Shown here: positions 1 to 64,000 of the stretch, in pieces
How positions within the stretch are numbered: position 1 is the stretch's first letter
How the letters are laid out: each line of letters begins with the position of its first letter
DNA from: Gemmatimonadaceae bacterium
GTDB lineage: Bacteria; Gemmatimonadota; Gemmatimonadetes; Gemmatimonadales; Gemmatimonadaceae
NCBI GenBank assembly: GCA_020852815.1
Contig: JADZAN010000002.1
Coordinates: 248,001-312,000, forward strand
Length of the DNA: 64,000 bases
Direction of reading: 5' to 3'
Notes under the pieces: model-generated
What the model saw: the letters and a program-made list of their open reading frames with translations, nothing else
The model's database searches: none
Told to the model about the DNA's origin: nothing
Position numbers and translations under genes: made by a program

Positions 1-267
1 GCGAGTGCCGTCGCCCCCCGCCGAGAGCGTCCAGCGTTCGTGACCGACCGGGTAGCCGACGTAGTAGAGGCGGAGCGTATCGCTCCCCGCGACCTGCGAC
101 CTCGGGGCGGTGCGCGCGCGCTCCTTCGCCGCCCGCCCGCCGACTTGCGCGAGCGCGTCCGCCGGTGGCGTCGCCACGAGCGCACTGGCAATCGTCAGGA
201 ACAAGACGGGCCGCGACGTGCGGCGCGGCCGCCTATCGAGCTGCACGAACGTCTTCCGCATCGCCAT
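1..267 (-). CDS. Secreted protein, N-terminal part (cut by window edge)
   Basis: An open frame runs from ATG at 267 (second in-frame ATG at 261) to the left edge without a stop, giving 89 residues. The N-terminus is basic (MAMRKTFVQ...RRPRRTSR), followed by a hydrophobic stretch VLFLTIASALVA and a likely signal-peptidase site near ADALAQ. The mature part begins with a polar segment and then LRLYYVGYPVGHERW, which looks like the start of a beta-rich domain. The family is not recognised. Its start overlaps the 3' end of the preceding minus-strand gene by 35 bp, so it probably belongs to the same transcript as the uptake genes upstream. The rest lies outside the window. Confidence 0.55.
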   Translation of the reverse strand, partial: MAMRKTFVQLDRRPRRTSRPVLFLTIASALVATPPADALAQVGGRAAKERARTAPRSQVAGSDTLRLYYVGYPVGHERWTLSAGGDGTR

Positions 268-2644
268 TGCCTCGGAGCTGCAGCGTCAATGTTGGGGGTG
301 AGGTGCCGCCAAACCGTGCGTCGAGCGAGACGGTGTGCCGCCCGGGCGCGAGCACCGGCAGTGGAGCGGCGAGCGCGATGCGTGCCTTGGGCTTTCCGCT
401 CGTATCGTACAACTGCACGCCCCCCGTGCTGTCGCTCGCCAGGCGCTCGCCACTCGCGAGCGATACCGGGAGCTCGATGGTGAGGAAGCCGTCGATGCGC
501 ACAACGACGCGGTCCACCGTCCCCGCGCCTCCAGTCGCCGCCAACCGGAACTGCAGTGGCTGCGCCGACCATGGCTGCTGGAACGTGAACGTGCTCTGCG
601 TCGGTTCCCCGGGCTGTCGCTCGACGGGCGAGTGCGTGAAGGGCGGCGACTCGACGACCGGCGTCAGCGTCCACACGCTGGCGCCCGTCGGTGCGAGATG
701 GAACTCGTTATGCGCGTCCCGGAGCCGTGCGCGCTGGGCGTTGGTGAACGCGCCGGCGGCCCGCGCCGCCTCCCACTCGCGAATCGCATCCAGCAGCTGC
801 GGCGTAAGCGGGTTGGCGCGCAGCGCCTTCGGGCGCGCCACCATCGCGAAGCCGGCATCGAACCCAGCCGCGCGCGCCAGCATCCACTCCATCTCGGCCA
901 GCGTGGTGCGCTCGGTGAGGAGGTACCAGCCGAGCATGTGCGGCATGTAGTTGCGATCGAACAGCGCCTGGTTGTCGATGCGGTACTGCTGCATGCTCTC
1001 GGTGAAGCCGCCGTTCCACGGCTCCCCCCAGTTGTAGTACGACCCGGTGTGCCAGTAGAACGTCTTGCTGACGCTGGTGCCGAAGATCATGTCGTGCGTG
1101 ACCTGCGAGCGCACGTCGTTCGTGAAGACTTCCAGCGCATAGTCGCCCTGCCCGCTGGCCAGCGCCCCCTCATGACCATCGAAGTCGATGTGGTCGACAC
1201 CGGTCTCGTTGAGGAAGTCGGCAAGGTTGCGCGCCACCTCGCGCTGCATGGCGAAGTTGGGGAAGAAGACGTTGTATGGGTGGTCGAACAGCTTTCCCAC
1301 CGTATCGCCGGCCGCGTGCGCCGCGGCGCGGGTGCCGAACGCGCCTCGCTGACAGTCGAGGAGCTGGAACGGCGCCGTCGTCGACACGGCGCGGTACTGG
1401 ATGAGTTCAGTGCCGATGCGCACGGTGTGCAGCGAGTTGTTGGCGGTGTCGTTGAAGAAGGTGGGGGCACGCACCTCCAAGGTGCGCTGCGCGGCGTCAA
1501 CGGCTGCCACGAGCGTGGACGTCCCCGTGACGCTCAGGCGCGCATCGGGGATCGGCGTGACGTACGGGTCGTTGGTGTTGATGAAGTTGGTGAGCGTGTG
1601 GACGCCGAGCCTCAGTCCCATCGCGTGCGCCTTGCCGACCGCCTCCTTGAGACCGGTGCGGCCGCGCGGAAACTGCGCGCTGTCGAGAATGAAGTGTCCC
1701 CAGCTCTTGAACGGACCCTCGTGATAGAGCGAGATGAAGCCGGCGCGGCTGGTGTGCGCGAGCATCTCGTCGACCTCGTCCTCGCCAAACGACGAAATGA
1801 GGTACGAACGCCCGAAGAGGGGGGAGCGCTTCCACCACACGCCATCGAAGGTGGGGTGCGGGAGCCCCTCGTCGAGTTCGATGCGCTCGAGCACATCGAG
1901 CACGCGTGGCTCGCTCGCCACGAAGAGCGCGATGGCGCTTCCCACCACCGTCTCGCCCGCGATCGGCGCCACCGGCATGTCGCGGTGGTTGCCGCCCCAC
2001 GCGTCCACCGTGCGAGGCTTCGACCGGTTGATGCTGTACGCCTGTAGGCTGCTCCCCCACGGGCGCGCCGTGGCGGCGATGCCGCGAGCCCAGGTGCTTC
2101 CCTCCCGGTTGGGATACGCACCGCCCAGCGTCTTCGCGTTGAGGACCTGCAGCCCGAGCGCGCCCGCATCATCGCGCACGACGCCGATCACCTCGCCTAC
2201 AGTCCGGGCGATGGACGTGGCGTACGGTCCCCAGATGATAGCGTCGATGCGGCCGGCGGGCGTGGCGCTGGTGATGTCGAGCGTGAGGTGCGTCGCGCGT
2301 GCGCGCGCGCGAACGGAAAGGCGCGCGCCGATGTCCGCGTAGCGCAGCGTGAGTTCGCTCCCGTCACGCGTTCGCCGTGCCGCGAGTGACGTTGGTGAAT
2401 GGCGCCGTCCATCGCTCACCACGGTGAGGAGCGATGAGATGGTATCGACGGCGAGTAATCCGGCCGCGCGCGTCGTGTCGCGCAACTCGGTGAGAGTGCC
2501 GCGCGCGTCGAACGAGAGGCGGAGCGCCCCCGCGTTGAGCGTCACGACTGCCGGCCCAGGGGCGGATGGCGACTGGGCGGGTGCGGACTGGAGGGCAGCG
2601 ACCGCGAGGGCAGCTGCGACGACGAAGCGACGGAGGTGGGTCAC
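233..2644 (-). CDS. Large secreted protein with barrel-type core, possible glycoside hydrolase
   Basis: About 803 residues from GTG at 2644. That start is chosen because it puts the basic-hydrophobic leader (VTHLRRFVVAAALAVAALQ, cut near APAQ) at the N-terminus; the frame extends upstream to 2806, but that extension looks like non-coding sequence. An N-terminal beta-rich region is followed by a central region with alternating hydrophobic strands and acidic ends (GVDHIDFDGHEG, FISLYHEG, LGVHTLTN), as in TIM-barrel glycosidases, and a C-terminal beta-sandwich-like part. The exact GH family is not recognised. It lies 187 bp downstream of the DUF4249 gene and in the same direction as the TonB receptor, which fits a secreted enzyme that feeds the receptor. 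Substrate unknown. Confidence 0.6.
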   Translation of the reverse strand: MTHLRRFVVAAALAVAALQSAPAQSPSAPGPAVVTLNAGALRLSFDARGTLTELRDTTRAAGLLAVDTISSLLTVVSDGRRHSPTSLAARRTRDGSELTLRYADIGARLSVRARARATHLTLDITSATPAGRIDAIIWGPYATSIARTVGEVIGVVRDDAGALGLQVLNAKTLGGAYPNREGSTWARGIAATARPWGSSLQAYSINRSKPRTVDAWGGNHRDMPVAPIAGETVVGSAIALFVASEPRVLDVLERIELDEGLPHPTFDGVWWKRSPLFGRSYLISSFGEDEVDEMLAHTSRAGFISLYHEGPFKSWGHFILDSAQFPRGRTGLKEAVGKAHAMGLRLGVHTLTNFINTNDPYVTPIPDARLSVTGTSTLVAAVDAAQRTLEVRAPTFFNDTANNSLHTVRIGTELIQYRAVSTTAPFQLLDCQRGAFGTRAAAHAAGDTVGKLFDHPYNVFFPNFAMQREVARNLADFLNETGVDHIDFDGHEGALASGQGDYALEVFTNDVRSQVTHDMIFGTSVSKTFYWHTGSYYNWGEPWNGGFTESMQQYRIDNQALFDRNYMPHMLGWYLLTERTTLAEMEWMLARAAGFDAGFAMVARPKALRANPLTPQLLDAIREWEAARAAGAFTNAQRARLRDAHNEFHLAPTGASVWTLTPVVESPPFTHSPVERQPGEPTQSTFTFQQPWSAQPLQFRLAATGGAGTVDRVVVRIDGFLTIELPVSLASGERLASDSTGGVQLYDTSGKPKARIALAAPLPVLAPGRHTVSLDARFGGTSPPTLTLQLRGNGDAEDVRAAR

Positions 2645-2701
2645 GCGGAAGAAGATCGGAGCAGGTCGGCGTGTGCGCGAGAGCCAGCTTCCGTTCGATC
2701 C

Positions 2702-2817
2702 CACCATCCGGGTGCTCGTCGATATCGATCGACGACTTCCGAAGGGGGAGGAGCGGGAGAAATCACCCGATGAGCTGATACCATCATCCTCGCGCGCCCG
2801 CACCATCCGGGTGCTCG
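2702..2817. repeat. Pair of 17-bp direct repeats
   Basis: The sequence CACCATCCGGGTGCTCG occurs at 2702-2718 and again at 2801-2817, 99 bp apart. Each copy contains the short inverted repeat CACC-ATCCG-GGTG. Both lie in the gap between the DUF4249 gene and the GTG start of the next minus-strand gene. They could be paired regulator sites or the footprint of a small duplication; no function can be assigned. Confidence 0.5.
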
Positions 2818-2831
2818 GCTTGCAGCTGGAG

Positions 2832-3713
2832 TCACGGCGTGAGCGGCACCGCCTTCCTCGCCGACGAGACCTCGCCCGCCATGAAGTAGCCTAACGCGCG
2901 CCGAGCCGGGTGCGTCAGGTTGGCGACGTTGCCGCGCACGCTCGCCGTCGAGACGGCGAACGGTGAGCCGTCGTTGGTGACCTGGTCGGTGAGCGCGACG
3001 TAGTACCGATAGCCTTCCTCACTCAGCGAGATCTGGCGCACCTCGACGCGGTCGCCGGGCTTGACGACCATCCCGCCATAGGGCTGGAACTGCGTCACGG
3101 ACTTCCCGTCCACCAGGTCGTCGTTGGCGAACATGCGCGCCTTGAAGGTGCTGTCGGCCGAGATGAGGCGCACGCCGTTCACGAGCTGGTCCCAGACGTA
3201 GTAGTTGCGCTCCCCGCCCGGATCGCGCGTGTCGATCGTTGCCCGCAGCCCGTCACGCGGGCCGATGACGTTGTTGCGCTCCATGAAGTACATCGAGTCG
3301 ATCGGCGCGACCGAGGTGAGGAGATCGCTCCCTTCGTACTGCTCTCCCTGCCAGGTGACGTGCAGTGTGTACCGGTGCCCGACTTCCGCGGCGAACGGCG
3401 GCGACACGTGGAGCGACGCGTCGTTCGGCGACGGCGCGAAGGAAAGCGAGTGTCCCGCCTCGTCGGTGACGCGCACGGTGGCCCCCGTCGCGGCCGGTGC
3501 GGCCGTGTTGCTGAAGTAGCGGTCGGTGGTCGTCACGCGGATCTGCTGGGGAATGGCTCCCTCCCCGATGATGCGCTCCATGCGTCCCTCGACCACGAGG
3601 AGTCGCTCCCCGGTGGCCAGGTCGACATCGACCACGCGCTCGCAGCCGCCGGCGAACGCAAGCAACGGGAGCACGAGCAGCGTCGTGAGGCGCGCGCGCT
3701 TGGTGATGGACAT
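2832..3713 (-). CDS. DUF4249-type outer-membrane lipoprotein
   Basis: 293 residues. The leader TTLLVLPLLAFAGGC ends in a lipobox with Cys at about residue 24, so the protein is lipid-anchored. After it come ERVVDVDL and LLVVEGR, typical of the DUF4249 family, followed by beta-rich sequence. DUF4249 proteins are the surface partners of certain TonB-dependent receptors, analogous to SusD beside SusC. The gene starts 12 bp after the stop of such a receptor, so the two are almost certainly one transcription unit. Ligand unknown. Confidence 0.85.
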   Translation of the reverse strand: MSITKRARLTTLLVLPLLAFAGGCERVVDVDLATGERLLVVEGRMERIIGEGAIPQQIRVTTTDRYFSNTAAPAATGATVRVTDEAGHSLSFAPSPNDASLHVSPPFAAEVGHRYTLHVTWQGEQYEGSDLLTSVAPIDSMYFMERNNVIGPRDGLRATIDTRDPGGERNYYVWDQLVNGVRLISADSTFKARMFANDDLVDGKSVTQFQPYGGMVVKPGDRVEVRQISLSEEGYRYYVALTDQVTNDGSPFAVSTASVRGNVANLTHPARRALGYFMAGEVSSARKAVPLTP

Positions 3714-3725
3714 CTCGCTCGCTCC

Positions 3726-6152
3726 CTAGAAGTGACGCGTGTAGGAAATGCTCGGGACGATCCCGAACACCGACAGCTGCACCGCCTCGGAGGCGAGCGG
3801 GTTGTCCTTGGTCTGGCGGAACGACATCGACTGCGCGTTGAAGCGGTTGTAGGCGTTGAAGACTCCCAGCTGCAACTCGCCGCGTCGCATCTTGCGCGTG
3901 AAGGCAAGGTCCAGCCGGTGATAGGCCGGGAGGCGCGCGGCGTTGCGTGGTCCGTACTCGGCCAGGATCAACCCATCGACCACGTAGCGCGACTCGGGGA
4001 ACGTGGCGGGGAGCCCGCTGGCGAGGGTGAAGGTCGTCCCCATCGTCCAATTGCGGCTGAGCGGACGCATGGCGACCACTGAAAGGTCGTGCGTCTTGTC
4101 GTACGGCGACACGTACCACTCGCCGTTGTTGATTCCCGGCGCGCTGGTCGTCGCCGAGGCGGCGCCCGAGCCGAAGCGCTGCTCCGAGCGGCTGAGCGTG
4201 TAGCTCACCCACCCGGTCGTCTTCCCCACCTGCCGGCGTGCGAACAGCTCGAGCCCCCAGGCCCGCCCGCGTCCCTGCAGGATCAGCGTCTCCAGCTTCT
4301 CGTTGAGGATGACGTCTGCTCCGTCGACGAAGTCGACAACGTCGCGCGAACGCTTCACGAAGACCTCCGCCGAAAGGTCCCACGCCTGACCGGGGGTGAT
4401 GCGCTGCATCCCGAGCGCCACCTGGTCGGCGCGCTGCGGCCTGAGGTATGGGCCGGCCGGTTCCCACACATCGAGCGGCGTCGGAGAGTTTGTCTTGGAG
4501 GCGAGGTGGAGGTACTGCACCGTGCGCGCGTAGCTCGCCTTGAGCGAGGTCCCCTTGTCGAGCGAGAAGCGCAGCGAGGCGCGCGGCTCCAGCGCGCCGT
4601 ACGCCTGCACCTTCTCTCCCGCGCCGTACCGCGTGCTGTCCACCACCGCCCCCGGCTCGTAGCGCCCGAGCAATGAGTCGTATACCAGCGGCTGGTCGTT
4701 GGCGTAGCGAAAGACCGTCGCCGTCCCTGTGCGCACGAAGCCGGAGAGGCGCGCACCGTAGCGAATCGCCCAGCGTTCGCCAAACTCGCGCTCCTCGCCC
4801 AGGTACAGTGCACCGGCCATCGCGCTGCGCTCCGGCACCTTCTTGCGGGCGAGGTTCGACTCGCCCAGCGGCTTCACCTCGCCGGGCGAGAAGCCGTGCA
4901 ACGTCCCCTGCACACCGAACTCCAGCCGATGCCCGGGTGACAGATGCAACGACTCATCAATCTTGAGGTCGAGGCTCTTCACGCGCGCCGTCCACTGCGT
5001 GGAGTCGTTCCCGATCGGGAAGGTGAGGCGATAGTCGTAGTTGCTCGCCGCCAGCGTGACCTTGGAGTACAGCCGGTCGCGCACGATCTCGTTCCAGCGC
5101 AACGTTCCCGACTTGTTCCCCCACCCGGCGCCGAACTGGTCGCCGACGCCAAAGCGGTCGCGCCCGAAGAAACCGGAGGCCACCAGCATCCCATGCTCGC
5201 CTAACGGCTTTGTCACCTTGGCATTGAGGTCGTAGAAGTAGGCGACGGAGTTACGGATGTCGGGATCGCTCGAGGCCTTGGTGAAGACATCGGCATAGGA
5301 GCGGCGCGCCGCGACCAGCCACGACCCCTTTCCCTTGAGCGGCCCTTCGACGGCCAAGCGCGATGCGAGCAGCCCCAGCGTCGCCGACGCGGCAAACTCG
5401 TTCGCGTTCCCCTCGCGCTGCCGCAGGTCCACCACCGACGACAGGCGCCCGCCGAAGCGCGGCGGGATCGCTCCCTTGTACAGCGTCGCATCATCGACGG
5501 CGTCCGAGTTGAACACCGAGAGGAAGCCAAGAATGTGCGACGGGTTGTAGATCGTCGCCTCGTCGAGGAGGATCAGGTTCTGGTCCGACCCGCCGCCGCG
5601 CACGTTGATCGCCGTGGTGAAGTCGCTGGAGGACGACACACCGGGGAGCAGCGTGAGCGATCGGATGGGATCCACCTCGCCCAGCGCCGCAGGAACCTGA
5701 CGCAACGTTTGCACATCGAGACGCGCGATGCTCATCTCCGGCGACTTGGGGTCGATGTCGGCCTGCTCGTTGGTAGCGGTCACCGCGACGGTCGCCAGCG
5801 TCACCTGGCTGCGCACCAGCATGACGTCGAGCGTCTGCGATGCGGTGAGCGAGATGGTCGTGTCAAACGGGGCGAAGCCGATGGCACGAACCTCCACGCG
5901 ATGACGGCCCGCGGCGAGCGCGAGGAAGTACACCCCTTCCTCGTTGCTTTCGACCGATATGCTGCGGTCGGCCACCACGCGTGCGTGGCGCACAACTTCA
6001 CGCGACTCGGCGCTGCGCAACGTGCCGGAGATGCGGAGCGGGGCGGTTCCCTGGGCGGTGAGGAGCCCGGCCGAGCGCGCGAGGCGCGCTGGCACGGCGG
6101 GGGCGGCGAGCAGCAGGACCGCTGCCGCGCACGCGCGTCGCGCGGTGTGCAT
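3726..6152 (-). CDS. TonB-dependent receptor with carboxypeptidase-like N-terminal domain
   Basis: About 808 residues from ATG at 6152, chosen because the leader MHTARRACAAAVLLLAAPAV follows directly; the upstream extension to 6296 is rich in Pro/Arg and lacks a leader. After the leader comes a carboxypeptidase-regulatory-like fold (LRISGTLRSAESREVV, GRHRVEVRAIGFAP), then a plug domain (VDPIRSLTLLPGVSS, INVRGGGSDQNLILLDEA, GGRLSSVVDLRQREG) and a long barrel ending in an aromatic residue (SISYTRHF). This is the SusC-like receptor class that imports ligands across the outer membrane using TonB energy. The DUF4249 lipoprotein gene follows after 12 bp. Confidence 0.92.
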   Translation of the reverse strand: MHTARRACAAAVLLLAAPAVPARLARSAGLLTAQGTAPLRISGTLRSAESREVVRHARVVADRSISVESNEEGVYFLALAAGRHRVEVRAIGFAPFDTTISLTASQTLDVMLVRSQVTLATVAVTATNEQADIDPKSPEMSIARLDVQTLRQVPAALGEVDPIRSLTLLPGVSSSSDFTTAINVRGGGSDQNLILLDEATIYNPSHILGFLSVFNSDAVDDATLYKGAIPPRFGGRLSSVVDLRQREGNANEFAASATLGLLASRLAVEGPLKGKGSWLVAARRSYADVFTKASSDPDIRNSVAYFYDLNAKVTKPLGEHGMLVASGFFGRDRFGVGDQFGAGWGNKSGTLRWNEIVRDRLYSKVTLAASNYDYRLTFPIGNDSTQWTARVKSLDLKIDESLHLSPGHRLEFGVQGTLHGFSPGEVKPLGESNLARKKVPERSAMAGALYLGEEREFGERWAIRYGARLSGFVRTGTATVFRYANDQPLVYDSLLGRYEPGAVVDSTRYGAGEKVQAYGALEPRASLRFSLDKGTSLKASYARTVQYLHLASKTNSPTPLDVWEPAGPYLRPQRADQVALGMQRITPGQAWDLSAEVFVKRSRDVVDFVDGADVILNEKLETLILQGRGRAWGLELFARRQVGKTTGWVSYTLSRSEQRFGSGAASATTSAPGINNGEWYVSPYDKTHDLSVVAMRPLSRNWTMGTTFTLASGLPATFPESRYVVDGLILAEYGPRNAARLPAYHRLDLAFTRKMRRGELQLGVFNAYNRFNAQSMSFRQTKDNPLASEAVQLSVFGIVPSISYTRHF

Positions 6153-6338
6153 CACACGGCCGGGGCGTGGCCGGATTGGAAACGTGCAGATGGGCACGGG
6201 AGAACGACGAGTTGCAGGTGACGGAGGTCGCGGGATACTGGAGGTACACACCGAATGTACTCGGCGATCCACCTCCGCCCCTCGACTACGGGGCACGTTC
6301 CGTCCCAGTGTCGCGCTTCGGCGTCCTCGGCCGTGCGA

Positions 6339-9300
6339 CTACGACGTCCGTCTGGCCCGTGGCGCGTCGGTGGAGAGGCGCCGCAGCGCCTCGCGCGCCT
6401 CTCGTACCGTCGGCTGCAGGACCTGGTCGCCACCGCTCCAGGCGCGCTCGACGTAGAGGTAGCTGTCGATGGCGGCCGGGCGGTTGCCCAGGCGCTCCTG
6501 GACGCGGGCGCGCTCGAGCATCCATAGCACGCGCGTGGCGTCGTTGGCGGAGTACGGGCGCGCCAGAATTGCCGCCGCGGCGTTGTCCTGACGCTTGGCC
6601 GACAGGATTCTGGCGCGCAGCAGGTGGAGTGCGCCGCAGCCAACCTGACAGACGGAGTCGGGCCGGTCGAGCGCCGAGAGCGCCGCCGCGGTGTCGCGCC
6701 GGGCCAGCGCCACGAGCCCCGGGAGCAGCACGCGCAGCGTCGGATGCGCGCGCTCCCTCCTGGCGGCGACTTCCGACACGAGTCGTTGCAGCTGCACGGT
6801 ATCTTCACGTGCGCTCCACCACATCGCCTGCCCGACGGAGACGGCGAGGTCGGCCGGGTCCATTCCCCATCCGCGCATCATCTGGTCGGCGCTATCGATT
6901 GGCATCGCGCCCGCCAGCGCGACCTGCGCAAGCAGGGGCGCCTGCGATCGCGTGAGAAATGTCCGCGCTTCCGCCATGTGCCCGCGCAGGAGGAGCAGGT
7001 TGCCGAATCGCCAGCGGAGCCCGTCCATGATTGGCTCGGGGAGGCCGCCCCTCTGCGCGGACTGCAGTCCCGCCCGAAACAGGTGCACCGCCCCTTCGGT
7101 GGAATCGAGAAGCGGGCTGGCAACCTGGGCAAGGTTGGACTGCAACGCGAAGTCGCGCGAGCGGCCGACCGCTTCGATGCGCGCGACGGCGTCCGGGGTG
7201 CGGTCGAGCAGGTCGCGCACCAACCGCAACGCTGTACTCACGTCACCGTCCGGCGCAGCGCCGATGAACAGCGCTATGGCGCGGCGCATGGCTGGCTCGT
7301 CCTGGTCGCTGGCGGCAACAGTCGTCAGGTGCAACGCTGCCGGCACGAACGTCGAGTCCAACGACAACGCCTGCTGAAAGGCATCGCGTGCCCCTCGGGC
7401 GCCGGAAAGACTCGGCGCGATGCGCTCGGTGAAGTGAAAGCGCGCATCGCCCAGCTTGAACCAGACCTCGGGATCATCGCCAAAGCGGGAGGTCGCGTCC
7501 TCCAGGACGCGCGTCATGCGCACAACTTGCGCGTACGGCGCAAGGACGGTGTAGTCCGACTGGGCGAGCATCGCAGCACCAAACAGCGAGTCGGTGGCAA
7601 CGAGCACGCTATCCCGCGGCGCGAGGCGGTGGTTCATCGCTCCCGCGCGCACCAGGAAGTGATATCCCTCCTCGTTCACGCGGGCGTCGGGTTGAAGCTT
7701 CCATCCCAGTGAATTGCCAAGTCGACGAAAGGCGAGTGCGAAAGTGCTGTCGGCGCCAATCGCCACGCGATACATCGCCGCCGCCGTGTCCCATTGCGCG
7801 CGTCGGTAGAACTGCTCGCCCCGCAGGTAGGCCTTGATCGCGGGGAGCGACGACGAGCCCATGGTGCCACGCCGTGCGTCGCCAGCGTTGGTCGTCCCAC
7901 GCAGCTGTGCGAGTACGGCGAGCGACAGCGTATCGGCGAGTCGATCGATGCGTGACGTCTCGCCCATCAGGTCGATGTCGGTGCCGACCGGTACGTTGCG
8001 CTCGGCGTCGAGGATGGTGGCGCGCAGGCGCACGGAGTCCTTTCCGGCGGCGACCACCGATCCGTGCAACGCCAGCGTGGCATGCACCTGCCGGGCGAGC
8101 GCGAGGGCGGTCTCGCGGTCGCCGCGCGCACGTGCGGGCCAGGCGCGCAGCGTGGTGGAGGGAGCAACCGTGCGCAGCGCCCCGGCCCCGTCGAGCGCGG
8201 TCGCGAGGAGGTCGACGAGTCCTTCGCGGTACTCGTCGTGTGCGCCGATCACGTCGAAGGGGGCGATGACGAGGATGTCTGCAGCGTCCGGCGCGTGCCG
8301 TCGATCGGGGGGAGCGCTCCGGGGCAGCCAACGCACGGCGGCGACAGCCAGGAGCAGCACGGCGACCACCGCCGCGACGATACGCGCCCGGCGCCCTCCG
8401 ATCATCGAACGTGAGGGATCTTCGCCAACGGCATCGTTCCCGACCTTCTTCTTGCCGGAGACGGTGCCGGATTGCCAGAGGGCATCCTGCAGCGCGCCGG
8501 CACTCGCGAACCGTTCGTTAGGCTCCTTGGCCAGCAACTGTGCGATGATCGCGGCGAGCTCCGGCGGGACGTCGTCGCGCGCGTCGGCAAGCGAGGGCGG
8601 TGGCGCGACCATGTGCTGCCGAATCAGGTCCGCCGACGAACTCCCGCTGAACGGCGGACGCCCGGCCAGCATCTCGTAGCCCACGACGCCGAGGGAGTAG
8701 AGATCGCTGCGGCCGTCGAGGTCGCGCTCCCCGGCCGCTTGCTCCGGCGACATGTAGCCCGGCGTCCCGATCGACATCCCGACCTGCGTGAGCCGCGTGG
8801 CATTGCCTGCCGCCTGGTCAGGGGCCAACGACGAAATGCCGAAATCGGCCAGCACCGCCAGCCCGTTCGAGAGCAGGATGTTCTCCGGCTTTATGTCGCG
8901 ATGGACGATCCCCTGGCCGTGCGCATAGGCCAGAGCCGATGACGGCTCCCGGAGGATGCGGCGGGCATCGGCGACCGGGAGCGCCCCCTCGCGATCGAGC
9001 CGGTGCCGCAACGTCTCGCCCTCGACGTAGGGAGTGACGTAGTAGAGGAACTCCCCGGCCACTCCCGCCGAGAGGACAGGGAGGAGGTGCGGATGCTGCA
9101 GGCGCGCCGTGACCTCGGCTTCGCGCTGGAAGCGCGTCGCCGTCAGCGTGGTCGCGACCTCGGGGGCGAGGACCTTGATGACGACGCGCCGTCCGAGCGC
9201 GCGCTCGGTGGCGAGGAAGACCCGGCTCATGCCGCCCCCTCCAAGCTCTCGCTCGACGCGATAGCTCGCGCCAAGTGCGGATTGCAGGTCGTGCAGCACG

Positions 9301-9362
9301 GGGGGGCGGTGCGGGAGGGACGTCTGCCTGGAGGACCACAACGTTGTGCTCCCGCGAGCCAT
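6339..9362 (-). CDS. Membrane Ser/Thr protein kinase with TPR-type C-terminal half
   Basis: About 1007 residues from ATG at 9362; an ATG further upstream (9428) adds an Arg/Ser-rich tail of doubtful value. The kinase domain shows a glycine loop (ELGGGGMSRVF), the ATP lysine in RRVVIKVL, catalytic HRDIKPEN, DFG and a GTPGYMSPEQ activation segment. All invariant residues are present, so it should be active. A membrane span (ARIVAAVVAVLLLAVAAV) follows, then a periplasmic region starting DILVIAPFDVI, which resembles the adenylate-cyclase/TolB-like sensor segment, and helical repeats of TPR type to the end. Such kinases relay envelope signals; the ligand and targets are unknown. It faces away from the monooxygenase gene at 9505. 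Confidence 0.88.
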   Translation of the reverse strand: MARGSTTLWSSRQTSLPHRPPVLHDLQSALGASYRVERELGGGGMSRVFLATERALGRRVVIKVLAPEVATTLTATRFQREAEVTARLQHPHLLPVLSAGVAGEFLYYVTPYVEGETLRHRLDREGALPVADARRILREPSSALAYAHGQGIVHRDIKPENILLSNGLAVLADFGISSLAPDQAAGNATRLTQVGMSIGTPGYMSPEQAAGERDLDGRSDLYSLGVVGYEMLAGRPPFSGSSSADLIRQHMVAPPPSLADARDDVPPELAAIIAQLLAKEPNERFASAGALQDALWQSGTVSGKKKVGNDAVGEDPSRSMIGGRRARIVAAVVAVLLLAVAAVRWLPRSAPPDRRHAPDAADILVIAPFDVIGAHDEYREGLVDLLATALDGAGALRTVAPSTTLRAWPARARGDRETALALARQVHATLALHGSVVAAGKDSVRLRATILDAERNVPVGTDIDLMGETSRIDRLADTLSLAVLAQLRGTTNAGDARRGTMGSSSLPAIKAYLRGEQFYRRAQWDTAAAMYRVAIGADSTFALAFRRLGNSLGWKLQPDARVNEEGYHFLVRAGAMNHRLAPRDSVLVATDSLFGAAMLAQSDYTVLAPYAQVVRMTRVLEDATSRFGDDPEVWFKLGDARFHFTERIAPSLSGARGARDAFQQALSLDSTFVPAALHLTTVAASDQDEPAMRRAIALFIGAAPDGDVSTALRLVRDLLDRTPDAVARIEAVGRSRDFALQSNLAQVASPLLDSTEGAVHLFRAGLQSAQRGGLPEPIMDGLRWRFGNLLLLRGHMAEARTFLTRSQAPLLAQVALAGAMPIDSADQMMRGWGMDPADLAVSVGQAMWWSAREDTVQLQRLVSEVAARRERAHPTLRVLLPGLVALARRDTAAALSALDRPDSVCQVGCGALHLLRARILSAKRQDNAAAAILARPYSANDATRVLWMLERARVQERLGNRPAAIDSYLYVERAWSGGDQVLQPTVREAREALRRLSTDAPRARRTS

Positions 9363-9504
9363 GGCGCTACCCCGACAGGTGCGATCGGCAAGAGCGGATG
9401 CGCGCGAGCGCTGCCAATCCCCCGTCACCCCCTAGATTGGATGTGCCGGCATCGCACCCATGCCTTCACCTCGCGGCGCAACACAACCCCGCGCCCAGCC
9501 GCTC

Positions 9505-9822
9505 ATGCTCATCGTCCACGTGTACGTCCACGTCCTTCCCGATCAAGTCGATCCCTTCATCGCCGCCTCGCGCGAGAACGCGCGGCAGAGCGTGCAGGAG
9601 CCCGGCGTCGTCCGCTTCGACCTGATTCAACAGGAGGACGATCCCACACGCTTCGTGCTCGTGGAGATCTACCGCACCCCCGAGGATCCCGCGCGCCACA
9701 AGGCCACGGCGCACTACGCCACGTGGCGCAACGCCGTCGAGCCGATGATGGCCGAGCCACGCCGCAGCACGAAGTACCACGCCCTCGCCCCCCACGCCGC
9801 CTGGTGGGAGTACCCGGGGTGA
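9505..9822 (+). CDS. Antibiotic biosynthesis monooxygenase (ABM/YgiN-type) family protein
   Basis: 105 residues from ATG at 9505, chosen because [14 protein letters not shown] is the family's first beta-strand. The following features match the small dimeric ABM fold: [45 protein letters not shown] and the C-terminal YHAL. Members are cofactor-free quinol monooxygenases or relatives acting on aldehydes and small metabolites. The stop TGA overlaps a GTG that opens the stump of an iron-type alcohol dehydrogenase, a common partner of ABM genes. Here that partner is broken, so the pathway may be lost. Confidence 0.8.
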
Positions 9823-9977
9823 GCCTCGCCTTCGTCTTCGCCGCCCCCACGCGCCTCGTGATCGGCGCGGGGCGTCTCGCCGGGTGCGCGGCGAATGTGC
9901 AGGGCGTCGGGCGGCGCGCCCTCGTTATGCAGGGAGGGAGCGGGCGCGCCGCGGGAAGGGGAGTCCCATCGTCTTGA
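9819..9977 (+). pseudogene. N-terminal remnant of an iron-containing alcohol dehydrogenase
   Basis: GTG at 9819 overlaps the preceding stop codon and opens 52 codons. The residues [20 protein letters not shown] and VGRRALVMQGGS match the opening strand and first dinucleotide-binding segment of iron-containing alcohol dehydrogenases, which are normally about 380 residues. The frame ends at TGA 9975-9977, and nothing homologous to the remainder follows; the transporter operon begins instead. This indicates a deletion that removed about 85% of the gene. The translational coupling to the ABM gene is preserved, so a short peptide could still be made. Family assignment rests on one short segment. 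Confidence 0.6.
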
Positions 9978-9980
9978 GCG

Positions 9981-11087
9981 ATGCGGGATTGGCGGAGTTG
10001 CTGGGCGCGGCGGTATAGTCTGGGCACACGCCCTCCCTCCATCCCGTTCCCGTTGTCCCAGGCCAGTCCCACACCCGCGGCAGGCGCGCTGCGCCCGGCG
10101 CCTGACGCACCAACACCGAGCACCGCCCGCGCCCTCGTGGCGCGGTTCTCCCCCGTGCTCGGGCTCGTGGCGGTGGTGCTCATCTTCACGCTCCTCTCCG
10201 ACGAACCCGGGCGCTTCCTCTCGGCGTTCAACCTGCGCGTCGTCCTGTCACAGACGGTGATCACCGCGCTGGGCGCGATCGGGATGACGATGATCGTGGT
10301 GGGGGGCGGGATCGACCTCTCGGTGGGGGCGTCGATCGCGTTGACCGGGGTGCTGGCGGCGACGGGGTTGCGCGACGGCTGGTCGCCGCCGATGGCGGTG
10401 GCGGCGGCGGTTGCGGCTGGCGGTATCATCGGGCTGCTGAACGGGGCGGTGATCACCGCGCTGCGCGTGGTCCCCTTCATCGTCACGCTGGGGATGCTGG
10501 GGACGGCGCGCGGGACGGCGAAGTGGCTCGCCGGCGAGCAGACCGTGAACGTCCCCGCGACCTGGATCAACGACCTCGTCGTGACGATGCCCAAGCCCGC
10601 CTGGCTCATCCTTCCGGTTGGCGTGTGGATCGTCATCGCCCTCGCGGTCATTGTGGCGCTGGTACTGCGCAACACCGTCTTCGGGCGGCGGATCTTCGCG
10701 TTAGGCTCCAACGAGGCGGCGGCGCGTGCCTGTGGCATCGACACCACGCGCCTCAAGCTGGCCATCTATGGCTGCGCCGGGTGCCTCTTCGGGCTCACCG
10801 GGGTGATGCAGGTCTCCCGCCTGCGCCAGGGCGACCCCACGGTGGCCAATGGCGCGGAGCTGGACATCATTGCCGCGGTGGTCATTGGCGGCGGTTCGCT
10901 GAGCGGCGGCGAGGGGAGCATTGCCGGCTCGTTGATTGGCGCGCTGATCATGGCCTTCTTGCGCAACGGCTGCCAGCAGATGGGATGGCCCAATTACATC
11001 CAGGAGATCATTATCGGCGTGATCATCGTCCTCGCGGTGGCGCTCGACCGGGCGCGGCTGGCATGGGCGGAACGGAGCGCGGCATGA
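9981..11087 (+). CDS. Sugar ABC transporter permease (RbsC type)
   Basis: Up to 368 residues. The leading 23 residues from ATG 9981 are not membrane-like and overlap a possible promoter, so a start near TTG 10053 is also plausible. About ten hydrophobic segments are visible, beginning VLGLVAVVLIFTLL. The signature GMTMIVVGGGIDLSVGASIA and GSLSGGEGSIAGSLIGALI are those of the ribose/xylose (BPD_transp_2) permease family. It forms the inner-membrane channel with the ATPase (16352) and binding protein (15303) later in the operon, presumably importing L-fucose or a fucoside. The stop overlaps the next start (ATGA). Confidence 0.9.
   Translation: MRDWRSCWARRYSLGTRPPSIPFPLSQASPTPAAGALRPAPDAPTPSTARALVARFSPVLGLVAVVLIFTLLSDEPGRFLSAFNLRVVLSQTVITALGAIGMTMIVVGGGIDLSVGASIALTGVLAATGLRDGWSPPMAVAAAVAAGGIIGLLNGAVITALRVVPFIVTLGMLGTARGTAKWLAGEQTVNVPATWINDLVVTMPKPAWLILPVGVWIVIALAVIVALVLRNTVFGRRIFALGSNEAAARACGIDTTRLKLAIYGCAGCLFGLTGVMQVSRLRQGDPTVANGAELDIIAAVVIGGGSLSGGEGSIAGSLIGALIMAFLRNGCQQMGWPNYIQEIIIGVIIVLAVALDRARLAWAERSAA
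9989..10019 (+). promoter_or_regulatory. Candidate promoter of the fucose operon
   Basis: TTGGCG (9989-9994) and TATAGT (10014-10019) are separated by 19 bp, a wide but tolerable spacing for a housekeeping sigma factor. They lie inside the first codons of the longest permease frame. If this promoter is used, translation of the permease must begin further downstream, for example at TTG 10053. Predicted from pattern only. Confidence 0.35.
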
Positions 11088-11965
11088 CCACGCCGCACCT
11101 GCCACGGGTGGATGCGCACATTCACCTGTGGGATCCCGAAGTGCTCTCATACCCCTGGCTGCAGGCGCACGCGTCGCTGGCGCGCCGCTTCCTCCCCGAG
11201 GACTATGGTAGCCTAAATGGTGGCAGCGCCCGCCCGGTGGACGCGGTGGTGGCGGTGGAGGGCAATGTGCGCGATGGTGCGGGCGTGGTCGAGGCCGCGT
11301 GGCTCGACTGGGTGGCGGCGATGGATCCACGCATTGCCGGCATCGTTGCCTACGTGGACATGCTCGATGACCCTCGGCGCGACCACGCCTTCACCGCGCT
11401 TCGGCGCATGCCGCGTGTGGTTGGGGTTCGCCACAACATCCAGGGCCATCCGGCAGGATTCTCGACACAGCCGCGCTTCGTGGCCGGCGTGCGTGCCGTC
11501 GCGGCCGCCGGCTATCCGTTCGACCTCTGCGCCACGGCGTCGCAACTGGGAGAAGTGCGCGCGCTCGTCGAGCGTTGTCCGGAAGTCCACTTCATCCTCG
11601 ATCACTGCGGGAAGCCCGACATCGGCCACGGATCGTTCGACGCCTGGCGCCGGGACATCGACGCCATTGCGGCTCACGACACGGTGACGTGCAAGCTGTC
11701 GGGTCTCTTCACGCAGTGCGCGCCCGACCCGTGCGACGAGCGCGCAATTCGCCCGTACCTGCGACATGTCGTCGAGATCTTCGGGCCGCGCCGAGTGATG
11801 TATGCCTCCGATTGGCCGGTGTGCACGCTGGCGGGGAGCGCCGACGCGTGGCACGCGCTGGTGTGCGACGTGGTCGGCGGACTCTGCTCGCGCCACGAGC
11901 GCGACGAGATCTTCGGGGGAACCGCGATTCGCGCCTATCGACTCACCATCACGACGCCCGCATGA
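11084..11965 (+). CDS. Amidohydrolase-2 family lactonase, probable L-fucono-1,5-lactonase
   Basis: 293 residues from ATG at 11084 in an ATGA overlap. The sequence opens with RVDAHIHLWDPE, the HxH metal pair of the amidohydrolase-2 family, followed by VDAVVAVEGNV, FILDHCGKPDI, TCKLSGL and YASDWPVC (metal Asp). This is the pattern of L-rhamnono/L-fucono-lactonases, which open the sugar lactone formed by the sugar dehydrogenase. Its position directly before an SDR and L-fuconate dehydratase, and in a fucosidase operon, supports an L-fuconolactonase role; the exact substrate is inferred. Cytoplasmic, no leader. Confidence 0.85.
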   Translation: MTTPHLPRVDAHIHLWDPEVLSYPWLQAHASLARRFLPEDYGSLNGGSARPVDAVVAVEGNVRDGAGVVEAAWLDWVAAMDPRIAGIVAYVDMLDDPRRDHAFTALRRMPRVVGVRHNIQGHPAGFSTQPRFVAGVRAVAAAGYPFDLCATASQLGEVRALVERCPEVHFILDHCGKPDIGHGSFDAWRRDIDAIAAHDTVTCKLSGLFTQCAPDPCDERAIRPYLRHVVEIFGPRRVMYASDWPVCTLAGSADAWHALVCDVVGGLCSRHERDEIFGGTAIRAYRLTITTPA

Positions 11966-12753
11966 CGCACACACCACTCCCGTCATCGCTTGCCCTCACC
12001 GATCGCGTCGCCATCGTCACCGGCGGGAGTTCGGGAATCGGGCAGGCCATTGCCCGCCTCCTGGCCGAGCGAGGGGCTCGTGTCGCCATCCTCGACATCG
12101 CCGACGCCGGCCAGACAGTGGATGCGATCATCGCCGCCGGCGCCCATGCGTTGCAGCTGACGTGCGACGTCACGAACCAGCAGGGAGTCGAAGTCGCCTT
12201 TCGCGAGGTGGCCGACCGGCTCGGCGCGCTCGACATCCTCGTCAACAGTGCCGGCGTCGCGCACGTCGGCAATGTGGTCCAGACCACTGAGGCCGACCTC
12301 GATCGCGTCTACGCGGTCAACGTGAAGGGGGTCTACAACTGCCTCCGCTCCGGCGTGCTGGCCATGAAGGAGCGTGGCGGCGTGATCCTGAATATCGCAT
12401 CCGTCGCCTCGTCCATCGGGCTCGCGGACCGCTTCGCCTACTCGATGAGCAAGGGCGCGGTGCTCACCATGACGTACTCGGTGGCTCGCGACTACGTCCA
12501 CGAGAAGATCCGATGCAACTGCGTTGCGCCAGCGCGCGTCCACACGCCCTTTGTCGACAGCTTCCTCGCCCGCTCCTATCCCGGGCGCGAGGCGGAGATG
12601 TTCGAGGCGCTCTCCCGCACCCAGCCCATCGGGCGCATGGGGACGCCCGGCGAGATTGCCGAACTCGCCGCGTTTCTCTGTTCCGACGCGGCCGCCTTCA
12701 TCACCGGGACCAACGTCGCGATCGATGGCGGTTTCGTCTCGCTCAAGATGTGA
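11962..12753 (+). CDS. SDR oxidoreductase, probable 2-keto-3-deoxy-L-fuconate or L-fucose dehydrogenase
   Basis: 263 residues from ATG at 11962 (ATGA overlap). The short-chain dehydrogenase features are complete: VTGGSSGIGQ nucleotide loop, CDVTNQQ, NSAG, serine in NIASVASS, YSMSK catalytic Tyr/Lys, and a C-terminal GTNVAIDGGF. The Asp in AILDIAD after the second strand favours NAD(H). In known non-phosphorylated L-fucose routes an SDR oxidises 2-keto-3-deoxy-L-fuconate, and other SDRs oxidise L-fucose itself. The sequence alone does not choose between the two. It sits between the lactonase and the dehydratase genes. Confidence 0.82.
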   Translation: MTHTPLPSSLALTDRVAIVTGGSSGIGQAIARLLAERGARVAILDIADAGQTVDAIIAAGAHALQLTCDVTNQQGVEVAFREVADRLGALDILVNSAGVAHVGNVVQTTEADLDRVYAVNVKGVYNCLRSGVLAMKERGGVILNIASVASSIGLADRFAYSMSKGAVLTMTYSVARDYVHEKIRCNCVAPARVHTPFVDSFLARSYPGREAEMFEALSRTQPIGRMGTPGEIAELAAFLCSDAAAFITGTNVAIDGGFVSLKM

Positions 12754-12790
12754 GCGGCATGCCCCACCGCCTAACGCCCTCCTGCTGACC

Positions 12791-14146
12791 ATGCCCGCCC
12801 AGCGCTCGCGTCGCATCATACGCGTCGAGGCTCGAGACGTGCGCTTCCCCACATCGGCGGCGCTCGATGGTTCCGACGCGATGAACCCCGATCCCGACTA
12901 CTCGGCGGCCTACGTCATCCTGCACACCGATGCGGGCGACGGGATCGAGGGGCACGGGCTCACCTTCACCATCGGGCGCGGCAACGAGCTGTGCGTCGCG
13001 GCAATCGAGGCGCTCGCGCCGCTGGTGCGCGGGCGCGACCTGGCCGACATCACGTCCGACATGGGGAGCTTCTGGCGCGGTATCACTTCCGACTCGCAGC
13101 TTCGCTGGGTCGGCCCGGAGAAGGGCGTCATCCATCTCGCCACGGCGGCGCTGGTGAACGCCGTGTGGGACCTGTGGGCCAAGGTCGAGGGAAAGCCGCT
13201 CTGGAGGCTCCTCGCCGACATGACGCCGGAGGAGGTCGTGCACTGCATCGACTTCCGCTACATCACCGATGCGCTCACGCCGGATGAGGCGCTGGCGATC
13301 CTGCGTCGCCATCGCCCCACGCGCGCCGCGCGCGAGGCGGAGCTGCTGCGCGACGGCTATCCGGCCTACACGACGTCTGCAGGATGGCTTGGCTACTCGG
13401 ACGAGAAGATTCGCCAGCTCTGTCGCGATGGCATCGCCGAGGGGTGGTCGCACTTCAAGATCAAGGTTGGGAGAGACCTCGCGGACGACATCCGGCGCGC
13501 GTCGATCATTCGCGACGTGATTGGCCCCGGCCGCAAGCTCATGGTCGACGCCAACCAGGTGTGGGACGTGGGGGAGGCGATCGAGTGGGTGAAGGCGCTC
13601 GCGCCGTTCGATCCGTGGTGGATCGAGGAGCCGACGTCGCCCGACGACGTGCTGGGGCACGCCGCCATCGCGCGCGCCGTTGCCCCCATCGGCGTCGCCA
13701 CCGGCGAGCACTGCCAGAACCGCGTGGTGTTCAAGCAGCTGATGCAGGCGGGGGCCATCCGCTTCTGCCAGGTGGATGCCTGCCGCCTTGGCGGCGTGAA
13801 CGAAGTGCTGGCGGTGTTGCTCCTGGCGGCAAAGCACGGGATCCCTGTCTGCCCGCACGCCGGCGGCGTGGGGCTGTGCGAGTACGTGCAGCACCTCTCG
13901 ATCTTCGACTACCTGTGCGTGAGTGCCTCGCTCCACGACCGGCTCATCGAGTACGTCGATCACCTGCACGAGCACTTCGTCGACCCGGTGGTGATGCGGA
14001 ACGGGCGCTACGTCCCGCCGCAGGCGCCGGGATACAGCATCACGATGAAACGGGAGAGTCTCGACGCATACGCCTTCCCCGATGGACCGGTGTGGAGCCA
14101 GCGCCGTGCAGCGATGGCGAACCTCGCGGCGGGCGGTGACGCATGA
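12791..14146 (+). CDS. fucD: L-fuconate dehydratase (enolase superfamily)
   Basis: 451 residues from ATG at 12791. The N-terminal capping domain carries the family hallmark DVRFPTSAALDGSDAMNPDP and the GRGNELC segment. In the barrel: catalytic K223-I-K225 (HFKIKVG), metal ligands D253 (VDANQVWD), E279 (WIEEPT) and E306 (GEHCQN), and the general acid/base H356 (CPHAGGVG). All match the characterised Xanthomonas L-fuconate dehydratase, which converts L-fuconate to 2-keto-3-deoxy-L-fuconate. It is the best marker that this operon degrades L-fucose. It lies 37 bp after the SDR gene and overlaps the next gene by 4 bp. Confidence 0.93.
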   Translation: MPAQRSRRIIRVEARDVRFPTSAALDGSDAMNPDPDYSAAYVILHTDAGDGIEGHGLTFTIGRGNELCVAAIEALAPLVRGRDLADITSDMGSFWRGITSDSQLRWVGPEKGVIHLATAALVNAVWDLWAKVEGKPLWRLLADMTPEEVVHCIDFRYITDALTPDEALAILRRHRPTRAAREAELLRDGYPAYTTSAGWLGYSDEKIRQLCRDGIAEGWSHFKIKVGRDLADDIRRASIIRDVIGPGRKLMVDANQVWDVGEAIEWVKALAPFDPWWIEEPTSPDDVLGHAAIARAVAPIGVATGEHCQNRVVFKQLMQAGAIRFCQVDACRLGGVNEVLAVLLLAAKHGIPVCPHAGGVGLCEYVQHLSIFDYLCVSASLHDRLIEYVDHLHEHFVDPVVMRNGRYVPPQAPGYSITMKRESLDAYAFPDGPVWSQRRAAMANLAAGGDA

Positions 14147-15306
14147 GCGCGCACGGCGCGACGACGATGAGGGCCGCGGTCCTCGTCGACGTGAACCGAC
14201 TCGAGGTGCGCGACGTGCCGCGCATCGACCCGTCGCCCCATGAAGTCCTGGTGAAGGTGGAGGCGGTGGGGCTGTGCGGCACCGACGTCCATATCGTCGA
14301 GGGGCACGCCAACTACAACGCCGACGAGCGGGGGCGGCTGCGCTCGCTGCGCGAGTCACCGCAGGTCCTCGGTCACGAGATTGCCGGCGTGGTGGCCGAG
14401 TGTGGGAGCGCGGTGCGCGACCTTGCGCCTGGCGACCGCGTCATCGTCGACCAGGGGCGAAGTTGCGTGAGCGAGTGGCGCACGCCGCGCTGCGAGTACT
14501 GCGCCAGCGGTGACTCCCACCAGTGCGAGTGGTACCGCGAGCACGGCATCACTGGCCTCCTGGGCGGCTTCGCCGACTTCGTCACCGTTCCCGCCGTCAA
14601 CGCCGTGCGGCTGCGCACCGCGCTCCCCGCGGACCAGGCGGCGCTCACGGAGCCACTCGGTTGCGTCATCCACGCCGCCGATCTCATGGCGCGCGCCAGC
14701 GCTCGTTATGCACTCGGCGCCCGCGGCGACCATCGGGTCCGCACCATTATCATCTGTGGTGGCGGCCCGGCGGGGATCCTCTTCGTGCAGTACCTGCGCC
14801 GCGTGGCCGGTTTTGACGGGCAAGTGCTCGTGAGCGAGCCGAGCGCGCTGCGGCGGGCGCTCGTGGAACGCTTTGGCGCCGAGGCGATCGACCCGACGAC
14901 GTCCGATCTCGTGTCCGAGGTGGCCAACCGCACCGCCGGCCGACGGGCCGAGCTGCTCATCGAGGCGTCGGGCGCGGGCCCTGTCTTCGCGATGATCCCG
15001 GGGCTCGTGCGCAAGCAGGCCACCGTGCTGTTGTACGGGCACGGCCATGCCGGCGTCGACCTCAGCGTCATGAACCAGGTGCAGTTCCTCGAACCCACGC
15101 TGGTGTCGCCGGTGGGCGCCTCGGGAGGGCATGCGGCTGACGGGCGCCCGCTCACGTATGCCCGCGCATTGCAGCTGCTGGAAGACGGGGTGATCGACGT
15201 CGCCCCCATCGTGTCCCATCGCTACGCCTCGCTCGAGGCGCTGCCAGATGTCTTCGCGGGCGCGTACAAGCGCCCAGACTTCGTGAAGGGAGTCCTGACC
15301 CTATGA
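14143..15306 (+). CDS. Zinc-dependent medium-chain alcohol dehydrogenase
   Basis: 387 residues from ATG at 14143 (ATGA overlap). The catalytic zinc ligands are in VGLCGTDVH and GHE, and a cysteine cluster around RCEYCASGDSHQC forms the structural zinc lobe. A nucleotide fold follows (TIIICGGGPAGILFVQYL). It resembles sorbitol/threonine dehydrogenase relatives. In this operon it could oxidise L-fucose to the lactone, or act one step later. If the SDR is the keto-deoxy-fuconate dehydrogenase, this gene is the natural candidate for L-fucose dehydrogenase; this is an inference from context. Confidence 0.8.
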   Translation: MSAHGATTMRAAVLVDVNRLEVRDVPRIDPSPHEVLVKVEAVGLCGTDVHIVEGHANYNADERGRLRSLRESPQVLGHEIAGVVAECGSAVRDLAPGDRVIVDQGRSCVSEWRTPRCEYCASGDSHQCEWYREHGITGLLGGFADFVTVPAVNAVRLRTALPADQAALTEPLGCVIHAADLMARASARYALGARGDHRVRTIIICGGGPAGILFVQYLRRVAGFDGQVLVSEPSALRRALVERFGAEAIDPTTSDLVSEVANRTAGRRAELLIEASGAGPVFAMIPGLVRKQATVLLYGHGHAGVDLSVMNQVQFLEPTLVSPVGASGGHAADGRPLTYARALQLLEDGVIDVAPIVSHRYASLEALPDVFAGAYKRPDFVKGVLTL

Positions 15307-16337
15307 ATCGCTCCACCATGCGCCTGCTCACGCCCACCATCGCTGTCGTTGCTGCTGCCGGCGCGCTCATCGCCTGCACCGGCGCCGGCGGGGACAAGGG
15401 CGCCGCCGCCGGAAAGTCCATCCCCACCATTGCCGTCATCCCCAAGGGGACGACGCACGAGTTCTGGAAGGCGATCCACGCCGGCGCCGAACAGGCCGCC
15501 CAGGAACTCGCCGCCCAGGGCGACACGGTCAACCTCATCTGGAAGGGACCGCTGCGCGAGGACGATCGCGAGCAGCAGGTGCAAGTCGTCGAGGGTTTCA
15601 TCGCGCAGAAGGTCGACGGGATCGTCCTCGCCCCGCTCGATGTGCGCGCGCTGGCGCGGCCGGTGGAGGAAGCCAAGGCGGCCGGTGTGCCGACCGTCAT
15701 CATCGACTCGGGGCTCGAAACCGATGCCTATCTCTCCTACGTCGCGACCGACAACACCAAGGGAGGCGAACTCGCCGCCGACCGGTTGGGCGAGTTGTTA
15801 GGCGGGAAGGGGAACGTGCTGGTGCTCCGCCTGCAGGAAGGCTCCGCCAGCACCACGGCACGCGAGGAGGGATTCCTCGCGCGCCTCAAGGCGAAGTATC
15901 CCGGGATCACCGTCGTCTCGTCCAACCAGTACGCCGGCGCCACGCGTGAAACGGCCAAGCAGGCCGCCGAGAACCTCCTCAACCGCTTCGGTGCTGAGCT
16001 GCAAGGGATCTTCACCCCTAACGAATCGTCGTCGACCGGGATGCTCCTCGCGCTGCAGGACATCGGCAAGGCGGGGAAGATCCGCTTCGTCGGCTTCGAC
16101 GCGACGCAGACGCTGCTCGATGCGATGAAGGGCGGCCAGCTCGACGGCATCGCGGTGCAGAACCCGATGCGCATGGGATACCTGGGCGTGAAGACGATGT
16201 TCGCCCACTTGCGCAACCAGCCGTTCGAGAAGAAGGTCGACACCGGCGTCACGATGGTGACCCCGGAGACGATGGAGCGGCCGGAGGTGCAGGAGATCAT
16301 CCGCCCGCCGGTCGACAAGTACCTCAAGGGGAGCTGA
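15303..16337 (+). CDS. Sugar ABC transporter substrate-binding lipoprotein (RbsB type)
   Basis: 344 residues from ATG at 15303 (ATGA overlap). The leader ends in ALIAC, a lipobox with Cys at about 25, as expected for a membrane-tethered binding protein. The mature protein shows the periplasmic-binding fold of the ribose class: IAVIPKGTTHEFWKAIHAGA, DGIVLAPLD, VPTVIIDSG, YVATDNTKGG, FTPNESSSTGML and FVGFDAT. It captures the sugar and delivers it to the permease. Placement amid fucose enzymes suggests L-fucose or a short fucoside. Confidence 0.92.
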   Translation: MNRSTMRLLTPTIAVVAAAGALIACTGAGGDKGAAAGKSIPTIAVIPKGTTHEFWKAIHAGAEQAAQELAAQGDTVNLIWKGPLREDDREQQVQVVEGFIAQKVDGIVLAPLDVRALARPVEEAKAAGVPTVIIDSGLETDAYLSYVATDNTKGGELAADRLGELLGGKGNVLVLRLQEGSASTTAREEGFLARLKAKYPGITVVSSNQYAGATRETAKQAAENLLNRFGAELQGIFTPNESSSTGMLLALQDIGKAGKIRFVGFDATQTLLDAMKGGQLDGIAVQNPMRMGYLGVKTMFAHLRNQPFEKKVDTGVTMVTPETMERPEVQEIIRPPVDKYLKGS

Positions 16338-16351
16338 GAACCGTTAGGGCA

Positions 16352-17902
<1,551 letters not shown>

Positions 17903-17926
17903 CCTACACTATCCGGGAGAACTGCC

Positions 17927-19246
17927 ATGCGGCGTGTGATCACTCGCCAACTCCTTGCGACGACGATGTTGCTGTGCACCGCGCCCGCTGCGACGGGTTT
18001 GGCGCAAGGCGCGTACGTGCCGAGCGCGGCGAATATGGCGTCGCGCCAGTGGTTCCAGGACGCGCGCTTCGGGCTCTTCGTTCACTGGGGGATCTACGCG
18101 GAGCTTGGCGCCGGCGAGTGGGTGATGAACAACCGCGGGATCCCGGCGGCGCAGTACGAGCGGCTGTCGACCTTCTTCAACCCGACGCAGTTCGACGCCG
18201 AGGCATGGGTCGCGCTCGCCAAGGCGGCAGGGATGAAGTACATCACCGTCACGAGCAAGCATCACGACGGCTTCGCGATGTTCGACTCGAAGGTGAGTGA
18301 CTACACCGTGACTCGGCGCACGCCGTTCGGTCGCGACCCCATCAAGGAGCTCGTCGCCGTCGCCAACCGCGAGGGCCTCAAGGTCTTCTTCTACTACTCG
18401 CAGCTCGACTGGCACAGCCCGGACTACTTCCCGGTGGGGCAGACGGGGCGAGCCAGCGGCCGTCCCGCCGGCGGCAACTTCGATCGCTACCTGGACTACA
18501 TGAACGCGCAGCTCCGGGAGCTGCTCACCGGCTACGGCCCGATTGGCGGGATCTGGCTCGACGGGATGTGGGACCGTCCCGAGGCCAACTGGCGGCTGCG
18601 AGAGACGTATGACCTCATCCACCAGCTGCAACCCGCAGCGCTCATCGGCTCCAACCACCACATGACCCCCTTTCCCGGCGAGGACTTCCAGATGATCGAG
18701 AAGGATCTCCCGGGGCAGAACAGTGCAGGGTGGAACACCGCGGCCCTGGGCGCGCTCCCGCTCGAGACCTGCGAGACGATGAACGGATCGTGGGGGTTCG
18801 ACCTGACCGACCAGAACGTCAAGAGCACGCGCGACCTGGTGCGCTACCTCGTACGGGCGGCAGGGGCCAATGCGAACTTCCTCCTCAACGTGGGGCCCAT
18901 GCCTAACGGGGCCATCCAGCCGGAGTTCGTGGGGCGCCTGCAGGAGGTCGGCGCCTGGCTCAGGGTCAACGGCGAGTCCATCTACGGCACGCGCGGCGGG
19001 CCCATCGCCGCGCGTCCGTGGGGCGTTACCACGCAGAAGGGGAATCGTGTGTACGTCCACATCCTCGACTGGCGCGACGACGAGCTGTCGATCCCGCTCA
19101 CGGGCACGGTGCGCGGTGCGCGCGTCCTCGGCAGCGACGCCGTGGTGCGCGTGGCGCCGGCGCCCGGCGGCATCGTGCTGCGCGGCATTTCCGCGGCGCG
19201 GCGCGACGAAATCGACACGATCGTGGTGCTGGAGACGAGCCCGTAG
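17927..19246 (+). CDS. Secreted alpha-L-fucosidase, GH29
   Basis: 439 residues with a Sec leader (MRRVITRQLLATTMLLCTAP, cut near GLAQ). The GH29 barrel opens with QDARFGLFVHWGIYAELGAGEW, followed by YITVTSKHHDGFAMFDS and the nucleophile D212 in GGIWLDGMWD. A C-terminal beta-sandwich follows. It releases L-fucose from glycans in the periplasm or outside. As the last gene of the operon, 24 bp after the ATPase, it supplies the sugar that the transporter and cytoplasmic enzymes consume. It converges on the serine hydrolase gene 30 bp away. Confidence 0.93.
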   Translation: MRRVITRQLLATTMLLCTAPAATGLAQGAYVPSAANMASRQWFQDARFGLFVHWGIYAELGAGEWVMNNRGIPAAQYERLSTFFNPTQFDAEAWVALAKAAGMKYITVTSKHHDGFAMFDSKVSDYTVTRRTPFGRDPIKELVAVANREGLKVFFYYSQLDWHSPDYFPVGQTGRASGRPAGGNFDRYLDYMNAQLRELLTGYGPIGGIWLDGMWDRPEANWRLRETYDLIHQLQPAALIGSNHHMTPFPGEDFQMIEKDLPGQNSAGWNTAALGALPLETCETMNGSWGFDLTDQNVKSTRDLVRYLVRAAGANANFLLNVGPMPNGAIQPEFVGRLQEVGAWLRVNGESIYGTRGGPIAARPWGVTTQKGNRVYVHILDWRDDELSIPLTGTVRGARVLGSDAVVRVAPAPGGIVLRGISAARRDEIDTIVVLETSP

Positions 19247-19276
19247 CGGCGTGCGGCGTGGCGCCGCCAGGCGCAA

Positions 19277-20953
19277 TCAGCGTGAGCGCGGTGGCGCCTC
19301 GCGCTCGCGATCGTAGCGCACGTTGCGGGCGCGCCCGGCAAAGGCGCGGAGTCCCGTGATGTTCCCGCTCGCGTCGCGCACGAATCGCAGCGTCGCCGGC
19401 CCCATCCGAAAGCCGTCGGCGTAGTACGGTACCAGCGGGAGTTCGTCGTCGGGCGAGATGCGTGCCAGGAGGCGAGCGCCATCGAGCCGCACCACGAGTC
19501 GCGCGTCCAGCTCCGGCGATCGATAGCTCCCGGCATAGTCGCCTAACGACAACGAGGCGGTGGTCGGCGGCGTCGCCGCGACGAGCTCGGTCACCTCGCC
19601 ATCTGGTGCGGTGACGCGGAGCGCGGTGGCCTTGCCGTCGGCCGGCGTGAAGCGAAGCGTCATCCCCGAGGGGGTGGCGTATGTGCCCGGTGAACCTGTG
19701 CCCGACAGCGAGTCGTTCGACGGGCCCATGACGCGTGCGAACTCGCCGACGGTGGCGATCGCGAGTCCGTCGTCGGTGCGCGGCGCGCGGTACATCCCCA
19801 CGATCCGGTCGCGCTCCGCCACGGCGATCGGCGTGGCGGCGACGCGCGTCGCCGTCGCGCGGGGAACGAACAGCTCGGCCACCGCGCGCCCCAGCTGCAC
19901 TGCATTGGCATTCGCCGCGTTGCACCACACCGCGACCGAGGTGCGCGCCTCGGGATAGCGCGCGAGGAAGGTGCGATAGCCGGCGGTCGAGCCCGAGTGC
20001 GAGACCTCGCGCACGCCATCGCGCCAGGGGTTCACCTGCAAGCCTAACGCGTAGGTGAGCGTGCGCCCGTCGTTGAGGCGCATGCGCGTCTCGAGGAGCT
20101 GCGTCAGCTCCGGCCGCCCAAGGAGACCGTTCGACAGCGACTCGTTCCAGGCCAGGAGGTCGTCGAGCGACGAGAGGAGCCCCCCGTTGCCGTGCACCAT
20201 CGTGAACGGCATGTCCTGCACCCACTTCCCGCGCTCGAAGGCGTAGGCGGTGGCGCGAGCGGGGACCACGCGCCGGTAGTCGTCGCGCCACTGCGTGTGC
20301 GTCATGCCTAACGGCTTGAACAGCCGCTCCTGCTCGAACTGGGCAAACGGCATCCCGCTCACCCGCGACACGATCGTCGCCGCCAGCACGTAGCCGGTGT
20401 TGCTGTACAGGTACTCGCTCCCCGGCGCGAAGTTCAGCTCGCGCTGCCGAGCGACGAGGTCGAGGATCATCGTGTTCGTGTGCACCTGGGACCCCGGCTC
20501 GCGCCCCATGAGCCCGAGCAGCGCCCACTGGTCGCGGAGCCCGCTCGTCATCGTGAGGATGTGGCGGATGGTGATCCGCTGGCCGAAGTCGGGGAGCTCG
20601 GGGATGTACTTCCGCACCTCGTCGTCCAGCGAGAGCTTCCCTTCCAGCTGCAACAATGCCACCGCCGCGGCGGTGAACTGCTTGGCCACCGACCCGGACT
20701 CGGAGATCGAGTTGGCCGTGAGCGGGACGCCGTACTCGAGGTTGGCCATCCCGTAGCCGCGCTTGAAGACGGGCGTGCCGTTGCGCCCCACCCCCACCAG
20801 GCACCCCGGCGTGGTGCTGTCGAAACGAGCGAAGAGGGCGTCGATGCGACGTGCCGTGGAGTCTGCAACGCCCTGCGCCACACCATCGCGCGGCACGAGG
20901 AGGAGACCACTGACGAACACCAGCGCAGTCGCGCGGACGAGCGATCGGATCAT
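19277..20953 (-). CDS. Beta-lactamase-fold serine hydrolase (class C / Pab87-like), exported
   Basis: 558 residues with a Sec leader (LVRATALVFVSGLLLVP, cut near GVAQG). The serine-hydrolase triad of this fold is visible: S88-V-A-K91 (SESGSVAKQF), YSNTGY and HSGSTAG, so it should be active. The extra 200 C-terminal residues form beta-rich sequence (LGDYAGSYRSPELDARLVV), as in family members with a lipocalin-like tail. Typical activities are D-amino-acid peptidase, esterase or carboxypeptidase; the substrate is not predictable. It follows the GH-A-like lipoprotein gene by 40 bp in the same direction, suggesting co-transcription. Confidence 0.87.
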   Translation of the reverse strand: MIRSLVRATALVFVSGLLLVPRDGVAQGVADSTARRIDALFARFDSTTPGCLVGVGRNGTPVFKRGYGMANLEYGVPLTANSISESGSVAKQFTAAAVALLQLEGKLSLDDEVRKYIPELPDFGQRITIRHILTMTSGLRDQWALLGLMGREPGSQVHTNTMILDLVARQRELNFAPGSEYLYSNTGYVLAATIVSRVSGMPFAQFEQERLFKPLGMTHTQWRDDYRRVVPARATAYAFERGKWVQDMPFTMVHGNGGLLSSLDDLLAWNESLSNGLLGRPELTQLLETRMRLNDGRTLTYALGLQVNPWRDGVREVSHSGSTAGYRTFLARYPEARTSVAVWCNAANANAVQLGRAVAELFVPRATATRVAATPIAVAERDRIVGMYRAPRTDDGLAIATVGEFARVMGPSNDSLSGTGSPGTYATPSGMTLRFTPADGKATALRVTAPDGEVTELVAATPPTTASLSLGDYAGSYRSPELDARLVVRLDGARLLARISPDDELPLVPYYADGFRMGPATLRFVRDASGNITGLRAFAGRARNVRYDREREAPPRSR

Positions 20954-20993
20954 GCGTGCGTACCTCGGAATGGGCTACCGGCCTGACGGGCGT

Positions 20994-22127
20994 TCAGGGC
21001 GCCTTCCACGTCTTTCTGTACAACGAATCCCACGCCGCCAACGCTGGCTTGGGAGCCAGCGCCGTGTCCACCATCCCGAGCCGCAGGAACGGGAGGAGCC
21101 GCGCGTCGCTGCCAAATATGCGCGACGAGAGATCCGTGAAGGTGAGCTGGAAGACGTAGCGCGGCGCGAGCAGCGCCGCCAGCTCTCCCTGCCGGTGAAT
21201 CCACCGCGCCTGCCGTTGGGGCGAACTCTGGAACGTCGCCGTGGTCGCCGAACTCCACCCGCCTTCCGTCACGAGCGTGGGAAGGTGGCGCCCGCCTAAC
21301 GGGCGCGTGTACCAGTCGTCCGGCACCTCGGAAGGCTCGGTGAACCCTCCCAGGTATGGGTACGACGAGAGCCCCAGCCACTCGACGAAGGGAAAGTCGC
21401 GGAAGTCCTGCTCGACGCCGACGTATCGGTTGGTCCCGCCCAACCGCCCCCATGCGTGCTCCACCTGCACGGTGATAAAGCGCGGGATCGTCGCGTCGAT
21501 CCCCCGTACATCGGCGGCGGCCGCATTGGCCGCCGTGACGATCGCACTGTACAACGCCGGCGGCGCGGCGTCGCGAATCAGGTTGGTCTCGACGGCCAAT
21601 CCGATCCCGGCCGGGTGATAGCGCGTCACGAGCGCCCGCACCCATAGACGGTACAGCGCCTGGATGGCTGGGTCGGTCATGCTCCGTCCCGCCTTCCGCA
21701 GGTTGTCCGAGTCGCTCTCCCGCTGGATCCCGTTGGACGGATCGACAACGATGACGAGCTCCATCCCCTTCCCGCGCCAGAACTGCACGACGCCGTCCCA
21801 GTCGCGCTCGAGGATGTTCGTCATCGATTCACCGGCGAGGATCGACGTCCAGGGCGGCTCGGCATGGATGATCGCCGCGTCGGCGCGCTCGGCCCACAGC
21901 TGCAACGATCGTACGGCGAGCGGGAGGTCGTCGGACGGCGGGACGTTGGCGAAGCCGAGTCGGTAGCTGCGTGTTCCGAGCGAGGGGGCGCCGCCCGTCG
22001 GCTGTCCATCGGCGGGCTTGCACGCCGTGACGCCGGCGGCCAGCAGCGACCACGCCAGCGCCCCCGCGAAAGTGCACGCGCGCGAGGCGCTCGCGGCGCG
22101 CTCCTCAATGTCGTACCATCCCGCCAT
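20994..22127 (-). CDS. Lipoprotein with GH-A-like TIM-barrel features, possible glycosidase
   Basis: About 377 residues from ATG at 22127 (an alternative ATG lies at 22154). The leader AGALAWSLLAAGVTAC ends in a lipobox. The mature part carries two glutamates in the setting expected for clan GH-A acid/base and nucleophile: GLAVETNL and PTLVTEGGW. Strand-like repeats in between (LVIVVDPSNG, FVEWLGLSSYPYLGGF) match the barrel pattern. The GH family was not identified. The start codon overlaps, on the opposite strand, that of the VOC gene in the palindrome CCATGG, so the two divergent genes share their start region. Confidence 0.6.
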   Translation of the reverse strand: MAGWYDIEERAASASRACTFAGALAWSLLAAGVTACKPADGQPTGGAPSLGTRSYRLGFANVPPSDDLPLAVRSLQLWAERADAAIIHAEPPWTSILAGESMTNILERDWDGVVQFWRGKGMELVIVVDPSNGIQRESDSDNLRKAGRSMTDPAIQALYRLWVRALVTRYHPAGIGLAVETNLIRDAAPPALYSAIVTAANAAAADVRGIDATIPRFITVQVEHAWGRLGGTNRYVGVEQDFRDFPFVEWLGLSSYPYLGGFTEPSEVPDDWYTRPLGGRHLPTLVTEGGWSSATTATFQSSPQRQARWIHRQGELAALLAPRYVFQLTFTDLSSRIFGSDARLLPFLRLGMVDTALAPKPALAAWDSLYRKTWKAP

Positions 22128-22524
22128 GGCATTCCTCGACCTGGTGACGCTCATCGTGCGCGACTACGATCGGGCGATCGCGTTCTTCACCGAAGTCCTC
22201 GGCTTCGTGCTTGCTGAAGATAGCCCGTCCCTGACGAATGATGGACGCCCCAAGCGCTGGGTCGTCGTGCGTCCGTCCCCCGGAGGGAGCGGGCTACTCC
22301 TGGCGCGCGCGGACGGGGGCGCGCAAGAGGAGTGCGCGGGCCGGCAGTTTGCCGGGCGCGTCGGACTCTTCCTGCGGGTTGAGGACTTTGCTGCGACACT
22401 GGCGCGGTTGCAGGCGGCGGGAGTGTCCATCGTCGCACCGCCACGAGACGAGCCGTACGGCCAGGTGGCGATCTTTCTCGACTGCGAAGGGAACCGATGG
22501 GATCTCCTGGGTCCGCGAGGCTGA
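22126..22524 (+). CDS. VOC (glyoxalase/bleomycin-resistance) family protein
   Basis: 132 residues from ATG at 22126; an in-frame ATG at 22108 is possible. Two beta-alpha-beta-beta-beta repeats are recognisable: FLDLVTLIVRDYDRAIAFFTEVLGF in the first half and GLFLRVEDFAATLARLQAAGV with FLDCEGNRWDLLG in the second. Candidate metal ligands are few, since the first-strand His is replaced, so the reaction is uncertain. The family includes dioxygenases, epimerases and lactoylglutathione lyases. It is followed after one base by an FAD oxidase gene, so the two are translated together and probably share a pathway. Confidence 0.8.
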   Translation: MAFLDLVTLIVRDYDRAIAFFTEVLGFVLAEDSPSLTNDGRPKRWVVVRPSPGGSGLLLARADGGAQEECAGRQFAGRVGLFLRVEDFAATLARLQAAGVSIVAPPRDEPYGQVAIFLDCEGNRWDLLGPRG

Positions 22525-22525
22525 G

Positions 22526-23680
22526 GTGACGGGCGCGTCGGTCATCATCGCGGGCGCCGGCATTGTCGGCTCGTCGATCGCGTACCACCTCGCGGCGCGC
22601 GGCTGCCGCGACATCCTTCTTCTCGAGCGATCGGAGTCGCCGGCCAGCGGGAGCACCGGGCGTTCCGCTGGAGGTGTTCGGCATCAGTTCGGCTCTGCGG
22701 TCAATGTGCGGCTCTCGCTGTATTCCATCGCACGGCTCAGCGCCTTCACGGAGGAGATTGGGGGACACGCCTCGCTGCGGCAGGTGGGCTACCTCTTCCT
22801 GCATACCGAGCCTGCCTCGTGGGAGCGCTACCAGCGACAGGCACAGCTGCAACGCTCGCTCGGTGTCCCGGCAGAGTTGTTGAGCGCCGAGGAGTCGGCG
22901 CGCCTCGTACCGGGGACGCGGGTCGACGACGTGCTGGGCGCCTCGTTCTGCCCTTGGGACGGCTATTGCGATCCGTATGGCATTGCGATGGGATACCTCG
23001 CGCGCGCCCGCGCGTTAGGCGCGCGCGTACGGTGCGACACACCCGTGACCGAAGTCCGGCGCAAGGGTGAGCGCGTCGTGGCGCTGCGGACCCCCCATGG
23101 CGAGGCTGGCTGCGACGTGTTCGTCAACGCGGCCGGCGCGTGGGCCGGACGTGTCGGGGCGCTCGCCGGGCTCGACATCCCGGTGCACCCGTATCGCCGC
23201 ACGATCTACATGAGTGATGCATTCGACGGGCTCCCGGACGGGATGCCCTTCACCTTCGACGTCTCCAGCGGCTTCTATATCCGCAAGGAGGGGCAGGCGC
23301 TCCTCTTCGGCCTCACCAATCCGCATGAGCCCTCCAGCGAGCGTCTCGACGTCGATTGGGAGTGGATGGACACCGTGCTCGAAGCAGGCGTGCGACGCTT
23401 CCCGCTGTTAGGGGAGGCACGGCTCGCGCACGATCGCTGCTGGTCCGGGTTGTACGAGGTCACGCCAGACCACATGCCGATCCTGGGGCGACACCCCGAC
23501 CTGGCGAACTACGTCGACGCGAGCGGCTTCAGCGGGCACGGCGTGATGCACTCGCCGGCGACGGGGTTGCTGATGGCCGAGGAGGTGCTCGATGGGCGCG
23601 CCCACACCATCGACATCGATGAGCTGCGGATCGCGCGCTTTGCGTCACGCGAGTTGCGGAGTGAGACGAACGTGTTCTAG
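22526..23680 (+). CDS. FAD-dependent oxidoreductase of the DAO / sarcosine oxidase family
   Basis: 384 residues from GTG at 22526, one base after the VOC stop; the FAD-binding strand SVIIAGAGIVGSSIAYHLA follows at once, which fixes the start. Further family marks are LLLERSESPASGSTGRSAGGVRHQF, FVNAAGAWA and the C-terminal GLYEVTPDHMPILGRHP with GFSGHGVMHSPATG, which close the FAD site. Members oxidise the C-N bond of glycine derivatives, proline or D-amino acids. No covalent-flavin Cys is evident. Soluble, no leader. The substrate is unknown. Confidence 0.88.
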   Translation: MTGASVIIAGAGIVGSSIAYHLAARGCRDILLLERSESPASGSTGRSAGGVRHQFGSAVNVRLSLYSIARLSAFTEEIGGHASLRQVGYLFLHTEPASWERYQRQAQLQRSLGVPAELLSAEESARLVPGTRVDDVLGASFCPWDGYCDPYGIAMGYLARARALGARVRCDTPVTEVRRKGERVVALRTPHGEAGCDVFVNAAGAWAGRVGALAGLDIPVHPYRRTIYMSDAFDGLPDGMPFTFDVSSGFYIRKEGQALLFGLTNPHEPSSERLDVDWEWMDTVLEAGVRRFPLLGEARLAHDRCWSGLYEVTPDHMPILGRHPDLANYVDASGFSGHGVMHSPATGLLMAEEVLDGRAHTIDIDELRIARFASRELRSETNVF

Positions 23681-23778
23681 CGGTCGAGTCCCATTGTGTC
23701 TCAGCGTTCGTCCTGGCGACCGCGGATGGCCCAGTGGAACAGCTGCCATTCTCGATCGTCTGACAGGAGGGGGAGGGG

Positions 23779-26553
23779 ATGCCAACCGAACTCGCAGGGC
23801 GCGAGCGTCGCGCCGGGGTGACGCGTCATATGACACTCGGTCTGTTGGTCGCCATTGGGGCGTGGTGCAGCGGCTGTCAGGCAGAGGCGCACGCGCCCAC
23901 GCCTCCGCTCCTCCCGCAGCCGACGGCGTCGACCAATCAGCAGGCATGCGAGGGGTGTACACGCTTCGCCGTGCGCGTGCGCGATGGCGTGGCGCGCTTG
24001 GAGGTCCTCTACAACACCTCCCTGTGCCGCACGGGACAGCTGCAACTGCTCGCGGACACCGCGCCGGTCTACGACGCGAGTTCCGGCACGCTCCGCGTGC
24101 CGGTGGTGATCAGGAATGTCGGCAGCACGGCCGTCGTGGCGCCCACGCGCATCTTCTTCAACGCCGACAGCTCGCAGTTTCTCGGGTCGCAAGGACAGAT
24201 CCTCCCCGGGACGCCGGACATCGTCGCCACGAACCTGGACACGACGCTGGCGGGTGGCCGCGCCGGCTCGTGGCGCTATGACACCCTGCTGGCCGCGGGT
24301 GCGCCGCCGCAGGTCCTCGCGCCGGGGGCAACCACACGGCGCAAATGGCTCGTGTTTGCGGGAAGCAGTCTCGCACAGTGGGTCCGGCTCAAGTTGGCGA
24401 CCATGGCGACGCTCGTCGGAAGCGTGCCGGCGATCGCGCCGGACTCGATACCGGTGACTCTGTTGGGGACCTTACCGAATCTGACAGCGCCCGATGGAGA
24501 GACGCTGAAGGCGCAGCTGGTCGTTGTATTGTTTCATCGCGAAGCGACGGTTGTCGATCGCGCGAGAGCGATAAATGGGATCGGCGGTTTCGTCGTGGGC
24601 GGGCGGAGGACAATTCAAGGGGACGGTTGGTACATCGTGCGTGTGCCGACCGCAACGACCGTGGACAGCGTTCTCTCCGTCCTCGATGCGCTGATGTCGG
24701 ATCCATCGGTTGAAGTGGCAGGCGAGTACTCGACCAGCACTCCGCGGGACGAGTCCTGGATGAAGCCGCACGACGGCCCGCTCTGGCAGCGTTCGTCATG
24801 GGCGGTCGTTCCCGTATTGGCGTCCGGCATCAATCAGGCGATGGAGCGAGTTGGAGCGCCACTCGCGTGGGGGTGCGAGACTGGCAGCACTACTGTCCGT
24901 CTCGGCACGGTGGATGCAGGATTCGGGCGACCGGCTGATCTGGCGCCGAACATCGTGGATGTTGTTGATCCGGTAGTACTGGGCGATCACGGGACGATGA
25001 TGGCGTCCATCGTCGCGGCTGTAGGAAACAACTCCCGTGGAATGTCCGGAGTCATGTGGAGTGCGTCGCTTCTTCTGCGAAACAAGTTGGTCGACGCTCG
25101 AGACTCCACCAGAATCGCGCCTGTGCCATGGTGGACGGCGATTGAGGAGAATCTGCTGCAGCTAGGTAGAGCGGGCGCTTCGATCATGCAGTCAGCCATC
25201 CTCCGACTTCAGCAGGAGGGCCGGACTCCTCTCGTTGTGTTGAGCGCCGGAAATGACGGCATCGACGCGAGGCTCGCGGGATACGTCGGAGCCCGCGCCA
25301 AGTACCCAAACCAGGTCGTGGTGGTCGGCGCTGTGCGTGCGGATGGTGCACCGTGGCCGGTTTCAAACCATGGACCAGCGGTCGACGTATACGCACCGGG
25401 AGAAGACGTCGGGGCCATCACCAGAGCCGAGAAGGACACGGTGGCCTCGGGTACCTCTTTCGCCGCGCCCATTGTTGCGGGTAGTGCAGGCCTTCTGCTG
25501 TCATTCATTCCGAATCTCACGACGATGGAGCTACGATCGTTGGTGCTTGCTGGCGCCAATGACTCCGTGAGTGTGAGTGGCTATCGGCGCCCTCTGCTTA
25601 GTGCATACGGTGCACTCCGCACCGCCGCCCGCCGCCCCGGCGCCCCCCTCTGCGGCAACCCGGTCGCGTTCTCCGCGCAGCTCGACACGATTCAACAGAC
25701 GTCCACCATCACGGTGTACGCGAAACGGTCGCCGGGCGCCGGCGACTTCGAATCGCTGAGCACCTTCACGGTGCCAGGCATCAACGGCGCCCCCGTGTAC
25801 CTGCCACATGGAGGCAAGCAGATCCTCGTCGATCTTGGCGATGGGCTCGGATTGCATCGCGTAGCCCAGTATACCGCCACCGGGTGGCAGACGCTCAGTG
25901 CCCCGTGGCCGATCGCCACCGACTCCAGCGTCTCGGGTGTTACGTGGTCGTCGCGCGGTTGGTCGCACGATGGCGATACGGCGTTGTACGTCACCAAGAC
26001 GATGAACCCTGGTTTCCTCACCGCCAACGTCTCGTACAATCTCTGGTCCGCCGGGTTGCTCGGCGCGACACTCGCCACGCGGGCCAATCTTCCCGACCGG
26101 TGGACGCCCGCAGGCGGTGGCGGGGCGAACACTGGTGGCGTCGGCTTCGCGGGGACGCTCTCCCCCACGGGGCGCTTTGCCGTCACGGTGGTCACCGATG
26201 GAGCGGCCCCCGGACAGTACCGTTTCTCCAAGGTCGACCTTCCCAGCGGCTCCGATTCGCTGCTCTTCACCGACGTCCTCGACTGGGCGCCCCAGTATCC
26301 GAGCGCCTACGCCGGGCCGGCGCCCTTCTTCGGCCTCACCGTGGCAGAAGATGGATCGGAACTGTGGTACACCGCGCCGGTGCAGAACGACGCGCACTAC
26401 TATGGCTGCGTGTTCAAGCGCTACTCACTCACGCAGCGCCAGTTCGCGTCCGTTGACGTGTTGCCGGGCAACGGCCTGACCGCCTGTACGCCCACGTCGT
26501 TTGCCTGGCAGGGTGGGGCCGCGCGCCTGGCGGGGCCGCGCGTGGCACGGTAA
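23779..26553 (+). CDS. Subtilisin-type (S8) serine protease lipoprotein
   Basis: 924 residues. The start at 23779 is supported by an AGGAGG 8 bases upstream; the hydrophobic leader MTLGLLVAIGAWCSGC ends in a lipobox. A long N-terminal region precedes the protease domain, which has the catalytic Asp in GTVDAGFG, His in GDHGTMMASIVAA, the oxyanion Asn in LSAGNDG and Ser in SGTSFAAPIVAGSAG. A beta-rich C-terminal part, possibly a propeller, completes it. The protease segment (about 24430-25620) is roughly 60% G+C and less codon-biased than both flanks, as if acquired separately. Anchored to the envelope; target unknown. Confidence 0.88.
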   Translation: MPTELAGRERRAGVTRHMTLGLLVAIGAWCSGCQAEAHAPTPPLLPQPTASTNQQACEGCTRFAVRVRDGVARLEVLYNTSLCRTGQLQLLADTAPVYDASSGTLRVPVVIRNVGSTAVVAPTRIFFNADSSQFLGSQGQILPGTPDIVATNLDTTLAGGRAGSWRYDTLLAAGAPPQVLAPGATTRRKWLVFAGSSLAQWVRLKLATMATLVGSVPAIAPDSIPVTLLGTLPNLTAPDGETLKAQLVVVLFHREATVVDRARAINGIGGFVVGGRRTIQGDGWYIVRVPTATTVDSVLSVLDALMSDPSVEVAGEYSTSTPRDESWMKPHDGPLWQRSSWAVVPVLASGINQAMERVGAPLAWGCETGSTTVRLGTVDAGFGRPADLAPNIVDVVDPVVLGDHGTMMASIVAAVGNNSRGMSGVMWSASLLLRNKLVDARDSTRIAPVPWWTAIEENLLQLGRAGASIMQSAILRLQQEGRTPLVVLSAGNDGIDARLAGYVGARAKYPNQVVVVGAVRADGAPWPVSNHGPAVDVYAPGEDVGAITRAEKDTVASGTSFAAPIVAGSAGLLLSFIPNLTTMELRSLVLAGANDSVSVSGYRRPLLSAYGALRTAARRPGAPLCGNPVAFSAQLDTIQQTSTITVYAKRSPGAGDFESLSTFTVPGINGAPVYLPHGGKQILVDLGDGLGLHRVAQYTATGWQTLSAPWPIATDSSVSGVTWSSRGWSHDGDTALYVTKTMNPGFLTANVSYNLWSAGLLGATLATRANLPDRWTPAGGGGANTGGVGFAGTLSPTGRFAVTVVTDGAAPGQYRFSKVDLPSGSDSLLFTDVLDWAPQYPSAYAGPAPFFGLTVAEDGSELWYTAPVQNDAHYYGCVFKRYSLTQRQFASVDVLPGNGLTACTPTSFAWQGGAARLAGPRVAR

Positions 26554-26614
26554 GGGGTCGAGACAGTCGTTAGGCGCCGGCGCCGCCACGCTCGCGCCCA
26601 GGCAACCTTCCTCG

Positions 26615-27493
26615 TCACGCGACCATCGTCACCACCAGACAGCCGGCGACGATGAGCCCCACGCCGCACAGGCGCGGGCGCGTGATCCGCTCGCCCAGCA
26701 GCCACCACCCCAGGAAGACGCCAACGGCAATGCTGAGTTGGCGCATCCCCAGCACGTAGCTCGTCACGCCGGTGCGCAGCGAGAGCAGGATCAGGAGGTA
26801 CGAACAGGTGTTGAGGAGCCCGATGGCCACGATCGCCAAGCGATGCGACATCCACGTGCGACGCACGTCGCCAGGCGCAACGCGCCAGGCCAGCCACGCC
26901 GCATATCCCCCCGCCACCAGCACGGTGTACAAATAGATGTAGGCAAAGGGCGCCAGGTGGCGAATGGCGCGCTTGTCCCACACGGTGTATCCGGCCGCCA
27001 CGAAGCCGGCCGCAACGGAGTACACCGTGGCGCGCGAGCGCAGCGACTGCCCCAGCGTGCGCATGGCCCCGGCGGAGAAGGCCGGCAGGTTGAGGACGAG
27101 GATCCCCGCGATGATGGCGGCGAGCCCGGCCACCCCCGCCGGCGCCACCCGCTCGCCTAACGCGAACCACCCGGCGATGGGGAGGAAAGCAAGGATGGCG
27201 CCGCGCGAGATGGGGTAGACGACGGAGAGGTCGCCGTGACGGTAGGCGTGCGCCAGGAAGACGTAGTTGAGCCCCACACCGGTCGCCGCGATGCCGGTGT
27301 ACCACAGCACCGTCGGCGTGTCGGGGAGCGCGGCGGCGAACCCCCACGCGAAGACCGGCGCCAGGAGCACCGCCTCGGCCACCTTGCTGAGCGCCACCAC
27401 CTGCTGCGTCCCCCCGGCGCGCTTGAGCAGGTAGTTCCACGTCGCGTGCAGCACCGCGGAGGCAAGGACCAGGGAGAATGCGCTCGGCGGCAT
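26615..27493 (-). CDS. EamA/DMT-family transporter
   Basis: 292 residues with about ten hydrophobic segments arranged as two EamA repeats: first SLVLASAVLHATWNYLLKRA through GLAAIIAGILVLNL, second YSVAAGFVAAGYTVWDKRA through GVGLIVAGCLVV. The conserved gap between halves and the GER motif near the end of each half (FALGERV, WLLGERI) fit the drug/metabolite superfamily. Members export amino acids, nucleosides or other small metabolites through the inner membrane. The substrate is unknown. It is divergent from the glycosidase gene, with about 83 bp between starts. Confidence 0.85.
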   Translation of the reverse strand: MPPSAFSLVLASAVLHATWNYLLKRAGGTQQVVALSKVAEAVLLAPVFAWGFAAALPDTPTVLWYTGIAATGVGLNYVFLAHAYRHGDLSVVYPISRGAILAFLPIAGWFALGERVAPAGVAGLAAIIAGILVLNLPAFSAGAMRTLGQSLRSRATVYSVAAGFVAAGYTVWDKRAIRHLAPFAYIYLYTVLVAGGYAAWLAWRVAPGDVRRTWMSHRLAIVAIGLLNTCSYLLILLSLRTGVTSYVLGMRQLSIAVGVFLGWWLLGERITRPRLCGVGLIVAGCLVVTMVA

Positions 27494-27576
27494 GCCGGGA
27501 ATCTCGCCCGTTGCCGGCGCGCTCGACAGCCTCGGCGCCTTCCCTCACATTCCCCGGTGCCTCTCCTCCCCATGCC

Positions 27577-30333
27577 ATGACACTCGTCCGTCATTTCGCG
27601 CTTCGCGCTGCAGGGCGCGCCTTGTCCGTCGCCGTCGCCTTCCCGGTCGTCGGCTTCCCGCTCGCGGCGCAGGCGCAGGGGGGCGCGAGTTCCGCGAGCG
27701 CTGGCGCCGCGCAGCCGCCGCGCAATGCGGTCTTCGACCTCGCTCGCTCGCCGCTCGAGCTGCGCGGCCCGGCGCGCCCCAACACCTACCTGGCCAGCGT
27801 CGGGCGCAAGGCGATCGCGATGGGGACCGAGGATGGCCGCATCGAGCTCTGGTCGTGGCCCTACAAGTGGCTGCACGACTTCCAGCTCTCCTTCCGCGTC
27901 CCAAAGTACACCACGCCCATTGCCGGCCGGGAGGTCGCGCGCTGGGTCACCGTGCGCCCCGAGGGCGTCACGATCGAGTACGCCTACGAGACGTTCACGG
28001 TCAAGCAGCATGTCTTCGCCGTGCTCGACCAGCCGGCCACGATCATGCTCCTCGAGGTCGACGCCATCCGTCCCATGGAGGTCATCGCCACCTTCCAGCC
28101 CGACATCCACCTCGCGTGGCCGGCGTCGTTAGGCGGGCAGTACATCGCCTGGAACGCACAGGCCAGGGCCTTCGTCTTCACCGAGTCGCGGCGGCAGGTG
28201 AATGCCTTCCTCGGATCGCCCGGCGTGACGCAGGCATCGGACGTTCCCGCGCACATGCTCTCGGCAGCGCTTCCGCAGTTTGTCATCGGCGTGGGGAGCG
28301 CCAGCGAGCGCTACACCGAGCCACGCATGGGCGAGCCCCCGGGCGGGAACGTCAACATCCACGACGGCTTCATCCCCATCGTGATGGCGGGGGGCGAGAT
28401 GCCGCGCGACTCGGCGCGTGCGCTGTATGAACGATTGCTCCAACCGGGGGCAGCGGAACGCGAATGGCGCAAGCGCGTGGCGCACTACGACTCGCTCCGC
28501 ACGCAGACGGCGCACGTCGTGACGCCCGACACCGCGCTCAACCGCGCCTTCGAGTGGGCCAAGGTCAACCTCGACGAGGCCATGGTCTGCAATCCGCACC
28601 TGGGGTGCGGGCTCGTGGCAGGGTACGGACTCTCCGGTGCGGCGAGCGATCGCCCAGGCTTTGGCTGGTTCTTCGGGGGCGATGCGGCCATCAACTCGTT
28701 CGGGATGAGCGGCGTGGGGCAGCGCGACCTGGTGCGCGATGGTGTCTTCCGATTCTTCGCCAAGTACCAGCGCGCCGACGGGAAGATCACGCACGAGATC
28801 TCGCAGGGCGCCGGCAAGGTGGACTGGTTCGGCCAGTATCCATACGCCTTCTATCACGGCGACACGACACCGTTCTGGGTGCTGGCCTTCGGCGAGTACT
28901 GGAAGCAGAGCGCCGACACCGCGCTGGTGCGCGAGCTGTGGCCCAACATCAGGAAAGCGTACGAATGGTCGCGCAAGGCCGACAGCGACGGCGATGGCCT
29001 GATGGAGAACACCATTGCCGGCGCCGGCGCGCTGGAAGTCGGTGACCTGCAGGAAGGGATCGTCTCCGACGTGTACCTGAGCGGTGTCTGGATCGCCGCG
29101 CTGGAGCGCTTGGCGCGCATGGCCGAGGCGATGAAGGAACCCGCGCTGGCCAGCGAGGCGCGCGCGACGCGGGCCAGGGCGCTGGCGACCCTCGAGCGGA
29201 CACTCTGGATGCCGCAGCAGGGGCAGTACGCCTTTGCCATCCTCGAAGGGAAGAAGGTCAACGAGAACCTGACCTCGTGGCCCGCCACCGCACTTTCGTT
29301 CGACGTGTTCGACGCCACGCGCGGTGCGGAGATGGTTGCGCGCCTGGCCAGCAACGAGATCATGACCGACTGGGGGGCGCGCCCGCTCTCGGCGCGCTCG
29401 ACGCTCTTCGACCCGCTGCACTACAACAACGGCGCCGTGTGGCCCTTCGTAACCGGATGGGTGTCGCTGGCGCAGTACCGCTACCACAACGCGCACGCGG
29501 GGCGCTTTGCTCTCGACGCCATTGCCCGCACCGGTTTCGACGAGTCGATGGGGCGCAACCCGGAAGTGATCTCGGGACGCGTCTACAAGCCGCTCGACAC
29601 CGCGGTGCCGCACCAGTTCTTTGCCACGTCGATGGTCCTCACGCCGCTGGTGCGCGGGCTGCTGGGGCTCGAGGTCGACGCGCCGGCGGGGCGCCTGCGC
29701 GTGGCGCCGCACCTTCCCCCCGATTGGGATTCGGTGCGCGTCGAGCACCTGGCGGTGGGCGAGGCCAAGCTGTCATTGCAGCTCGTGCGTCGCGATCGGC
29801 AGCTCGCGTTGCACGTGACGCGCGAGGGGATCGAGAAGGGGCGTCCTATCGTGGTGGAGTTTGCCCCGGCGCTCCCACTCGGAGCGACCGCCGTGTCCCG
29901 CGCCACCGGCGAGTCGCTGCGCGCGCAGACATATCCGGGCGCGGTGGTGGCGCTCGATTCCGCGTCGCTGGGCGACCAGGTGCAACTCGCGGTGACGTGG
30001 AGCGGCGGGTGGGAGATCATCCCGCCACGGCAGGCGCCTCGTATTGGTGACCGGTCGTCGGCGCTGCGTGTCGTGCGCGAACGCATCGACGGCGGACGCT
30101 ACGCCGTGCGACTCGAGGGGCGAGCCGGTGCTCGCTACACACTCCGCGTGCGTACACCCAACGGCGCGGCACCGGCATCGGTCACGGTCCTACCCGCGCA
30201 GCAGGTGATGATGCCGCTGCGCATGCGTGAGCCAGGTCACGACAGATCGGTCGAATTGACTGTCGAGTTCCCGTCACAGGGTGGTGATGCCGATGGATTC
30301 GTCGCGCTCGACCTCGTCTTTGCGTCCTCCTGA
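27577..30333 (+). CDS. Secreted six-hairpin (alpha/alpha) glycosidase, debranching/trehalase-like
   Basis: 918 residues from ATG at 27577, chosen because a leader (RALSVAVAFPVVGFPLAAQAQ) follows; upstream sequence in frame overlaps the divergent gene. After an N-terminal beta-sandwich comes an alpha/alpha toroid with GFGWFFGGDAAINSFGMS, KITHEISQGAGKVDWFGQYPY, ADSDGDGLMENTIAGAG and LFDPLHYNNGAVWPFVTG, the layout of glycogen-debranching (amylo-1,6-glucosidase), GH15 and GH63 enzymes. A beta-rich C-terminal domain follows. The catalytic Asp/Glu are probably in the FGGDAAIN and toroid-end segments. Precise family and linkage are not assigned. Confidence 0.75.
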   Translation: MTLVRHFALRAAGRALSVAVAFPVVGFPLAAQAQGGASSASAGAAQPPRNAVFDLARSPLELRGPARPNTYLASVGRKAIAMGTEDGRIELWSWPYKWLHDFQLSFRVPKYTTPIAGREVARWVTVRPEGVTIEYAYETFTVKQHVFAVLDQPATIMLLEVDAIRPMEVIATFQPDIHLAWPASLGGQYIAWNAQARAFVFTESRRQVNAFLGSPGVTQASDVPAHMLSAALPQFVIGVGSASERYTEPRMGEPPGGNVNIHDGFIPIVMAGGEMPRDSARALYERLLQPGAAEREWRKRVAHYDSLRTQTAHVVTPDTALNRAFEWAKVNLDEAMVCNPHLGCGLVAGYGLSGAASDRPGFGWFFGGDAAINSFGMSGVGQRDLVRDGVFRFFAKYQRADGKITHEISQGAGKVDWFGQYPYAFYHGDTTPFWVLAFGEYWKQSADTALVRELWPNIRKAYEWSRKADSDGDGLMENTIAGAGALEVGDLQEGIVSDVYLSGVWIAALERLARMAEAMKEPALASEARATRARALATLERTLWMPQQGQYAFAILEGKKVNENLTSWPATALSFDVFDATRGAEMVARLASNEIMTDWGARPLSARSTLFDPLHYNNGAVWPFVTGWVSLAQYRYHNAHAGRFALDAIARTGFDESMGRNPEVISGRVYKPLDTAVPHQFFATSMVLTPLVRGLLGLEVDAPAGRLRVAPHLPPDWDSVRVEHLAVGEAKLSLQLVRRDRQLALHVTREGIEKGRPIVVEFAPALPLGATAVSRATGESLRAQTYPGAVVALDSASLGDQVQLAVTWSGGWEIIPPRQAPRIGDRSSALRVVRERIDGGRYAVRLEGRAGARYTLRVRTPNGAAPASVTVLPAQQVMMPLRMREPGHDRSVELTVEFPSQGGDADGFVALDLVFASS

Positions 30334-30606
30334 TGCCGCGAATTGCGCCGCGTTGTAGGGGAGTGATGCGCCGCCGTGTGTCCCTTAACACGAACGCACG
30401 AGTGACGTCTCATGCTCGTGGAAGGGGATGCCTCCCCTGTTCCGGATGAGTGCGAGCCCATGCGGCATGGCGGTGCAGCCTGCCGTGTGAAAATCGTGCG
30501 AAATCCGCGCGGAAGGAGCGCTGGCAGGTGCGCCTCGACCGTTAGGCGACGATACTGGTAGTGCAGTACGGATGTGTGCGTCTCTGGGGGGAGCGCCACA
30601 TACGAC
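30334..30606. other. Intergenic region without a recognisable gene
   Basis: The stretch after the glycosidase stop has no convincing reading frame on either strand. It contains a GTTAGG hexamer at 30541-30546 and leads into the terminator hairpin at 30607. It may be decayed coding sequence; no homology is recognisable by eye. Confidence 0.4.
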
Positions 30607-30638
30607 ACACCCCTGGCAGCGAAAGCGGCCAGGGGTGT
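30607..30638. terminator. Bidirectional terminator hairpin
   Basis: ACACCCCTGGC (30607-30617) pairs perfectly with GCCAGGGGTGT (30628-30638), an 11-bp stem around a 10-base loop AGCGAAAGCG. It lies between the stops of two convergent genes and is followed by TGTCGTTCGTT on the plus strand, a moderately T-rich tail. It probably ends both transcripts. Confidence 0.75.
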
Positions 30639-30647
30639 TGTCGTTCG

Positions 30648-31778
30648 TTACCGCCCCAGCACCTCCCCCAGCGCCGCCAGCACTTCCTGCACCTCACCTA
30701 ACGAGTGCTCGCCCATGTGGCCAATGCGCACCATGTCGTCCTTGCGCGAACCGTAGCCCGGCGCGAGCACGAAGCCCCTCGCCTTCATCGCCGCCGCCAC
30801 CTCGCCCCCCTTGACCCCCTCCGGCATGAGGATGCAGCTCACGCCCGGCGAACGGTAGCCGACAGGTGCAAAGATGCGGAGCCCGCGCGACTCGGCCCAC
30901 GCCCACGTGTACTGCGCCATCTCGCCATGGCGCGCCCACCGCGCCTCCACGCCCTCGGCAAGGATGTAGTCCAGCTGCACGTCCAGCGCGTAGAGCAGCG
31001 ACACGGCCGGCGTGTTGGGCGTCTGGTGCTTCCGGTAGTACTCGTCGAACTCGAGCAGGTCGAAGTACAGCCCGCGGCGATGGCTCTGGCGCGCGCGCGC
31101 AAAAACACGCTCGTTGGCGGTGCAGAACGCCAATCCCGGCGGGAGCGCCAGCGCCTTCTGCGATCCCGTGAGGACGTAGTCCAGCTCCCACGCATCGCAC
31201 TCCACGGCGCCGGCGGCCAGCGACGACACGGTGTCGATCACCACGGCAATGTCACCCGCCTGGTGTGCAACCTGCGCCAGTTCGCGAATCGGGTTGAGCA
31301 CCCCCGTCGACGTCTCCGAGTGCACGATCGTGACGACGTCGTACTCCTTCTTCTTCAGCGCGTCGGCAAGCAGCTCGGGAGCATGATAATCGCCGAAGGG
31401 AACCTCGAGCTTGTCGGCCGCGATGCCCGAGTTCACCGATGCCTTGTGGAAGCGCTCCGAGAAGGAGCCGTTGATGAGGCATAGGACGCGTTTGTGCGAG
31501 GCGTTGCGTACCCCCGCCTCCATCAACCCTGTCGCCGACGACGTCACCGAATAGACGGGGCGCGACGTGCGAAACACCTGCTGCAGCTTGGGACCCACGC
31601 GCGCCATCAGCGCCTCCACGTCGGCGCCGCGATGCCCGATCATCTGCGCGGTCATGGCATACAGCACGTCGTGACGAACCTCGGTCGGGCCGGGAAGGAA
31701 GAAGCGGCCGAAGGGCGGCGCCTTGACGCTGGCGCCCGGAGGAAGCGTGGACGGTGCGGGAACGACAGTGCTGCTCAT
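30648..31778 (-). CDS. Class V aminotransferase (alanine-glyoxylate / phosphoserine type)
   Basis: 376 residues. The fold-type-I PLP enzyme begins FFLPGPTEVRHDVLYAM, typical of the alanine-glyoxylate/serine-pyruvate group. Further marks are MIGHRGADVEALM, HSETSTGVLNPI, the Asp of VVIDTVSSLAAG and the PLP lysine in LTGSQKALALPPGLAF. Its ATG overlaps the stop of a SerB-like phosphatase (ATGA), so both are translated together. A role as phosphohydroxypyruvate aminotransferase in serine synthesis is therefore attractive, but glyoxylate transamination is equally possible from sequence alone. Cytoplasmic. Confidence 0.85.
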   Translation of the reverse strand: MSSTVVPAPSTLPPGASVKAPPFGRFFLPGPTEVRHDVLYAMTAQMIGHRGADVEALMARVGPKLQQVFRTSRPVYSVTSSATGLMEAGVRNASHKRVLCLINGSFSERFHKASVNSGIAADKLEVPFGDYHAPELLADALKKKEYDVVTIVHSETSTGVLNPIRELAQVAHQAGDIAVVIDTVSSLAAGAVECDAWELDYVLTGSQKALALPPGLAFCTANERVFARARQSHRRGLYFDLLEFDEYYRKHQTPNTPAVSLLYALDVQLDYILAEGVEARWARHGEMAQYTWAWAESRGLRIFAPVGYRSPGVSCILMPEGVKGGEVAAAMKARGFVLAPGYGSRKDDMVRIGHMGEHSLGEVQEVLAALGEVLGR

Positions 31779-32482
31779 GGGGAACCCTTGGGCGGAGGAA
31801 CAGGAGACGCCGGGAGTTCCGGCGCGTGAGATGCAGCGGTCGCCGGCCCGTCGAGGGCCAGCGCGAGTACCGGGAACAGCGAGCGCTCGTGCACCACCAC
31901 GTGCGCCTCGGCCACGACGCGTGGCCGCGCCACGACGCCGGCAAAGCCGACGAAGCAGTCGACCACACCCTTGGCCTCGAGGTCGGTGTTGCCGTCGCCC
32001 ACGAGCATCATGGGGCGCGGCAGCGGCCCTAACGATGTGATGACGACTGGCTTCCCGCCATCGCGCGTGAGTGGCGACGACTCGTCGAAGCCGGCGTACT
32101 GTCCCGCCTCGTCGAACCGGATGTCGACCGCGTGCACCCGGTCGTGCGGGACGCCGAGTGCGTCGGCCACGTGGAGCACCGCCGGGCGCAACCCGCCAGA
32201 GATGATGTGCACCTCGGCGTCCGCCTGCTGCAACGCGGCCACCACCTCGCGCGCGCCAGGCACGAGCCGCTCGACGTACAGCCGTCCCACGCGCTCCAGT
32301 TCCGCGCGCGACGGCCGGATGATTGCGAGTCGCCGTGCGTACACCGACTCCAGCGCAACCTCGCCCCGCATCGCCGCCTCGGTGAGCGGAACGATCTGGT
32401 CGCGGTACTCACGCGCCAACTCGTCGATCCCCTCCATGGCCGAGAGGGTCGTGTCGCAGTCGAAGAAGACGGTGCGGAACAC
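31775..32482 (-). CDS. serB: HAD-family phosphatase, SerB-like
   Basis: 235 residues from GTG at 32482, chosen because motif I follows immediately (VFFDCDTTLSAMEGIDELA, with the two catalytic aspartates in DCD). Motif II is in VHIISGGLRPAVL, motif III lysine in RDGGKP, and motif IV is LVGDGNTDLEAKG. The four-helix cap between motifs I and II (DQIVPLTEAAMRGEVALESVYARR) matches phosphoserine phosphatase. It would hydrolyse O-phosphoserine to serine. It is preceded by an octamer repeat tract separating it from the dihydrolipoyl dehydrogenase gene and overlaps the aminotransferase start by 4 bp. Confidence 0.82.
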   Translation of the reverse strand: MFRTVFFDCDTTLSAMEGIDELAREYRDQIVPLTEAAMRGEVALESVYARRLAIIRPSRAELERVGRLYVERLVPGAREVVAALQQADAEVHIISGGLRPAVLHVADALGVPHDRVHAVDIRFDEAGQYAGFDESSPLTRDGGKPVVITSLGPLPRPMMLVGDGNTDLEAKGVVDCFVGFAGVVARPRVVAEAHVVVHERSLFPVLALALDGPATAASHAPELPASPVPPPKGSP

Positions 32483-32518
32483 TACGCGCCCGTTCCGGTT
32501 GGCGTCGATCCCGTCGCC

Positions 32519-32552
32519 CTCGTCTTCCCGTCTTCTCGTCTTCCCGTCTTCT
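32519..32552. repeat. Octamer tandem array (GACGAGAA / GACGGGAA type)
   Basis: On the minus strand this tract reads as four tandem copies of an 8-bp unit alternating GACGGGAA and GACGAGAA. It fills the gap between the stop of the dihydrolipoyl dehydrogenase gene (32560) and the start of the phosphatase (32482), giving a purine-rich tract upstream of the GTG start. It is the same unit as at 39333, 47032, 47203 and 51974. Confidence 0.8.
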
Positions 32553-32559
32553 GCATCCC

Positions 32560-33969
32560 CTAGATATGAATTGCGCGCCCCAGCACCGCCAACGCCGCTT
32601 CCTTCGTCACCTCGCTCAGCGTGGGGTGCGAGTGCACCGTGATCCCGATGTCCTCGCTCGACCCGCGATACTCGAACGCCAGCACGACCTCCGCCAGCAG
32701 GTCGGAGACGTTGGCGCCAATCATGTGGCAGCCTAACAACTCGTCCGTCTGCGCGTCGGCGATCATCTTCACGAAGCCGTTGGTCTCGCCCATCGTGCGC
32801 GCGCGCCCGTTGGCCGAGAAGGGGAACTTCCCCACCTTGTATGCGCGAGCGCTCGCCTTGACCTCCTGCTCCGTGAGCCCCACGGTTGCAATCTCTGGCC
32901 AGGTGTACACCACGCCTGGCATGGAGTGGTAGTGCATGTGCACGGGCTTTCCCGCAATCACCTCGGCGGCCACCACCCCCTCCTCCTCCGCCTTGTGCGC
33001 CAGGAGCTTCCCGCCCACCACATCGCCAATCGCGAAGACGTTGGGGAGGTTCGTGCGCATCTGGTCGTCGACCATCACTTCGCCGCGCGCGAGCGTCTTG
33101 AGCCCCAGTGCCGCGGCGTCGATCCCGTGCAACGACGGCCGGCGGCCAACGGAGACCAGGACGTAGTCCGCGTCGAGCGTCTCCGTGGCACCGTCCTTGT
33201 CGATGGTCACGAGGACGCGGTTCGCTTCGACGATCGCCCCCGTCACCTTGGTCCCGGTGCGGAGGTCGAGCCCCTGCTTGCGGAAGATGCGGTCGGCCTC
33301 GCGCGTGATGTCGTCGTCGTTGCCGGGGAGGATGGTCGGCATGAACTCGACCACTGTCACCTTGGCCCCTAAACGTCGCCAGACGGAGCCAAGCTCGAGC
33401 CCGATCACCCCGCCGCCGATCACGACGAGATGGCGCGGCACCTCGGCTATCGAGAGCGCGCCGACGTTCGAGAGGACGCGCCGCTCGTCGAACTTGAGGA
33501 AGGGAAGTTCCGACGGGACCGAGCCGGTGGCGATGATGACGTGCCTGGCCTGGTACGTCGTGACGGTGCCGTCGTTGGCGGTCACGTCGACGATGTTGCC
33601 GGGCTTGAGCGTCCCGCGCCCTCGCGCCCACGTGACCTTGTTCTTCTTGAGGAGGAACTCCACGCCGCGCGTGTTGGCCCCCACGACGTCGTCCTTGCGC
33701 TTCATCATCGCCGCGAGGTCGAAGCGGAGTCCGTCGAAGGCAAGGCCGTGCTCGTGTGCGTGCAGCTTGGCGAACTCGTAGTGCTCCGACGATTGGAGCA
33801 GCGCCTTGGACGGGATGCATCCCACGTTGACGCACGTGCCGCCGAGCGTCTTGTCCATCTCGACGCAGACCGTGGAAAGGCCGAGCTGGGCCGCGCGAAT
33901 GGATGCGACATAGCCGCCGGGACCGCCACCGATCACCACCACGTCGGCGGCGAGGAGTTCGTTCGCCAT
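32560..33969 (-). CDS. lpdA: Dihydrolipoyl dehydrogenase (E3)
   Basis: 469 residues from ATG at 33969; the FAD motif VVVIGGGPGGYVASIRA begins at about residue 10. The redox disulfide is in GGTCVNVGCIPSKALL, the NAD domain in HLVVIGGGVIGLELGS, the second FAD contact in NVFAIGDVVGG, and the C-terminal catalytic His-Glu pair in VHSHPTLSEV. It reoxidises the lipoyl arm of 2-oxoacid dehydrogenase complexes. The E2 gene lies about 830 bp further upstream on the same strand, separated by an unrelated small gene, so both may share a transcript. No E1 gene is in the window. Confidence 0.95.
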   Translation of the reverse strand: MANELLAADVVVIGGGPGGYVASIRAAQLGLSTVCVEMDKTLGGTCVNVGCIPSKALLQSSEHYEFAKLHAHEHGLAFDGLRFDLAAMMKRKDDVVGANTRGVEFLLKKNKVTWARGRGTLKPGNIVDVTANDGTVTTYQARHVIIATGSVPSELPFLKFDERRVLSNVGALSIAEVPRHLVVIGGGVIGLELGSVWRRLGAKVTVVEFMPTILPGNDDDITREADRIFRKQGLDLRTGTKVTGAIVEANRVLVTIDKDGATETLDADYVLVSVGRRPSLHGIDAAALGLKTLARGEVMVDDQMRTNLPNVFAIGDVVGGKLLAHKAEEEGVVAAEVIAGKPVHMHYHSMPGVVYTWPEIATVGLTEQEVKASARAYKVGKFPFSANGRARTMGETNGFVKMIADAQTDELLGCHMIGANVSDLLAEVVLAFEYRGSSEDIGITVHSHPTLSEVTKEAALAVLGRAIHI

Positions 33970-34098
33970 CTGGAGCCAGGTAAGGGGAGAGGGACGGTCG
34001 AAAGCTAAGCGGGTGTGGCCGCTGATCGCGACCACACCCGCCCCCACACCGCGATCTCCTGCGGTGCCCCAGCTCGAATTGTGGACCCGCGGACCGAA

Positions 34099-34530
34099 CT
34101 ACGCCGCGCGGGTGCTGCTGTCGGCGCGCGTGGCCGTGAAACGCCCGCTGCGCAGCGTGTTGCGCCAGTTCTGCACGCGGGTGTAGAAGGTCCCTTCGAT
34201 TGTCTCACCGCGTCGCGTCCCCTCGAAGACCGTGAGGACGTCGGCGTTCTCGCGAGGGCAGTAGTACGGCCCCACGAGTGCGACAAAGGTGGCGTTGGCA
34301 GCCTCGAGCAACTTCATCCCGGTGGGCGCCACGTCCTTCGTCGCGAAGAAGAGGAAGCGCCCGGCCACCGACGCGTTGTGCGAATGGTCCCTGAGAAGCG
34401 TGAACGGTACGCGTTCCTCGGTGCCATCGAGCGTCAGCTCCCCGCGCCAGTTCCCGACGAGGGCTCCGAGCGGAGCACCCGTGCGCGCATCGCGTCGCGA
34501 AGGGGGGAGTGGCGTGAAGGCGTAGCTCAT
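34099..34530 (-). CDS. Conserved hypothetical protein, single beta-barrel-like domain
   Basis: 143 residues, no leader or membrane span. The pattern of short strands (LVGNWRGELTLDGTEERVPFTLL, ASVAGRFLFFATKDV, IEGTFYTRVQNWRNTLRSGRFTATR) suggests a small beta-barrel of the lipocalin/DUF type, but no family is recognised. It sits in the same direction between the E2 and E3 genes of a 2-oxoacid dehydrogenase; the gaps on each side (270 and 129 bp) and the terminator upstream argue that it has its own promoter. Confidence 0.65.
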   Translation of the reverse strand: MSYAFTPLPPSRRDARTGAPLGALVGNWRGELTLDGTEERVPFTLLRDHSHNASVAGRFLFFATKDVAPTGMKLLEAANATFVALVGPYYCPRENADVLTVFEGTRRGETIEGTFYTRVQNWRNTLRSGRFTATRADSSTRAA

Positions 34531-34650
34531 GGTCGGTTCCTCGTGTTGTGCTGTCGTACGGGGCGCGTCCGCAGGAGTTTCAGCGCTGCCTCACGTCCGA
34601 TCCATCCAACGGATTGGATGCCGCGAAGGGCCCAAAGGTTTACCGCGAGT

Positions 34651-34686
34651 CATCCCGCGAGGCATCCCGCGAGGCATCCCCCGAGA
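34651..34686. repeat. 12-bp tandem repeat, three copies
   Basis: CATCCCGCGAGG is repeated at 34651-34662 and 34663-34674, with a diverged third copy at 34675-34686. It lies in the non-coding gap between the small hypothetical gene and the E2 terminator. Function unknown; probably replication slippage. Confidence 0.6.
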
Positions 34687-34743
34687 CGCCAAACGACCCG
34701 CTGCGACGGCGCCACGCTCAGCCAATGCATCCCCCCCTGAAAC

Positions 34744-34773
34744 GCAACGCGGCGCCAAGCGGCGCCGCGTTGC
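34744..34773 (-). terminator. Terminator of the E2 gene
   Basis: GCAACGCGGCGCC (34744-34756) and GGCGCCGCGTTGC (34761-34773) form a perfect 13-bp stem with the tetraloop AAGC. It lies 28 bp after the E2 stop codon. On the minus strand it is followed by GTTTCAGG, a weak T tract. A stem this long and GC-rich should end E2 transcription. Confidence 0.75.
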
Positions 34774-34800
34774 ACTCCCGTCTCCCGTCCCCCGTCCCCC

Positions 34801-36159
34801 CTACTCCACCACCATCAGCGCCGGATCCTCCATCAACTCCTTCACCCGCACGAGGAACAGCACCGCCTGCTGCCCGTCGATGATGCGATGGTCGTAGGAG
34901 AGGGCGACGTACATCATGGGGCGAATCGCGATCGCGCCGTTCACCACCATCGCGCGCTCCTGCACCTTGTGCAGCCCCAGGATCCCCACCTGCGGGAAGT
35001 TGATGATGGGGGTCGAGATGAGCGAACCGAAGACGCCACCGTTGGTGATGGTGAATGTCCCGCCCGTGAGGTCATCCATCGTGAGCTTTCCATCGCGCGC
35101 CTTCTTGGCCACGGCGACGATAGCGCGCGCGATGTCGAGGATCGACATGCGGTCGGCATCCTTCAGGTTCGGGACGACGAGCCCGGCATCGGCCGCCACC
35201 GCGATCCCCATGTTCACGTAGTGGTGATACTGGATGTGATCGCCATCCACCTTGGCGTTCACCACCGGGTGCTGCTTGAGCGCCATGCACACCGCCTTCA
35301 CGAAGAAGGGCATGAACGAGAGGCGGACGCCGTGCTCTTTCTCGATCTTGTCCTTGATCCTGGCGCGCAACGCCTCGACGGTGGTCATGTCGATCTCGTT
35401 GAACGTCGTGAGCGGCGCTGTCGACTGGTGCGACTCCAGCAAGTGCTCGGCCATGCGCTTGCGGCGCGTGGTCATCTTTTCGCGCGATTCGCGCGGGGCG
35501 CCGAGCACGGGGGGGCGCATCGGCGCGGCGACGGGCTGCGGTGCGTCGGCGGGAGCGGGTGCGGCAGCAGGGGCCGCTACCGGCGCCGTTGCCGGCGCCG
35601 TGTTTGCCGCCGCGCGCTGCGTTGCGGCTGACGAGGGCGCCGGTGCCGCGCTCGACGCAGCCAGGTGCTCGATCACGTCCGGCTTGCTCACGACGCCGCC
35701 CCGTCCGGTGCCACTCACCTGTGACAGGTCGACGCCCTCCTCTGCGGCCACACGGCGCGCCGCGGGCGAGGCCCGCTCCGACGTCGACTCAGCCGCCGGC
35801 GCGGCAGGAACCGGCGCCGCCGACGTAGCCGGCGCGGCAACCGGCGCGGCAACCGGCGCGGCCGCCGGCGCACTCACCGGCGCGGTCGCTGCCGTGCTTG
35901 CCGCAGCGGCCGCACCCGCACCGCCCCCCTCGTCGATCTCGCACAGGATCTCGTCCACCTTCACCACATCCCCTTCCCGCTTGAGCACTCGCGTCACGAC
36001 CCCGGCTTTCAGCGCCGGAACCTCGACCGTTACCTTGTCCGTCTCCAGTTCGACCAGGGTCTCGCCCGCGTTCACCCGGTCTCCCTCCTTCTTGAGCCAC
36101 CGTGAAATGGTGGCTTCGACGATGGATTCACCGAGGACCGGGACTTTGATCGAGAGCAT
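34801..36159 (-). CDS. sucB: Dihydrolipoyllysine succinyltransferase (2-oxoglutarate dehydrogenase E2)
   Basis: 452 residues from ATG at 36159, chosen because the lipoyl domain starts there (MLSIKVPVLGESIVEATIS). The lipoyl lysine is in ELETDKVTVEV. An Ala/Pro linker follows, then the peripheral-subunit-binding domain (ASPAARRVAAEEGVDLSQVSG), a second Ala/Pro linker and the catalytic domain with SYDHRIIDGQQAV, whose His and Asp are the active site. The SIVEATIS type of lipoyl domain and the catalytic sequence favour the succinyl (2-oxoglutarate) complex over pyruvate. Two of the linkers consist of short repeated APV/APA units. It is transcribed away from the oxidoreductase at 36391. Confidence 0.93.
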   Translation of the reverse strand: MLSIKVPVLGESIVEATISRWLKKEGDRVNAGETLVELETDKVTVEVPALKAGVVTRVLKREGDVVKVDEILCEIDEGGGAGAAAAASTAATAPVSAPAAAPVAAPVAAPATSAAPVPAAPAAESTSERASPAARRVAAEEGVDLSQVSGTGRGGVVSKPDVIEHLAASSAAPAPSSAATQRAAANTAPATAPVAAPAAAPAPADAPQPVAAPMRPPVLGAPRESREKMTTRRKRMAEHLLESHQSTAPLTTFNEIDMTTVEALRARIKDKIEKEHGVRLSFMPFFVKAVCMALKQHPVVNAKVDGDHIQYHHYVNMGIAVAADAGLVVPNLKDADRMSILDIARAIVAVAKKARDGKLTMDDLTGGTFTITNGGVFGSLISTPIINFPQVGILGLHKVQERAMVVNGAIAIRPMMYVALSYDHRIIDGQQAVLFLVRVKELMEDPALMVVE

Positions 36160-36390
36160 GGACAGAGTTTCCGGACTGGGACGAGGTGCGACGACGATGG
36201 CGGGTTGGTTCGGGCTGCGGACGCCGTGCTCCGCGCTCGGGCAATACCCTGCCGACGATGTTCCGGAATCTATATCCACAGCCATTCCAGCGACCACAGG
36301 TTGCGCCCAGATGCGTTCGGCTCTCCCGCGTGATCCCGTGCGCGCGACACCCATCATCCATCACTCCTCACGCCTAGCCACGAGCAGCCA

Positions 36391-37425
36391 GTGCGCGCCC
36401 TGACCATCTCCGCCCACGGGGGGCTCGAGCAGCTCCAGTACCGGGACGACCTGCCGGCGCCAACCATCGCCTCACCCACCGACGTCCTGGTGCGAATGAA
36501 GGCCGCGGCGCTCAATCGGCTGGACATGTTCATGCTGGGCGGGCTCCCCGGGATCACGATCACCCCGCCCTGGGTGGTCGGGTCCGACGGCGCAGGCGTG
36601 GTCGAGGCGGTGGGGGCGGGGGTCACCTCGGTCCGCGTCGGCGATCACGTCGTCCTCAATCCCGGGCGCAGTTGCCGCCACTGCGAGTACTGCACCTCGG
36701 GCGACTCGCCGCTCTGCCTTCACTACGGGATCGCGGGGGAACACTTCCCCGGGACGTTGTGCGAACAGCTCGTCGTCCCCGAGTGGTACGTGGCCCCTAT
36801 CCCGCCCCGGATCCCGTTCGCGGAGGCGGCCGCCTTTCCGCTGGCAACGCTCACCGCGTGGCGCATGCTGGTGAGCCGTGCTCGCCTCGAACCCGGCGAG
36901 CATGTGCTCATCTGGGGCATCGGTGGCGGCGTGGCGCTGCAGGCGCTGCAGATAGCCAAGTCGATCGGCGCCATCACCTGGGTCACGTCGGGGAGCGACG
37001 AGAAGCTGGCGCGTGCCAAGGCGTTAGGCGCGGACGAGGTGATCAACCATGCCCGGGGCGACGTGGGCAAGGAGATCCGCGCACGCACGGGCAAGCGCGG
37101 CGTCGACGTGGTGGTCGACAGCGTGGGGGAGAAGACGTGGGCGCAGTCGCTGGGCGCGTTAGGCAAGCGTGGGCGCCTCGTGACCTGCGGCGGCACCTCG
37201 GGGCCCAGGCTGGAGATGGACGTGCGCCGCCTCTTCTGGAACCAGTGGACGATCATGGGTTCGACCATGGGGAACGAGGAGGAGTTCGCCGCGGCGACGG
37301 CATGGTTCGCCGAGGGGAAGATCCGCGCCGTCGTCGACTCGGTGCACGCGCTGGCCGATGGCCGGGCGGCGTACGAGCGCCTGGGGTCGGGGGCGCAGTT
37401 CGGGAAGGTCGTGCTCGAGATCTGA
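36391..37425 (+). CDS. Medium-chain zinc alcohol dehydrogenase / quinone oxidoreductase family
   Basis: 344 residues from GTG at 36391. The GroES-like domain (VLVRMKAAALNRLDMFM) has Asn-Arg-Leu-Asp in place of the catalytic zinc CGTD, as in quinone-oxidoreductase types, while the structural zinc lobe is kept (RSCRHCEYCTSGDSPLC). The nucleotide fold reads HVLIWGIGGGVALQALQIAK. NADPH preference is suggested by TSGSDEKLARAKALGADEVI. Substrate unknown. It is divergent from sucB; a REP-hairpin cluster follows 23 bp after its stop. Confidence 0.88.
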   Translation: MRALTISAHGGLEQLQYRDDLPAPTIASPTDVLVRMKAAALNRLDMFMLGGLPGITITPPWVVGSDGAGVVEAVGAGVTSVRVGDHVVLNPGRSCRHCEYCTSGDSPLCLHYGIAGEHFPGTLCEQLVVPEWYVAPIPPRIPFAEAAAFPLATLTAWRMLVSRARLEPGEHVLIWGIGGGVALQALQIAKSIGAITWVTSGSDEKLARAKALGADEVINHARGDVGKEIRARTGKRGVDVVVDSVGEKTWAQSLGALGKRGRLVTCGGTSGPRLEMDVRRLFWNQWTIMGSTMGNEEEFAAATAWFAEGKIRAVVDSVHALADGRAAYERLGSGAQFGKVVLEI

Positions 37426-37447
37426 TGCGCGTTGCTTGCTTCGAGAA

Positions 37448-37566
37448 GACGAGAAGCATGCCCCAGCGAAGGCTGGGGACGAGAAGCCTGCCCAGCGAAA
37501 GCTGGGGACGAGAAGCATGCCCCAGCGAAGGCTGGGGACGAGAAGCCTGCCCCGGCGAAAGCTGGG
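37448..37566. repeat. REP-like hairpin units, four tandem copies
   Basis: Four tandem units of 30, 29, 30 and 30 bp each contain GACGAGAAGC followed by (A/C)TGCCCC and a palindrome. Copies 1 and 3 have CCCCAGC-GAAG-GCTGGGG (7-bp stem); copies 2 and 4 have a GAAA loop and slightly altered stems. The GACGAGAA link is the same octamer that forms separate tandem arrays elsewhere in the window. The cluster lies between the stop of one gene and the start of the zinc-ribbon gene. It resembles bacterial REP/BIME elements; no associated transposase gene is in the window. Confidence 0.85.
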
Positions 37567-37588
37567 GACGAGAAGGGACGGGCGAACG

Positions 37589-37813
37589 GTGACTGAGGCA
37601 GCGAAGTTTTCGCTCGAGGAGGAAAAGGCGCTGCGGGCTGCGGTTGCGGCTGGCGGGACGGCGACGTGCCCGCGCTGTGCCGTGACGATGACGCAGCGCT
37701 CCATCGGCGGCGGGTCGTTCGGGCTGGGCTACGCCCGCAAGCGGGAGTGGTTCATCTGCCCGTCGTGCCACCGCTCGGTGATCTTCGACGTCAAGCGCGG
37801 GACGCGGAACTAG
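37589..37813 (+). CDS. Small zinc-ribbon protein
   Basis: 74 residues from GTG at 37589, which begins just after the repeat cluster; the frame continues upstream through the repeats, but that part is repeat-derived. Two cysteine pairs are visible, CPRC near residue 25 and CPSC near residue 58, separated by a basic glycine-rich segment (SIGGGSFGLGYARKREWF). This is a zinc-ribbon knuckle arrangement for nucleic-acid or protein binding. The GNAT gene begins 9 bp after its stop, so they are probably co-transcribed. Confidence 0.7.
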   Translation: MTEAAKFSLEEEKALRAAVAAGGTATCPRCAVTMTQRSIGGGSFGLGYARKREWFICPSCHRSVIFDVKRGTRN

Positions 37814-37821
37814 CGACCTCC

Positions 37822-38280
37822 ATGAGCGTTCCCTATCGCGTGCGTCGTGCGGTCGCGGACGACGTCGAGACGATCGTTGCCTTCACGGCCGACGAGGCGC
37901 GCGAATCGGAAGGGATCGCACCCGATCGCTCGACGATCGCGCGCGGCGTCGCCGCGGCTTTCGCCGAACCAGCGCGTGCCCTGTACTGGGTCGCCGAGTC
38001 GCTCGACGGGGCGGTCGTCGCGCACAGCTCGATCGTCACCGAATGGAGCGACTTTCACGGGGCAGACTACTGGTGGGTGCAGAGCCTCTACATCGAGCCG
38101 GCGCATCGCGGGACCGGATTGGTCGGGCTTCTGCTCGACACGCTGGCCGACGCCGCGCGCGCCGCAGGGACGCGCGACCTGCGCCTGTACGCGCACGAAG
38201 GGAATGCCCGCGCCCTGCAGGCCTATGCGCGCAACGGCTTCCTGCGCGCGCCGTATGCCATCATGACCCGCGAACTCTGA
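37822..38280 (+). CDS. GNAT-family N-acetyltransferase
   Basis: 152 residues from ATG at 37822. The GNAT fold is complete: VRRAVADDVETIVAF, WVQSLYIEPAHRGTGLVGLLLDTL (acetyl-CoA loop RGTGLVG, a variant of Q/RxxGxG/A) and LRLYAHEGNARALQAYARNGF near the end. The acceptor (amine, amino acid or protein) cannot be told. It follows the zinc-ribbon gene closely. Confidence 0.85.
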   Translation: MSVPYRVRRAVADDVETIVAFTADEARESEGIAPDRSTIARGVAAAFAEPARALYWVAESLDGAVVAHSSIVTEWSDFHGADYWWVQSLYIEPAHRGTGLVGLLLDTLADAARAAGTRDLRLYAHEGNARALQAYARNGFLRAPYAIMTREL

Positions 38281-38426
38281 CCCATGGCCGCTCCACGCAA
38301 GGCGCTCGCGCCGCCGCCGCTTGTCGACATGAGACGCGTGACGAGGCGCCAGCTCATCGCCGCGATCCGCACGCGTGACCTCGACGCCGGCGGTGTCGTT
38401 CCCCCGTCCCGCTCACCCCACCACGC

Positions 38427-40268
38427 ATGGCCGAGTACCCCTCGCTGACCGTGACGCGCGACTTCACAGTCGACGCCCCCACGCTCTATCGCGCCTTCAC
38501 CACCGGTTGGAGCGACTGGTTCGGCGAGGCCGACACGGCGCGCATACATGCCATCGTTGGGGCCCCGTTCTTCTTCGAGGTCGCGCAACGCGCCGAGGAC
38601 GGCACCGTGCGACAGCGCCATCCGCACTACGGCCGTTTCCTCCAACTCATCCCGGATGCACTGGTCTCGCTCACCTGGGTCACCGGGAGCGCCGGTACTG
38701 GAGGTGCCGAGACGGTCGTGACGATCCGGCTCCACCCTGGGGACGTGTCGACCGCGCCGGGAGCGCCATCGACGACCGTCACGCTCACGCACGATCGATT
38801 CGCCAGCGCCGAGTCGCGCGACCGGCACGCGCAGGCCTGGCCAATGGTCCTCGACCATCTCGCGCGGACGCTGGAGTCGGCAGGTGCAAACTCTCGCGCG
38901 CCGTCACCGACGCTCCCGTCCAATCGTTCCATTCCCGAGGCAACGCTTATCCCCGTGCGCAGCTACCCCGACGTCGACGGGGCGGTGACCTGGATGCGAG
39001 ATGCCCTGGGCTGTCGCGAGCGCTTGCGCATTCCCGGCCACCGTGTGCAGCTGACGATCGGGAACGGGGCCGTGGTGGCCGTCGCCTGGGACGCGTCGTC
39101 GAACCCGTCCGCGGGACGGCCGCCGGCCACCCTGATGGTGCGCGTCGCCGATGTCGACGCCACCTACGCGCGCGCCATCGCACTCGGCGCCGCCGGGGTG
39201 ACGCCCCCCGCCACACACCCGTATGGCGAGCGCCAGGCAGTGCTCAAGGACCCCTTCGGCCATTCGTGGACGCTGTCGCAGACTGTGGCGGACGTCGATC
39301 CGGCGGAGTGGGGCGGGCACCTCGTGATGGAAGAGGACGAGAGGACGAGAGGACGAGAGGCCTGCCCCAGCGAAGGCTGGGGACGAGAAGCCTGCCCCAG
39401 CGAAGGCTGGGGACGAGTGAGTGACGAGCGGATGGAGTCGGCGGAACGGGAGGGCGCGGGCGAATGGCTGCGGTGGGATCGCTCGGTGGACGTCGAGGGC
39501 GTGGCGTTGCGCGTGCACGGGATCGTGGCGCCCGGGGGGGCCGGGAACCTGAGGGCACCGGTGCTGGTCTTCCTGCACGACTCGTTAGGGTGCGTGGAGA
39601 CATGGCGCGACTTTCCCGCCGAATTGGCGCGCCGCACCGGGCTCGACGCCATCGTCTATGACCGGCGCGGCTACGGCAAGTCGGCACCGTTCCCCAGCGA
39701 AGCGCGCACGCCGCACTACCTGGCGCAGGAAGGGACCGTCTTGTTGCGCCTGCTCGACGCGCTCGACGTTCAATCGGCCGTCCTCTTCGGGCACAGCGAC
39801 GGAGGGACGATCGCGCTGTACGCGGCGGCGCAGGCCCCTGGGCGCATCCGGGCGATCGTGAGCGAAGCAGCGCACGTCATCGTGGAGGAACTCTCGCTCG
39901 ACGGTATTCGCGCGGCGCGCGAGGCGCTGCGCACGACCGACCTCCGCGAGCGTCTGGTCCGCTACCATGGCGACAAGGTCGATGGTGTCACGTCGGCGTG
40001 GATCGACACCTGGCTCGATCCCGGCTTTCGCGACTGGAACATGCTCCGCGAGCTCCCGCAGGTCGTCGCGTCCCTACTCGCCGTGCAGGGCGAAGGCGAC
40101 GAGTACGGCACCCCAGCACAGGTCCGAGCAATTGTCGAGGGAGTCTCGGGGCCCGTTCGCGCGCTGATGATCCCAACCGTTGGCCATACGCCGCATCGCG
40201 ACGCGCGCGACGTCGTGCTCGACGCGTCGGCCCGGTGGATCAACGAGCACGTACCCGTGCCGTCGTAG
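38427..40268 (+). CDS. Three-domain fusion: SRPBCC + VOC + alpha/beta hydrolase, joined by a repeat-coded linker
   Basis: 613 residues. Residues 1-155: an AHSA1-type SRPBCC domain (LTVTRDFTVDAPTLYRAFT, PFFFEVAQ, PMVLDHLARTLE). About 170-300: a VOC/glyoxalase domain of the PhnB-like kind (IPVRSYPDVDGAVTWMRDALG, AVLKDPFGHSWTL). About 345-610: an alpha/beta hydrolase with PVLVFLHDSLG, DAIVYDRRGYGKS, nucleophile elbow GHSDGG and a C-terminal His in VGHTPHRDA. Between domains 2 and 3, residues about 303-330 are coded by the octamer array and two 30-bp REP units (39333-39411) in frame, giving a repeated REACPSEGWG. Possibly two or three ancestral genes joined by repeat insertion. A split start for the hydrolase is possible at ATG 39432. 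Confidence 0.8.
   Translation: MAEYPSLTVTRDFTVDAPTLYRAFTTGWSDWFGEADTARIHAIVGAPFFFEVAQRAEDGTVRQRHPHYGRFLQLIPDALVSLTWVTGSAGTGGAETVVTIRLHPGDVSTAPGAPSTTVTLTHDRFASAESRDRHAQAWPMVLDHLARTLESAGANSRAPSPTLPSNRSIPEATLIPVRSYPDVDGAVTWMRDALGCRERLRIPGHRVQLTIGNGAVVAVAWDASSNPSAGRPPATLMVRVADVDATYARAIALGAAGVTPPATHPYGERQAVLKDPFGHSWTLSQTVADVDPAEWGGHLVMEEDERTRGREACPSEGWGREACPSEGWGRVSDERMESAEREGAGEWLRWDRSVDVEGVALRVHGIVAPGGAGNLRAPVLVFLHDSLGCVETWRDFPAELARRTGLDAIVYDRRGYGKSAPFPSEARTPHYLAQEGTVLLRLLDALDVQSAVLFGHSDGGTIALYAAAQAPGRIRAIVSEAAHVIVEELSLDGIRAAREALRTTDLRERLVRYHGDKVDGVTSAWIDTWLDPGFRDWNMLRELPQVVASLLAVQGEGDEYGTPAQVRAIVEGVSGPVRALMIPTVGHTPHRDARDVVLDASARWINEHVPVPS
39333..39411. repeat. Octamer array plus two REP-like hairpin units inside a reading frame
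   Basis: Three and a half copies of GAGGACGA (39333-39360) run into two 30-bp units (39352-39381 and 39382-39411), each with the hairpin CCCCAGC-GAAG-GCTGGGG. They are nearly identical to copies 1 and 3 of the 37448 cluster. Because the unit is 30 bp, insertion keeps the reading frame, and the tract is translated as the linker of the fusion protein. Confidence 0.85.
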
Positions 40269-40333
40269 TTGCGGCGACGGGTGTCGCGGCGCATCTCTCA
40301 CCGAGCCGCACCATCTCGCGAGGGGAGGTTCTC

Positions 40334-40765
40334 ATGGCGACACAGGGCGACGTTCGTCGCATCGCGCTCAAGCTCCCGGGCGCCTCGGAAGGGGAGGGGC
40401 GCTTCGCGTTCTCCGTGATGGTGAAGGGAAAGGCCAAGGGCTTCGCGTGGGACTGGCTCGAGCGCGTCGATCCCAGGAAGGCGCGTGTCCCCAATCCGCG
40501 CGTCCTCGCCGTGCGCGTCGCCAACCTCGCGCAGAAGGAGACCCTGCTCGCCGCCGAGCCCGTGAAGTTCTTCACCGAACCGCACTACAACGGCTACCCC
40601 GCAATCCTCGTCAGGCTGGAGAAGGTCACAGCGGCCGACTTGCGTATCCTGCTGCAGGAGGCGTGGCGCTGCATGGCGCCGAAGGAACTGCTCGCGCAGG
40701 GGGAGTCGCCGGCGAGGACGCGTTCCCCCGCTGTCGCGACCAAGCGCGCCACGCGCCGCCGTTAG
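40334..40765 (+). CDS. MmcQ/YjbR-family protein
   Basis: 143 residues from ATG at 40334, backed by a strong AGGGGAGG five bases upstream. The sequence VRRIALKLPGASEGEGRFAFSVMVKGKAKGFAWDW, followed by KFFTEPHYNGYPAILVRL and LRILLQEAWRCMAPKEL, is the YjbR/MmcQ fold, a small CyaY-like protein often described as DNA-binding. The role is unknown. The C-terminal tail is basic (ATKRATRRR). A 20-bp tandem repeat follows the stop. Confidence 0.85.
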   Translation: MATQGDVRRIALKLPGASEGEGRFAFSVMVKGKAKGFAWDWLERVDPRKARVPNPRVLAVRVANLAQKETLLAAEPVKFFTEPHYNGYPAILVRLEKVTAADLRILLQEAWRCMAPKELLAQGESPARTRSPAVATKRATRRR

Positions 40766-40790
40766 TAGCGAGCGGCGGCGGGCACCTCGC

Positions 40791-40850
40791 GTCGCCTCGC
40801 GACGTCTCCCGTCGCCTCGCGACGTCTCCCGTCGCCTCGCGACGTCTCCC
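40791..40850. repeat. 20-bp tandem repeat, three perfect copies
   Basis: GTCGCCTCGCGACGTCTCCC is repeated three times without a mismatch (40791-40810, 40811-40830, 40831-40850) and begins a fourth copy with a partial match upstream. Each unit carries the palindrome TCGCGA and overlaps GACGTC. It lies in the 161-bp gap between the YjbR gene and the acyl-CoA synthetase gene, 76 bp before the latter's ATG. It may be a regulator binding array or simple slippage. Confidence 0.8.
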
Positions 40851-40926
40851 ATGTCGGGAGTTCCACGATGCCGATGTGCACGCCCCGCAGCGAGCTTCCC
40901 CGCGCACCCGACTCGTATCTTCCGAC

Positions 40927-43056
40927 ATGACCGCTCCGGACCGCGCGCGCAGCGCCAACCTCGCCCCGCTCCTCGCCCCACGCACCATCGCCGTCATCGG
41001 CGCCTCGCCGCGCGTGAGCAACATGGGGCACCAGATCCTCTCCAACCTGCTCGACTTCGGCTTCGCGGGCACCGTCTATCCGGTGAATCCCACGGCGCAC
41101 GCCATCCGAGCCGTGCGTGCCTACCCGACCATTGCCGATGTCCCCGAACCGGTCGACACCGCGATCGTCGTGGTCCCCAAGGAGCAGGCGTTGGCGGTGG
41201 CGGAGCAGTGTGGCGCCGCGGGGGTGAAGGGGCTGATCGTGATCACCGCCGGCTTTCGCGAGGTAGGGGGGAGCGGGGTGGCGCTCGAGCGCGATCTCAT
41301 GGCCACCGTGCGGCGCCACGGGATGCGGATGATCGGCCCCAACTGCATGGGGGTGGTCAACGCCGACCCCGCCGTGGCGATGAACGCGACCTTCGCCCCC
41401 ATCATGCCCCCGTTCGGGCACTCCGCCTTCGTCTCGCAGTCCGGCGCCCTGGGGATGAGCGTCCTCGACTACGCCCGCGAGTACGGCATCGGCATATCAC
41501 AGTTTGTGTCGATCGGCAACTCGCCCGATATCGGCAGCACCGACCTCCTGGAGCAGTGGGAGCACGACCCCGCCGTTCGCGTGATCCTGATGTACGTGGA
41601 GAACTTCGGCGATCCGCGTCGCTTCCTCGCCACGGCGTCGCGCATCACCAAGTCCAAGCCGATCATCGTCGTGAAGTCGGGGCGCTCCAACGCCGGCGCA
41701 CGCGCCGCGTCGTCGCACACCGGGGCGCTCGCCGCGAGCGACTCCGCCGTCGACGCCATGCTGACACAGGCCGGCGTCCTGCGCGCCAACTCGATCGAGG
41801 ACCTCTTCGACATGGCGATGGCCTTCGGTACCCGGCTGCGCCCACGCTCACGCCGCACCGCCGTATTGACCAACGCCGGCGGCCCGGGGATCCTCGCCGC
41901 CGATGCGCTCGAGCACCAGGGGCTCGAACTCGTCGACCTCAGCCCGGCCACCGTGGCGGCGCTGCGCCCGCTCTTTCCGCCGGAAGCATCGATCCGCAAT
42001 CCACTCGACATGATCGCGTCGGCGACCCCCGCCGGCTACAAGGCGGCGCTCACCGCATTTCTCGATGACCCGAACATCGACGCCGTCGTCCCGATCTTCG
42101 TCCCGCCGTTCGGCGTCAAGCAGGAAGATGTGGCCGAAGCCATCGTCAGCGCGCAGGCCACGCATCCCGAAAAGTCGATGTTCGCCGTCCTCATGGGACT
42201 CAAGGGCCTGCCGCAGGGTCGCGCCGAGTTGCACGCGGCGGGGATCCCGGCCTACATCTTCCCCGAGAGTGCAGCGCGCGCCCTCAACGCCCTCGATCGC
42301 CAGCGTGAATGGGAGGAACGTCCCGCCGCGCAGGCGCGGCTTCGGAGCGTGAATCGCGAGGCAGCGCGGTCGCTGGTCCAGCGCGCGCGCGAGGAGCGAC
42401 GCACGGCGCTCACGCAGGACGAGGCCATCGCCCTCCTCGACACGTACGGCATCCCGGTGGCACACGTTAGGCACGTCCCGCTCGACGGTGACCTCGGCGA
42501 CGCGGCGGCGAGCGTGGGCTATCCGCTCGTCATGAAACTCGACTCGCCCGACATCACCCACAAGACCGACGTCGGCGGCGTTCGCGTGGGAATTGGCGAT
42601 GTCGACGAGCTGCGCGCCGCGCACCAGGAAATGCTCGCGCGCGCGCGCGCCCTTGCACCTGACGCCCGCGTCGCGGGCGTGGTGCTGCAGCGGATGATTG
42701 GCGGTGGCCGCGAAACCATCCTGGGCATCACGCGCGACCCGCGCTTCGGGCCGCTCCTCATGTTTGGACTGGGCGGTGTCTTCGTCGAGGCGATGCAGGA
42801 CGTGGTCTTCCGCGTCGCCCCGGTCGACGATGCGCAGGCGCTGGACATGGTGCGCGGGATCCGCGCCGCGCGCGTGCTGCAAGGGATGCGTGGGGCGCCG
42901 CCGGCAGACGAAGCGGCCCTCGTCGAGGCGATTGTCCGCCTGGGTCAGCTCGCCGCCGACTTCCCCGAGATCGAGGAGTTGGACGTGAATCCCCTCCTCG
43001 CGCTGCCGCAGGGAGCGGTGGCGGTCGACGCGCGCGTGCAATTGCAGCGGCCGTAG
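40927..43056 (+). CDS. ADP-forming acetyl/acyl-CoA synthetase, fused alpha-beta subunits
   Basis: 709 residues from ATG at 40927. Order: CoA-binding domain (TIAVIGASPRVSNMGHQIL), succinyl-CoA-synthetase-like domains with the phosphorylated His in ASSHTGALAASD, then a C-terminal ATP-grasp domain (LVMKLDSPDITHKTDVGGVRVG, ETILGITRDPRFGPLLMFGLGG). It interconverts an acyl-CoA plus ADP and phosphate with the free acid plus ATP, allowing energy recovery from acetyl- or other acyl-CoA. The acyl group is unknown. One GTTAGG hexamer (42466) is read here as Val-Arg with a rare AGG codon. Confidence 0.92.
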   Translation: MTAPDRARSANLAPLLAPRTIAVIGASPRVSNMGHQILSNLLDFGFAGTVYPVNPTAHAIRAVRAYPTIADVPEPVDTAIVVVPKEQALAVAEQCGAAGVKGLIVITAGFREVGGSGVALERDLMATVRRHGMRMIGPNCMGVVNADPAVAMNATFAPIMPPFGHSAFVSQSGALGMSVLDYAREYGIGISQFVSIGNSPDIGSTDLLEQWEHDPAVRVILMYVENFGDPRRFLATASRITKSKPIIVVKSGRSNAGARAASSHTGALAASDSAVDAMLTQAGVLRANSIEDLFDMAMAFGTRLRPRSRRTAVLTNAGGPGILAADALEHQGLELVDLSPATVAALRPLFPPEASIRNPLDMIASATPAGYKAALTAFLDDPNIDAVVPIFVPPFGVKQEDVAEAIVSAQATHPEKSMFAVLMGLKGLPQGRAELHAAGIPAYIFPESAARALNALDRQREWEERPAAQARLRSVNREAARSLVQRAREERRTALTQDEAIALLDTYGIPVAHVRHVPLDGDLGDAAASVGYPLVMKLDSPDITHKTDVGGVRVGIGDVDELRAAHQEMLARARALAPDARVAGVVLQRMIGGGRETILGITRDPRFGPLLMFGLGGVFVEAMQDVVFRVAPVDDAQALDMVRGIRAARVLQGMRGAPPADEAALVEAIVRLGQLAADFPEIEELDVNPLLALPQGAVAVDARVQLQRP

Positions 43057-43240
43057 CGAGCACGGCACACGACGTCGCCCACGTTGGTCCGCGCCGAACG
43101 CATCCGCGCTCGGCCTACGCCGCCGATTCTGGTGCGCCGATTGACCCGCCGTTACGTTGGCAAGGAACGAGGCACGAGGTCGCGAACATCCGCACGATGC
43201 GCGCCCTCGGCTGGGCTCGGCGCAACCACAGGAGTCGATC

Positions 43241-43462
43241 ATGGGGACTCGCCTACAGACCTACGACGGCCCGGGAATCACCGTCACTTTCGACCCGACG
43301 ATCTGCCGGCATACCGGCATTTGCGTGCGCGGACTGCCGGCGGTCTTTGACGTGCGTCGCAAGAAGTGGATCGACGTCGATGCCGACTCGGCCGAGGCAA
43401 TCGCCGCGCAGGTGGCGCGCTGTCCGTCGGGGGCGTTGCAGAGCGTGCGCCGCGAGGAGTAA
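43241..43462 (+). CDS. Small divergent 4Fe-4S mono-cluster protein (Fer4_19 type)
   Basis: 73 residues from ATG at 43241, with an AGGAG ten bases upstream. The sequence VTFDPTICRHTGICVRGLPAVFD and a later VARCPSGALQSV give three spaced cysteines in the CxxxxxC...CP arrangement of the divergent single-cluster ferredoxin domain, which often sits beside or within CDGSH proteins. It probably shuttles electrons to an unknown partner. A terminator hairpin follows the stop. Confidence 0.82.
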   Translation: MGTRLQTYDGPGITVTFDPTICRHTGICVRGLPAVFDVRRKKWIDVDADSAEAIAAQVARCPSGALQSVRREE

Positions 43463-43475
43463 CCGCGCGCGTTGG

Positions 43476-43500
43476 GGCGACGGACGAGGCATCCGTCGCC
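43476..43500. terminator. Terminator hairpin between convergent genes
   Basis: GGCGACGGA (43476-43484) pairs with TCCGTCGCC (43492-43500), a perfect 9-bp stem with a 7-base loop. It lies 14 bp after the Fe-S protein stop and 54 bp before the end of the convergent DUF4142 gene. No T run follows, so efficiency is uncertain. Confidence 0.55.
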
Positions 43501-43553
43501 CGCGCATGCCGCTTCCGTCAGCCGCAACGGTGCGACGCTCGGACCTCAGGTGA

Positions 43554-44087
43554 TCATTGCCCCGCCTTGCTCGCCAGCTGCTTGGCCATGTCGTCGGCCG
43601 CGCGCCGGTGTGCCTCGAAGGCCGGCGCCACCTTGATCACCAGCGCCTTCAACTCCGCGTTCTGGATGGCCGGAAGGAGCGTCGAATTGACCGCGGCGAT
43701 CACCCCGGCGTGGAACGACTCCTCGTGCGCAAGGAAGGCCCGATCGAATTCGGCCCCGTGAAGCGCGCGCAGTGTGGTCATGGCCGCTGCGTGGGCACGC
43801 GCAGCCGTGTCATCGGCCGGCGGGGTCGGCGTCACGCCTAGCTTCCTGGCCAGGTCGCGCCCCATCTGCCGTACCTGCTCGTGATCGTGCACCAGCATTG
43901 CGCCAAAGGCGCGGACCTCCTTCGACGCCCCTCGCTCGGCGGCGAGCTTGCCGGTCTCGATATCGGCGGTGTTGGCGGCGTCGAAGATGGCCACGATAGT
44001 GGCGTCGTCGAGCGGGGGCGTGACCGAGTGTGGTGCAGCGGGAGCCAGAAGGACGGTGGCGGCCAGTGCAATGGATTGAATGAGCAT
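43554..44087 (-). CDS. DUF4142 secreted protein
   Basis: 177 residues with a Sec leader (MLIQSIALAATVLLAPAAP). The rest is helical: ATIVAIFDAANTADIETGKLAAERG, VRAFGAMLVHDHEQVRQMGRDLA, and a ferritin-like bundle with conserved His and Glu (HDHE, AHEESFHAGVI), characteristic of the DUF4142 family. It is a periplasmic or extracellular protein of unknown function, sometimes linked with stress. It is divergent from the cysteine-bearing regulator, with an AT-rich operator in the shared gap. Confidence 0.82.
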   Translation of the reverse strand: MLIQSIALAATVLLAPAAPHSVTPPLDDATIVAIFDAANTADIETGKLAAERGASKEVRAFGAMLVHDHEQVRQMGRDLARKLGVTPTPPADDTAARAHAAAMTTLRALHGAEFDRAFLAHEESFHAGVIAAVNSTLLPAIQNAELKALVIKVAPAFEAHRRAADDMAKQLASKAGQ

Positions 44088-44168
44088 GGGGCTTCTCCGA
44101 CGCGAGGGGGATAAAGGATGTGCGATCGCCGAACGATCAGTGTGCGCTGAACCTTCAGCGTGAACACC

Positions 44169-44196
44169 AATAAGTCAATGATTTATTTGACTTATT
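44169..44196. promoter_or_regulatory. Operator: 10-bp perfect inverted repeat in an AT-rich island
   Basis: AATAAGTCAA (44169-44178), an 8-base spacer, and TTGACTTATT (44187-44196) form a perfect palindrome. It overlaps a TTGACA at 44196-44201, 16 bp before GATATT (44218-44223), a likely promoter for the regulator gene at 44293. A second small palindrome GACAA-A-TTGTC lies just beyond. The local sequence is about 70% A+T inside a 67% G+C window. The natural reading is an autoregulatory site for the adjacent regulator, possibly also controlling the DUF4142 gene. Confidence 0.75.
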
Positions 44197-44292
44197 TGAC
44201 AAATTGTCTCGGTCGACGATATTCCGCGTAGCGCGACACTGCCCGTCCCGCTGGAGCGAAAGACAGCAACCGCAACGACTTGAGGCTTGACG

Positions 44293-44910
44293 ATGGCAGG
44301 CGGAACACGCGGAATGATCCTGGCGCAGCTCCGACGCGGAAACCGCACGGTCGATGAACTGGCGGCTGCGGTCGGCACCACGGACAACTCCGTTCGGTCG
44401 CACCTGGCGACGCTCGAACGCGACGGGCTCGTGCGGGTCGAGGGGAGGCGCCGCAGCCCCGGAGCGGGGAAGCCGGCGGTCCTCTACGGCGTGGATCCCG
44501 CGGCGGATGTCGCCCTGTCCAAGGCGTATCCCGCGGTGCTGGTGGCGCTGGTGGAGGTGCTCGTCGACACGTTGCCGGCGAACGCGTCGCAGGCGCTCCT
44601 CAAGGCGGTGGGCGAGCGCCTCGCGCGCGCGGCTGGCGGGGAGGCGCGCGGCACTCGGGAGCAACGCGTTGAGGCCGCGGCGTCGGCGCTGGTCTCGATG
44701 GGAGGCGATGTCGAAGTCGTGCCGTCGCCCGGCGCCCTCACCATCCAGGGCTACGGATGTCCGCTCGCCAGCGCGGTTTCCAGTCGTCCGGAGGTCTGTA
44801 CCGCCGTCGAGGCGTTCGTGGCCGATGTGACGGGAGAGCCGACGCGGCAATGCTGCGACCACGGCGAGCGCCCGCGCTGCCGCTTTGTCATCGGCGAGAA
44901 GAAGGCCTAG
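44293..44910 (+). CDS. ArsR/DeoR-like winged-helix regulator with C-terminal cysteine cluster (SufR-like)
   Basis: 205 residues from ATG at 44293. The N-terminal winged helix reads MILAQLRRGNRTVDELAAAVG with TTDNSVRSHLATLERDGLVR as the recognition part and a KPAVLYGV wing. A helical middle is followed by cysteines in IQGYGCPLA, PEVCTAV, RQCCDH and RPRCRFV. Their spacing resembles the Fe-S ligands of SufR-type regulators, which sense Fe-S status or oxidative/nitrosative stress. The likely operator lies about 97 bp upstream (44169-44196). The sensed signal is inferred. Confidence 0.75.
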   Translation: MAGGTRGMILAQLRRGNRTVDELAAAVGTTDNSVRSHLATLERDGLVRVEGRRRSPGAGKPAVLYGVDPAADVALSKAYPAVLVALVEVLVDTLPANASQALLKAVGERLARAAGGEARGTREQRVEAAASALVSMGGDVEVVPSPGALTIQGYGCPLASAVSSRPEVCTAVEAFVADVTGEPTRQCCDHGERPRCRFVIGEKKA

Positions 44911-45057
44911 AAACCGCCTGATGGCTGCTCGCGGCGAAACGGGCGCCCCTCAGCGCCCGCGCCGCCACGCTCCGAACGGTTGCGTTAGATTGCCCGTCGC
45001 CGGAGTCGGCGAGTCCGCCTCCCGCACGACAAAGCTGCACCTTCCCGCCTCCCTTCC

Positions 45058-45831
45058 GTGACGTTCCTCGAACGCCTGCAGGACTCGTTCGCTCAGCTGG
45101 CCGAGATCGTCCCTGCACTCGCCGGGGCGCTGGTCATCCTGTTCGCCGGCTACCTGGTGGCGAAGCTGGTGGAGAAGGGGAGTGAGCGTCTACTCCGCAA
45201 GCTGCACCTCAACCAGTGGCTCGAGCGTGGCGGAGTGCTGGATGCCGTTGAGCGCACCGGAACGCACTTCAACCCCACGCGCGTGGTGGGGAAGGTGCTC
45301 TTCTGGTTCGTGATGTTCGCGGTCCTGATGGTCGCGGCCAATGCGTTAGGCATGGAGTCGCTCGCCTCGGTCTTCGCCGAGCTGGTGGGCTACATCCCGT
45401 CGCTGATGTCGGCGATCGTCATCCTGATCGTCGGCATCGTCCTCGGTCGGTTCACGGGCGGACTCATCCTCGCGTCTGCTGGAGCGGTGCAGGGCGGCCC
45501 CACGCTGGCGCGCATCGGGCGTTGGATGGTCGTGGTCCTGGCCGTCTTCATGGCGCTGCAGGAACTCGGCATCGCCAGCGACATCGTCACCACGGCCTTC
45601 GCGATCCTCTTTGGCGCCGTGGCCCTCGCGCTGGCCTTGGCATTCGGGCTCGGCAACCGCGAACTGGCCGGCGAGGTGACGCGCGAGTGGTATGCGCGCT
45701 ACCGCGCCGAGCGCGACGCGATCGAGCGCGAGGTCGTCAAGCGCGAGGAGCAGGAAGACGCGGAGATGCTCGCCGAGGACCGCACGGAAGAGATGCCGAC
45801 CTCCGGCATCCCGCAGTCGGCGCCGCGTTAG
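45058..45831 (+). CDS. Membrane protein of the small-conductance channel-like TM-helix family
   Basis: 257 residues from GTG at 45058. Five or so hydrophobic helices are visible: VPALAGALVILFAGYLVAKLVE, VLFWFVMFAVLMVAANALG, YIPSLMSAIVILIVGIVLGRF, MVVVLAVFMALQELG and AFAILFGAVALALALAFGLG, which ends in GLGNRELAGEV as in MscS-related TM-helix repeat proteins. A charged cytoplasmic tail follows. No large beta domain as in true MscS is present. Probable osmotic or channel function; uncertain. The stop is a GTTAGG hexamer. Confidence 0.78.
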   Translation: MTFLERLQDSFAQLAEIVPALAGALVILFAGYLVAKLVEKGSERLLRKLHLNQWLERGGVLDAVERTGTHFNPTRVVGKVLFWFVMFAVLMVAANALGMESLASVFAELVGYIPSLMSAIVILIVGIVLGRFTGGLILASAGAVQGGPTLARIGRWMVVVLAVFMALQELGIASDIVTTAFAILFGAVALALALAFGLGNRELAGEVTREWYARYRAERDAIEREVVKREEQEDAEMLAEDRTEEMPTSGIPQSAPR

Positions 45832-45846
45832 GCGTGCGTCAGGTCG

Positions 45847-45888
45847 GCGCCGCCCGCTCGGCGCCGCCCGCTCGGCGACGCCCGCTCG
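45847..45888. repeat. 14-bp tandem repeat, three copies
   Basis: GCGCCGCCCGCTCG occurs at 45847-45860 and 45861-45874, with a one-base variant at 45875-45888 and the start of a fourth copy. It lies in the 99-bp gap between the convergent channel-like and M19 genes. Probable slippage; no function proposed. Confidence 0.6.
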
Positions 45889-45930
45889 GCGACGCGCTGC
45901 GGGGCTGCCGAGTGCGCGGCGTGATGGCGC

Positions 45931-47028
45931 CTAGCCGATCACGTCGCGATAGAGGCGGTAGACGTTCCCTCCCATCACCCGTTCCACGTCGCGAGCGGGG
46001 AGCCCCCGCTTCACCAGGCCGTCCCACACGACCTCCATGCGCGAGGGGCCGTTGAGTTCGTCGATGAAGTAGGGAAGCTCGTTGTCTTGCACCTGCGAGC
46101 CTTCCTCCTTCTTGAGCTCGGCCACGTACTCGGGTGAGAGCGTGATGACACGATGGTCGCGATCGCTCCCGATCCCCACGTGCTCGGCCCCCGCCACCTC
46201 GATGGCGTGCATGATGTGGTCGAAGTACGTCGGGAGCGCCTCCTTCCCGCGCTTCGACGTGAGGAATGGGCGCATCTGGCAGATCCCCACCACCCCGCCG
46301 CGTTCCGCCAGCTGCTTGAGCACGTCGTCCGGCGTGTTCCGCCGGTTCTCGTGCACCGCCATGCACGCCGTGTGCGAGATGATCACCGGTTGCCTCGACT
46401 CGGCAATCGTCTCGCGCATCGTCTGCGCGTTGGCGTGCGAGAGGTCGATCAGCATGCGTCGCTCGTTCATGCGCGCCACCGACTGTCGCCCGAACGGCGT
46501 GATCCCGCCCGGCTCCCAGCAGCCGACACCGACGTGATTCTTCGTGTTGTACGTCATCTGGCAGGAGCGGAGCCCCAGCCGGTGGAAGAGGTCGATGCGG
46601 TCGAGCGACGTCCCGAACTGGACCGTGTTCTGGTAGAGATAGAAGACCGCCAGCTTGCCTGAGCGCCGCGCGCGATCCATGTCGGCGACCGTGGTGGCCT
46701 TGATGAAGAGGTCGGGGCGGGAGGCGAGGTACCTGTCGGTCTCGACCAGCGAGTCGAGCGCGAGAGCGAGCGCCTCATCGCCCTCCGGCTTGGGATCGCA
46801 GAGCGTGATGGTGATAGCGTCCATCCCGCTTCGCAGCATCGCGCGCAGGATCTCGTCCGTGTACTCCGGCCTCAGCTCCCCCATGGCGTCTATCACCAGC
46901 GTATCGCGCCGCTGCTGGCGCGCATCGCGCGTCAGACGGCGTTGAGGGACGGCGGCCGACGGCTGCGCACCGAGGCGGGTGGTGGCGGCTGCCGCGGCAG
47001 CGGCGAGGAGGAAGGAGCGACGACGCAT
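45931..47028 (-). CDS. M19 (renal dipeptidase) family protein, exported, with altered metal site
   Basis: 365 residues from ATG at 47028, at a leader MRRRSFLLAAAAAAA. The M19 barrel is clear in SCQMTYNTKNHVGVGCWE, RRMLIDLSHANAQTM, PVIISHTACMAV and HVGIGSDRD. The two downstream histidines and the Asp are kept. However, the usual HNDxP pair near the N-terminus is replaced by VIDAMGELRPEY, and the bridging Glu region reads VFYLYQNTVQ. Half of the binuclear zinc site is therefore missing. It may be a mono-metal or non-peptidase relative. It lies divergent from an omega-aminotransferase gene, with octamer arrays at both start codons. Confidence 0.8.
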   Translation of the reverse strand: MRRRSFLLAAAAAAATTRLGAQPSAAVPQRRLTRDARQQRRDTLVIDAMGELRPEYTDEILRAMLRSGMDAITITLCDPKPEGDEALALALDSLVETDRYLASRPDLFIKATTVADMDRARRSGKLAVFYLYQNTVQFGTSLDRIDLFHRLGLRSCQMTYNTKNHVGVGCWEPGGITPFGRQSVARMNERRMLIDLSHANAQTMRETIAESRQPVIISHTACMAVHENRRNTPDDVLKQLAERGGVVGICQMRPFLTSKRGKEALPTYFDHIMHAIEVAGAEHVGIGSDRDHRVITLSPEYVAELKKEEGSQVQDNELPYFIDELNGPSRMEVVWDGLVKRGLPARDVERVMGGNVYRLYRDVIG

Positions 47029-47031
47029 GGC

Positions 47032-47068
47032 GAGAAGACGAGAGGACGAGAAGACGAGAAGACGAGAG
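47032..47068. repeat. Octamer array next to the M19 start codon
   Basis: Tandem GAGAAGAC/GAGAGGAC units of 8 bp, about four and a half copies, start 4 bases upstream of the M19 ATG (47028). On the coding strand it reads as repeated CTCGTCTT, a pyrimidine tract at the ribosome-binding position, so no Shine-Dalgarno sequence is present. Confidence 0.8.
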
Positions 47069-47202
47069 TGGCGGTGGTGGTGGGGAAGCTCAGGTCTGAG
47101 GGCGCGGACCGCAACCATTGGATGCGAGAGCCCATCAGGCATCTCCCCCCGCTAGCGTGCGCGCTCCACACGCCGCACCTTCAACCCCGTGCCTCACACA
47201 CC

Positions 47203-47236
47203 CTCGTCCTCTCGTCTTCTCGTCTTCTCGTCTTCT
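47203..47236. repeat. Octamer array next to the aminotransferase start codon
   Basis: Four tandem copies of CTCGTC(C/T)T end 7 bases before the ATG of the omega-aminotransferase (47243). It is the inverted counterpart of the array at 47032, so both divergent genes carry the same pyrimidine tract just before their start codons. Confidence 0.8.
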
Positions 47237-47242
47237 GCTCCC

Positions 47243-48562
47243 ATGACTTCCGCTGCCCTCTCCCTCGACGAACTCTGGATGCCCTTCACCGCCAACAAGG
47301 CGTTCAAGAAGGCACCGCGCCTCATGGCCCAGTCCAAGGGGATGCACTACACCGACGTCGATGGCAACGTCATCCTCGATGGAACCGCCGGGTTGTGGTG
47401 CGTGAATGCGGGACATGGCCGGGAGAAGATAGTCGAGGCGATTGCGCAGACCGCGCGCACGCTCGACTACGCGCCGGGCTTCAACCTCGGGCATCCGCTC
47501 CAGTTCCAGCTGGCGACGCGGCTGGCGGAACATCTGCCCGGGGATCTCGACCACGTCTTCTTCACCAACTCCGGTTCCGAGGCGGTCGACTCGGCGCTCA
47601 AGATCGCCATTGCCTATCACCAGTCGCGAGGCGATACCAAGCGCGTGCGCCTGGTGGGGCGGCAGCGTGGCTATCACGGCGTGGGCTTTGGCGGGATCTC
47701 CGTGGGCGGCATTGCCCCCAACCGGCAGGCGTACCTCAATCACCTGCTGCCTAACGTCGATCACCTCCCGCATACGCACGGCATCGCCGAGAACTTCTTC
47801 AGCCGGGGGCAGCCGTCACTCGGCGCCAACCTCGCCGATGCCCTGGAGGACCTCGCGGCGCAGCACGGCGGCGACACGATCGCCGCGGTGATCGTCGAGC
47901 CGGTGGCCGGGTCGACCGGCGTGCTCGTCCCGCCCATCGGCTACCTCGAGCGGCTGCGCGCGATTTGTGACAAGCACGGGATCCTGCTCATCTTCGACGA
48001 GGTCATCACCGGCTTCGGGCGGTTAGGTGCCCCGTTCGCCGCCGACTACTTCGGCGTCATCCCCGACCTCATGACCGTGGCCAAGGGGATCACCAACGGC
48101 AGCGTCCCCATGGGGGCTGTCTTCGTCCGCCACGCGATCTACGACACCGTCATCAACGCCTCGGCCGCCGGCATCGAGTTCTTCCACGGGTACACCTACT
48201 CGGGGCATCCGCTGGCCTGTGCCGCCGCCCTCGCCACGCTCGACATCTACCAGGAGGAAGGGCTCTTCCAGCGCGCGGCCGACCTCGCCCCGTATTGGGA
48301 ACAGGCCATCCACTCGCTTCGGGGGAAGCCGCGCGTCATCGACATTCGCAACCTCGGGTTGGTCGCGGGCATCGAGCTGGAGTCGCGCCCCGGCGCGGTG
48401 GGGGCGCGGGCAATGGACTGCCACATCGATTGCTTCAGAAACGGCCTTCTGATTCGCACGACGGCCGACATCATCGCCCTCTCGCCGCCGCTCATCATCG
48501 AGCAGTCGCAGGTGGACGAGATCGTCGACAAGCTGGGGAAGGCGCTCGACCGCCTGGCATAG
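47243..48562 (+). CDS. Class III omega-aminotransferase, beta-alanine:pyruvate type
   Basis: 439 residues from ATG at 47243. The opening LDELWMPFTANKAFKKAPRL is that of beta-alanine-pyruvate aminotransferases, then GMHYTDVDGNVILDGTAGLWCVNAGHG, FFTNSGSEAVDSALKIA (PLP phosphate cup), VIVEPVAGSTGV, LLIFDEVITGFGRLG and the PLP lysine in MTVAKGITNG. It would transfer the amino group of beta-alanine or an omega-amino acid to pyruvate. The P1 peptidase and MmsA genes nearby make a beta-amino-acid pathway likely. Confidence 0.88.
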   Translation: MTSAALSLDELWMPFTANKAFKKAPRLMAQSKGMHYTDVDGNVILDGTAGLWCVNAGHGREKIVEAIAQTARTLDYAPGFNLGHPLQFQLATRLAEHLPGDLDHVFFTNSGSEAVDSALKIAIAYHQSRGDTKRVRLVGRQRGYHGVGFGGISVGGIAPNRQAYLNHLLPNVDHLPHTHGIAENFFSRGQPSLGANLADALEDLAAQHGGDTIAAVIVEPVAGSTGVLVPPIGYLERLRAICDKHGILLIFDEVITGFGRLGAPFAADYFGVIPDLMTVAKGITNGSVPMGAVFVRHAIYDTVINASAAGIEFFHGYTYSGHPLACAAALATLDIYQEEGLFQRAADLAPYWEQAIHSLRGKPRVIDIRNLGLVAGIELESRPGAVGARAMDCHIDCFRNGLLIRTTADIIALSPPLIIEQSQVDEIVDKLGKALDRLA

Positions 48563-48688
48563 CGCCGCGTCTCAGGAAAGCTCGCGGAGCGCCTCATCAG
48601 GCGCCCGCGCTGCACCCGTTCCGCCCCTCTGGCGGGACCTATCGCCGGGGACGATGTTCCCCGGCGATTTCCTTTCCCGGGCCCAGCC

Positions 48689-49942
48689 ATGACCTGTCGC
48701 ATCCCGTCACCTGCAACGCGCCGCCTCGCGCTGGCCGCTGCCCTCGTCATCGCCACGCCGTCCCTCGCCGGCGCGCAGGGCAAGCCGCGCGAACGCGACC
48801 TTGCCCTCCCCATCGGCGGGACCCCCGGCGCGCTCGATGCCATCACCGACGTCAAGGGCGTCGAGGTGGGGCATACGACCCTGGTGTCCGGCAGCGGACC
48901 GTTGGTGGTCGGCAAGGGACCCGTGCGTACCGGCGTCACCGTCGTCCACCCGCGCGGAAAGGAGAACCACGATCCCGTCTTCGCCGCCTGGTTCACGCTC
49001 AACGGCAACGGCGAGATGACGGGGACCACCTGGGTGCAGGAGAGCGGTTACCTCGAGGGACCGGTCGCCATTACCAACACGCACTCGGTCGGCACGGTGC
49101 GCGATGCAATCATCCGTTGGGAAGTCTCGCGCAAGAACGCGTTGCAGCCGTGGTGGCTCCCGGTCGTCGCCGAGACGTACGATGGCGGGTTGAACGACAT
49201 CAACGGCTTCCACGTGAAGGATGAGCACGTCTTTGCCGCGCTCGACAACGCCACGAGCGGGTTGCCCAGGGAAGGGGTCGTCGGCGGCGGGACGGGGATG
49301 GTCTGTCATGGCTTCAAGGGCGGCATCGGGACGGCTTCGCGCGTCCTGCCGGCCAACCAGGGCGGCTACACCGTGGGGGTCCTGGTCCAGTGCAACTACG
49401 GCTCGCGTCGCGACCTGCGTATCGCCGGCGTTCCGGTGGGCGAGGAGATCCCCGACCTCACGGCGTGCCTCGCGGTTGGCCCCGACACGCCCATCAATGA
49501 GGGCGGCCCGCGTCGCCGTTGCAGCGACCCCGACTCGCGCAACGACGACGCGGCCGCCGCGCCCGAGCAGGGATCGATCATCGTCGTGGTCGCCACCGAT
49601 GCTCCCGTGATGCCGCACCAGCTCAAGCGCATCGTGACGCGCGTCTCGTTAGGGATCGGGCGTCAGGGCGGGTTTGGCGGCAACGGTTCGGGCGACATCT
49701 TCATCGCCTTCTCGACCGCCAATCCGCGGAGCTGGTCGTCGGACAGCACGACGACGCTCACCATGCTCACGAACGACCGCATCTCCCCGCTCTTCCAGGC
49801 CACCGCACAGGCCACCGAGGCGGCCATCACCAACGCGCTGCTGGCGGCGGAGACGACGACCGGTGCGAACGACTTGCGCGTCTACGCCATGCCGGTGGAC
49901 CGGATGCTCTCGGCGATGCGGAAGTACGGGCGGATGAAGTAA
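48689..49942 (+). CDS. P1/DmpA-family peptidase, beta-peptidyl aminopeptidase type
   Basis: 417 residues with a Sec leader (LALAAALVIATPSLAGAQ). Family marks: GALDAITDVKGVEVGHTTL, TGVTVVHPRGKENHD, WFTLNGNGEMTGT, AITNTHSVGTVRDA, VVGGGTGMVCHGFKGGIGTA and, at the self-cleavage site, PEQGSIIVVVATDAPV, in which the serine becomes the N-terminal nucleophile of the beta chain. BapA/DmpA enzymes release N-terminal D- or beta-amino acids. The leader indicates periplasmic action, upstream of import and the aminotransferase step. Confidence 0.88.
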   Translation: MTCRIPSPATRRLALAAALVIATPSLAGAQGKPRERDLALPIGGTPGALDAITDVKGVEVGHTTLVSGSGPLVVGKGPVRTGVTVVHPRGKENHDPVFAAWFTLNGNGEMTGTTWVQESGYLEGPVAITNTHSVGTVRDAIIRWEVSRKNALQPWWLPVVAETYDGGLNDINGFHVKDEHVFAALDNATSGLPREGVVGGGTGMVCHGFKGGIGTASRVLPANQGGYTVGVLVQCNYGSRRDLRIAGVPVGEEIPDLTACLAVGPDTPINEGGPRRRCSDPDSRNDDAAAAPEQGSIIVVVATDAPVMPHQLKRIVTRVSLGIGRQGGFGGNGSGDIFIAFSTANPRSWSSDSTTTLTMLTNDRISPLFQATAQATEAAITNALLAAETTTGANDLRVYAMPVDRMLSAMRKYGRMK

Positions 49943-50012
49943 CAGGGGCGGGAGACGCCGGCGCGCGCGCCGGCCAATCGCTCGTCCCCGATTGCGGCTG
50001 CCGGAGGTGTGC

Positions 50013-51950
50013 ATGGAGGCCGACCCTGAATCCGGAACGACTGGCGACGATCGCGACCTGGGGCTCGACCGGGCGATCGACCGACGCGACTTCCTCAACG
50101 GAGTCGCGATCGGGCTCGGGGCGTTGCACGCGCTGTCGCCGCGCGACCTCCTGGCACAGGGAACACTTGGCCAGCGCGCCGCGGCGACCGTTGCTGCTGA
50201 CGACTACCCGCCGGCCAGGACCGGGCTGCGTGGCTCGCACGACGGTGCCTTCGAGAACGCACACCGCGTGCGCGACGGTATGGCCCCCAGCGAGTGGGCG
50301 ACCCCAAGCGTCCTCAAGGAGACGTACGACCTCATCGTCGTCGGCGCCGGGATCTCGGGGCTGAGCGCGGCGTGGTTCTATCGCCAGAAGCATGGGAACG
50401 CTTCGCGCATCCTCATTCTCGACAATCACGATGACTTTGGCGGCCATGCGCGTCGCAACGAGTTCACCGTCGACGGCAGGACGTTGCTCTCCTACGCCGG
50501 GACGCAATCGATCGATACGCCCTCGAAGTACTCGCCCGTCGCAGGCAAGCTCCTCCGCGACCTCGGCATCGATACGCAAGCCTTCTACAAGGCGTACGAC
50601 CAGGAGTTCTTCCAGAAGCGTGGGATGGGCGAGGCGGTCTTCTTCAACAAGGAGAAGTTCGGGCGCGATGTGCTGGTGTCGCGCCACGAGGGAGAGCCCA
50701 TCACGGCGTATTTCGCGCGCACGCCGCTCACCGACGCGGTCAAGAAGGAGATCGCGCAGCTCTTCGTGGCGCCCAGGGACTACCTCACCGGGCGCACGAT
50801 CGCGGAGAAGAAGGCGCTCCTCGCCCGCACGAGCTATGCCGACTACCTCACGCGCCACTGTCACCTGTCCCAGGGGGCGCTCGCCTACTTCCAGGGTTTC
50901 ACCTACGACCTGTTCGGCGTCGGCATCGACGCCGTGCCGGCGGGCGATTGCGTCCCGCTCGACCTGCCCGGCTTTGCCGCGTTAGGGCTCGATGACACGC
51001 CCGGGCCCGGGATGGGACGCTCGGCGATCCTCCACGCGAGCGACGAGCCGTACATCTTCCACTTCCCCGACGGCAACGCCACCATCGCGCGCCTCCTCGT
51101 CCGTGCGCTCGTGCCGGGCAGCCTCCCCGGGCGTACCATGTTCGACGTCGTTGGGGCGCGCGCCAACTACGCCACGCTCGACCGCCCCACCGCCAGGGTG
51201 CGCATCCGGCTCTCCTCGACCGTCGTGCACGCGCGCAACGCCGCAGCGGGCGTCGAGGTCACCTACGTGCGCAACGGTCGCGCCGAGCGGGTGAAAGGAG
51301 GGCGCTGCGTCATGGCCTGCTGGAACGGCGTCATCCCGCACATCCTCCCCGAGGTCGGGACGCGGCAGGCGGCGGCACTCAAGTACGGGTCCAAGGTGCC
51401 GCTCCTCTACACTAACGTCGCGCTGCGCAACTGGACGGCGCTGGAGAAGGCCAAGGTCCACTCGATCTTTGCCCCGGCCGCCTACTACTTCGACACGTCG
51501 TTGGACTTTCCCGTGAGCATCGGCGGCTACCACTATGCGCAGTCGTCGGCCGAGCCCGTGGTGGTGACGATGCACCGCGCCTCGTGCGTTCCCGGCCTCC
51601 CGGTGCGCGACCAGCAGCGCGCCGGTCGCGGCGAACTTCTCGCCACGCCATACGCGACGTACGAGCGTCAGGTACGTGAGCAGCTCGCCCGCATGCTCGG
51701 CCCCGCCGGCTTCGACCCCGCGCGCGACATCGCCGCGATCACCGTGAACCGCTGGTCGCACGGCTACGCCTACGAGTACAACTCGCTCTGGGATCCCGTC
51801 TGGCCCACCGGTGAGTCGCCGTGCGAGATCGGCCGCCAACCGGTGGGTCGCATAACGATTGCCAACTCGGACGCCGGCGCCTACGCCTACACCGACTCAG
51901 CGATCGATGAGGCCTGGCGCGCGGTAGCGGAACTGCGTACGTCGAGTTGA
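50013..51950 (+). CDS. Tat-exported FAD amine oxidase, spermidine-dehydrogenase-like
   Basis: 645 residues from ATG at 50013, preceded by GGAGG with a 5-base gap; a TTG at 49992 is less likely. A twin-arginine leader DRRDFLNGVAIGLGALHAL is near residue 25. The FAD motif YDLIVVGAGISGLSAAWFYR lies at about 105, followed by ILILDNHDDFGGHARRNEF. The sequence GTQSIDTPSKYSPVAGKLL and a C-terminal NRWSHGYAYEY resemble periplasmic spermidine dehydrogenases. The terminal GRITIANSDAGAYAYTDSAI closes the FAD site. Substrate likely a polyamine, not proven. It sits between P1 peptidase and MmsA genes. Confidence 0.82.
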   Translation: MEADPESGTTGDDRDLGLDRAIDRRDFLNGVAIGLGALHALSPRDLLAQGTLGQRAAATVAADDYPPARTGLRGSHDGAFENAHRVRDGMAPSEWATPSVLKETYDLIVVGAGISGLSAAWFYRQKHGNASRILILDNHDDFGGHARRNEFTVDGRTLLSYAGTQSIDTPSKYSPVAGKLLRDLGIDTQAFYKAYDQEFFQKRGMGEAVFFNKEKFGRDVLVSRHEGEPITAYFARTPLTDAVKKEIAQLFVAPRDYLTGRTIAEKKALLARTSYADYLTRHCHLSQGALAYFQGFTYDLFGVGIDAVPAGDCVPLDLPGFAALGLDDTPGPGMGRSAILHASDEPYIFHFPDGNATIARLLVRALVPGSLPGRTMFDVVGARANYATLDRPTARVRIRLSSTVVHARNAAAGVEVTYVRNGRAERVKGGRCVMACWNGVIPHILPEVGTRQAAALKYGSKVPLLYTNVALRNWTALEKAKVHSIFAPAAYYFDTSLDFPVSIGGYHYAQSSAEPVVVTMHRASCVPGLPVRDQQRAGRGELLATPYATYERQVREQLARMLGPAGFDPARDIAAITVNRWSHGYAYEYNSLWDPVWPTGESPCEIGRQPVGRITIANSDAGAYAYTDSAIDEAWRAVAELRTSS

Positions 51951-51973
51951 GTACCCCCGCGCCACCGATCAAC

Positions 51974-52007
51974 CTCGTCTTCTCGTCTTCTCGTCTTCTC
52001 GTCCTCT
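51974..52007. repeat. Octamer array overlapping the mmsA stop codon
   Basis: Four tandem 8-bp units CTCGTC(T/C)T fill the gap between two convergent genes and run into the mmsA stop codon (52006-52008). It is the same unit as the arrays at 32519, 39333, 47032 and 47203. Confidence 0.8.
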
Positions 52008-53559
52008 ACTTCAGTGTCGGCATCACGAACTCCGACCCGGCGCGAATCCCTTTCGGCCAGCGGCTCGTGACCGTCTTCACCTTCGTGTAGAAGCGGATGC
52101 CATCCATCCCGTGCTGGTTGTGGTCGCCGAACGCCGACGCCTTCCACCCGCCAAACGAGTAGTACGCCAGCGGGACGGGGATCGGGATGTTCACTCCCAC
52201 CATCCCGACCTGCACGCGGTTCACGAACTCGCGCGCGGTGTCGCCATCTCGTGTGTAGATCGAGACGCCGTTGCCGAATTCATGCGAGTTGGCGAGCCCC
52301 AGCGCCTCCTCGAACGACTCGCTGCGTACCACGCACAGGACCGGCCCGAAGATCTCTTCCCGGTAGATGCGCATCGACGGTGTCACCTGGTCGAAGAGGC
52401 ACCCACCCAGGAAGTAGCCGCCGTCATGGGCACCGTCGTGCACGCGGAAGTCGCGCCCGTCCACCACCAGCGACGCCCCTTCCTCGACCCCTAACGCGAT
52501 GTAGCCGCTCACGCGCTCGTGGTGCGCCGCGGTCACCAGCGGCCCCATCTCCATCCCGTCGGCAAGCGAGGGGCCCACCTTGAGCGCCCGCACGCGCTCC
52601 GCCAGCCGCGCGACGAGTGCCTCCGCGACCGCGGCGCCAACGGGGACCGCCACCGAGATCGCCATGCACCGCTCGCCCGCAGAGCCGTACGCCGCCCCCA
52701 TCAGCGCATCCACCGCCATGTCCAGGTCGGCGTCGGGCATCACGATCAGGTGGTTCTTCGCCCCGCCCATGGCCTGCACGCGCTTCCCGTGATCGGCGGC
52801 GGTGCCGTAGATGTACCTCGCAATTGGTGTCGACCCAACGAACGATACCGCGGCGACGTCGGGATGCGTGATGAGCGCGTCCACCGCCACCTTGTCGCCG
52901 TGTACGACATTCAGCACGCCGGGAGGGGCACCGGCCTGCACCAGCAGCTCCGCCAGCCGCACCGGCGCCGAGGGGTCCTTCTCCGACGGCTTGAGGATGA
53001 AGCAGTTCCCGCTGGCAATGGCCGGCGCGAGCATCCAGAGCGGGACCATCACCGGGAAGTTGAACGGCGTGACGCCCACGGCCACGCCTAACGGCTGGCG
53101 CAGCGAGTAGGAGTCGATCCCCGTCGACACCGTATCCGAGAACTCGCCCTTCATGAGGTGCGGCACGCCGCAGCAGAACTCGACCACCTCGAGCCCGCGC
53201 TGCACCTCGCCCCTCGCATCCAGGAAGACCTTGCCGTGCTCGCTGGAGATGAGCCGAGCCAGCTCGTCGATGTGCTGCTCGATCAGCTCCTTGAAGCGGA
53301 ACATCACGCGCGCGCGCCTCAGCGCCGACCAGCTCCCCCACTCGGCGAAGGCCGCCAGCGAGTTGCGCACCGCCGCGTCCACGTCGCCCGGCGTCGCGAA
53401 GGGGACGGCCGCCGACTGCGTTCCGGTCGACGGGTCGCACACTCCACCCCAACGCTCAACTGCCGGCAGGTGGCGCACCCCCGCGACGAAGTGATGGACG
53501 AACGGGATCGCATCGTCGGACTCGCTCGTGGCGTCGGGCTTGATCATCGTGACGGTCAT
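52006..53559 (-). CDS. mmsA: CoA-acylating methylmalonate/malonate-semialdehyde dehydrogenase
   Basis: 517 residues from ATG at 53559. Family marks: PFVHHFVAGVRHL, the AAVRNSLAAFAEWGSWS segment, GVTPFNFPVMVPLWMLAPAIASGNCFILKPSE, GSTPIARYIYGTAA, MGGAKNHLIVMPDAD and the catalytic Cys in SAGERCMAISVAVP. The general-base Glu of other aldehyde dehydrogenases is absent, as in all MmsA enzymes, which use CoA to release acetyl- or propionyl-CoA. It acts on malonate semialdehyde, the product of beta-alanine transamination by the class III aminotransferase nearby. Confidence 0.93.
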   Translation of the reverse strand: MTVTMIKPDATSESDDAIPFVHHFVAGVRHLPAVERWGGVCDPSTGTQSAAVPFATPGDVDAAVRNSLAAFAEWGSWSALRRARVMFRFKELIEQHIDELARLISSEHGKVFLDARGEVQRGLEVVEFCCGVPHLMKGEFSDTVSTGIDSYSLRQPLGVAVGVTPFNFPVMVPLWMLAPAIASGNCFILKPSEKDPSAPVRLAELLVQAGAPPGVLNVVHGDKVAVDALITHPDVAAVSFVGSTPIARYIYGTAADHGKRVQAMGGAKNHLIVMPDADLDMAVDALMGAAYGSAGERCMAISVAVPVGAAVAEALVARLAERVRALKVGPSLADGMEMGPLVTAAHHERVSGYIALGVEEGASLVVDGRDFRVHDGAHDGGYFLGGCLFDQVTPSMRIYREEIFGPVLCVVRSESFEEALGLANSHEFGNGVSIYTRDGDTAREFVNRVQVGMVGVNIPIPVPLAYYSFGGWKASAFGDHNQHGMDGIRFYTKVKTVTSRWPKGIRAGSEFVMPTLK

Positions 53560-53590
53560 GTCATCCTCGGGTGGGGCACGGCCCCGGTTG

Positions 53591-54871
53591 CTACCGTTGG
53601 TGCACCAGCTCTCCATTAATGTAGGCACGCGTCACCCAGCTCCTCACCGAGAGCGGCGGGCCGTCGAGCACGATCACGTCGGCGTCCTTGCCCACTGTGA
53701 GCGAGCCCACACGGTCGGCGACCCCCAGGATCTCGGCCGGTGTCAGCGTCACCGTCCGGAGCACGTCGCCCTCCGACAGACCGTAGCCAGCCGCCACCGA
53801 GGCGTCGATGAGGAGCCACTTGCTCGATCCGGACGGGGCCAGCGTCCCGAAGGCGCGCGAGAACGACGCAATCGCCGTCTTCACGCCCCCCTTCACCAGT
53901 TTGGCCGCGGTCGACTCGTCCACCGGGGGATAGTCGCTGCGGTCGGGGATCTCCTCGTTGCTCACGAACTGGTGCGACACCTGCCCCAGCACCACGGGAA
54001 TCTTCCGGGCGGCGAGCGTGTCGAGGTATTGCTGCGCCGATGCGGCGCCGTCGAGCACCAGGTCCAGGCCGAACTCGCGTGCCAGCGCGAGTGCGCTCCG
54101 GATGTCGACGGCGCTGGTGGCCTGGATGCGCGCCGGGAACTCGCGCTTGAGCAGCCTGCCTAACGCCTCCATGCCCAAGTCGCGGGCGAGCGCGGAGTTG
54201 GCGCCCTTGTTTCGGTCGTATTCCTGCGCGCGGATCAGCGCCTGGCGGATCATGGCCACCTCGGCCATGCGCGTGGCCGGGTCGCGCTGCCGCTGCCGAG
54301 CCGCCGACTTGGGCGGCTCGCCAAGGGTGATGTCCATCGAGGCCGGCTCGCGGACCACCAGCGCCGACAGCGTTGCACCTGCCGTCTTCACGACGGCGCC
54401 TTGCCCGCCAATCAGCGCGCCGTCGGCGGGGGCGATGTACATCGTCGTGACGCCTCCGCCCAGGATCTCATGGTTCACCAGCGGTCCCGGCTTCCCTCCG
54501 CCGAACGTACCGAACGGGTTGTACGCCTCGAAGACCCGCAGCTGCGGGGCGATAGGGTCAGATGGTTCGTTGAGGTCACTCGCGCCCAGCCCCAGCGACG
54601 TCATCGCGTCCACCAGCCCCGGGAGGACGTACTTCCCGCGGACGTCCACCACATCGGAGCCCGCGGGGATCGCCACGTTGGCGCCGACCGCCACGATCTT
54701 CCCGCCGCGCATCACCACCGTCCCGTTGGGAATCGGCGCGCCGTCGACCGGGATCACCGTGCCGCCGCGCAAGGCGACGGCGCGTTCCTGCGCCGCGAGC
54801 GGCGAGCCCATGGGGAGGCCGGCCGCCACACAAACGACGAGTAGCGCGCCACACATGCGAGAACGAGTCAT
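53591..54871 (-). CDS. Amidohydrolase-like protein lacking all metal ligands
   Basis: 426 residues from ATG at 54871, overlapping the previous stop by one base (TGATG). It has a Sec leader (MCGALLVVCVAAGLPM). It aligns end to end with the active amidohydrolase encoded just upstream (VLPGLVDAMTSLGL against IIPGMIDEHSHIG). The HxH site reads AMTS, the second-domain His site reads RIQATSAV instead of RAHVHAA, the later His pair reads LDGAASA instead of LHHSTEA, and the metal Asp region reads AIASFSRA instead of ALHTDHP. No catalytic metal can bind. It probably works as a non-catalytic partner of its twin. Confidence 0.82.
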   Translation of the reverse strand: MTRSRMCGALLVVCVAAGLPMGSPLAAQERAVALRGGTVIPVDGAPIPNGTVVMRGGKIVAVGANVAIPAGSDVVDVRGKYVLPGLVDAMTSLGLGASDLNEPSDPIAPQLRVFEAYNPFGTFGGGKPGPLVNHEILGGGVTTMYIAPADGALIGGQGAVVKTAGATLSALVVREPASMDITLGEPPKSAARQRQRDPATRMAEVAMIRQALIRAQEYDRNKGANSALARDLGMEALGRLLKREFPARIQATSAVDIRSALALAREFGLDLVLDGAASAQQYLDTLAARKIPVVLGQVSHQFVSNEEIPDRSDYPPVDESTAAKLVKGGVKTAIASFSRAFGTLAPSGSSKWLLIDASVAAGYGLSEGDVLRTVTLTPAEILGVADRVGSLTVGKDADVIVLDGPPLSVRSWVTRAYINGELVHQR

Positions 54872-56118
54872 CACTTCACCTCCGCGCGCGAACGATCGTA
54901 GATGACCTTGCCGTCGCCGAACACCAGGTCGACGCGCGTCGATGGTTCGTACCAGGTGCCGTTCATCACCACGAAGTCGGCGTCCTTCCCGACTTCGATG
55001 CTCCCCACGCGATCGCCCACGCGGGCGATCTCTGCCACGTTGCGCGTGACGGCCTTGAGCGCCTCGTCCTCGGGAAGGCCGTAGCGAATGGCCAGTGCGG
55101 CGCAGAGTCGCAGCCACTTCTGGTTGATCACCGGGTGGTCGGTATGCAGCGCGATCTTCACCCCGGCCTTCCACAGCGTGACCGGGCCGGCCATCGCGTC
55201 GTCCGTCACGCCGATGCGCGGGCCTAACGGGAGCACCACCGCGCTCACGCCGCGTTTGGCGATCTCCGGCGCTACCTTGTAGGCCTCGGTCGAGTGGTGC
55301 AGGGTGAGGTCGAAGCCGAATTCGTCCTTGAGGCGCAGCAGCGTCATCACGTCGGTGGCGGCGTGCACGTGCGCGCGCACGCGCAGCCGCTTCGCCAGCA
55401 CCTCGGCCATGGCCTCGTAGCCCAGGTCGCGCGCCGGCGCGTTCCCCTGCTTCCCGCCGTCCTCCCACTTCTTCCATGACGCCGTGTACTCCTGCGTCTT
55501 GATGAGATACTGGCGCAGGTTGGCTGCCACCCCCATCGCGGTCGACGGATAAGCGTCGTTTCGCTTGGGGCCCATGGCGAACTTCATCCCCCCCTTCTCG
55601 GTGATGAGGCGGCGCGAGAGGTCGTCACCGAACGTCTTGATCACGATCGCCTGGCCCGAAACATTCTCGCCGCTCCCCGGCCCCGTGATCACGGTGGTCA
55701 CCCCACCGCTCGCCGCATCTTTCCAGTCGGGATCGCCCAGGTCGAGCGCATCGAGAAAGCGATGCTGCGGCCCGATGATCATCGGGCGGTCGTTGAGGTC
55801 CGTGGGGCGCGCGCCGATATGCGAGTGCTCGTCGATCATCCCCGGGATGATGACCTTGCCTGACGCATCGATGATCGTTGCTCCTGACGGCACCGCCACG
55901 TCGCGCCCCACCGCGGCTATCTTCCCCCCGCGGACGACGATGGTGGCGTTGGCGATGGGGGCGCCGGCGGCGGTGTGCACCGTGGCGCCGCGCACCGCGA
56001 GCACATCCTGGGCGAGGGCTGGCGCGGCGTGGCCAACGATGCCACCTGCGCCGGCCACCAGGGCGACGGCACCGGCGATGACGGCGCGACACGGCGCGCC
56101 AGGCCTAACGATTCTCAC
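54871..56118 (-). CDS. Exported metal-dependent amidohydrolase (imidazolonepropionase-like)
   Basis: 415 residues from GTG at 56118, chosen because the leader (AVIAGAVALVAGAGGIVG, cut near ALAQ) follows directly; the frame runs further upstream in Arg/Ala-rich sequence. Metal ligands are in IDEHSHIG, RAHVHAA, LTLHHSTEA and ALHTDHPVI, so the enzyme should be active. The C-terminal VGSIEVGKDADFVVMNG is the usual end of this superfamily. Its natural substrate is not known; members include iminohydantoinases and prolidase-like dipeptidases. It precedes a ligand-less paralogue with a one-base overlap. Confidence 0.85.
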   Translation of the reverse strand: MRIVRPGAPCRAVIAGAVALVAGAGGIVGHAAPALAQDVLAVRGATVHTAAGAPIANATIVVRGGKIAAVGRDVAVPSGATIIDASGKVIIPGMIDEHSHIGARPTDLNDRPMIIGPQHRFLDALDLGDPDWKDAASGGVTTVITGPGSGENVSGQAIVIKTFGDDLSRRLITEKGGMKFAMGPKRNDAYPSTAMGVAANLRQYLIKTQEYTASWKKWEDGGKQGNAPARDLGYEAMAEVLAKRLRVRAHVHAATDVMTLLRLKDEFGFDLTLHHSTEAYKVAPEIAKRGVSAVVLPLGPRIGVTDDAMAGPVTLWKAGVKIALHTDHPVINQKWLRLCAALAIRYGLPEDEALKAVTRNVAEIARVGDRVGSIEVGKDADFVVMNGTWYEPSTRVDLVFGDGKVIYDRSRAEVK

Positions 56119-56220
56119 GGCAGGACTCCGGGGCAGGGCATGAGCGGCTAAAGAGGCGCCACGCGGAGCGCCTCGGCAAGGGGTTCGGCACGGCGGCGCG
56201 TTCCGCAGGTCACCCCGTGT

Positions 56221-56245
56221 CACCTCACCTCACCTCACCTCACCT
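56221..56245. repeat. CACCT tandem repeat
   Basis: Five perfect copies of CACCT, followed by partly degenerate copies up to about 56280. It lies in the gap between the Tat-exported aminotransferase and the amidohydrolase genes, on the purine-rich AGGTG side when read in the direction of transcription. Probably slippage. Confidence 0.6.
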
Positions 56246-56277
56246 CAGCTCACCGCACCGCACCCCACGTCACCCCC

Positions 56278-57474
56278 TCACCCCCTGAGCACCTCGGCGG
56301 CGATCGCCATCGCCTTCTGCATCTCTTCCATCGTCCCCACGGACAGGCGCGTGTACGTCGTGAGCGGCGGGAAGGCTCTCCCCACCGCAACGCCGCGCGC
56401 GCGCATCGCCGCCCGGAACGCCATCGGGTCGCGCCGGATGTCGGTGAGGAAGAAGTTGGCGTGCGAGGGGACCACGGTGAAGCCAAGCTCCCGCATCGCA
56501 TTCATCGAGAAGGTGCGCACCTGCGTGTTGAGCACACGCTGGCGCTCCACGTGGTCCAGTGCCTCGAGCGATGCCATCGCCGCGGCTGCGGCAAAGGCGC
56601 TGATCCCGCTTGGCGTGCGCCAGGGTTGCAGCCGGCGGATCGTCTCCGGGTGCCCGATGGCGTAACCGGCGCGGATCCCGGCCATCCCGTACACCTTGGA
56701 GAAGGTGCGGCTGACGAGGAGGCGCGGGTTCCGCACCGCCTCGGGGATCGCCGAGCCGTACGCCGGGTCGTCCACATACTCGAAGTACGCCTCGTCGACC
56801 AGCACCGTCGACTCGGGTGAGCGTGCATTGACCTGTCCCACGAAGCGCAGGAGGTCGGCGATCCCGTGCATCGTCCCCGTCGGATTGTTCGGGTTGCAGA
56901 TGAAGATCAGCCCGGCGTCGCGGCACCGGTCCACCATCGCCGGCAGGTTGATGCGCAGCGATCCGTCGACCACGAGTTCCTCGAACGGTGTCCCGTTGCG
57001 CACGGCGACGTCGCGCGGCGTCTCGAAGGTTGGCGCCACCGTCAACAGTCGCTGAGTCTTCGAGGTGAGCGCTTGTGTGATGAAGGCGAGGATCTCGGTA
57101 GAACCGCATCCCAGGATCACCGACTCTGCCTTGACTTGGTGGTGCGCGGCGATCGCCTCGCGCATTTCGTCTTCAGGGGTGTCGGGATAGCGCGCGGCGA
57201 CACCGAACATCCGCATCACCGCGTCGATTGCGTTTGACGAGGGGCCATACGGGTTCTCATTCGAGTTGAGCAGGATGAGGTCAGCGGCACTGTCACTCGA
57301 GTGCCGTGCGCCCAACGCGTTCGGCTCGCCATGGCGCCCTTCGGTCCCGCGCGCGGTGAGCCATTGCAGCGCCGGTGTGGCGTGCGATGCGGCGGGGAGC
57401 GTGAGCGGAAAGGCGAGCGCGCCGGCGCCAGCGGCGCCGATCGAGGAGAGGAAGGAGCGGCGTGAACGAGTCAT
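56278..57474 (-). CDS. Class I/II aminotransferase (HisC-like) with Tat export leader
   Basis: 398 residues. The N-terminus MTRSRRSFLSSIGAAGAGA is a clear twin-arginine leader, unusual for this family. The mature part is a complete fold-type-I enzyme: LNSNENPYGPSSNAIDAVM, GCGSTEILAFITQALTS, ICNPNNPTGTMHG, VLVDEAYFEYVDDP, the PLP lysine in SRTFSKVYGMAGIRAGYA and the substrate Arg in YTRLSVGTMEEM. It resembles histidinol-phosphate aminotransferase, but no his genes are near. Folding with PLP before export would require the Tat route, which fits. Its periplasmic function is unknown. Confidence 0.85.
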   Translation of the reverse strand: MTRSRRSFLSSIGAAGAGALAFPLTLPAASHATPALQWLTARGTEGRHGEPNALGARHSSDSAADLILLNSNENPYGPSSNAIDAVMRMFGVAARYPDTPEDEMREAIAAHHQVKAESVILGCGSTEILAFITQALTSKTQRLLTVAPTFETPRDVAVRNGTPFEELVVDGSLRINLPAMVDRCRDAGLIFICNPNNPTGTMHGIADLLRFVGQVNARSPESTVLVDEAYFEYVDDPAYGSAIPEAVRNPRLLVSRTFSKVYGMAGIRAGYAIGHPETIRRLQPWRTPSGISAFAAAAAMASLEALDHVERQRVLNTQVRTFSMNAMRELGFTVVPSHANFFLTDIRRDPMAFRAAMRARGVAVGRAFPPLTTYTRLSVGTMEEMQKAMAIAAEVLRG

Positions 57475-57771
57475 CGGCGCGGGCGGTCGAGTGCGAGCGA
57501 GGGCGGCAGGGGCGGCGAGCGACGGTGCGAATGTACGGATCGGGATCGCTCATGGCGACGAATGCGCGCTCGAACTCGGGGGGCGAAGAGACGCCGAAGC
57601 GCATCGCCCGTCCCCGAATCGGCTTCCGGCACGAGTGACCGGGCAAACCGCTTTCGCAAGTAGTGATGCCGCAACGTGTTACGGATTGGCCCGAGAGTTG
57701 ATTTCGGGGAATCAACGGGGTACTTTTCGCTGCTTCTCGCTCACGATCTTCCGTCCCCGCACTTCGGCCTC

Positions 57772-60309
<2,538 letters not shown>

Positions 60310-60334
60310 GCGCGTTCGTGGAGCCTTGTTGCGT

Positions 60335-60369
60335 ACGACGGGCCGGCCTCGGAGAGGCCGGCCCGTCGT
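60335..60369 (+). terminator. Rho-independent terminator of gyrA
   Basis: ACGACGGGCCGGCCT (60335-60349) and AGGCCGGCCCGTCGT (60355-60369) form a perfect 15-bp stem around the loop CGGAG, followed by TGTTTCG. It lies 26 bp after the gyrA stop and 38 bp before the end of the convergent lipoprotein gene. One of the strongest hairpins in the window; it may serve both strands. Confidence 0.85.
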
Positions 60370-60406
60370 TGTTTCGCGGCGTAGCGGTCGACGCGTAGGT
60401 TCGGGT

Positions 60407-61444
60407 CTAACGATAGATCGGCTCGGTCCAGCAGCGGTCGATGGTGGTCTCGATGAAGACGCCGTTCTCGTACCAGTCGGTGACGTCGCAGACGGTTTTG
60501 TAGCCGCCGCCCCGTCCGACCTCCTTGGCGCCGCCCCCGACTCCGTAGGCGGGACTGCCGGTGGTCCCCCCTCCGCTACATCCTGAGCCATCGGGATCAT
60601 CGCAGAGTGGCCCGGAAGGTGGCGGGGGCGCGGGTGGGGGAGCGACTGGTGCACAGTTGCGGTTGATCTCATTGGATCCGCCACTGTGATCGGTGGCGGT
60701 TTGCTTGAGGCCGGGTGGCACAAAGAGGCCCCAGGGCCACTCAACAGCGTGATCCGTGGAGTTGCTGCTAGTGAAGTGGCATCCGGTGGACACGGAGAAA
60801 TCGTCCCACACGGCCGTCTTCGAGTATGCGGTGTCCGCGAACGTCTGGGTCCCCGACTGGGACCAGATTGGCATGACTGCCCCACCTACGCGAGCACTCA
60901 CAGTGCGTTGCCCGGAGAAAGTGAACAGCTTGTTGGTGTTCTTGTTGGTGAAGGTGACCGACGTGTACATGAACTTCGAGCCGTTGACCAATACGATCGA
61001 AGCGGCGTTCGTGATTCGAATGCGCTCCTGTTGGTCGTCGACCAGAGCGTGAGTGCCTTGAGGATTCCGGCGCACCGATGATTCCTGCATGTCGACGAGG
61101 GCGGCGCGAATAGCGGCGGCACCCACGACTTCGACTGCATCGCCGTTTCGGATCAAGCGCGCGCGAGCCTTCGATGCTTGGCCCGCAGTCGCTGCCTCGG
61201 CATCGAGGGCGCCGAGTACGCTCGATAGGTCGGCCCGGATGCCAGGCCGCGACGCTTCGGATGCGGAGTCGCTCTGTCTCCGCGTGGAGTTTGCAGCGAG
61301 TCCCGTACTCGTCTCTGCGCAGGCGGCGGCAACGAAACTCGAGCAAGCGAGAATGAATAGGAGGAGAGCGTGGCGTGAAAGTTCCGAGAGTGCGCACGCA
61401 GAAGGCGCGCGACCCTGTGCAGGACGCGTGATGTGTGATGACAT
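60407..61444 (-). CDS. Lipoprotein of unknown function with cysteine-rich C-terminus
   Basis: 345 residues. The leader ALLLFILACSSFVAAAC ends in a lipobox with Cys at about residue 42, so the protein is lipid-anchored. A helical N-terminal part (LGALDAEAATAGQASKARARL) precedes a beta-rich middle (KFMYTSVTFTNKNTNKLFTFSG). A proline linker PPPAPPPPSG and a Gly-rich, Cys-containing tail (CDDPDGSGCSGGG) follow. No family is recognised. G+C is lower and codon use is less biased than in neighbours, which suggests recent acquisition or relaxed selection. It converges on gyrA across a terminator. Confidence 0.65.
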   Translation of the reverse strand: MSSHITRPAQGRAPSACALSELSRHALLLFILACSSFVAAACAETSTGLAANSTRRQSDSASEASRPGIRADLSSVLGALDAEAATAGQASKARARLIRNGDAVEVVGAAAIRAALVDMQESSVRRNPQGTHALVDDQQERIRITNAASIVLVNGSKFMYTSVTFTNKNTNKLFTFSGQRTVSARVGGAVMPIWSQSGTQTFADTAYSKTAVWDDFSVSTGCHFTSSNSTDHAVEWPWGLFVPPGLKQTATDHSGGSNEINRNCAPVAPPPAPPPPSGPLCDDPDGSGCSGGGTTGSPAYGVGGGAKEVGRGGGYKTVCDVTDWYENGVFIETTIDRCWTEPIYR

Positions 61445-61560
61445 GGAAGTATCCCCGCGGGGGGGATCGAATGACGTCAGTCAGGCCCGCGCGCGGTGCC
61501 TACGCATTCGTAGAGGCTGCACGAGCTGGCGCCGGCCGCCGAAGACGGCCGTTCGGTTAC

Positions 61561-62874
61561 CTATCGCGTAGGTACAACCAAGCGCCGGGTGGACTCCCAC
61601 CAGAAGGTGACGACAGGAAGTCCGGGTCCGAAGAAGACGGCGGACCAGAGGCGACGAATGACATTGTCTTCGCCGATCGATATGCTGGATCGCCCAGCGA
61701 ACCAGAACTGGTGACTGTAAGGCCCGTCACTTGTCCAGCGCGACCCATCCCACGAGAAGGTGTACGCACCAGATCGGTCGCCAACGTCTCCCGTGACGAG
61801 ATGCAGGTTCGTGCGCCCGCAGGGATCGGTCCACACCGAACGGATCGACAAGAGGTTGGTGGGACTTGCGAACTCGATTCGCTGACGGACCTTTGCTTCT
61901 ACGCGGTCCAACTCGACGCCACGAATCCGCGAAACTTCGAACAGATCGTCCGAGTCGATGTGCTGGAGCCAGAACACCCGCACATCGCCATTTGGGGCGG
62001 CGGAGATGACAGGTTGCTTCGCGCTGCCGCCGATCCGCGCTTGCAGCAGTTCTGCATTAGTCCACTGGGCGTCGCTGGCGCGCCGCCTGGAAAAGAAGAC
62101 TGATCCGAACTTCGCATATCCGTTGCCCGTGACGGGCGAAGTGAAAACCACAAACACCTCACCGTCCCTGGCGATTCCGCTGACCGATTCCGGCACGACG
62201 ATGCGACCTGCGTACACCGTCTCGTGCGTCCATTCCCCGTTCGCGAGAGACATCAGGACGAAGGGGTGTTCCGTCGGCTGGCGCCTACCAGGAATGAGAA
62301 CGTGAAGCGTGCCTTTGTCGCCCGCGAATACCAACTGCTCGCTCGTCGTCTGATCCCAACGCACTAACTTCGATGCGAACAGGAGTCGCGGCTCGCTGCT
62401 CGACTGTTCTGTCACCTTCATCGTCCACAGCTGCGTGGCACCGGTGCCGCCGGTCGTATCGGAGATGGACTCGCCCGCCACTTCGCCCCAGAACAAGTGC
62501 ACGACGTCGTCTCGATCGATCAGGGCGCGAACAGCGACGAAGGACATGTCGGCCCGCGGCTTCCTCACCTCTCGTGAACGCCCCGCACGGAGGTACCGCA
62601 CGACCGCGATGGGTGTGACGGAATCTCCCAGGTTTCGTCCGCCGCCGAGCGCCGGAGGGAACTCCCCTGTGACGACTTGCAGCCCAGCGCTCTCAGTCAT
62701 CAAGAACGGGTGAAGGCCGGCGGAGTCTTCCAGTGTTCTCCTCACCATCCGTGGCGGGGTCCATTCCGTATACGTGCAACGTTCCTGAGCTCCCAGGCCG
62801 AGTGAGCCGAGCGCGCACGCGCAAACGAACAGTGTTGCGACTCGAGCCGAGAGAATGGGGATGGAACGTCGCAT
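61561..62874 (-). CDS. Secreted protein with beta-propeller-like repeats, unknown function
   Basis: 437 residues from ATG at 62874 at the leader MRRSIPILSARVATLFVCACALG (cut near LGAQ). Repeated strand patterns with short Asp-containing turns (DRDDVVHLFWGEVAG, AGDKGTLHVLIPG, ARDGEVFVVFTSP, APNGDVRVFWLQH) resemble the BNR/Asp-box blades of sialidase-type propellers. No catalytic residues are recognised. It lies 117 bp upstream of the previous lipoprotein gene in the same direction and shares its moderate G+C, so the two may be one unit. Confidence 0.65.
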   Translation of the reverse strand: MRRSIPILSARVATLFVCACALGSLGLGAQERCTYTEWTPPRMVRRTLEDSAGLHPFLMTESAGLQVVTGEFPPALGGGRNLGDSVTPIAVVRYLRAGRSREVRKPRADMSFVAVRALIDRDDVVHLFWGEVAGESISDTTGGTGATQLWTMKVTEQSSSEPRLLFASKLVRWDQTTSEQLVFAGDKGTLHVLIPGRRQPTEHPFVLMSLANGEWTHETVYAGRIVVPESVSGIARDGEVFVVFTSPVTGNGYAKFGSVFFSRRRASDAQWTNAELLQARIGGSAKQPVISAAPNGDVRVFWLQHIDSDDLFEVSRIRGVELDRVEAKVRQRIEFASPTNLLSIRSVWTDPCGRTNLHLVTGDVGDRSGAYTFSWDGSRWTSDGPYSHQFWFAGRSSISIGEDNVIRRLWSAVFFGPGLPVVTFWWESTRRLVVPTR

Positions 62875-63150
62875 TTGAGTCCTGGATCGGGCGTGGGTTA
62901 TTCGACGGCGTGGGTGGCGAGTCACTCGCGCTGAAGCATCTGATGATGGTGCCGAATCTGGGGAAGGGCGTCAGCTGGCTGTCACCTGGACGAGCCTCCG
63001 GAGTCCGCGGCAGTTCCCACGCCCATAATCTGTCCGCGGTGATTCTCGCCTTCCTCATCAAAGCCTTGCGGATGGTATCTTTTCGCTGCCTGCCGCTCTG
63101 TCGAAGCCCCGACGGACTTGGCTGCTCGTGAAGGCTGTCGGAGGTCATGT

Positions 63151-64000
63151 ATGCGCTCGGCTTTGCTAGCGATCCTTCTCTGTGGAACAACGGCGGTATC
63201 GGCCCAGTCGCCCCCCACCCTCACCCTCACCGCCCCCCTCGCCGAGCACCCCGAACCGCTCACGCAACCGAGCGCCATTCTCGAGTTGCGCGACGGCCGC
63301 GTCCTGGTCGCCGACACGAAGGACCGGCTCCTCTATCTCTACGACTTTGCGAAGGGCACCGCCACGCAGGTGTCGCGGCAGGGGGGCGGGCCGCTCGAGT
63401 ACCAGTTCCCGGCAGGGATCTACGCCACCGGTGATTCGATCCTCGTGGTCGACATGCTGCAGCAGCGCTTTCTCGTCCTCGACGCCTCCGGTACGCCGCT
63501 GCGCTCGCAACGCCTGTCGACCGGCGGTGACCTCGCGATGTCGATCGTCAAGCTGGGGACGGTGATCGCCGTCGACGGGAAGGGGCGCGTCTACACCGAG
63601 TCGCGCGGGATGACGATCGTGCAGGGGAAGATGCCGACCTTCAGTGATACGATTGCCCTGGTGCGCTGGCAGACCATCGGCGTGCGCGGCGACACGATCG
63701 CCACGAGGGTCGAGCACACGGATATGCCAAAGATGGGGGGCGATCCCAAGGCGGGGCTGTCGATCAAGCTCCCCATGCAGGCGTTCGTCACTCGAGACTC
63801 GTGGGCGGTCTTCCCCGACGGGCGCGTCGCCGTGGCGCGCGCCTCGGACTATCACACCGAGTGGTACGACGCGGCTGGTCGCATGACGGTCGCCGGTCGC
63901 GTCCCATTCACGCCGCTCCCGATCACCGAAGCCGACAAGACGCTCGCCCGGAAGGCCACGAAGGACGCGTACGAACAGGGGATGAAGCTCGGGACGTCGA
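63151..64000 (+). CDS. Secreted six-bladed beta-propeller protein, N-terminal part (cut by window edge)
   Basis: 283 residues from ATG at 63151, preceded by GGAGG six bases upstream; the frame is open to the window end. The Sec leader LLAILLCGTTAVSAQ is followed by a repeated beta pattern (QPSAILELRDGRVLVADTKDRLLYLYDF, GDSILVVDMLQQRFLVLDASG, AVDGKGRVYTESRGM), each blade having the DGRV/DxK turn found in 6-bladed propellers of the NHL/TolB type. Such proteins bind ligands or other proteins outside the cell. The C-terminus is beyond the window. Confidence 0.75.
   Translation, partial: MRSALLAILLCGTTAVSAQSPPTLTLTAPLAEHPEPLTQPSAILELRDGRVLVADTKDRLLYLYDFAKGTATQVSRQGGGPLEYQFPAGIYATGDSILVVDMLQQRFLVLDASGTPLRSQRLSTGGDLAMSIVKLGTVIAVDGKGRVYTESRGMTIVQGKMPTFSDTIALVRWQTIGVRGDTIATRVEHTDMPKMGGDPKAGLSIKLPMQAFVTRDSWAVFPDGRVAVARASDYHTEWYDAAGRMTVAGRVPFTPLPITEADKTLARKATKDAYEQGMKLGTS

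Follow-up and report, generated by a model that had tools for sequence, protein, structure and literature searches.

The CGTC- and GTAG-tagged intragenic REPs are high-copy short palindromes that lie mostly near the 3' ends of genes (Di Nocera et al. 2013, PMC3733652). Some of them lie wholly within open reading frames (ORFs) and are translated in frame, grouped copies encoding 20-82 residues, and those of the CGTC type have no dedicated transposase (PMC3733652). The palindromic elements of Rickettsia, about 100-150 bp long, are also translated in frame within genes (reviewed in PMC10969869). The GGGNATC heptamers of Xanthomonas and Nostoc mark gene edges, near start codons in antisense or near stop codons in sense (Rehm et al. 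2015, PMC4692102); they lie nearest to their 5' neighbour regardless of its direction, are rare between divergent genes and have conserved locations (PMC4692102). Finally, the TAACTGA heptamers of Beggiatoaceae repeat in direct orientation a short way, a few nucleotides, ahead of start codons, where ribosome-binding sites are rare (MacGregor 2015, PMC4679880). Some of these repeats are found inside or at the ends of ORFs, and TAACTGA has stops in all three forward frames (PMC4679880).

Like the CGTC and GTAG REPs and the Rickettsia elements, the repeats analysed here include short high-copy palindromes that are 3'-proximal and in some cases predicted to be translated in frame. In the window (the whole 64,000-nucleotide stretch analysed), an ORF of 613 aa starts with ATG and is open throughout. 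Pfam placed three domains on it, all past the cut-off: AHSA1/SRPBCC at residues 19-150 (41.7 bits), Glyoxalase/VOC at 181-282 (48.1 bits) and Abhydrolase_1 at 378-493 (59.2 bits). Between the VOC and hydrolase domains we found the two 30-bp units at 39352-39411 that a preliminary description had reported as encoding REACPSEGWG twice. The element is nonetheless larger than described, since an 8-bp array precedes the two palindromic units; the whole spans about 97 bp and contains no long homopolymer. The parts of the junction are as follows.

38427 to 40268, plus strand: SRPBCC (AHSA1)-VOC-repeat-alpha/beta hydrolase frame, 613 aa, scored as a single gene by codon usage (score 133)
38427 to 39326, plus strand: SRPBCC-VOC part, residues 1-300, judged from its relatives an old two-domain gene; close relatives mostly stop 1-9 codons past V300
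39332 to 39360, plus strand: array of 8-bp repeat units, AGAGGACG/GAGAGGAC, 3.6 copies, left end of the element
39352 to 39381, plus strand: first 30-bp unit (repeat matches, hairpin), palindrome CCCCAGCGAAGGCTGGGG at 39365-39382, encoding residues 310-319
39382 to 39411, plus strand: second 30-bp unit (repeat matches, hairpin), palindrome CCCCAGCGAAGGCTGGGG at 39395-39412, encoding residues 320-329
39417 to 39424, plus strand: GTGAGTGA, in which the in-frame GTG 39417 (V331) overlaps an out-of-frame TGA (39418-39420), with a further TGA (39422-39424) in the third frame
39417 to 40268, plus strand: alpha/beta hydrolase part, putative triad S457 (GHSDGG), D558 and H587; stand-alone homologue in G024
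39432 to 39434, plus strand: ATG (M336), the other in-frame internal start of a possible separate hydrolase

Codon usage scores about +4 to +8 per 20 codons on both sides of the element and -4.2 within it. The catalytic triad proposed for the hydrolase part is plausible. A structure model of the 613-aa protein was discarded, its mean pLDDT of 46 being too poor for use.

The palindrome has a 7-bp stem, CCCCAGC/GCTGGGG, followed by CAGG on the reverse strand. It has six matches in the window against 0.11 expected, and 270 in the genome at up to two mismatches against two for a reversed-pattern control, an abundance beyond chance. Most palindromes are intergenic; in the sampled sequence, 12 of 148 octamer or palindrome elements fall within predicted genes. 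As RNA, the junction element would form two stable hairpins (z = -3.4), and it is unlike an intrinsic terminator because no T-run lies 3' of them. Rfam returned zero matches for positions 36000-42000 of the window, and a literature search with the palindrome sequence yielded nothing. The units share with REP-RAYT systems that they are short palindromes in high copy and mostly extragenic. Their earlier label 'REP-like' holds to that extent, but they have no matching RAYT and are joined to a genus-wide 8-bp gene-edge array. Indeed, the only Y1_Tnp in the genome (L067:3302-4300), of Y1/RAYT type, is flanked by unrelated GGGGTCAGAGTCA inverted repeats with no copy of the junction palindrome nearby, and a classic REP-RAYT system was rejected.

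Further elements of both kinds occur in the window. The cluster at 37448, which had been taken for the same element in non-coding DNA, is just that, with four units in a non-coding gap.

37442 to 37576, plus strand: sister element with four palindromic units, non-coding, 17-18 bp past the stop of the gene at 36391-37425
47031 to 47067, plus strand: 8-bp array with no palindrome, located a few bp 5' of a minus-strand gene's start codon
47203 to 47236, minus strand: 8-bp array facing the one at 47031, directly 5' of the next plus-strand gene's start codon
51974 to 52007, minus strand: 8-bp array without palindrome
32509 to 32552, minus strand: 8-bp array, TCCCGTCT variant

A separate 20-bp tandem repeat, CTCCCGTCGCCTCGCGACGT, is present in 3.2 copies at 40786-40850, about 20 bp past the stop of the gene at 40334-40765.

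To place the arrays relative to genes, we used 2.38 Mb of the 5.38-Mb genome (G000) and genes called by a codon-usage script; this caller is home-made and its start choices are approximate, making the stop-side statistics firmer than the start-side ones. Of 86 intergenic GAGARGAC arrays, 70 point outward from a gene edge no more than 25 bp away, against 16.6 +- 3.6 under random placement. In 78 of the 86 cases the closest gene edge lies to the left (null 42.9 +- 4.6, with a maximum of 56 in 1000 simulations). Arrays following stops in sense (46) and arrays preceding starts in antisense (32) both contribute. Arrays occur in 3 of 215 divergent gaps versus 18 of 198 convergent ones. By a mechanical definition, approximately 4% of gene edges are capped (79 3' and 66 5' edges, each of 1941). 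TAG is the stop codon in 53 of the 79 3'-capped genes versus 557 of 1671, and a Shine-Dalgarno sequence precedes 7 of the 66 5'-capped genes versus 681 of 1660. With respect to the stop codon, 74 arrays start at or after it and seven begin within an ORF. Read toward the gene, the octamer arrays are CU-rich, and Rho loading or S1 binding could be candidate roles on that ground.

The 8-bp arrays are a feature of the genus: among 99 genomes searched they were present in all three congeners and in 0 of the 96 others. In G002 they obey the outward rule too (12 of 14 intergenic cases). Of 11 orthologous edges followed from G002, 10 also bear an array of octamer or heptamer type in G000, as judged by eye, against the roughly 4% of edges capped in G000 overall; array positions are thus conserved between the two species, and array sequence and length vary between orthologous edges. 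Both genomes are also enriched in arrays of another type, GACGGGR. The palindrome was found in this genome only, with none in 98 relatives; given arrays that are genus-wide, this lineage probably acquired the palindromes later, next to arrays it already had.

The relatives also bear on the two halves of the frame. A SRPBCC-VOC gene is found in the same-genus genomes G001 (71-72% identity) and G002 (66%), where the frame ends with ...WGGELVDG and ...WGGELVGEGNR, respectively. Its stop lies 1-9 codons past the equivalent of V300 in G001, G002, L238, L239 and G049; the L240 protein ends somewhat short of that point, and the one in G069 reads on through a different repeat before stopping. This C-terminal tail in G069 is of ENRHTGSRHT type, another short in-frame repeat, and the G002 protein has ADSAR repeats in its interdomain linker (L034 and L036:1455-1535). 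As judged from these relatives, SRPBCC and VOC form an old two-domain gene, so the repeats do not join these two domains, contrary to what had been proposed. Conservation stops with the residue encoded up to 39326, and the array begins at 39332; the repeat therefore starts where the gene ends in relatives.

The hydrolase, on the other hand, stands alone in G024, which belongs to another genus (57% identity), and begins there with MSD. In G024, as in the window, odhB lies close to the hydrolase gene; it was considered as synteny and dropped, as the arrangement differs. We found no close hydrolase homologue in the congeners G001 and G002, so the ancestral arrangement at this site is not directly seen. 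None of 149 relatives has a VOC-hydrolase fusion, and a scan of 84,980 species, with a narrow alignment as query, returned nine relatives, none extending into the hydrolase. Neither set thus holds a fused protein lacking the repeat. The separate genes that the preliminary description had suggested seeking in relatives were recovered, as SRPBCC-VOC without hydrolase and as the lone hydrolase of G024, and they show the VOC-hydrolase junction to be the derived state.

We propose, with a probability of about two in three, that a stop codon was lost at an element-capped gene end and that the frame ran on, in phase, into the hydrolase. The SRPBCC-VOC gene would have carried at its 3' edge a composite element, made of the genus-specific 8-bp array and the two lineage-specific palindromes. 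Elements of this type usually begin at or just past the stop codon, and in place and orientation the junction element is an ordinary 3' cap, but in this genome the gene end has no stop. The element itself is open, and its present octamer count brings the reading into phase with a hydrolase gene of independent origin directly after it. The outcome is three domains in a single frame of 613 aa, with some 28 linker residues encoded by the repeat, and we infer that this fusion is made as a protein. The stop may have been lost by a separate substitution or indel, or by insertion. An out-of-frame TGA (39325-39327) overlaps the last conserved codon, so that a small indel fits equally well as an insertion. 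The earlier suggestion that the repeats removed a stop and fused separate genes is therefore borne out for the derived junction, whereas removal of the stop by insertion is unsupported, given that the elements usually lie outside an intact stop.

Alternatively, the three domains might act in one pathway, with the fusion adaptive and the repeat kept as a useful linker. The domains are apparently intact and the triad plausible, but they are fused in no relative, the same repeats recur in unrelated proteins, and SRPBCC-VOC in other Gemmatimonadota (L238-L240) adjoins mqnB- and mqnD-like genes, as identified by eye from sequence, rather than a hydrolase. We consider this reading very improbable.

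A more serious alternative, to which we would give somewhat less than even odds, is that the hydrolase is made mainly from its own start (GTG 39417 or ATG 39432), the long frame being a by-product of a stop-free repeat that yields little or no functional fusion protein. The preliminary description had pointed out the lack of a stop in this frame; the frame is indeed open, but this is a weak point, as none of the six frames of the 30-mer, or of both octamer and both heptamer variants, contains a stop, and 38% of 30-mers shuffled at equal composition are likewise open in all six. With repeats open in every frame, the open frame is no evidence of selection. The element also has no codon bias. Moreover, VSD at GTG 39417 resembles the MSD start of the G024 hydrolase, and each of the other two frames has a TGA that overlaps this GTG or comes after it, a layout usual for translationally coupled genes. 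Against a separate start, neither GTG 39417 nor ATG 39432 is preceded by a good Shine-Dalgarno sequence, and ribosomes translating VOC meet no stop until 40266, so some fusion is expected provided that the sequence is right. Because the octamer unit is not a multiple of three, the fusion is one of three possible frame states: one or two units more or fewer would end the first frame at 325-337 aa, on TGA 39418-39420 or 39422-39424, so that the locus may ordinarily consist of two coupled genes.

Repeats of these kinds are also found in frame within other conserved proteins. The isoleucyl-tRNA synthetase IleRS (L158:11649-13520 and L248, one true copy) has an in-frame octamer array whose encoded residues, REDEKTRGREDE, fall in a loop; the G001 protein carries a related insert at that place, EDEKTGRREDE, and G002 and G024 have unrelated short loops. 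Five further genes have array-encoded C-terminal tails, and a palindromic element lies in frame also at C19:265667. Open frames and conservation suggest that these repeats are translated within conserved proteins. In an ABC transporter ATPase (L087:9820-11502, C2:9820-11502), the octamer encodes REDERTRRREDE in the linker that connects the two ATP-binding halves. A 1279-aa frame (L132:3398-7237, C15:103398-107237) passes through an antisense element into a part that by eye is sodium/solute symporter-like, and may be a further frame joined by repeats, or an artefact arising because the element has no stops. A 722-aa DnaX with an N-terminal element was set aside as probably an artefact of start choice.

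IleRS has a second array, of the 7-bp GACGGGR unit, that is in frame in G002 and out of frame in the G000 assembly. This may be either an error or real length variation; array lengths in the assembly may thus be wrong or variable, which calls for caution at the junction. If they are variable, octamer slippage could shift the phase, and a population would hold the 613-aa fusion alongside its two parts as separate, coupled proteins. The first frame that ends after a change of one or two units, the IleRS case and the variation between orthologous edges agree with such a frame switch; we nonetheless regard it as unlikely, as 3.6 units are few for high slippage rates, the IleRS case may stem from a misread G-run, and similar heptamer loci are unusually stable (Rehm et al., PMC4692102). 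That the array toggles between a fused enzyme and two coupled proteins, with comparable arrays doing likewise across the genus, IleRS included, seems to us slightly less likely again. If the lengths are wrong, the true junction array would be out of phase and there would be no fused frame. That the single-copy IleRS of this assembly is out of frame at a different array points this way, but the junction element is shorter than the usual read length, is free of long homopolymers and has clean codon signal on either side, and we think such an error improbable.

The run-on reading offers a concrete way in which non-coding repeats at gene edges could enter protein and link neighbouring genes. The event itself, a repeat within a protein, is of a known kind, and its effect is real in the sequence. 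It also carries a warning for annotation, as a long frame created by stop-free edge repeats may not correspond to one protein. What is new is that the repeat family belongs to another phylum, that an octamer lacking G-triplets follows the outward rule, and that a translated repeat lies where two once-separate genes meet.

With the GGGNATC heptamers, GAGARGAC shares the outward gene-edge placement, which extends this rule from G-rich heptamers to an octamer without G-triplets. GGGNATC has four G-tracts and a proposed G-quadruplex (PMC4692102), whereas GAGARGAC has no GGG, comes with added palindromes and should not form one; its obedience to the rule argues against quadruplex formation as the reason for the placement. 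The G-rich GACGGGR could form such structures. Like the TAACTGA repeats of Beggiatoaceae, the arrays include start-proximal direct repeats, where Shine-Dalgarno sequences are rare, and some in or at the ends of ORFs; unlike TAACTGA, they carry no stop in any frame, so run-through is possible.

CGTC REPs have a stem of 8-9 bp, A-T in positions one and two and a CCA tail; the junction palindrome has a 7-bp stem and neither of the other two features. Its reverse strand does read CTCGTC-CCCAGC..., the last C of the CGTC tag being shared with the stem. Another palindrome family, of CCCAGCGAAAGCTGGGATCC type, is near CGTC REPs and occurs in spaced groups, twice inside a 630-aa gene (L095:13432-15324 and others). 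The likeness to the Rickettsia elements would lie in the in-frame copies at the junction and at C19:265667 and in the octamer part in IleRS, with units of 30 bp rather than about 100-150 bp and a host that its relatives place in Gemmatimonadota. In two respects the junction differs from both CGTC/GTAG REPs and Rickettsia elements: its palindromes stand head-to-tail and are joined to an 8-bp array, and its translated repeat would lie at the join of two once-separate genes, where theirs lies inside one gene.

Follow-up and report, generated by a model that had tools for sequence, protein, structure and literature searches.

The palindrome and its flanking genes

The window, that is, the whole stretch of 64,000 nucleotides that was analysed (contig positions 248001-312000 of a genome of 5.38 Mb), carries a palindrome between a leftward gene for a DUF4142 protein and a rightward gene for a regulator. 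The features of the locus are as follows:

43554-44087, minus strand: gene for a 177-aa DUF4142 protein (PF13628, 101.8 bits, above the gathering cut-off of 27)
44150-44178, minus strand: candidate DUF4142 promoter, -35 TTGACT (44178-44173), 17-nt spacer, -10 AAGGTT (44155-44150), read from a pattern over 54 promoters
44169-44196, no strand: putative operator AATAAGTCAA-N8-TTGACTTATT, from the inverted-repeat reading and conservation at orthologue promoters
44196-44205, plus strand: additional half-site of the right arm, TTGACAAATT, 9 nt after the first, by direct reading
44196-44223, plus strand: regulator promoter TTGACA-16-GATATT, 10 of 12 consensus matches
44293-44910, plus strand: gene for a 205-aa regulator with an ArsR-type winged helix at the N-terminus and a V4R-like C-terminal part (about residues 77-205); an alternative start is the TTG at 44287

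The full palindrome reads AATAAGTCAA-TGATTTAT-TTGACTTATT, with arms at 44169-44178 and 44187-44196, as an earlier note, made from the letters, had described it: a perfect 10-bp inverted repeat with an 8-nt spacer. It is the only match to itself in the window at up to three mismatches, with none in 100 shuffles. Perfect 10-bp repeats as such are common enough over 64 kb (10 in the window at spacers of 0-20, against a mean of 4.0 in 12 shuffles), but local shuffles of the 70-nt island gave one in only 2 of 3000. The palindrome sits at the AT-richest spot of the window: all 16 stretches of 30 nt and all nine of 40 nt with at least 75% A+T start within 44163-44181, and the strikingly high local A+T that the note had pointed out amounts to 71% over 44169-44223 versus 32% overall (GC 68%). 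Repeats like the additional half-site are present in some orthologue promoters. The genome search that the note had proposed was run, and returned one operator site only in the window's own genome, both with the pattern at up to three mismatches and with the profile at E<=10.

The good promoter which the palindrome was said to overlap is there, and the overlap is one base, the first base of the regulator promoter being the last of the operator; no other promoter was found by the scan of 43500-45100. Read towards DUF4142, 54 promoters share TTGAC(A/T) and, exactly 17 nt further on, a -10 element with A at its second position in 38/54 and T at its sixth in 40/54. In the window, the -35 of this promoter falls inside the left operator arm, which likely doubles as the -35 of the divergent gene, so that a protein on the palindrome should block that promoter. 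The -10 of the window's own DUF4142 promoter is weak and was missed by the same scan, a point counted against the proposal made below.

Conservation across the class

The orthologue set comprises 64 loci, namely 61 (window included) of the 80 family matches above 87 bits, two of the 80 being pieces in one genome (G096), and three named contigs with a regulator relative, which are Gemmatimonadaceae or Gemmatimonadetes; as one locus appears twice, as L007 and as L048, the set holds 63 independent loci. Conservation in front of orthologues had been set beforehand as the refuting test of the operator, and it was observed: a site scoring at least 14/20 at spacer 8 occurs in 55/64 promoters (window included), any other spacer reaching at most 30/64, and spacer 8 scores best among the 26 spacers compared (0-25) in 51 loci. 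At every position of the left core GTCAA, 54 or 55 of these 55 sites agree, and the base inside this core is G in 39 of them. A selection of 40 sites was hand-picked from those scoring at least 15, with L005, L043, L051 and duplicates left out; 20 loci were hand-picked from matches below 71 bits. Of 179 family genomes, 49 carry the pattern AATWWGTCAA-N8-TTGACWWATT at up to two mismatches, and none carries the reversed control. Two observations are counted against the operator: spacer 17, not 8, gives the best second half-site in four loci, and a recognisable site is absent from 9/64 family loci and from 6/22 loci outside the family.

Outside the family, 23 loci were sampled from elsewhere in the order and class, and for 22 of them there is upstream DNA. 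Of these, 16/22 keep a site scoring 10 bits or more, and 17/22 a divergent DUF4142 or cytochrome gene, in one case at a distance of 1.5 kb. The loci lacking such a divergent match are L182, which begins at the contig end; L187, with a cut DUF4142-like gene, and L246, with a Rieske-flavin type gene instead (both by eye); L253, where DUF4142 lies upstream on the same strand; L259; and L260. To sum up, sequence comparison shows that the putative operator, the regulator and a divergent DUF4142 or di-haem cytochrome gene are kept together in most of the loci examined across the class. The existence of an operator-regulator-DUF4142 unit is strongly supported, and conservation at orthologue promoters supports the palindrome as the likely operator of the regulator behind it, as the earlier note had suggested.

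Partner genes

The DUF4142 identity of the divergent gene, and the suggestion that it may be under the same control, have both gained support. Such a gene lies within 1.4 kb of the regulator, on the divergent side, in 55/64 orthologue loci, and the shared site would provide its -35. The protein has a signal-peptide-like N-terminus (by eye) and, in a model predicted from three sequences (mean pLDDT 83), folds into a bundle of four helices whose closest structures are DUF305 (3bt5, Z 17.7) and CopM, a copper protein (5fej, Z 17.4), with bacterioferritin and rubrerythrin next at Z about 16. The predicted bundle is what it has in common with DUF305/CopM and with ferritin-like proteins; unlike them, it has a conserved set of its own, D42, D68, H69, D115, E122, H126 and H160, each with at most one exception among the 53 to 56 aligned sequences and likely to be a metal site. 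A sequence search of the PDB gave nine matches, all at E >=0.26, which were set aside. A passage of PMC11317620 describes DUF4142 as a ferritin-like protein with putative export to the periplasm, and the domain appears in an expression table of PMC12914303; titles and abstract openings of the DUF4142 papers in the literature searched name no regulator for it. Convergent with the gene lies a small ferredoxin gene of the Fer4_19 type, a divergent 4Fe-4S mono-cluster family (43241-43462; PF06902, 81 bits).

Nine orthologue loci are without a divergent DUF4142 gene. Four have a di-haem cytochrome gene (L045, L091, L092, L096), one a Rieske-flavin reductase gene by Pfam (L069) and one a cupredoxin-like gene by eye (L074), and two stop at a contig edge (L070, L079). 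The remaining locus has a secreted-looking protein in the place of DUF4142, with no Pfam match at E<=0.01 (L006:3235-3840). Twelve of the 64 loci hold a Rieske-flavin reductase gene, in 11 cases on the divergent strand, a clustering having picked up nine; elsewhere a gene intervenes, such as the cupredoxin gene between regulator and DUF4142 in L072 or a GTP-cyclohydrolase-like gene in L059 (by eye).

The pattern scan returned 17 sites outside promoters of regulators of the 64-locus type, all of which were inspected. Ten, L144 included, are directly upstream of genes of a single family, encoding a secreted-looking protein some 415 aa long that carries two CxxCH motifs; L136 stands before another DUF4142/regulator pair and L147 before a suf-linked paralogue. 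In two genomes the site falls at the beginning of a TetR-like gene (L132 at 2544, L134 at 1595; by eye), and three sites (L141, L145, L146) adjoin no assignable gene; that these five are not seen before redox genes is counted against the proposal made below. Pfam recognises a RoxA-like cytochrome c in the two-CxxCH family, above the cut-off in one of the four proteins scanned, and among solved sequences di-haem cytochrome c peroxidases come closest (best E 6.2e-5). Matches at E<=1e-20 are present in 44/179 family genomes; the window's own genome has none at E<=1e-5.

The cytochrome test drew on 56 rows of a protein search made regardless of any site; nine rows were discarded as weak or partial, a tenth, from a gene at the start of a contig, was dropped, and two that stand for a single gene were counted once, which leaves 45 loci. 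For 20/45 cytochrome genes a profile of the orthologue sites reaches 10 bits or more somewhere from 450 nt upstream of the gene to 60 nt into it, a score seen at 2 of 465,131 background positions. Seventeen of these 20 genes are away from the regulator; the other three (L220, L221, L223) adjoin it, and their site is therefore the shared one. In five further loci the cytochrome gene comes after DUF4142 on the divergent side, in three it adjoins the regulator without a good site, and in 17/45 there is neither a site nor an adjoining regulator, which is counted against the proposal. As the comparison shows, many genomes have the candidate site before a cytochrome gene that lies away from the regulator. 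That the site is kept before genes of exported proteins, probably engaged in metal or electron handling, suggests a little-known stress response.

The regulator and its relatives

The regulator has five cysteines in its C-terminal part (156, 169, 187, 188 and 196) and none elsewhere, so that the count of about five in the earlier note was exact. C156, C169, C188 and C196 are invariant in 64/64 family loci, with the spacing C-X12-C-X18-C-X7-C; outside the family, four cysteines are present in 23/23 loci, 22 with the same spacing, and L253 has one residue fewer between the first two. A V4R fold is predicted for the C-terminal domain: in a model from four sequences (mean pLDDT 80), residues 77-205 align with the V4R domain of PoxR over 128 residues at Z 11.3 and rmsd 3.0, followed by MopR (Z 11.2), TRAPP TPC6 (11.2) and DmpR (11.1). 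The V4R sequence profile gave no match at E<=10 in five family C-terminal domains and one suf-linked paralogue, nor did the aromatic-sensor profile in the five family domains. The profile of BcsD, a fold neighbour, matches 31/56 regulator members at E<=1 (best 3.3e-6), and a PDB search with the regulator profile yielded, among the 60 of 95 matches listed, HTH proteins and a few weak matches of BcsD or other types.

The likeness to the Fe-S sensor SufR put forward in the earlier note holds as kinship and fails as identity. The SufR model TIGR02702 matches 56/56 scanned orthologues at E<=0.1 (best 9e-17), and the window regulator scores 42 bits over residues 9-179, and 41.5 bits in a second scan, where the cut-off is 178.8. 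Homology over most of the length, an HTH domain with C-terminal cysteines, a first pair spaced C-X12-C and a CAA-N8-TTG operator geometry are common to both. In contrast, the cysteine spacing departs from the C-X12-C-X13-C-X14-C given for SufR in a passage of PMC8593673; the window site is CAAT-N6-TTTG rather than the CAAC-N6-GTTG that PMC8593673 and PMC13421787 ascribe to SufR, the operators of this family having mostly G and not C as the inner base; and the partners are DUF4142 or cytochrome genes, not suf. In a maximum-likelihood tree (whose program warned of long branches) all 64 window-type proteins are set apart by a branch with 100/99 support, and the 21 suf-linked proteins by another (99/94). 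SufR itself was rejected as the identity of the regulator on the sub-threshold score, the other cysteine spacing, the lack of adjoining suf genes and the separate clade. The regulator belongs to a sister family of SufR and probably acts as SufR or MsvR does, as an autorepressor reading redox or metal stress through its cysteine/metal site.

MsvR, an archaeal HTH and V4R autorepressor, is described in a passage of PMC3729527 as having C206, C232 and C240 that modulate redox-dependent binding and an operator TTCG-N7-9-CGAA. The present regulator resembles it in combining an HTH with a V4R domain (here by predicted fold only), in a C-x7-C pair and in an inverted repeat within its own promoter. 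It differs in being bacterial, MsvR being a methanogen protein, in its extra C-X12-C pair and in the conserved GTCAA-N8-TTGAC, as opposed to the operator quoted from that passage. The MsvR model NF053755 matches residues 5-50, the HTH part only, at 15 bits with a cut-off of 220, and on this score MsvR was rejected. For DmpR, the zinc ligands named in a passage of PMC7264223 are Cys151, Glu172, Cys177 and Cys185; a C-x7-C ending is thus common to the DmpR zinc site, the MsvR cysteines and C188/C196. The predicted fold over about 128 residues and this zinc-site pair bring the regulator close to the DmpR, MopR and PoxR sensors, whereas the 205-aa protein has no AAA+ domain, would have a cysteine and not a glutamate as fourth ligand, and has no V4R profile match by sequence.

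Proposed action and alternative readings

Taken as a whole, the proposal is that the palindrome would be the operator of the downstream regulator, an autorepressor and repressor of DUF4142 with a sensing cysteine site, and this is regarded as fairly probable on comparative grounds. A regulator dimer would bind both arms of the palindrome, covering the DUF4142 -35 in the left arm and abutting the -35 of its own promoter, so that both genes would be repressed. The four-cysteine site would be carried by the V4R-like domain, and the DNA would be freed when a bound cluster (Fe-S being likelier than zinc) is damaged, lost or reduced, or when the thiols are oxidised. Upon release, the exported ferritin-like protein would be made, against oxidants or metals, and in relatives also cytochrome, Rieske-flavin and cupredoxin proteins; the visible regulon of the window's genome would be DUF4142 and the regulator itself only. 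What the regulator would sense, and whether Fe-S or zinc would fill its site, I infer from the conserved cysteines and the predicted fold, ranking Fe-S first, with zinc plus a ligand or a thiol switch as rivals. An Fe-S cluster is plausible, and the predicted V4R fold allows for zinc too. Counted against the sensing step are the lack of a V4R Pfam match in the five family C-terminal domains and the fact that solved V4R relatives bind zinc and aromatics.

With the same operator and regulator, the four cysteines might instead hold a structural zinc, with the V4R pocket responding to a small organic compound as in DmpR, MopR and PoxR. The alignment of the C-terminal domain with the PoxR, MopR and DmpR sensor domains and the agreement of C188-x7-C196 with the C177-x7-C185 of DmpR (in the passage of PMC7264223) speak for such a sensor; yet the other pair has the C-X12-C of SufR, whose model matches every member scanned, the recurrent partner genes encode proteins of redox or metal type, and neither the V4R nor the aromatic-sensor profile finds the five C-terminal domains, which makes this reading unlikely. 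Cysteine oxidation could also abolish DNA binding by itself, in a cluster-free thiol switch like that of MsvR, whose C232-x7-C240 has the same spacing as C188-x7-C196 and which is itself a redox-dependent autorepressor acting through V4R cysteines (passage of PMC3729527). The invariant cysteines are four rather than three, though, two of them at the SufR spacing, and the MsvR model is matched weakly; a switch of this kind is held to be quite improbable.

At the other extreme, the palindrome might be a chance or structural feature of an AT-rich stretch between divergent promoters, and no regulator site at all. Perfect repeats of this length number 10 in the window, and AT-rich promoters favour such words; but the letters and the spacing of the site are kept over the class, the reversed pattern is absent from the family genomes and the site stands before cytochrome genes away from the regulator, all of which leaves very little room for chance.

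Returning to the repressor proposal with its cysteine site, a wider conjecture can be attached to it: SufR-type regulators would be V4R proteins whose zinc site turned into an Fe-S site, one branch of which was recruited in Gemmatimonadota-like bacteria for extracytoplasmic defence against oxidants or metals. This is offered tentatively, as something rather doubtful, its odds being lowered by the lack of a V4R profile match in the C-terminal domains. If true, that defence would comprise DUF4142, the di-haem cytochrome, the Rieske-flavin reductase and cupredoxin, and DUF4142 would gain its first regulatory context. The hypothesis joins two sensor classes that are treated apart, V4R and SufR, which no paper in the literature searched was found to bring together. 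The locus itself offers, in a poorly studied phylum, a testable regulator-operator pair with its regulon, and a regulatory context for DUF4142.

Suf-linked paralogues and look-alike operators

Of the 23 paralogue loci read, 21 are suf-linked, with the sufB start 0.66-0.82 kb from the regulator start. Their cysteines lie at 0, +13, +38 and/or +40, and +41, with none at +32 in the 23 paralogues; the first, second and last nearly coincide with those of the window type (0, +13, +41 versus 0, +13, +40). The suf-linked pattern agrees with what a passage of PMC6034842 gives for SufR of M. tuberculosis, which depends on C203, C216 and C244 but not on C242; the cysteines that the review PMC13421787 names in Synechocystis SufR (C164, C171, C206) are at odds with C-X12-C. 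The window's genome has a suf-linked paralogue as well (L148, G000:C39:58000-72000; 112 bits to TIGR02702), upstream of sufB with 0.78 kb between regulator start and sufB, and with the right half of the operator alone recognisable. Given the separate clades and this paralogue in the same genome, these bacteria keep a suf-linked SufR along with its sister, each with look-alike operators.

The exact SufR operator CAAC-N6-GTTG stands before 5/21 suf-linked paralogues, and the suf-linked site of L147, AATTCGTCAACGGTTTCGTTGACCTATT, reaches 25.7 bits with the window-type operator profile. In L147, L229, L232 and L244, all suf-linked, the operators have half-sites in common with the window type (44169-44196), the chief difference being an inner base C..G in place of mostly G..C/T. 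This base is a possible specificity switch between the two paralogues, and operators with the same half-sites and another inner base pose a clean specificity question. A third group of paralogues, L149 (G000:C15:160000-176000) and L245, has cysteines at 0, +13 and +41 and adjoins Mrp/PaaD-like genes in L003 (by eye); L245 carries TTTGTCAAGG...CCTTGACAA, with a wider spacer.
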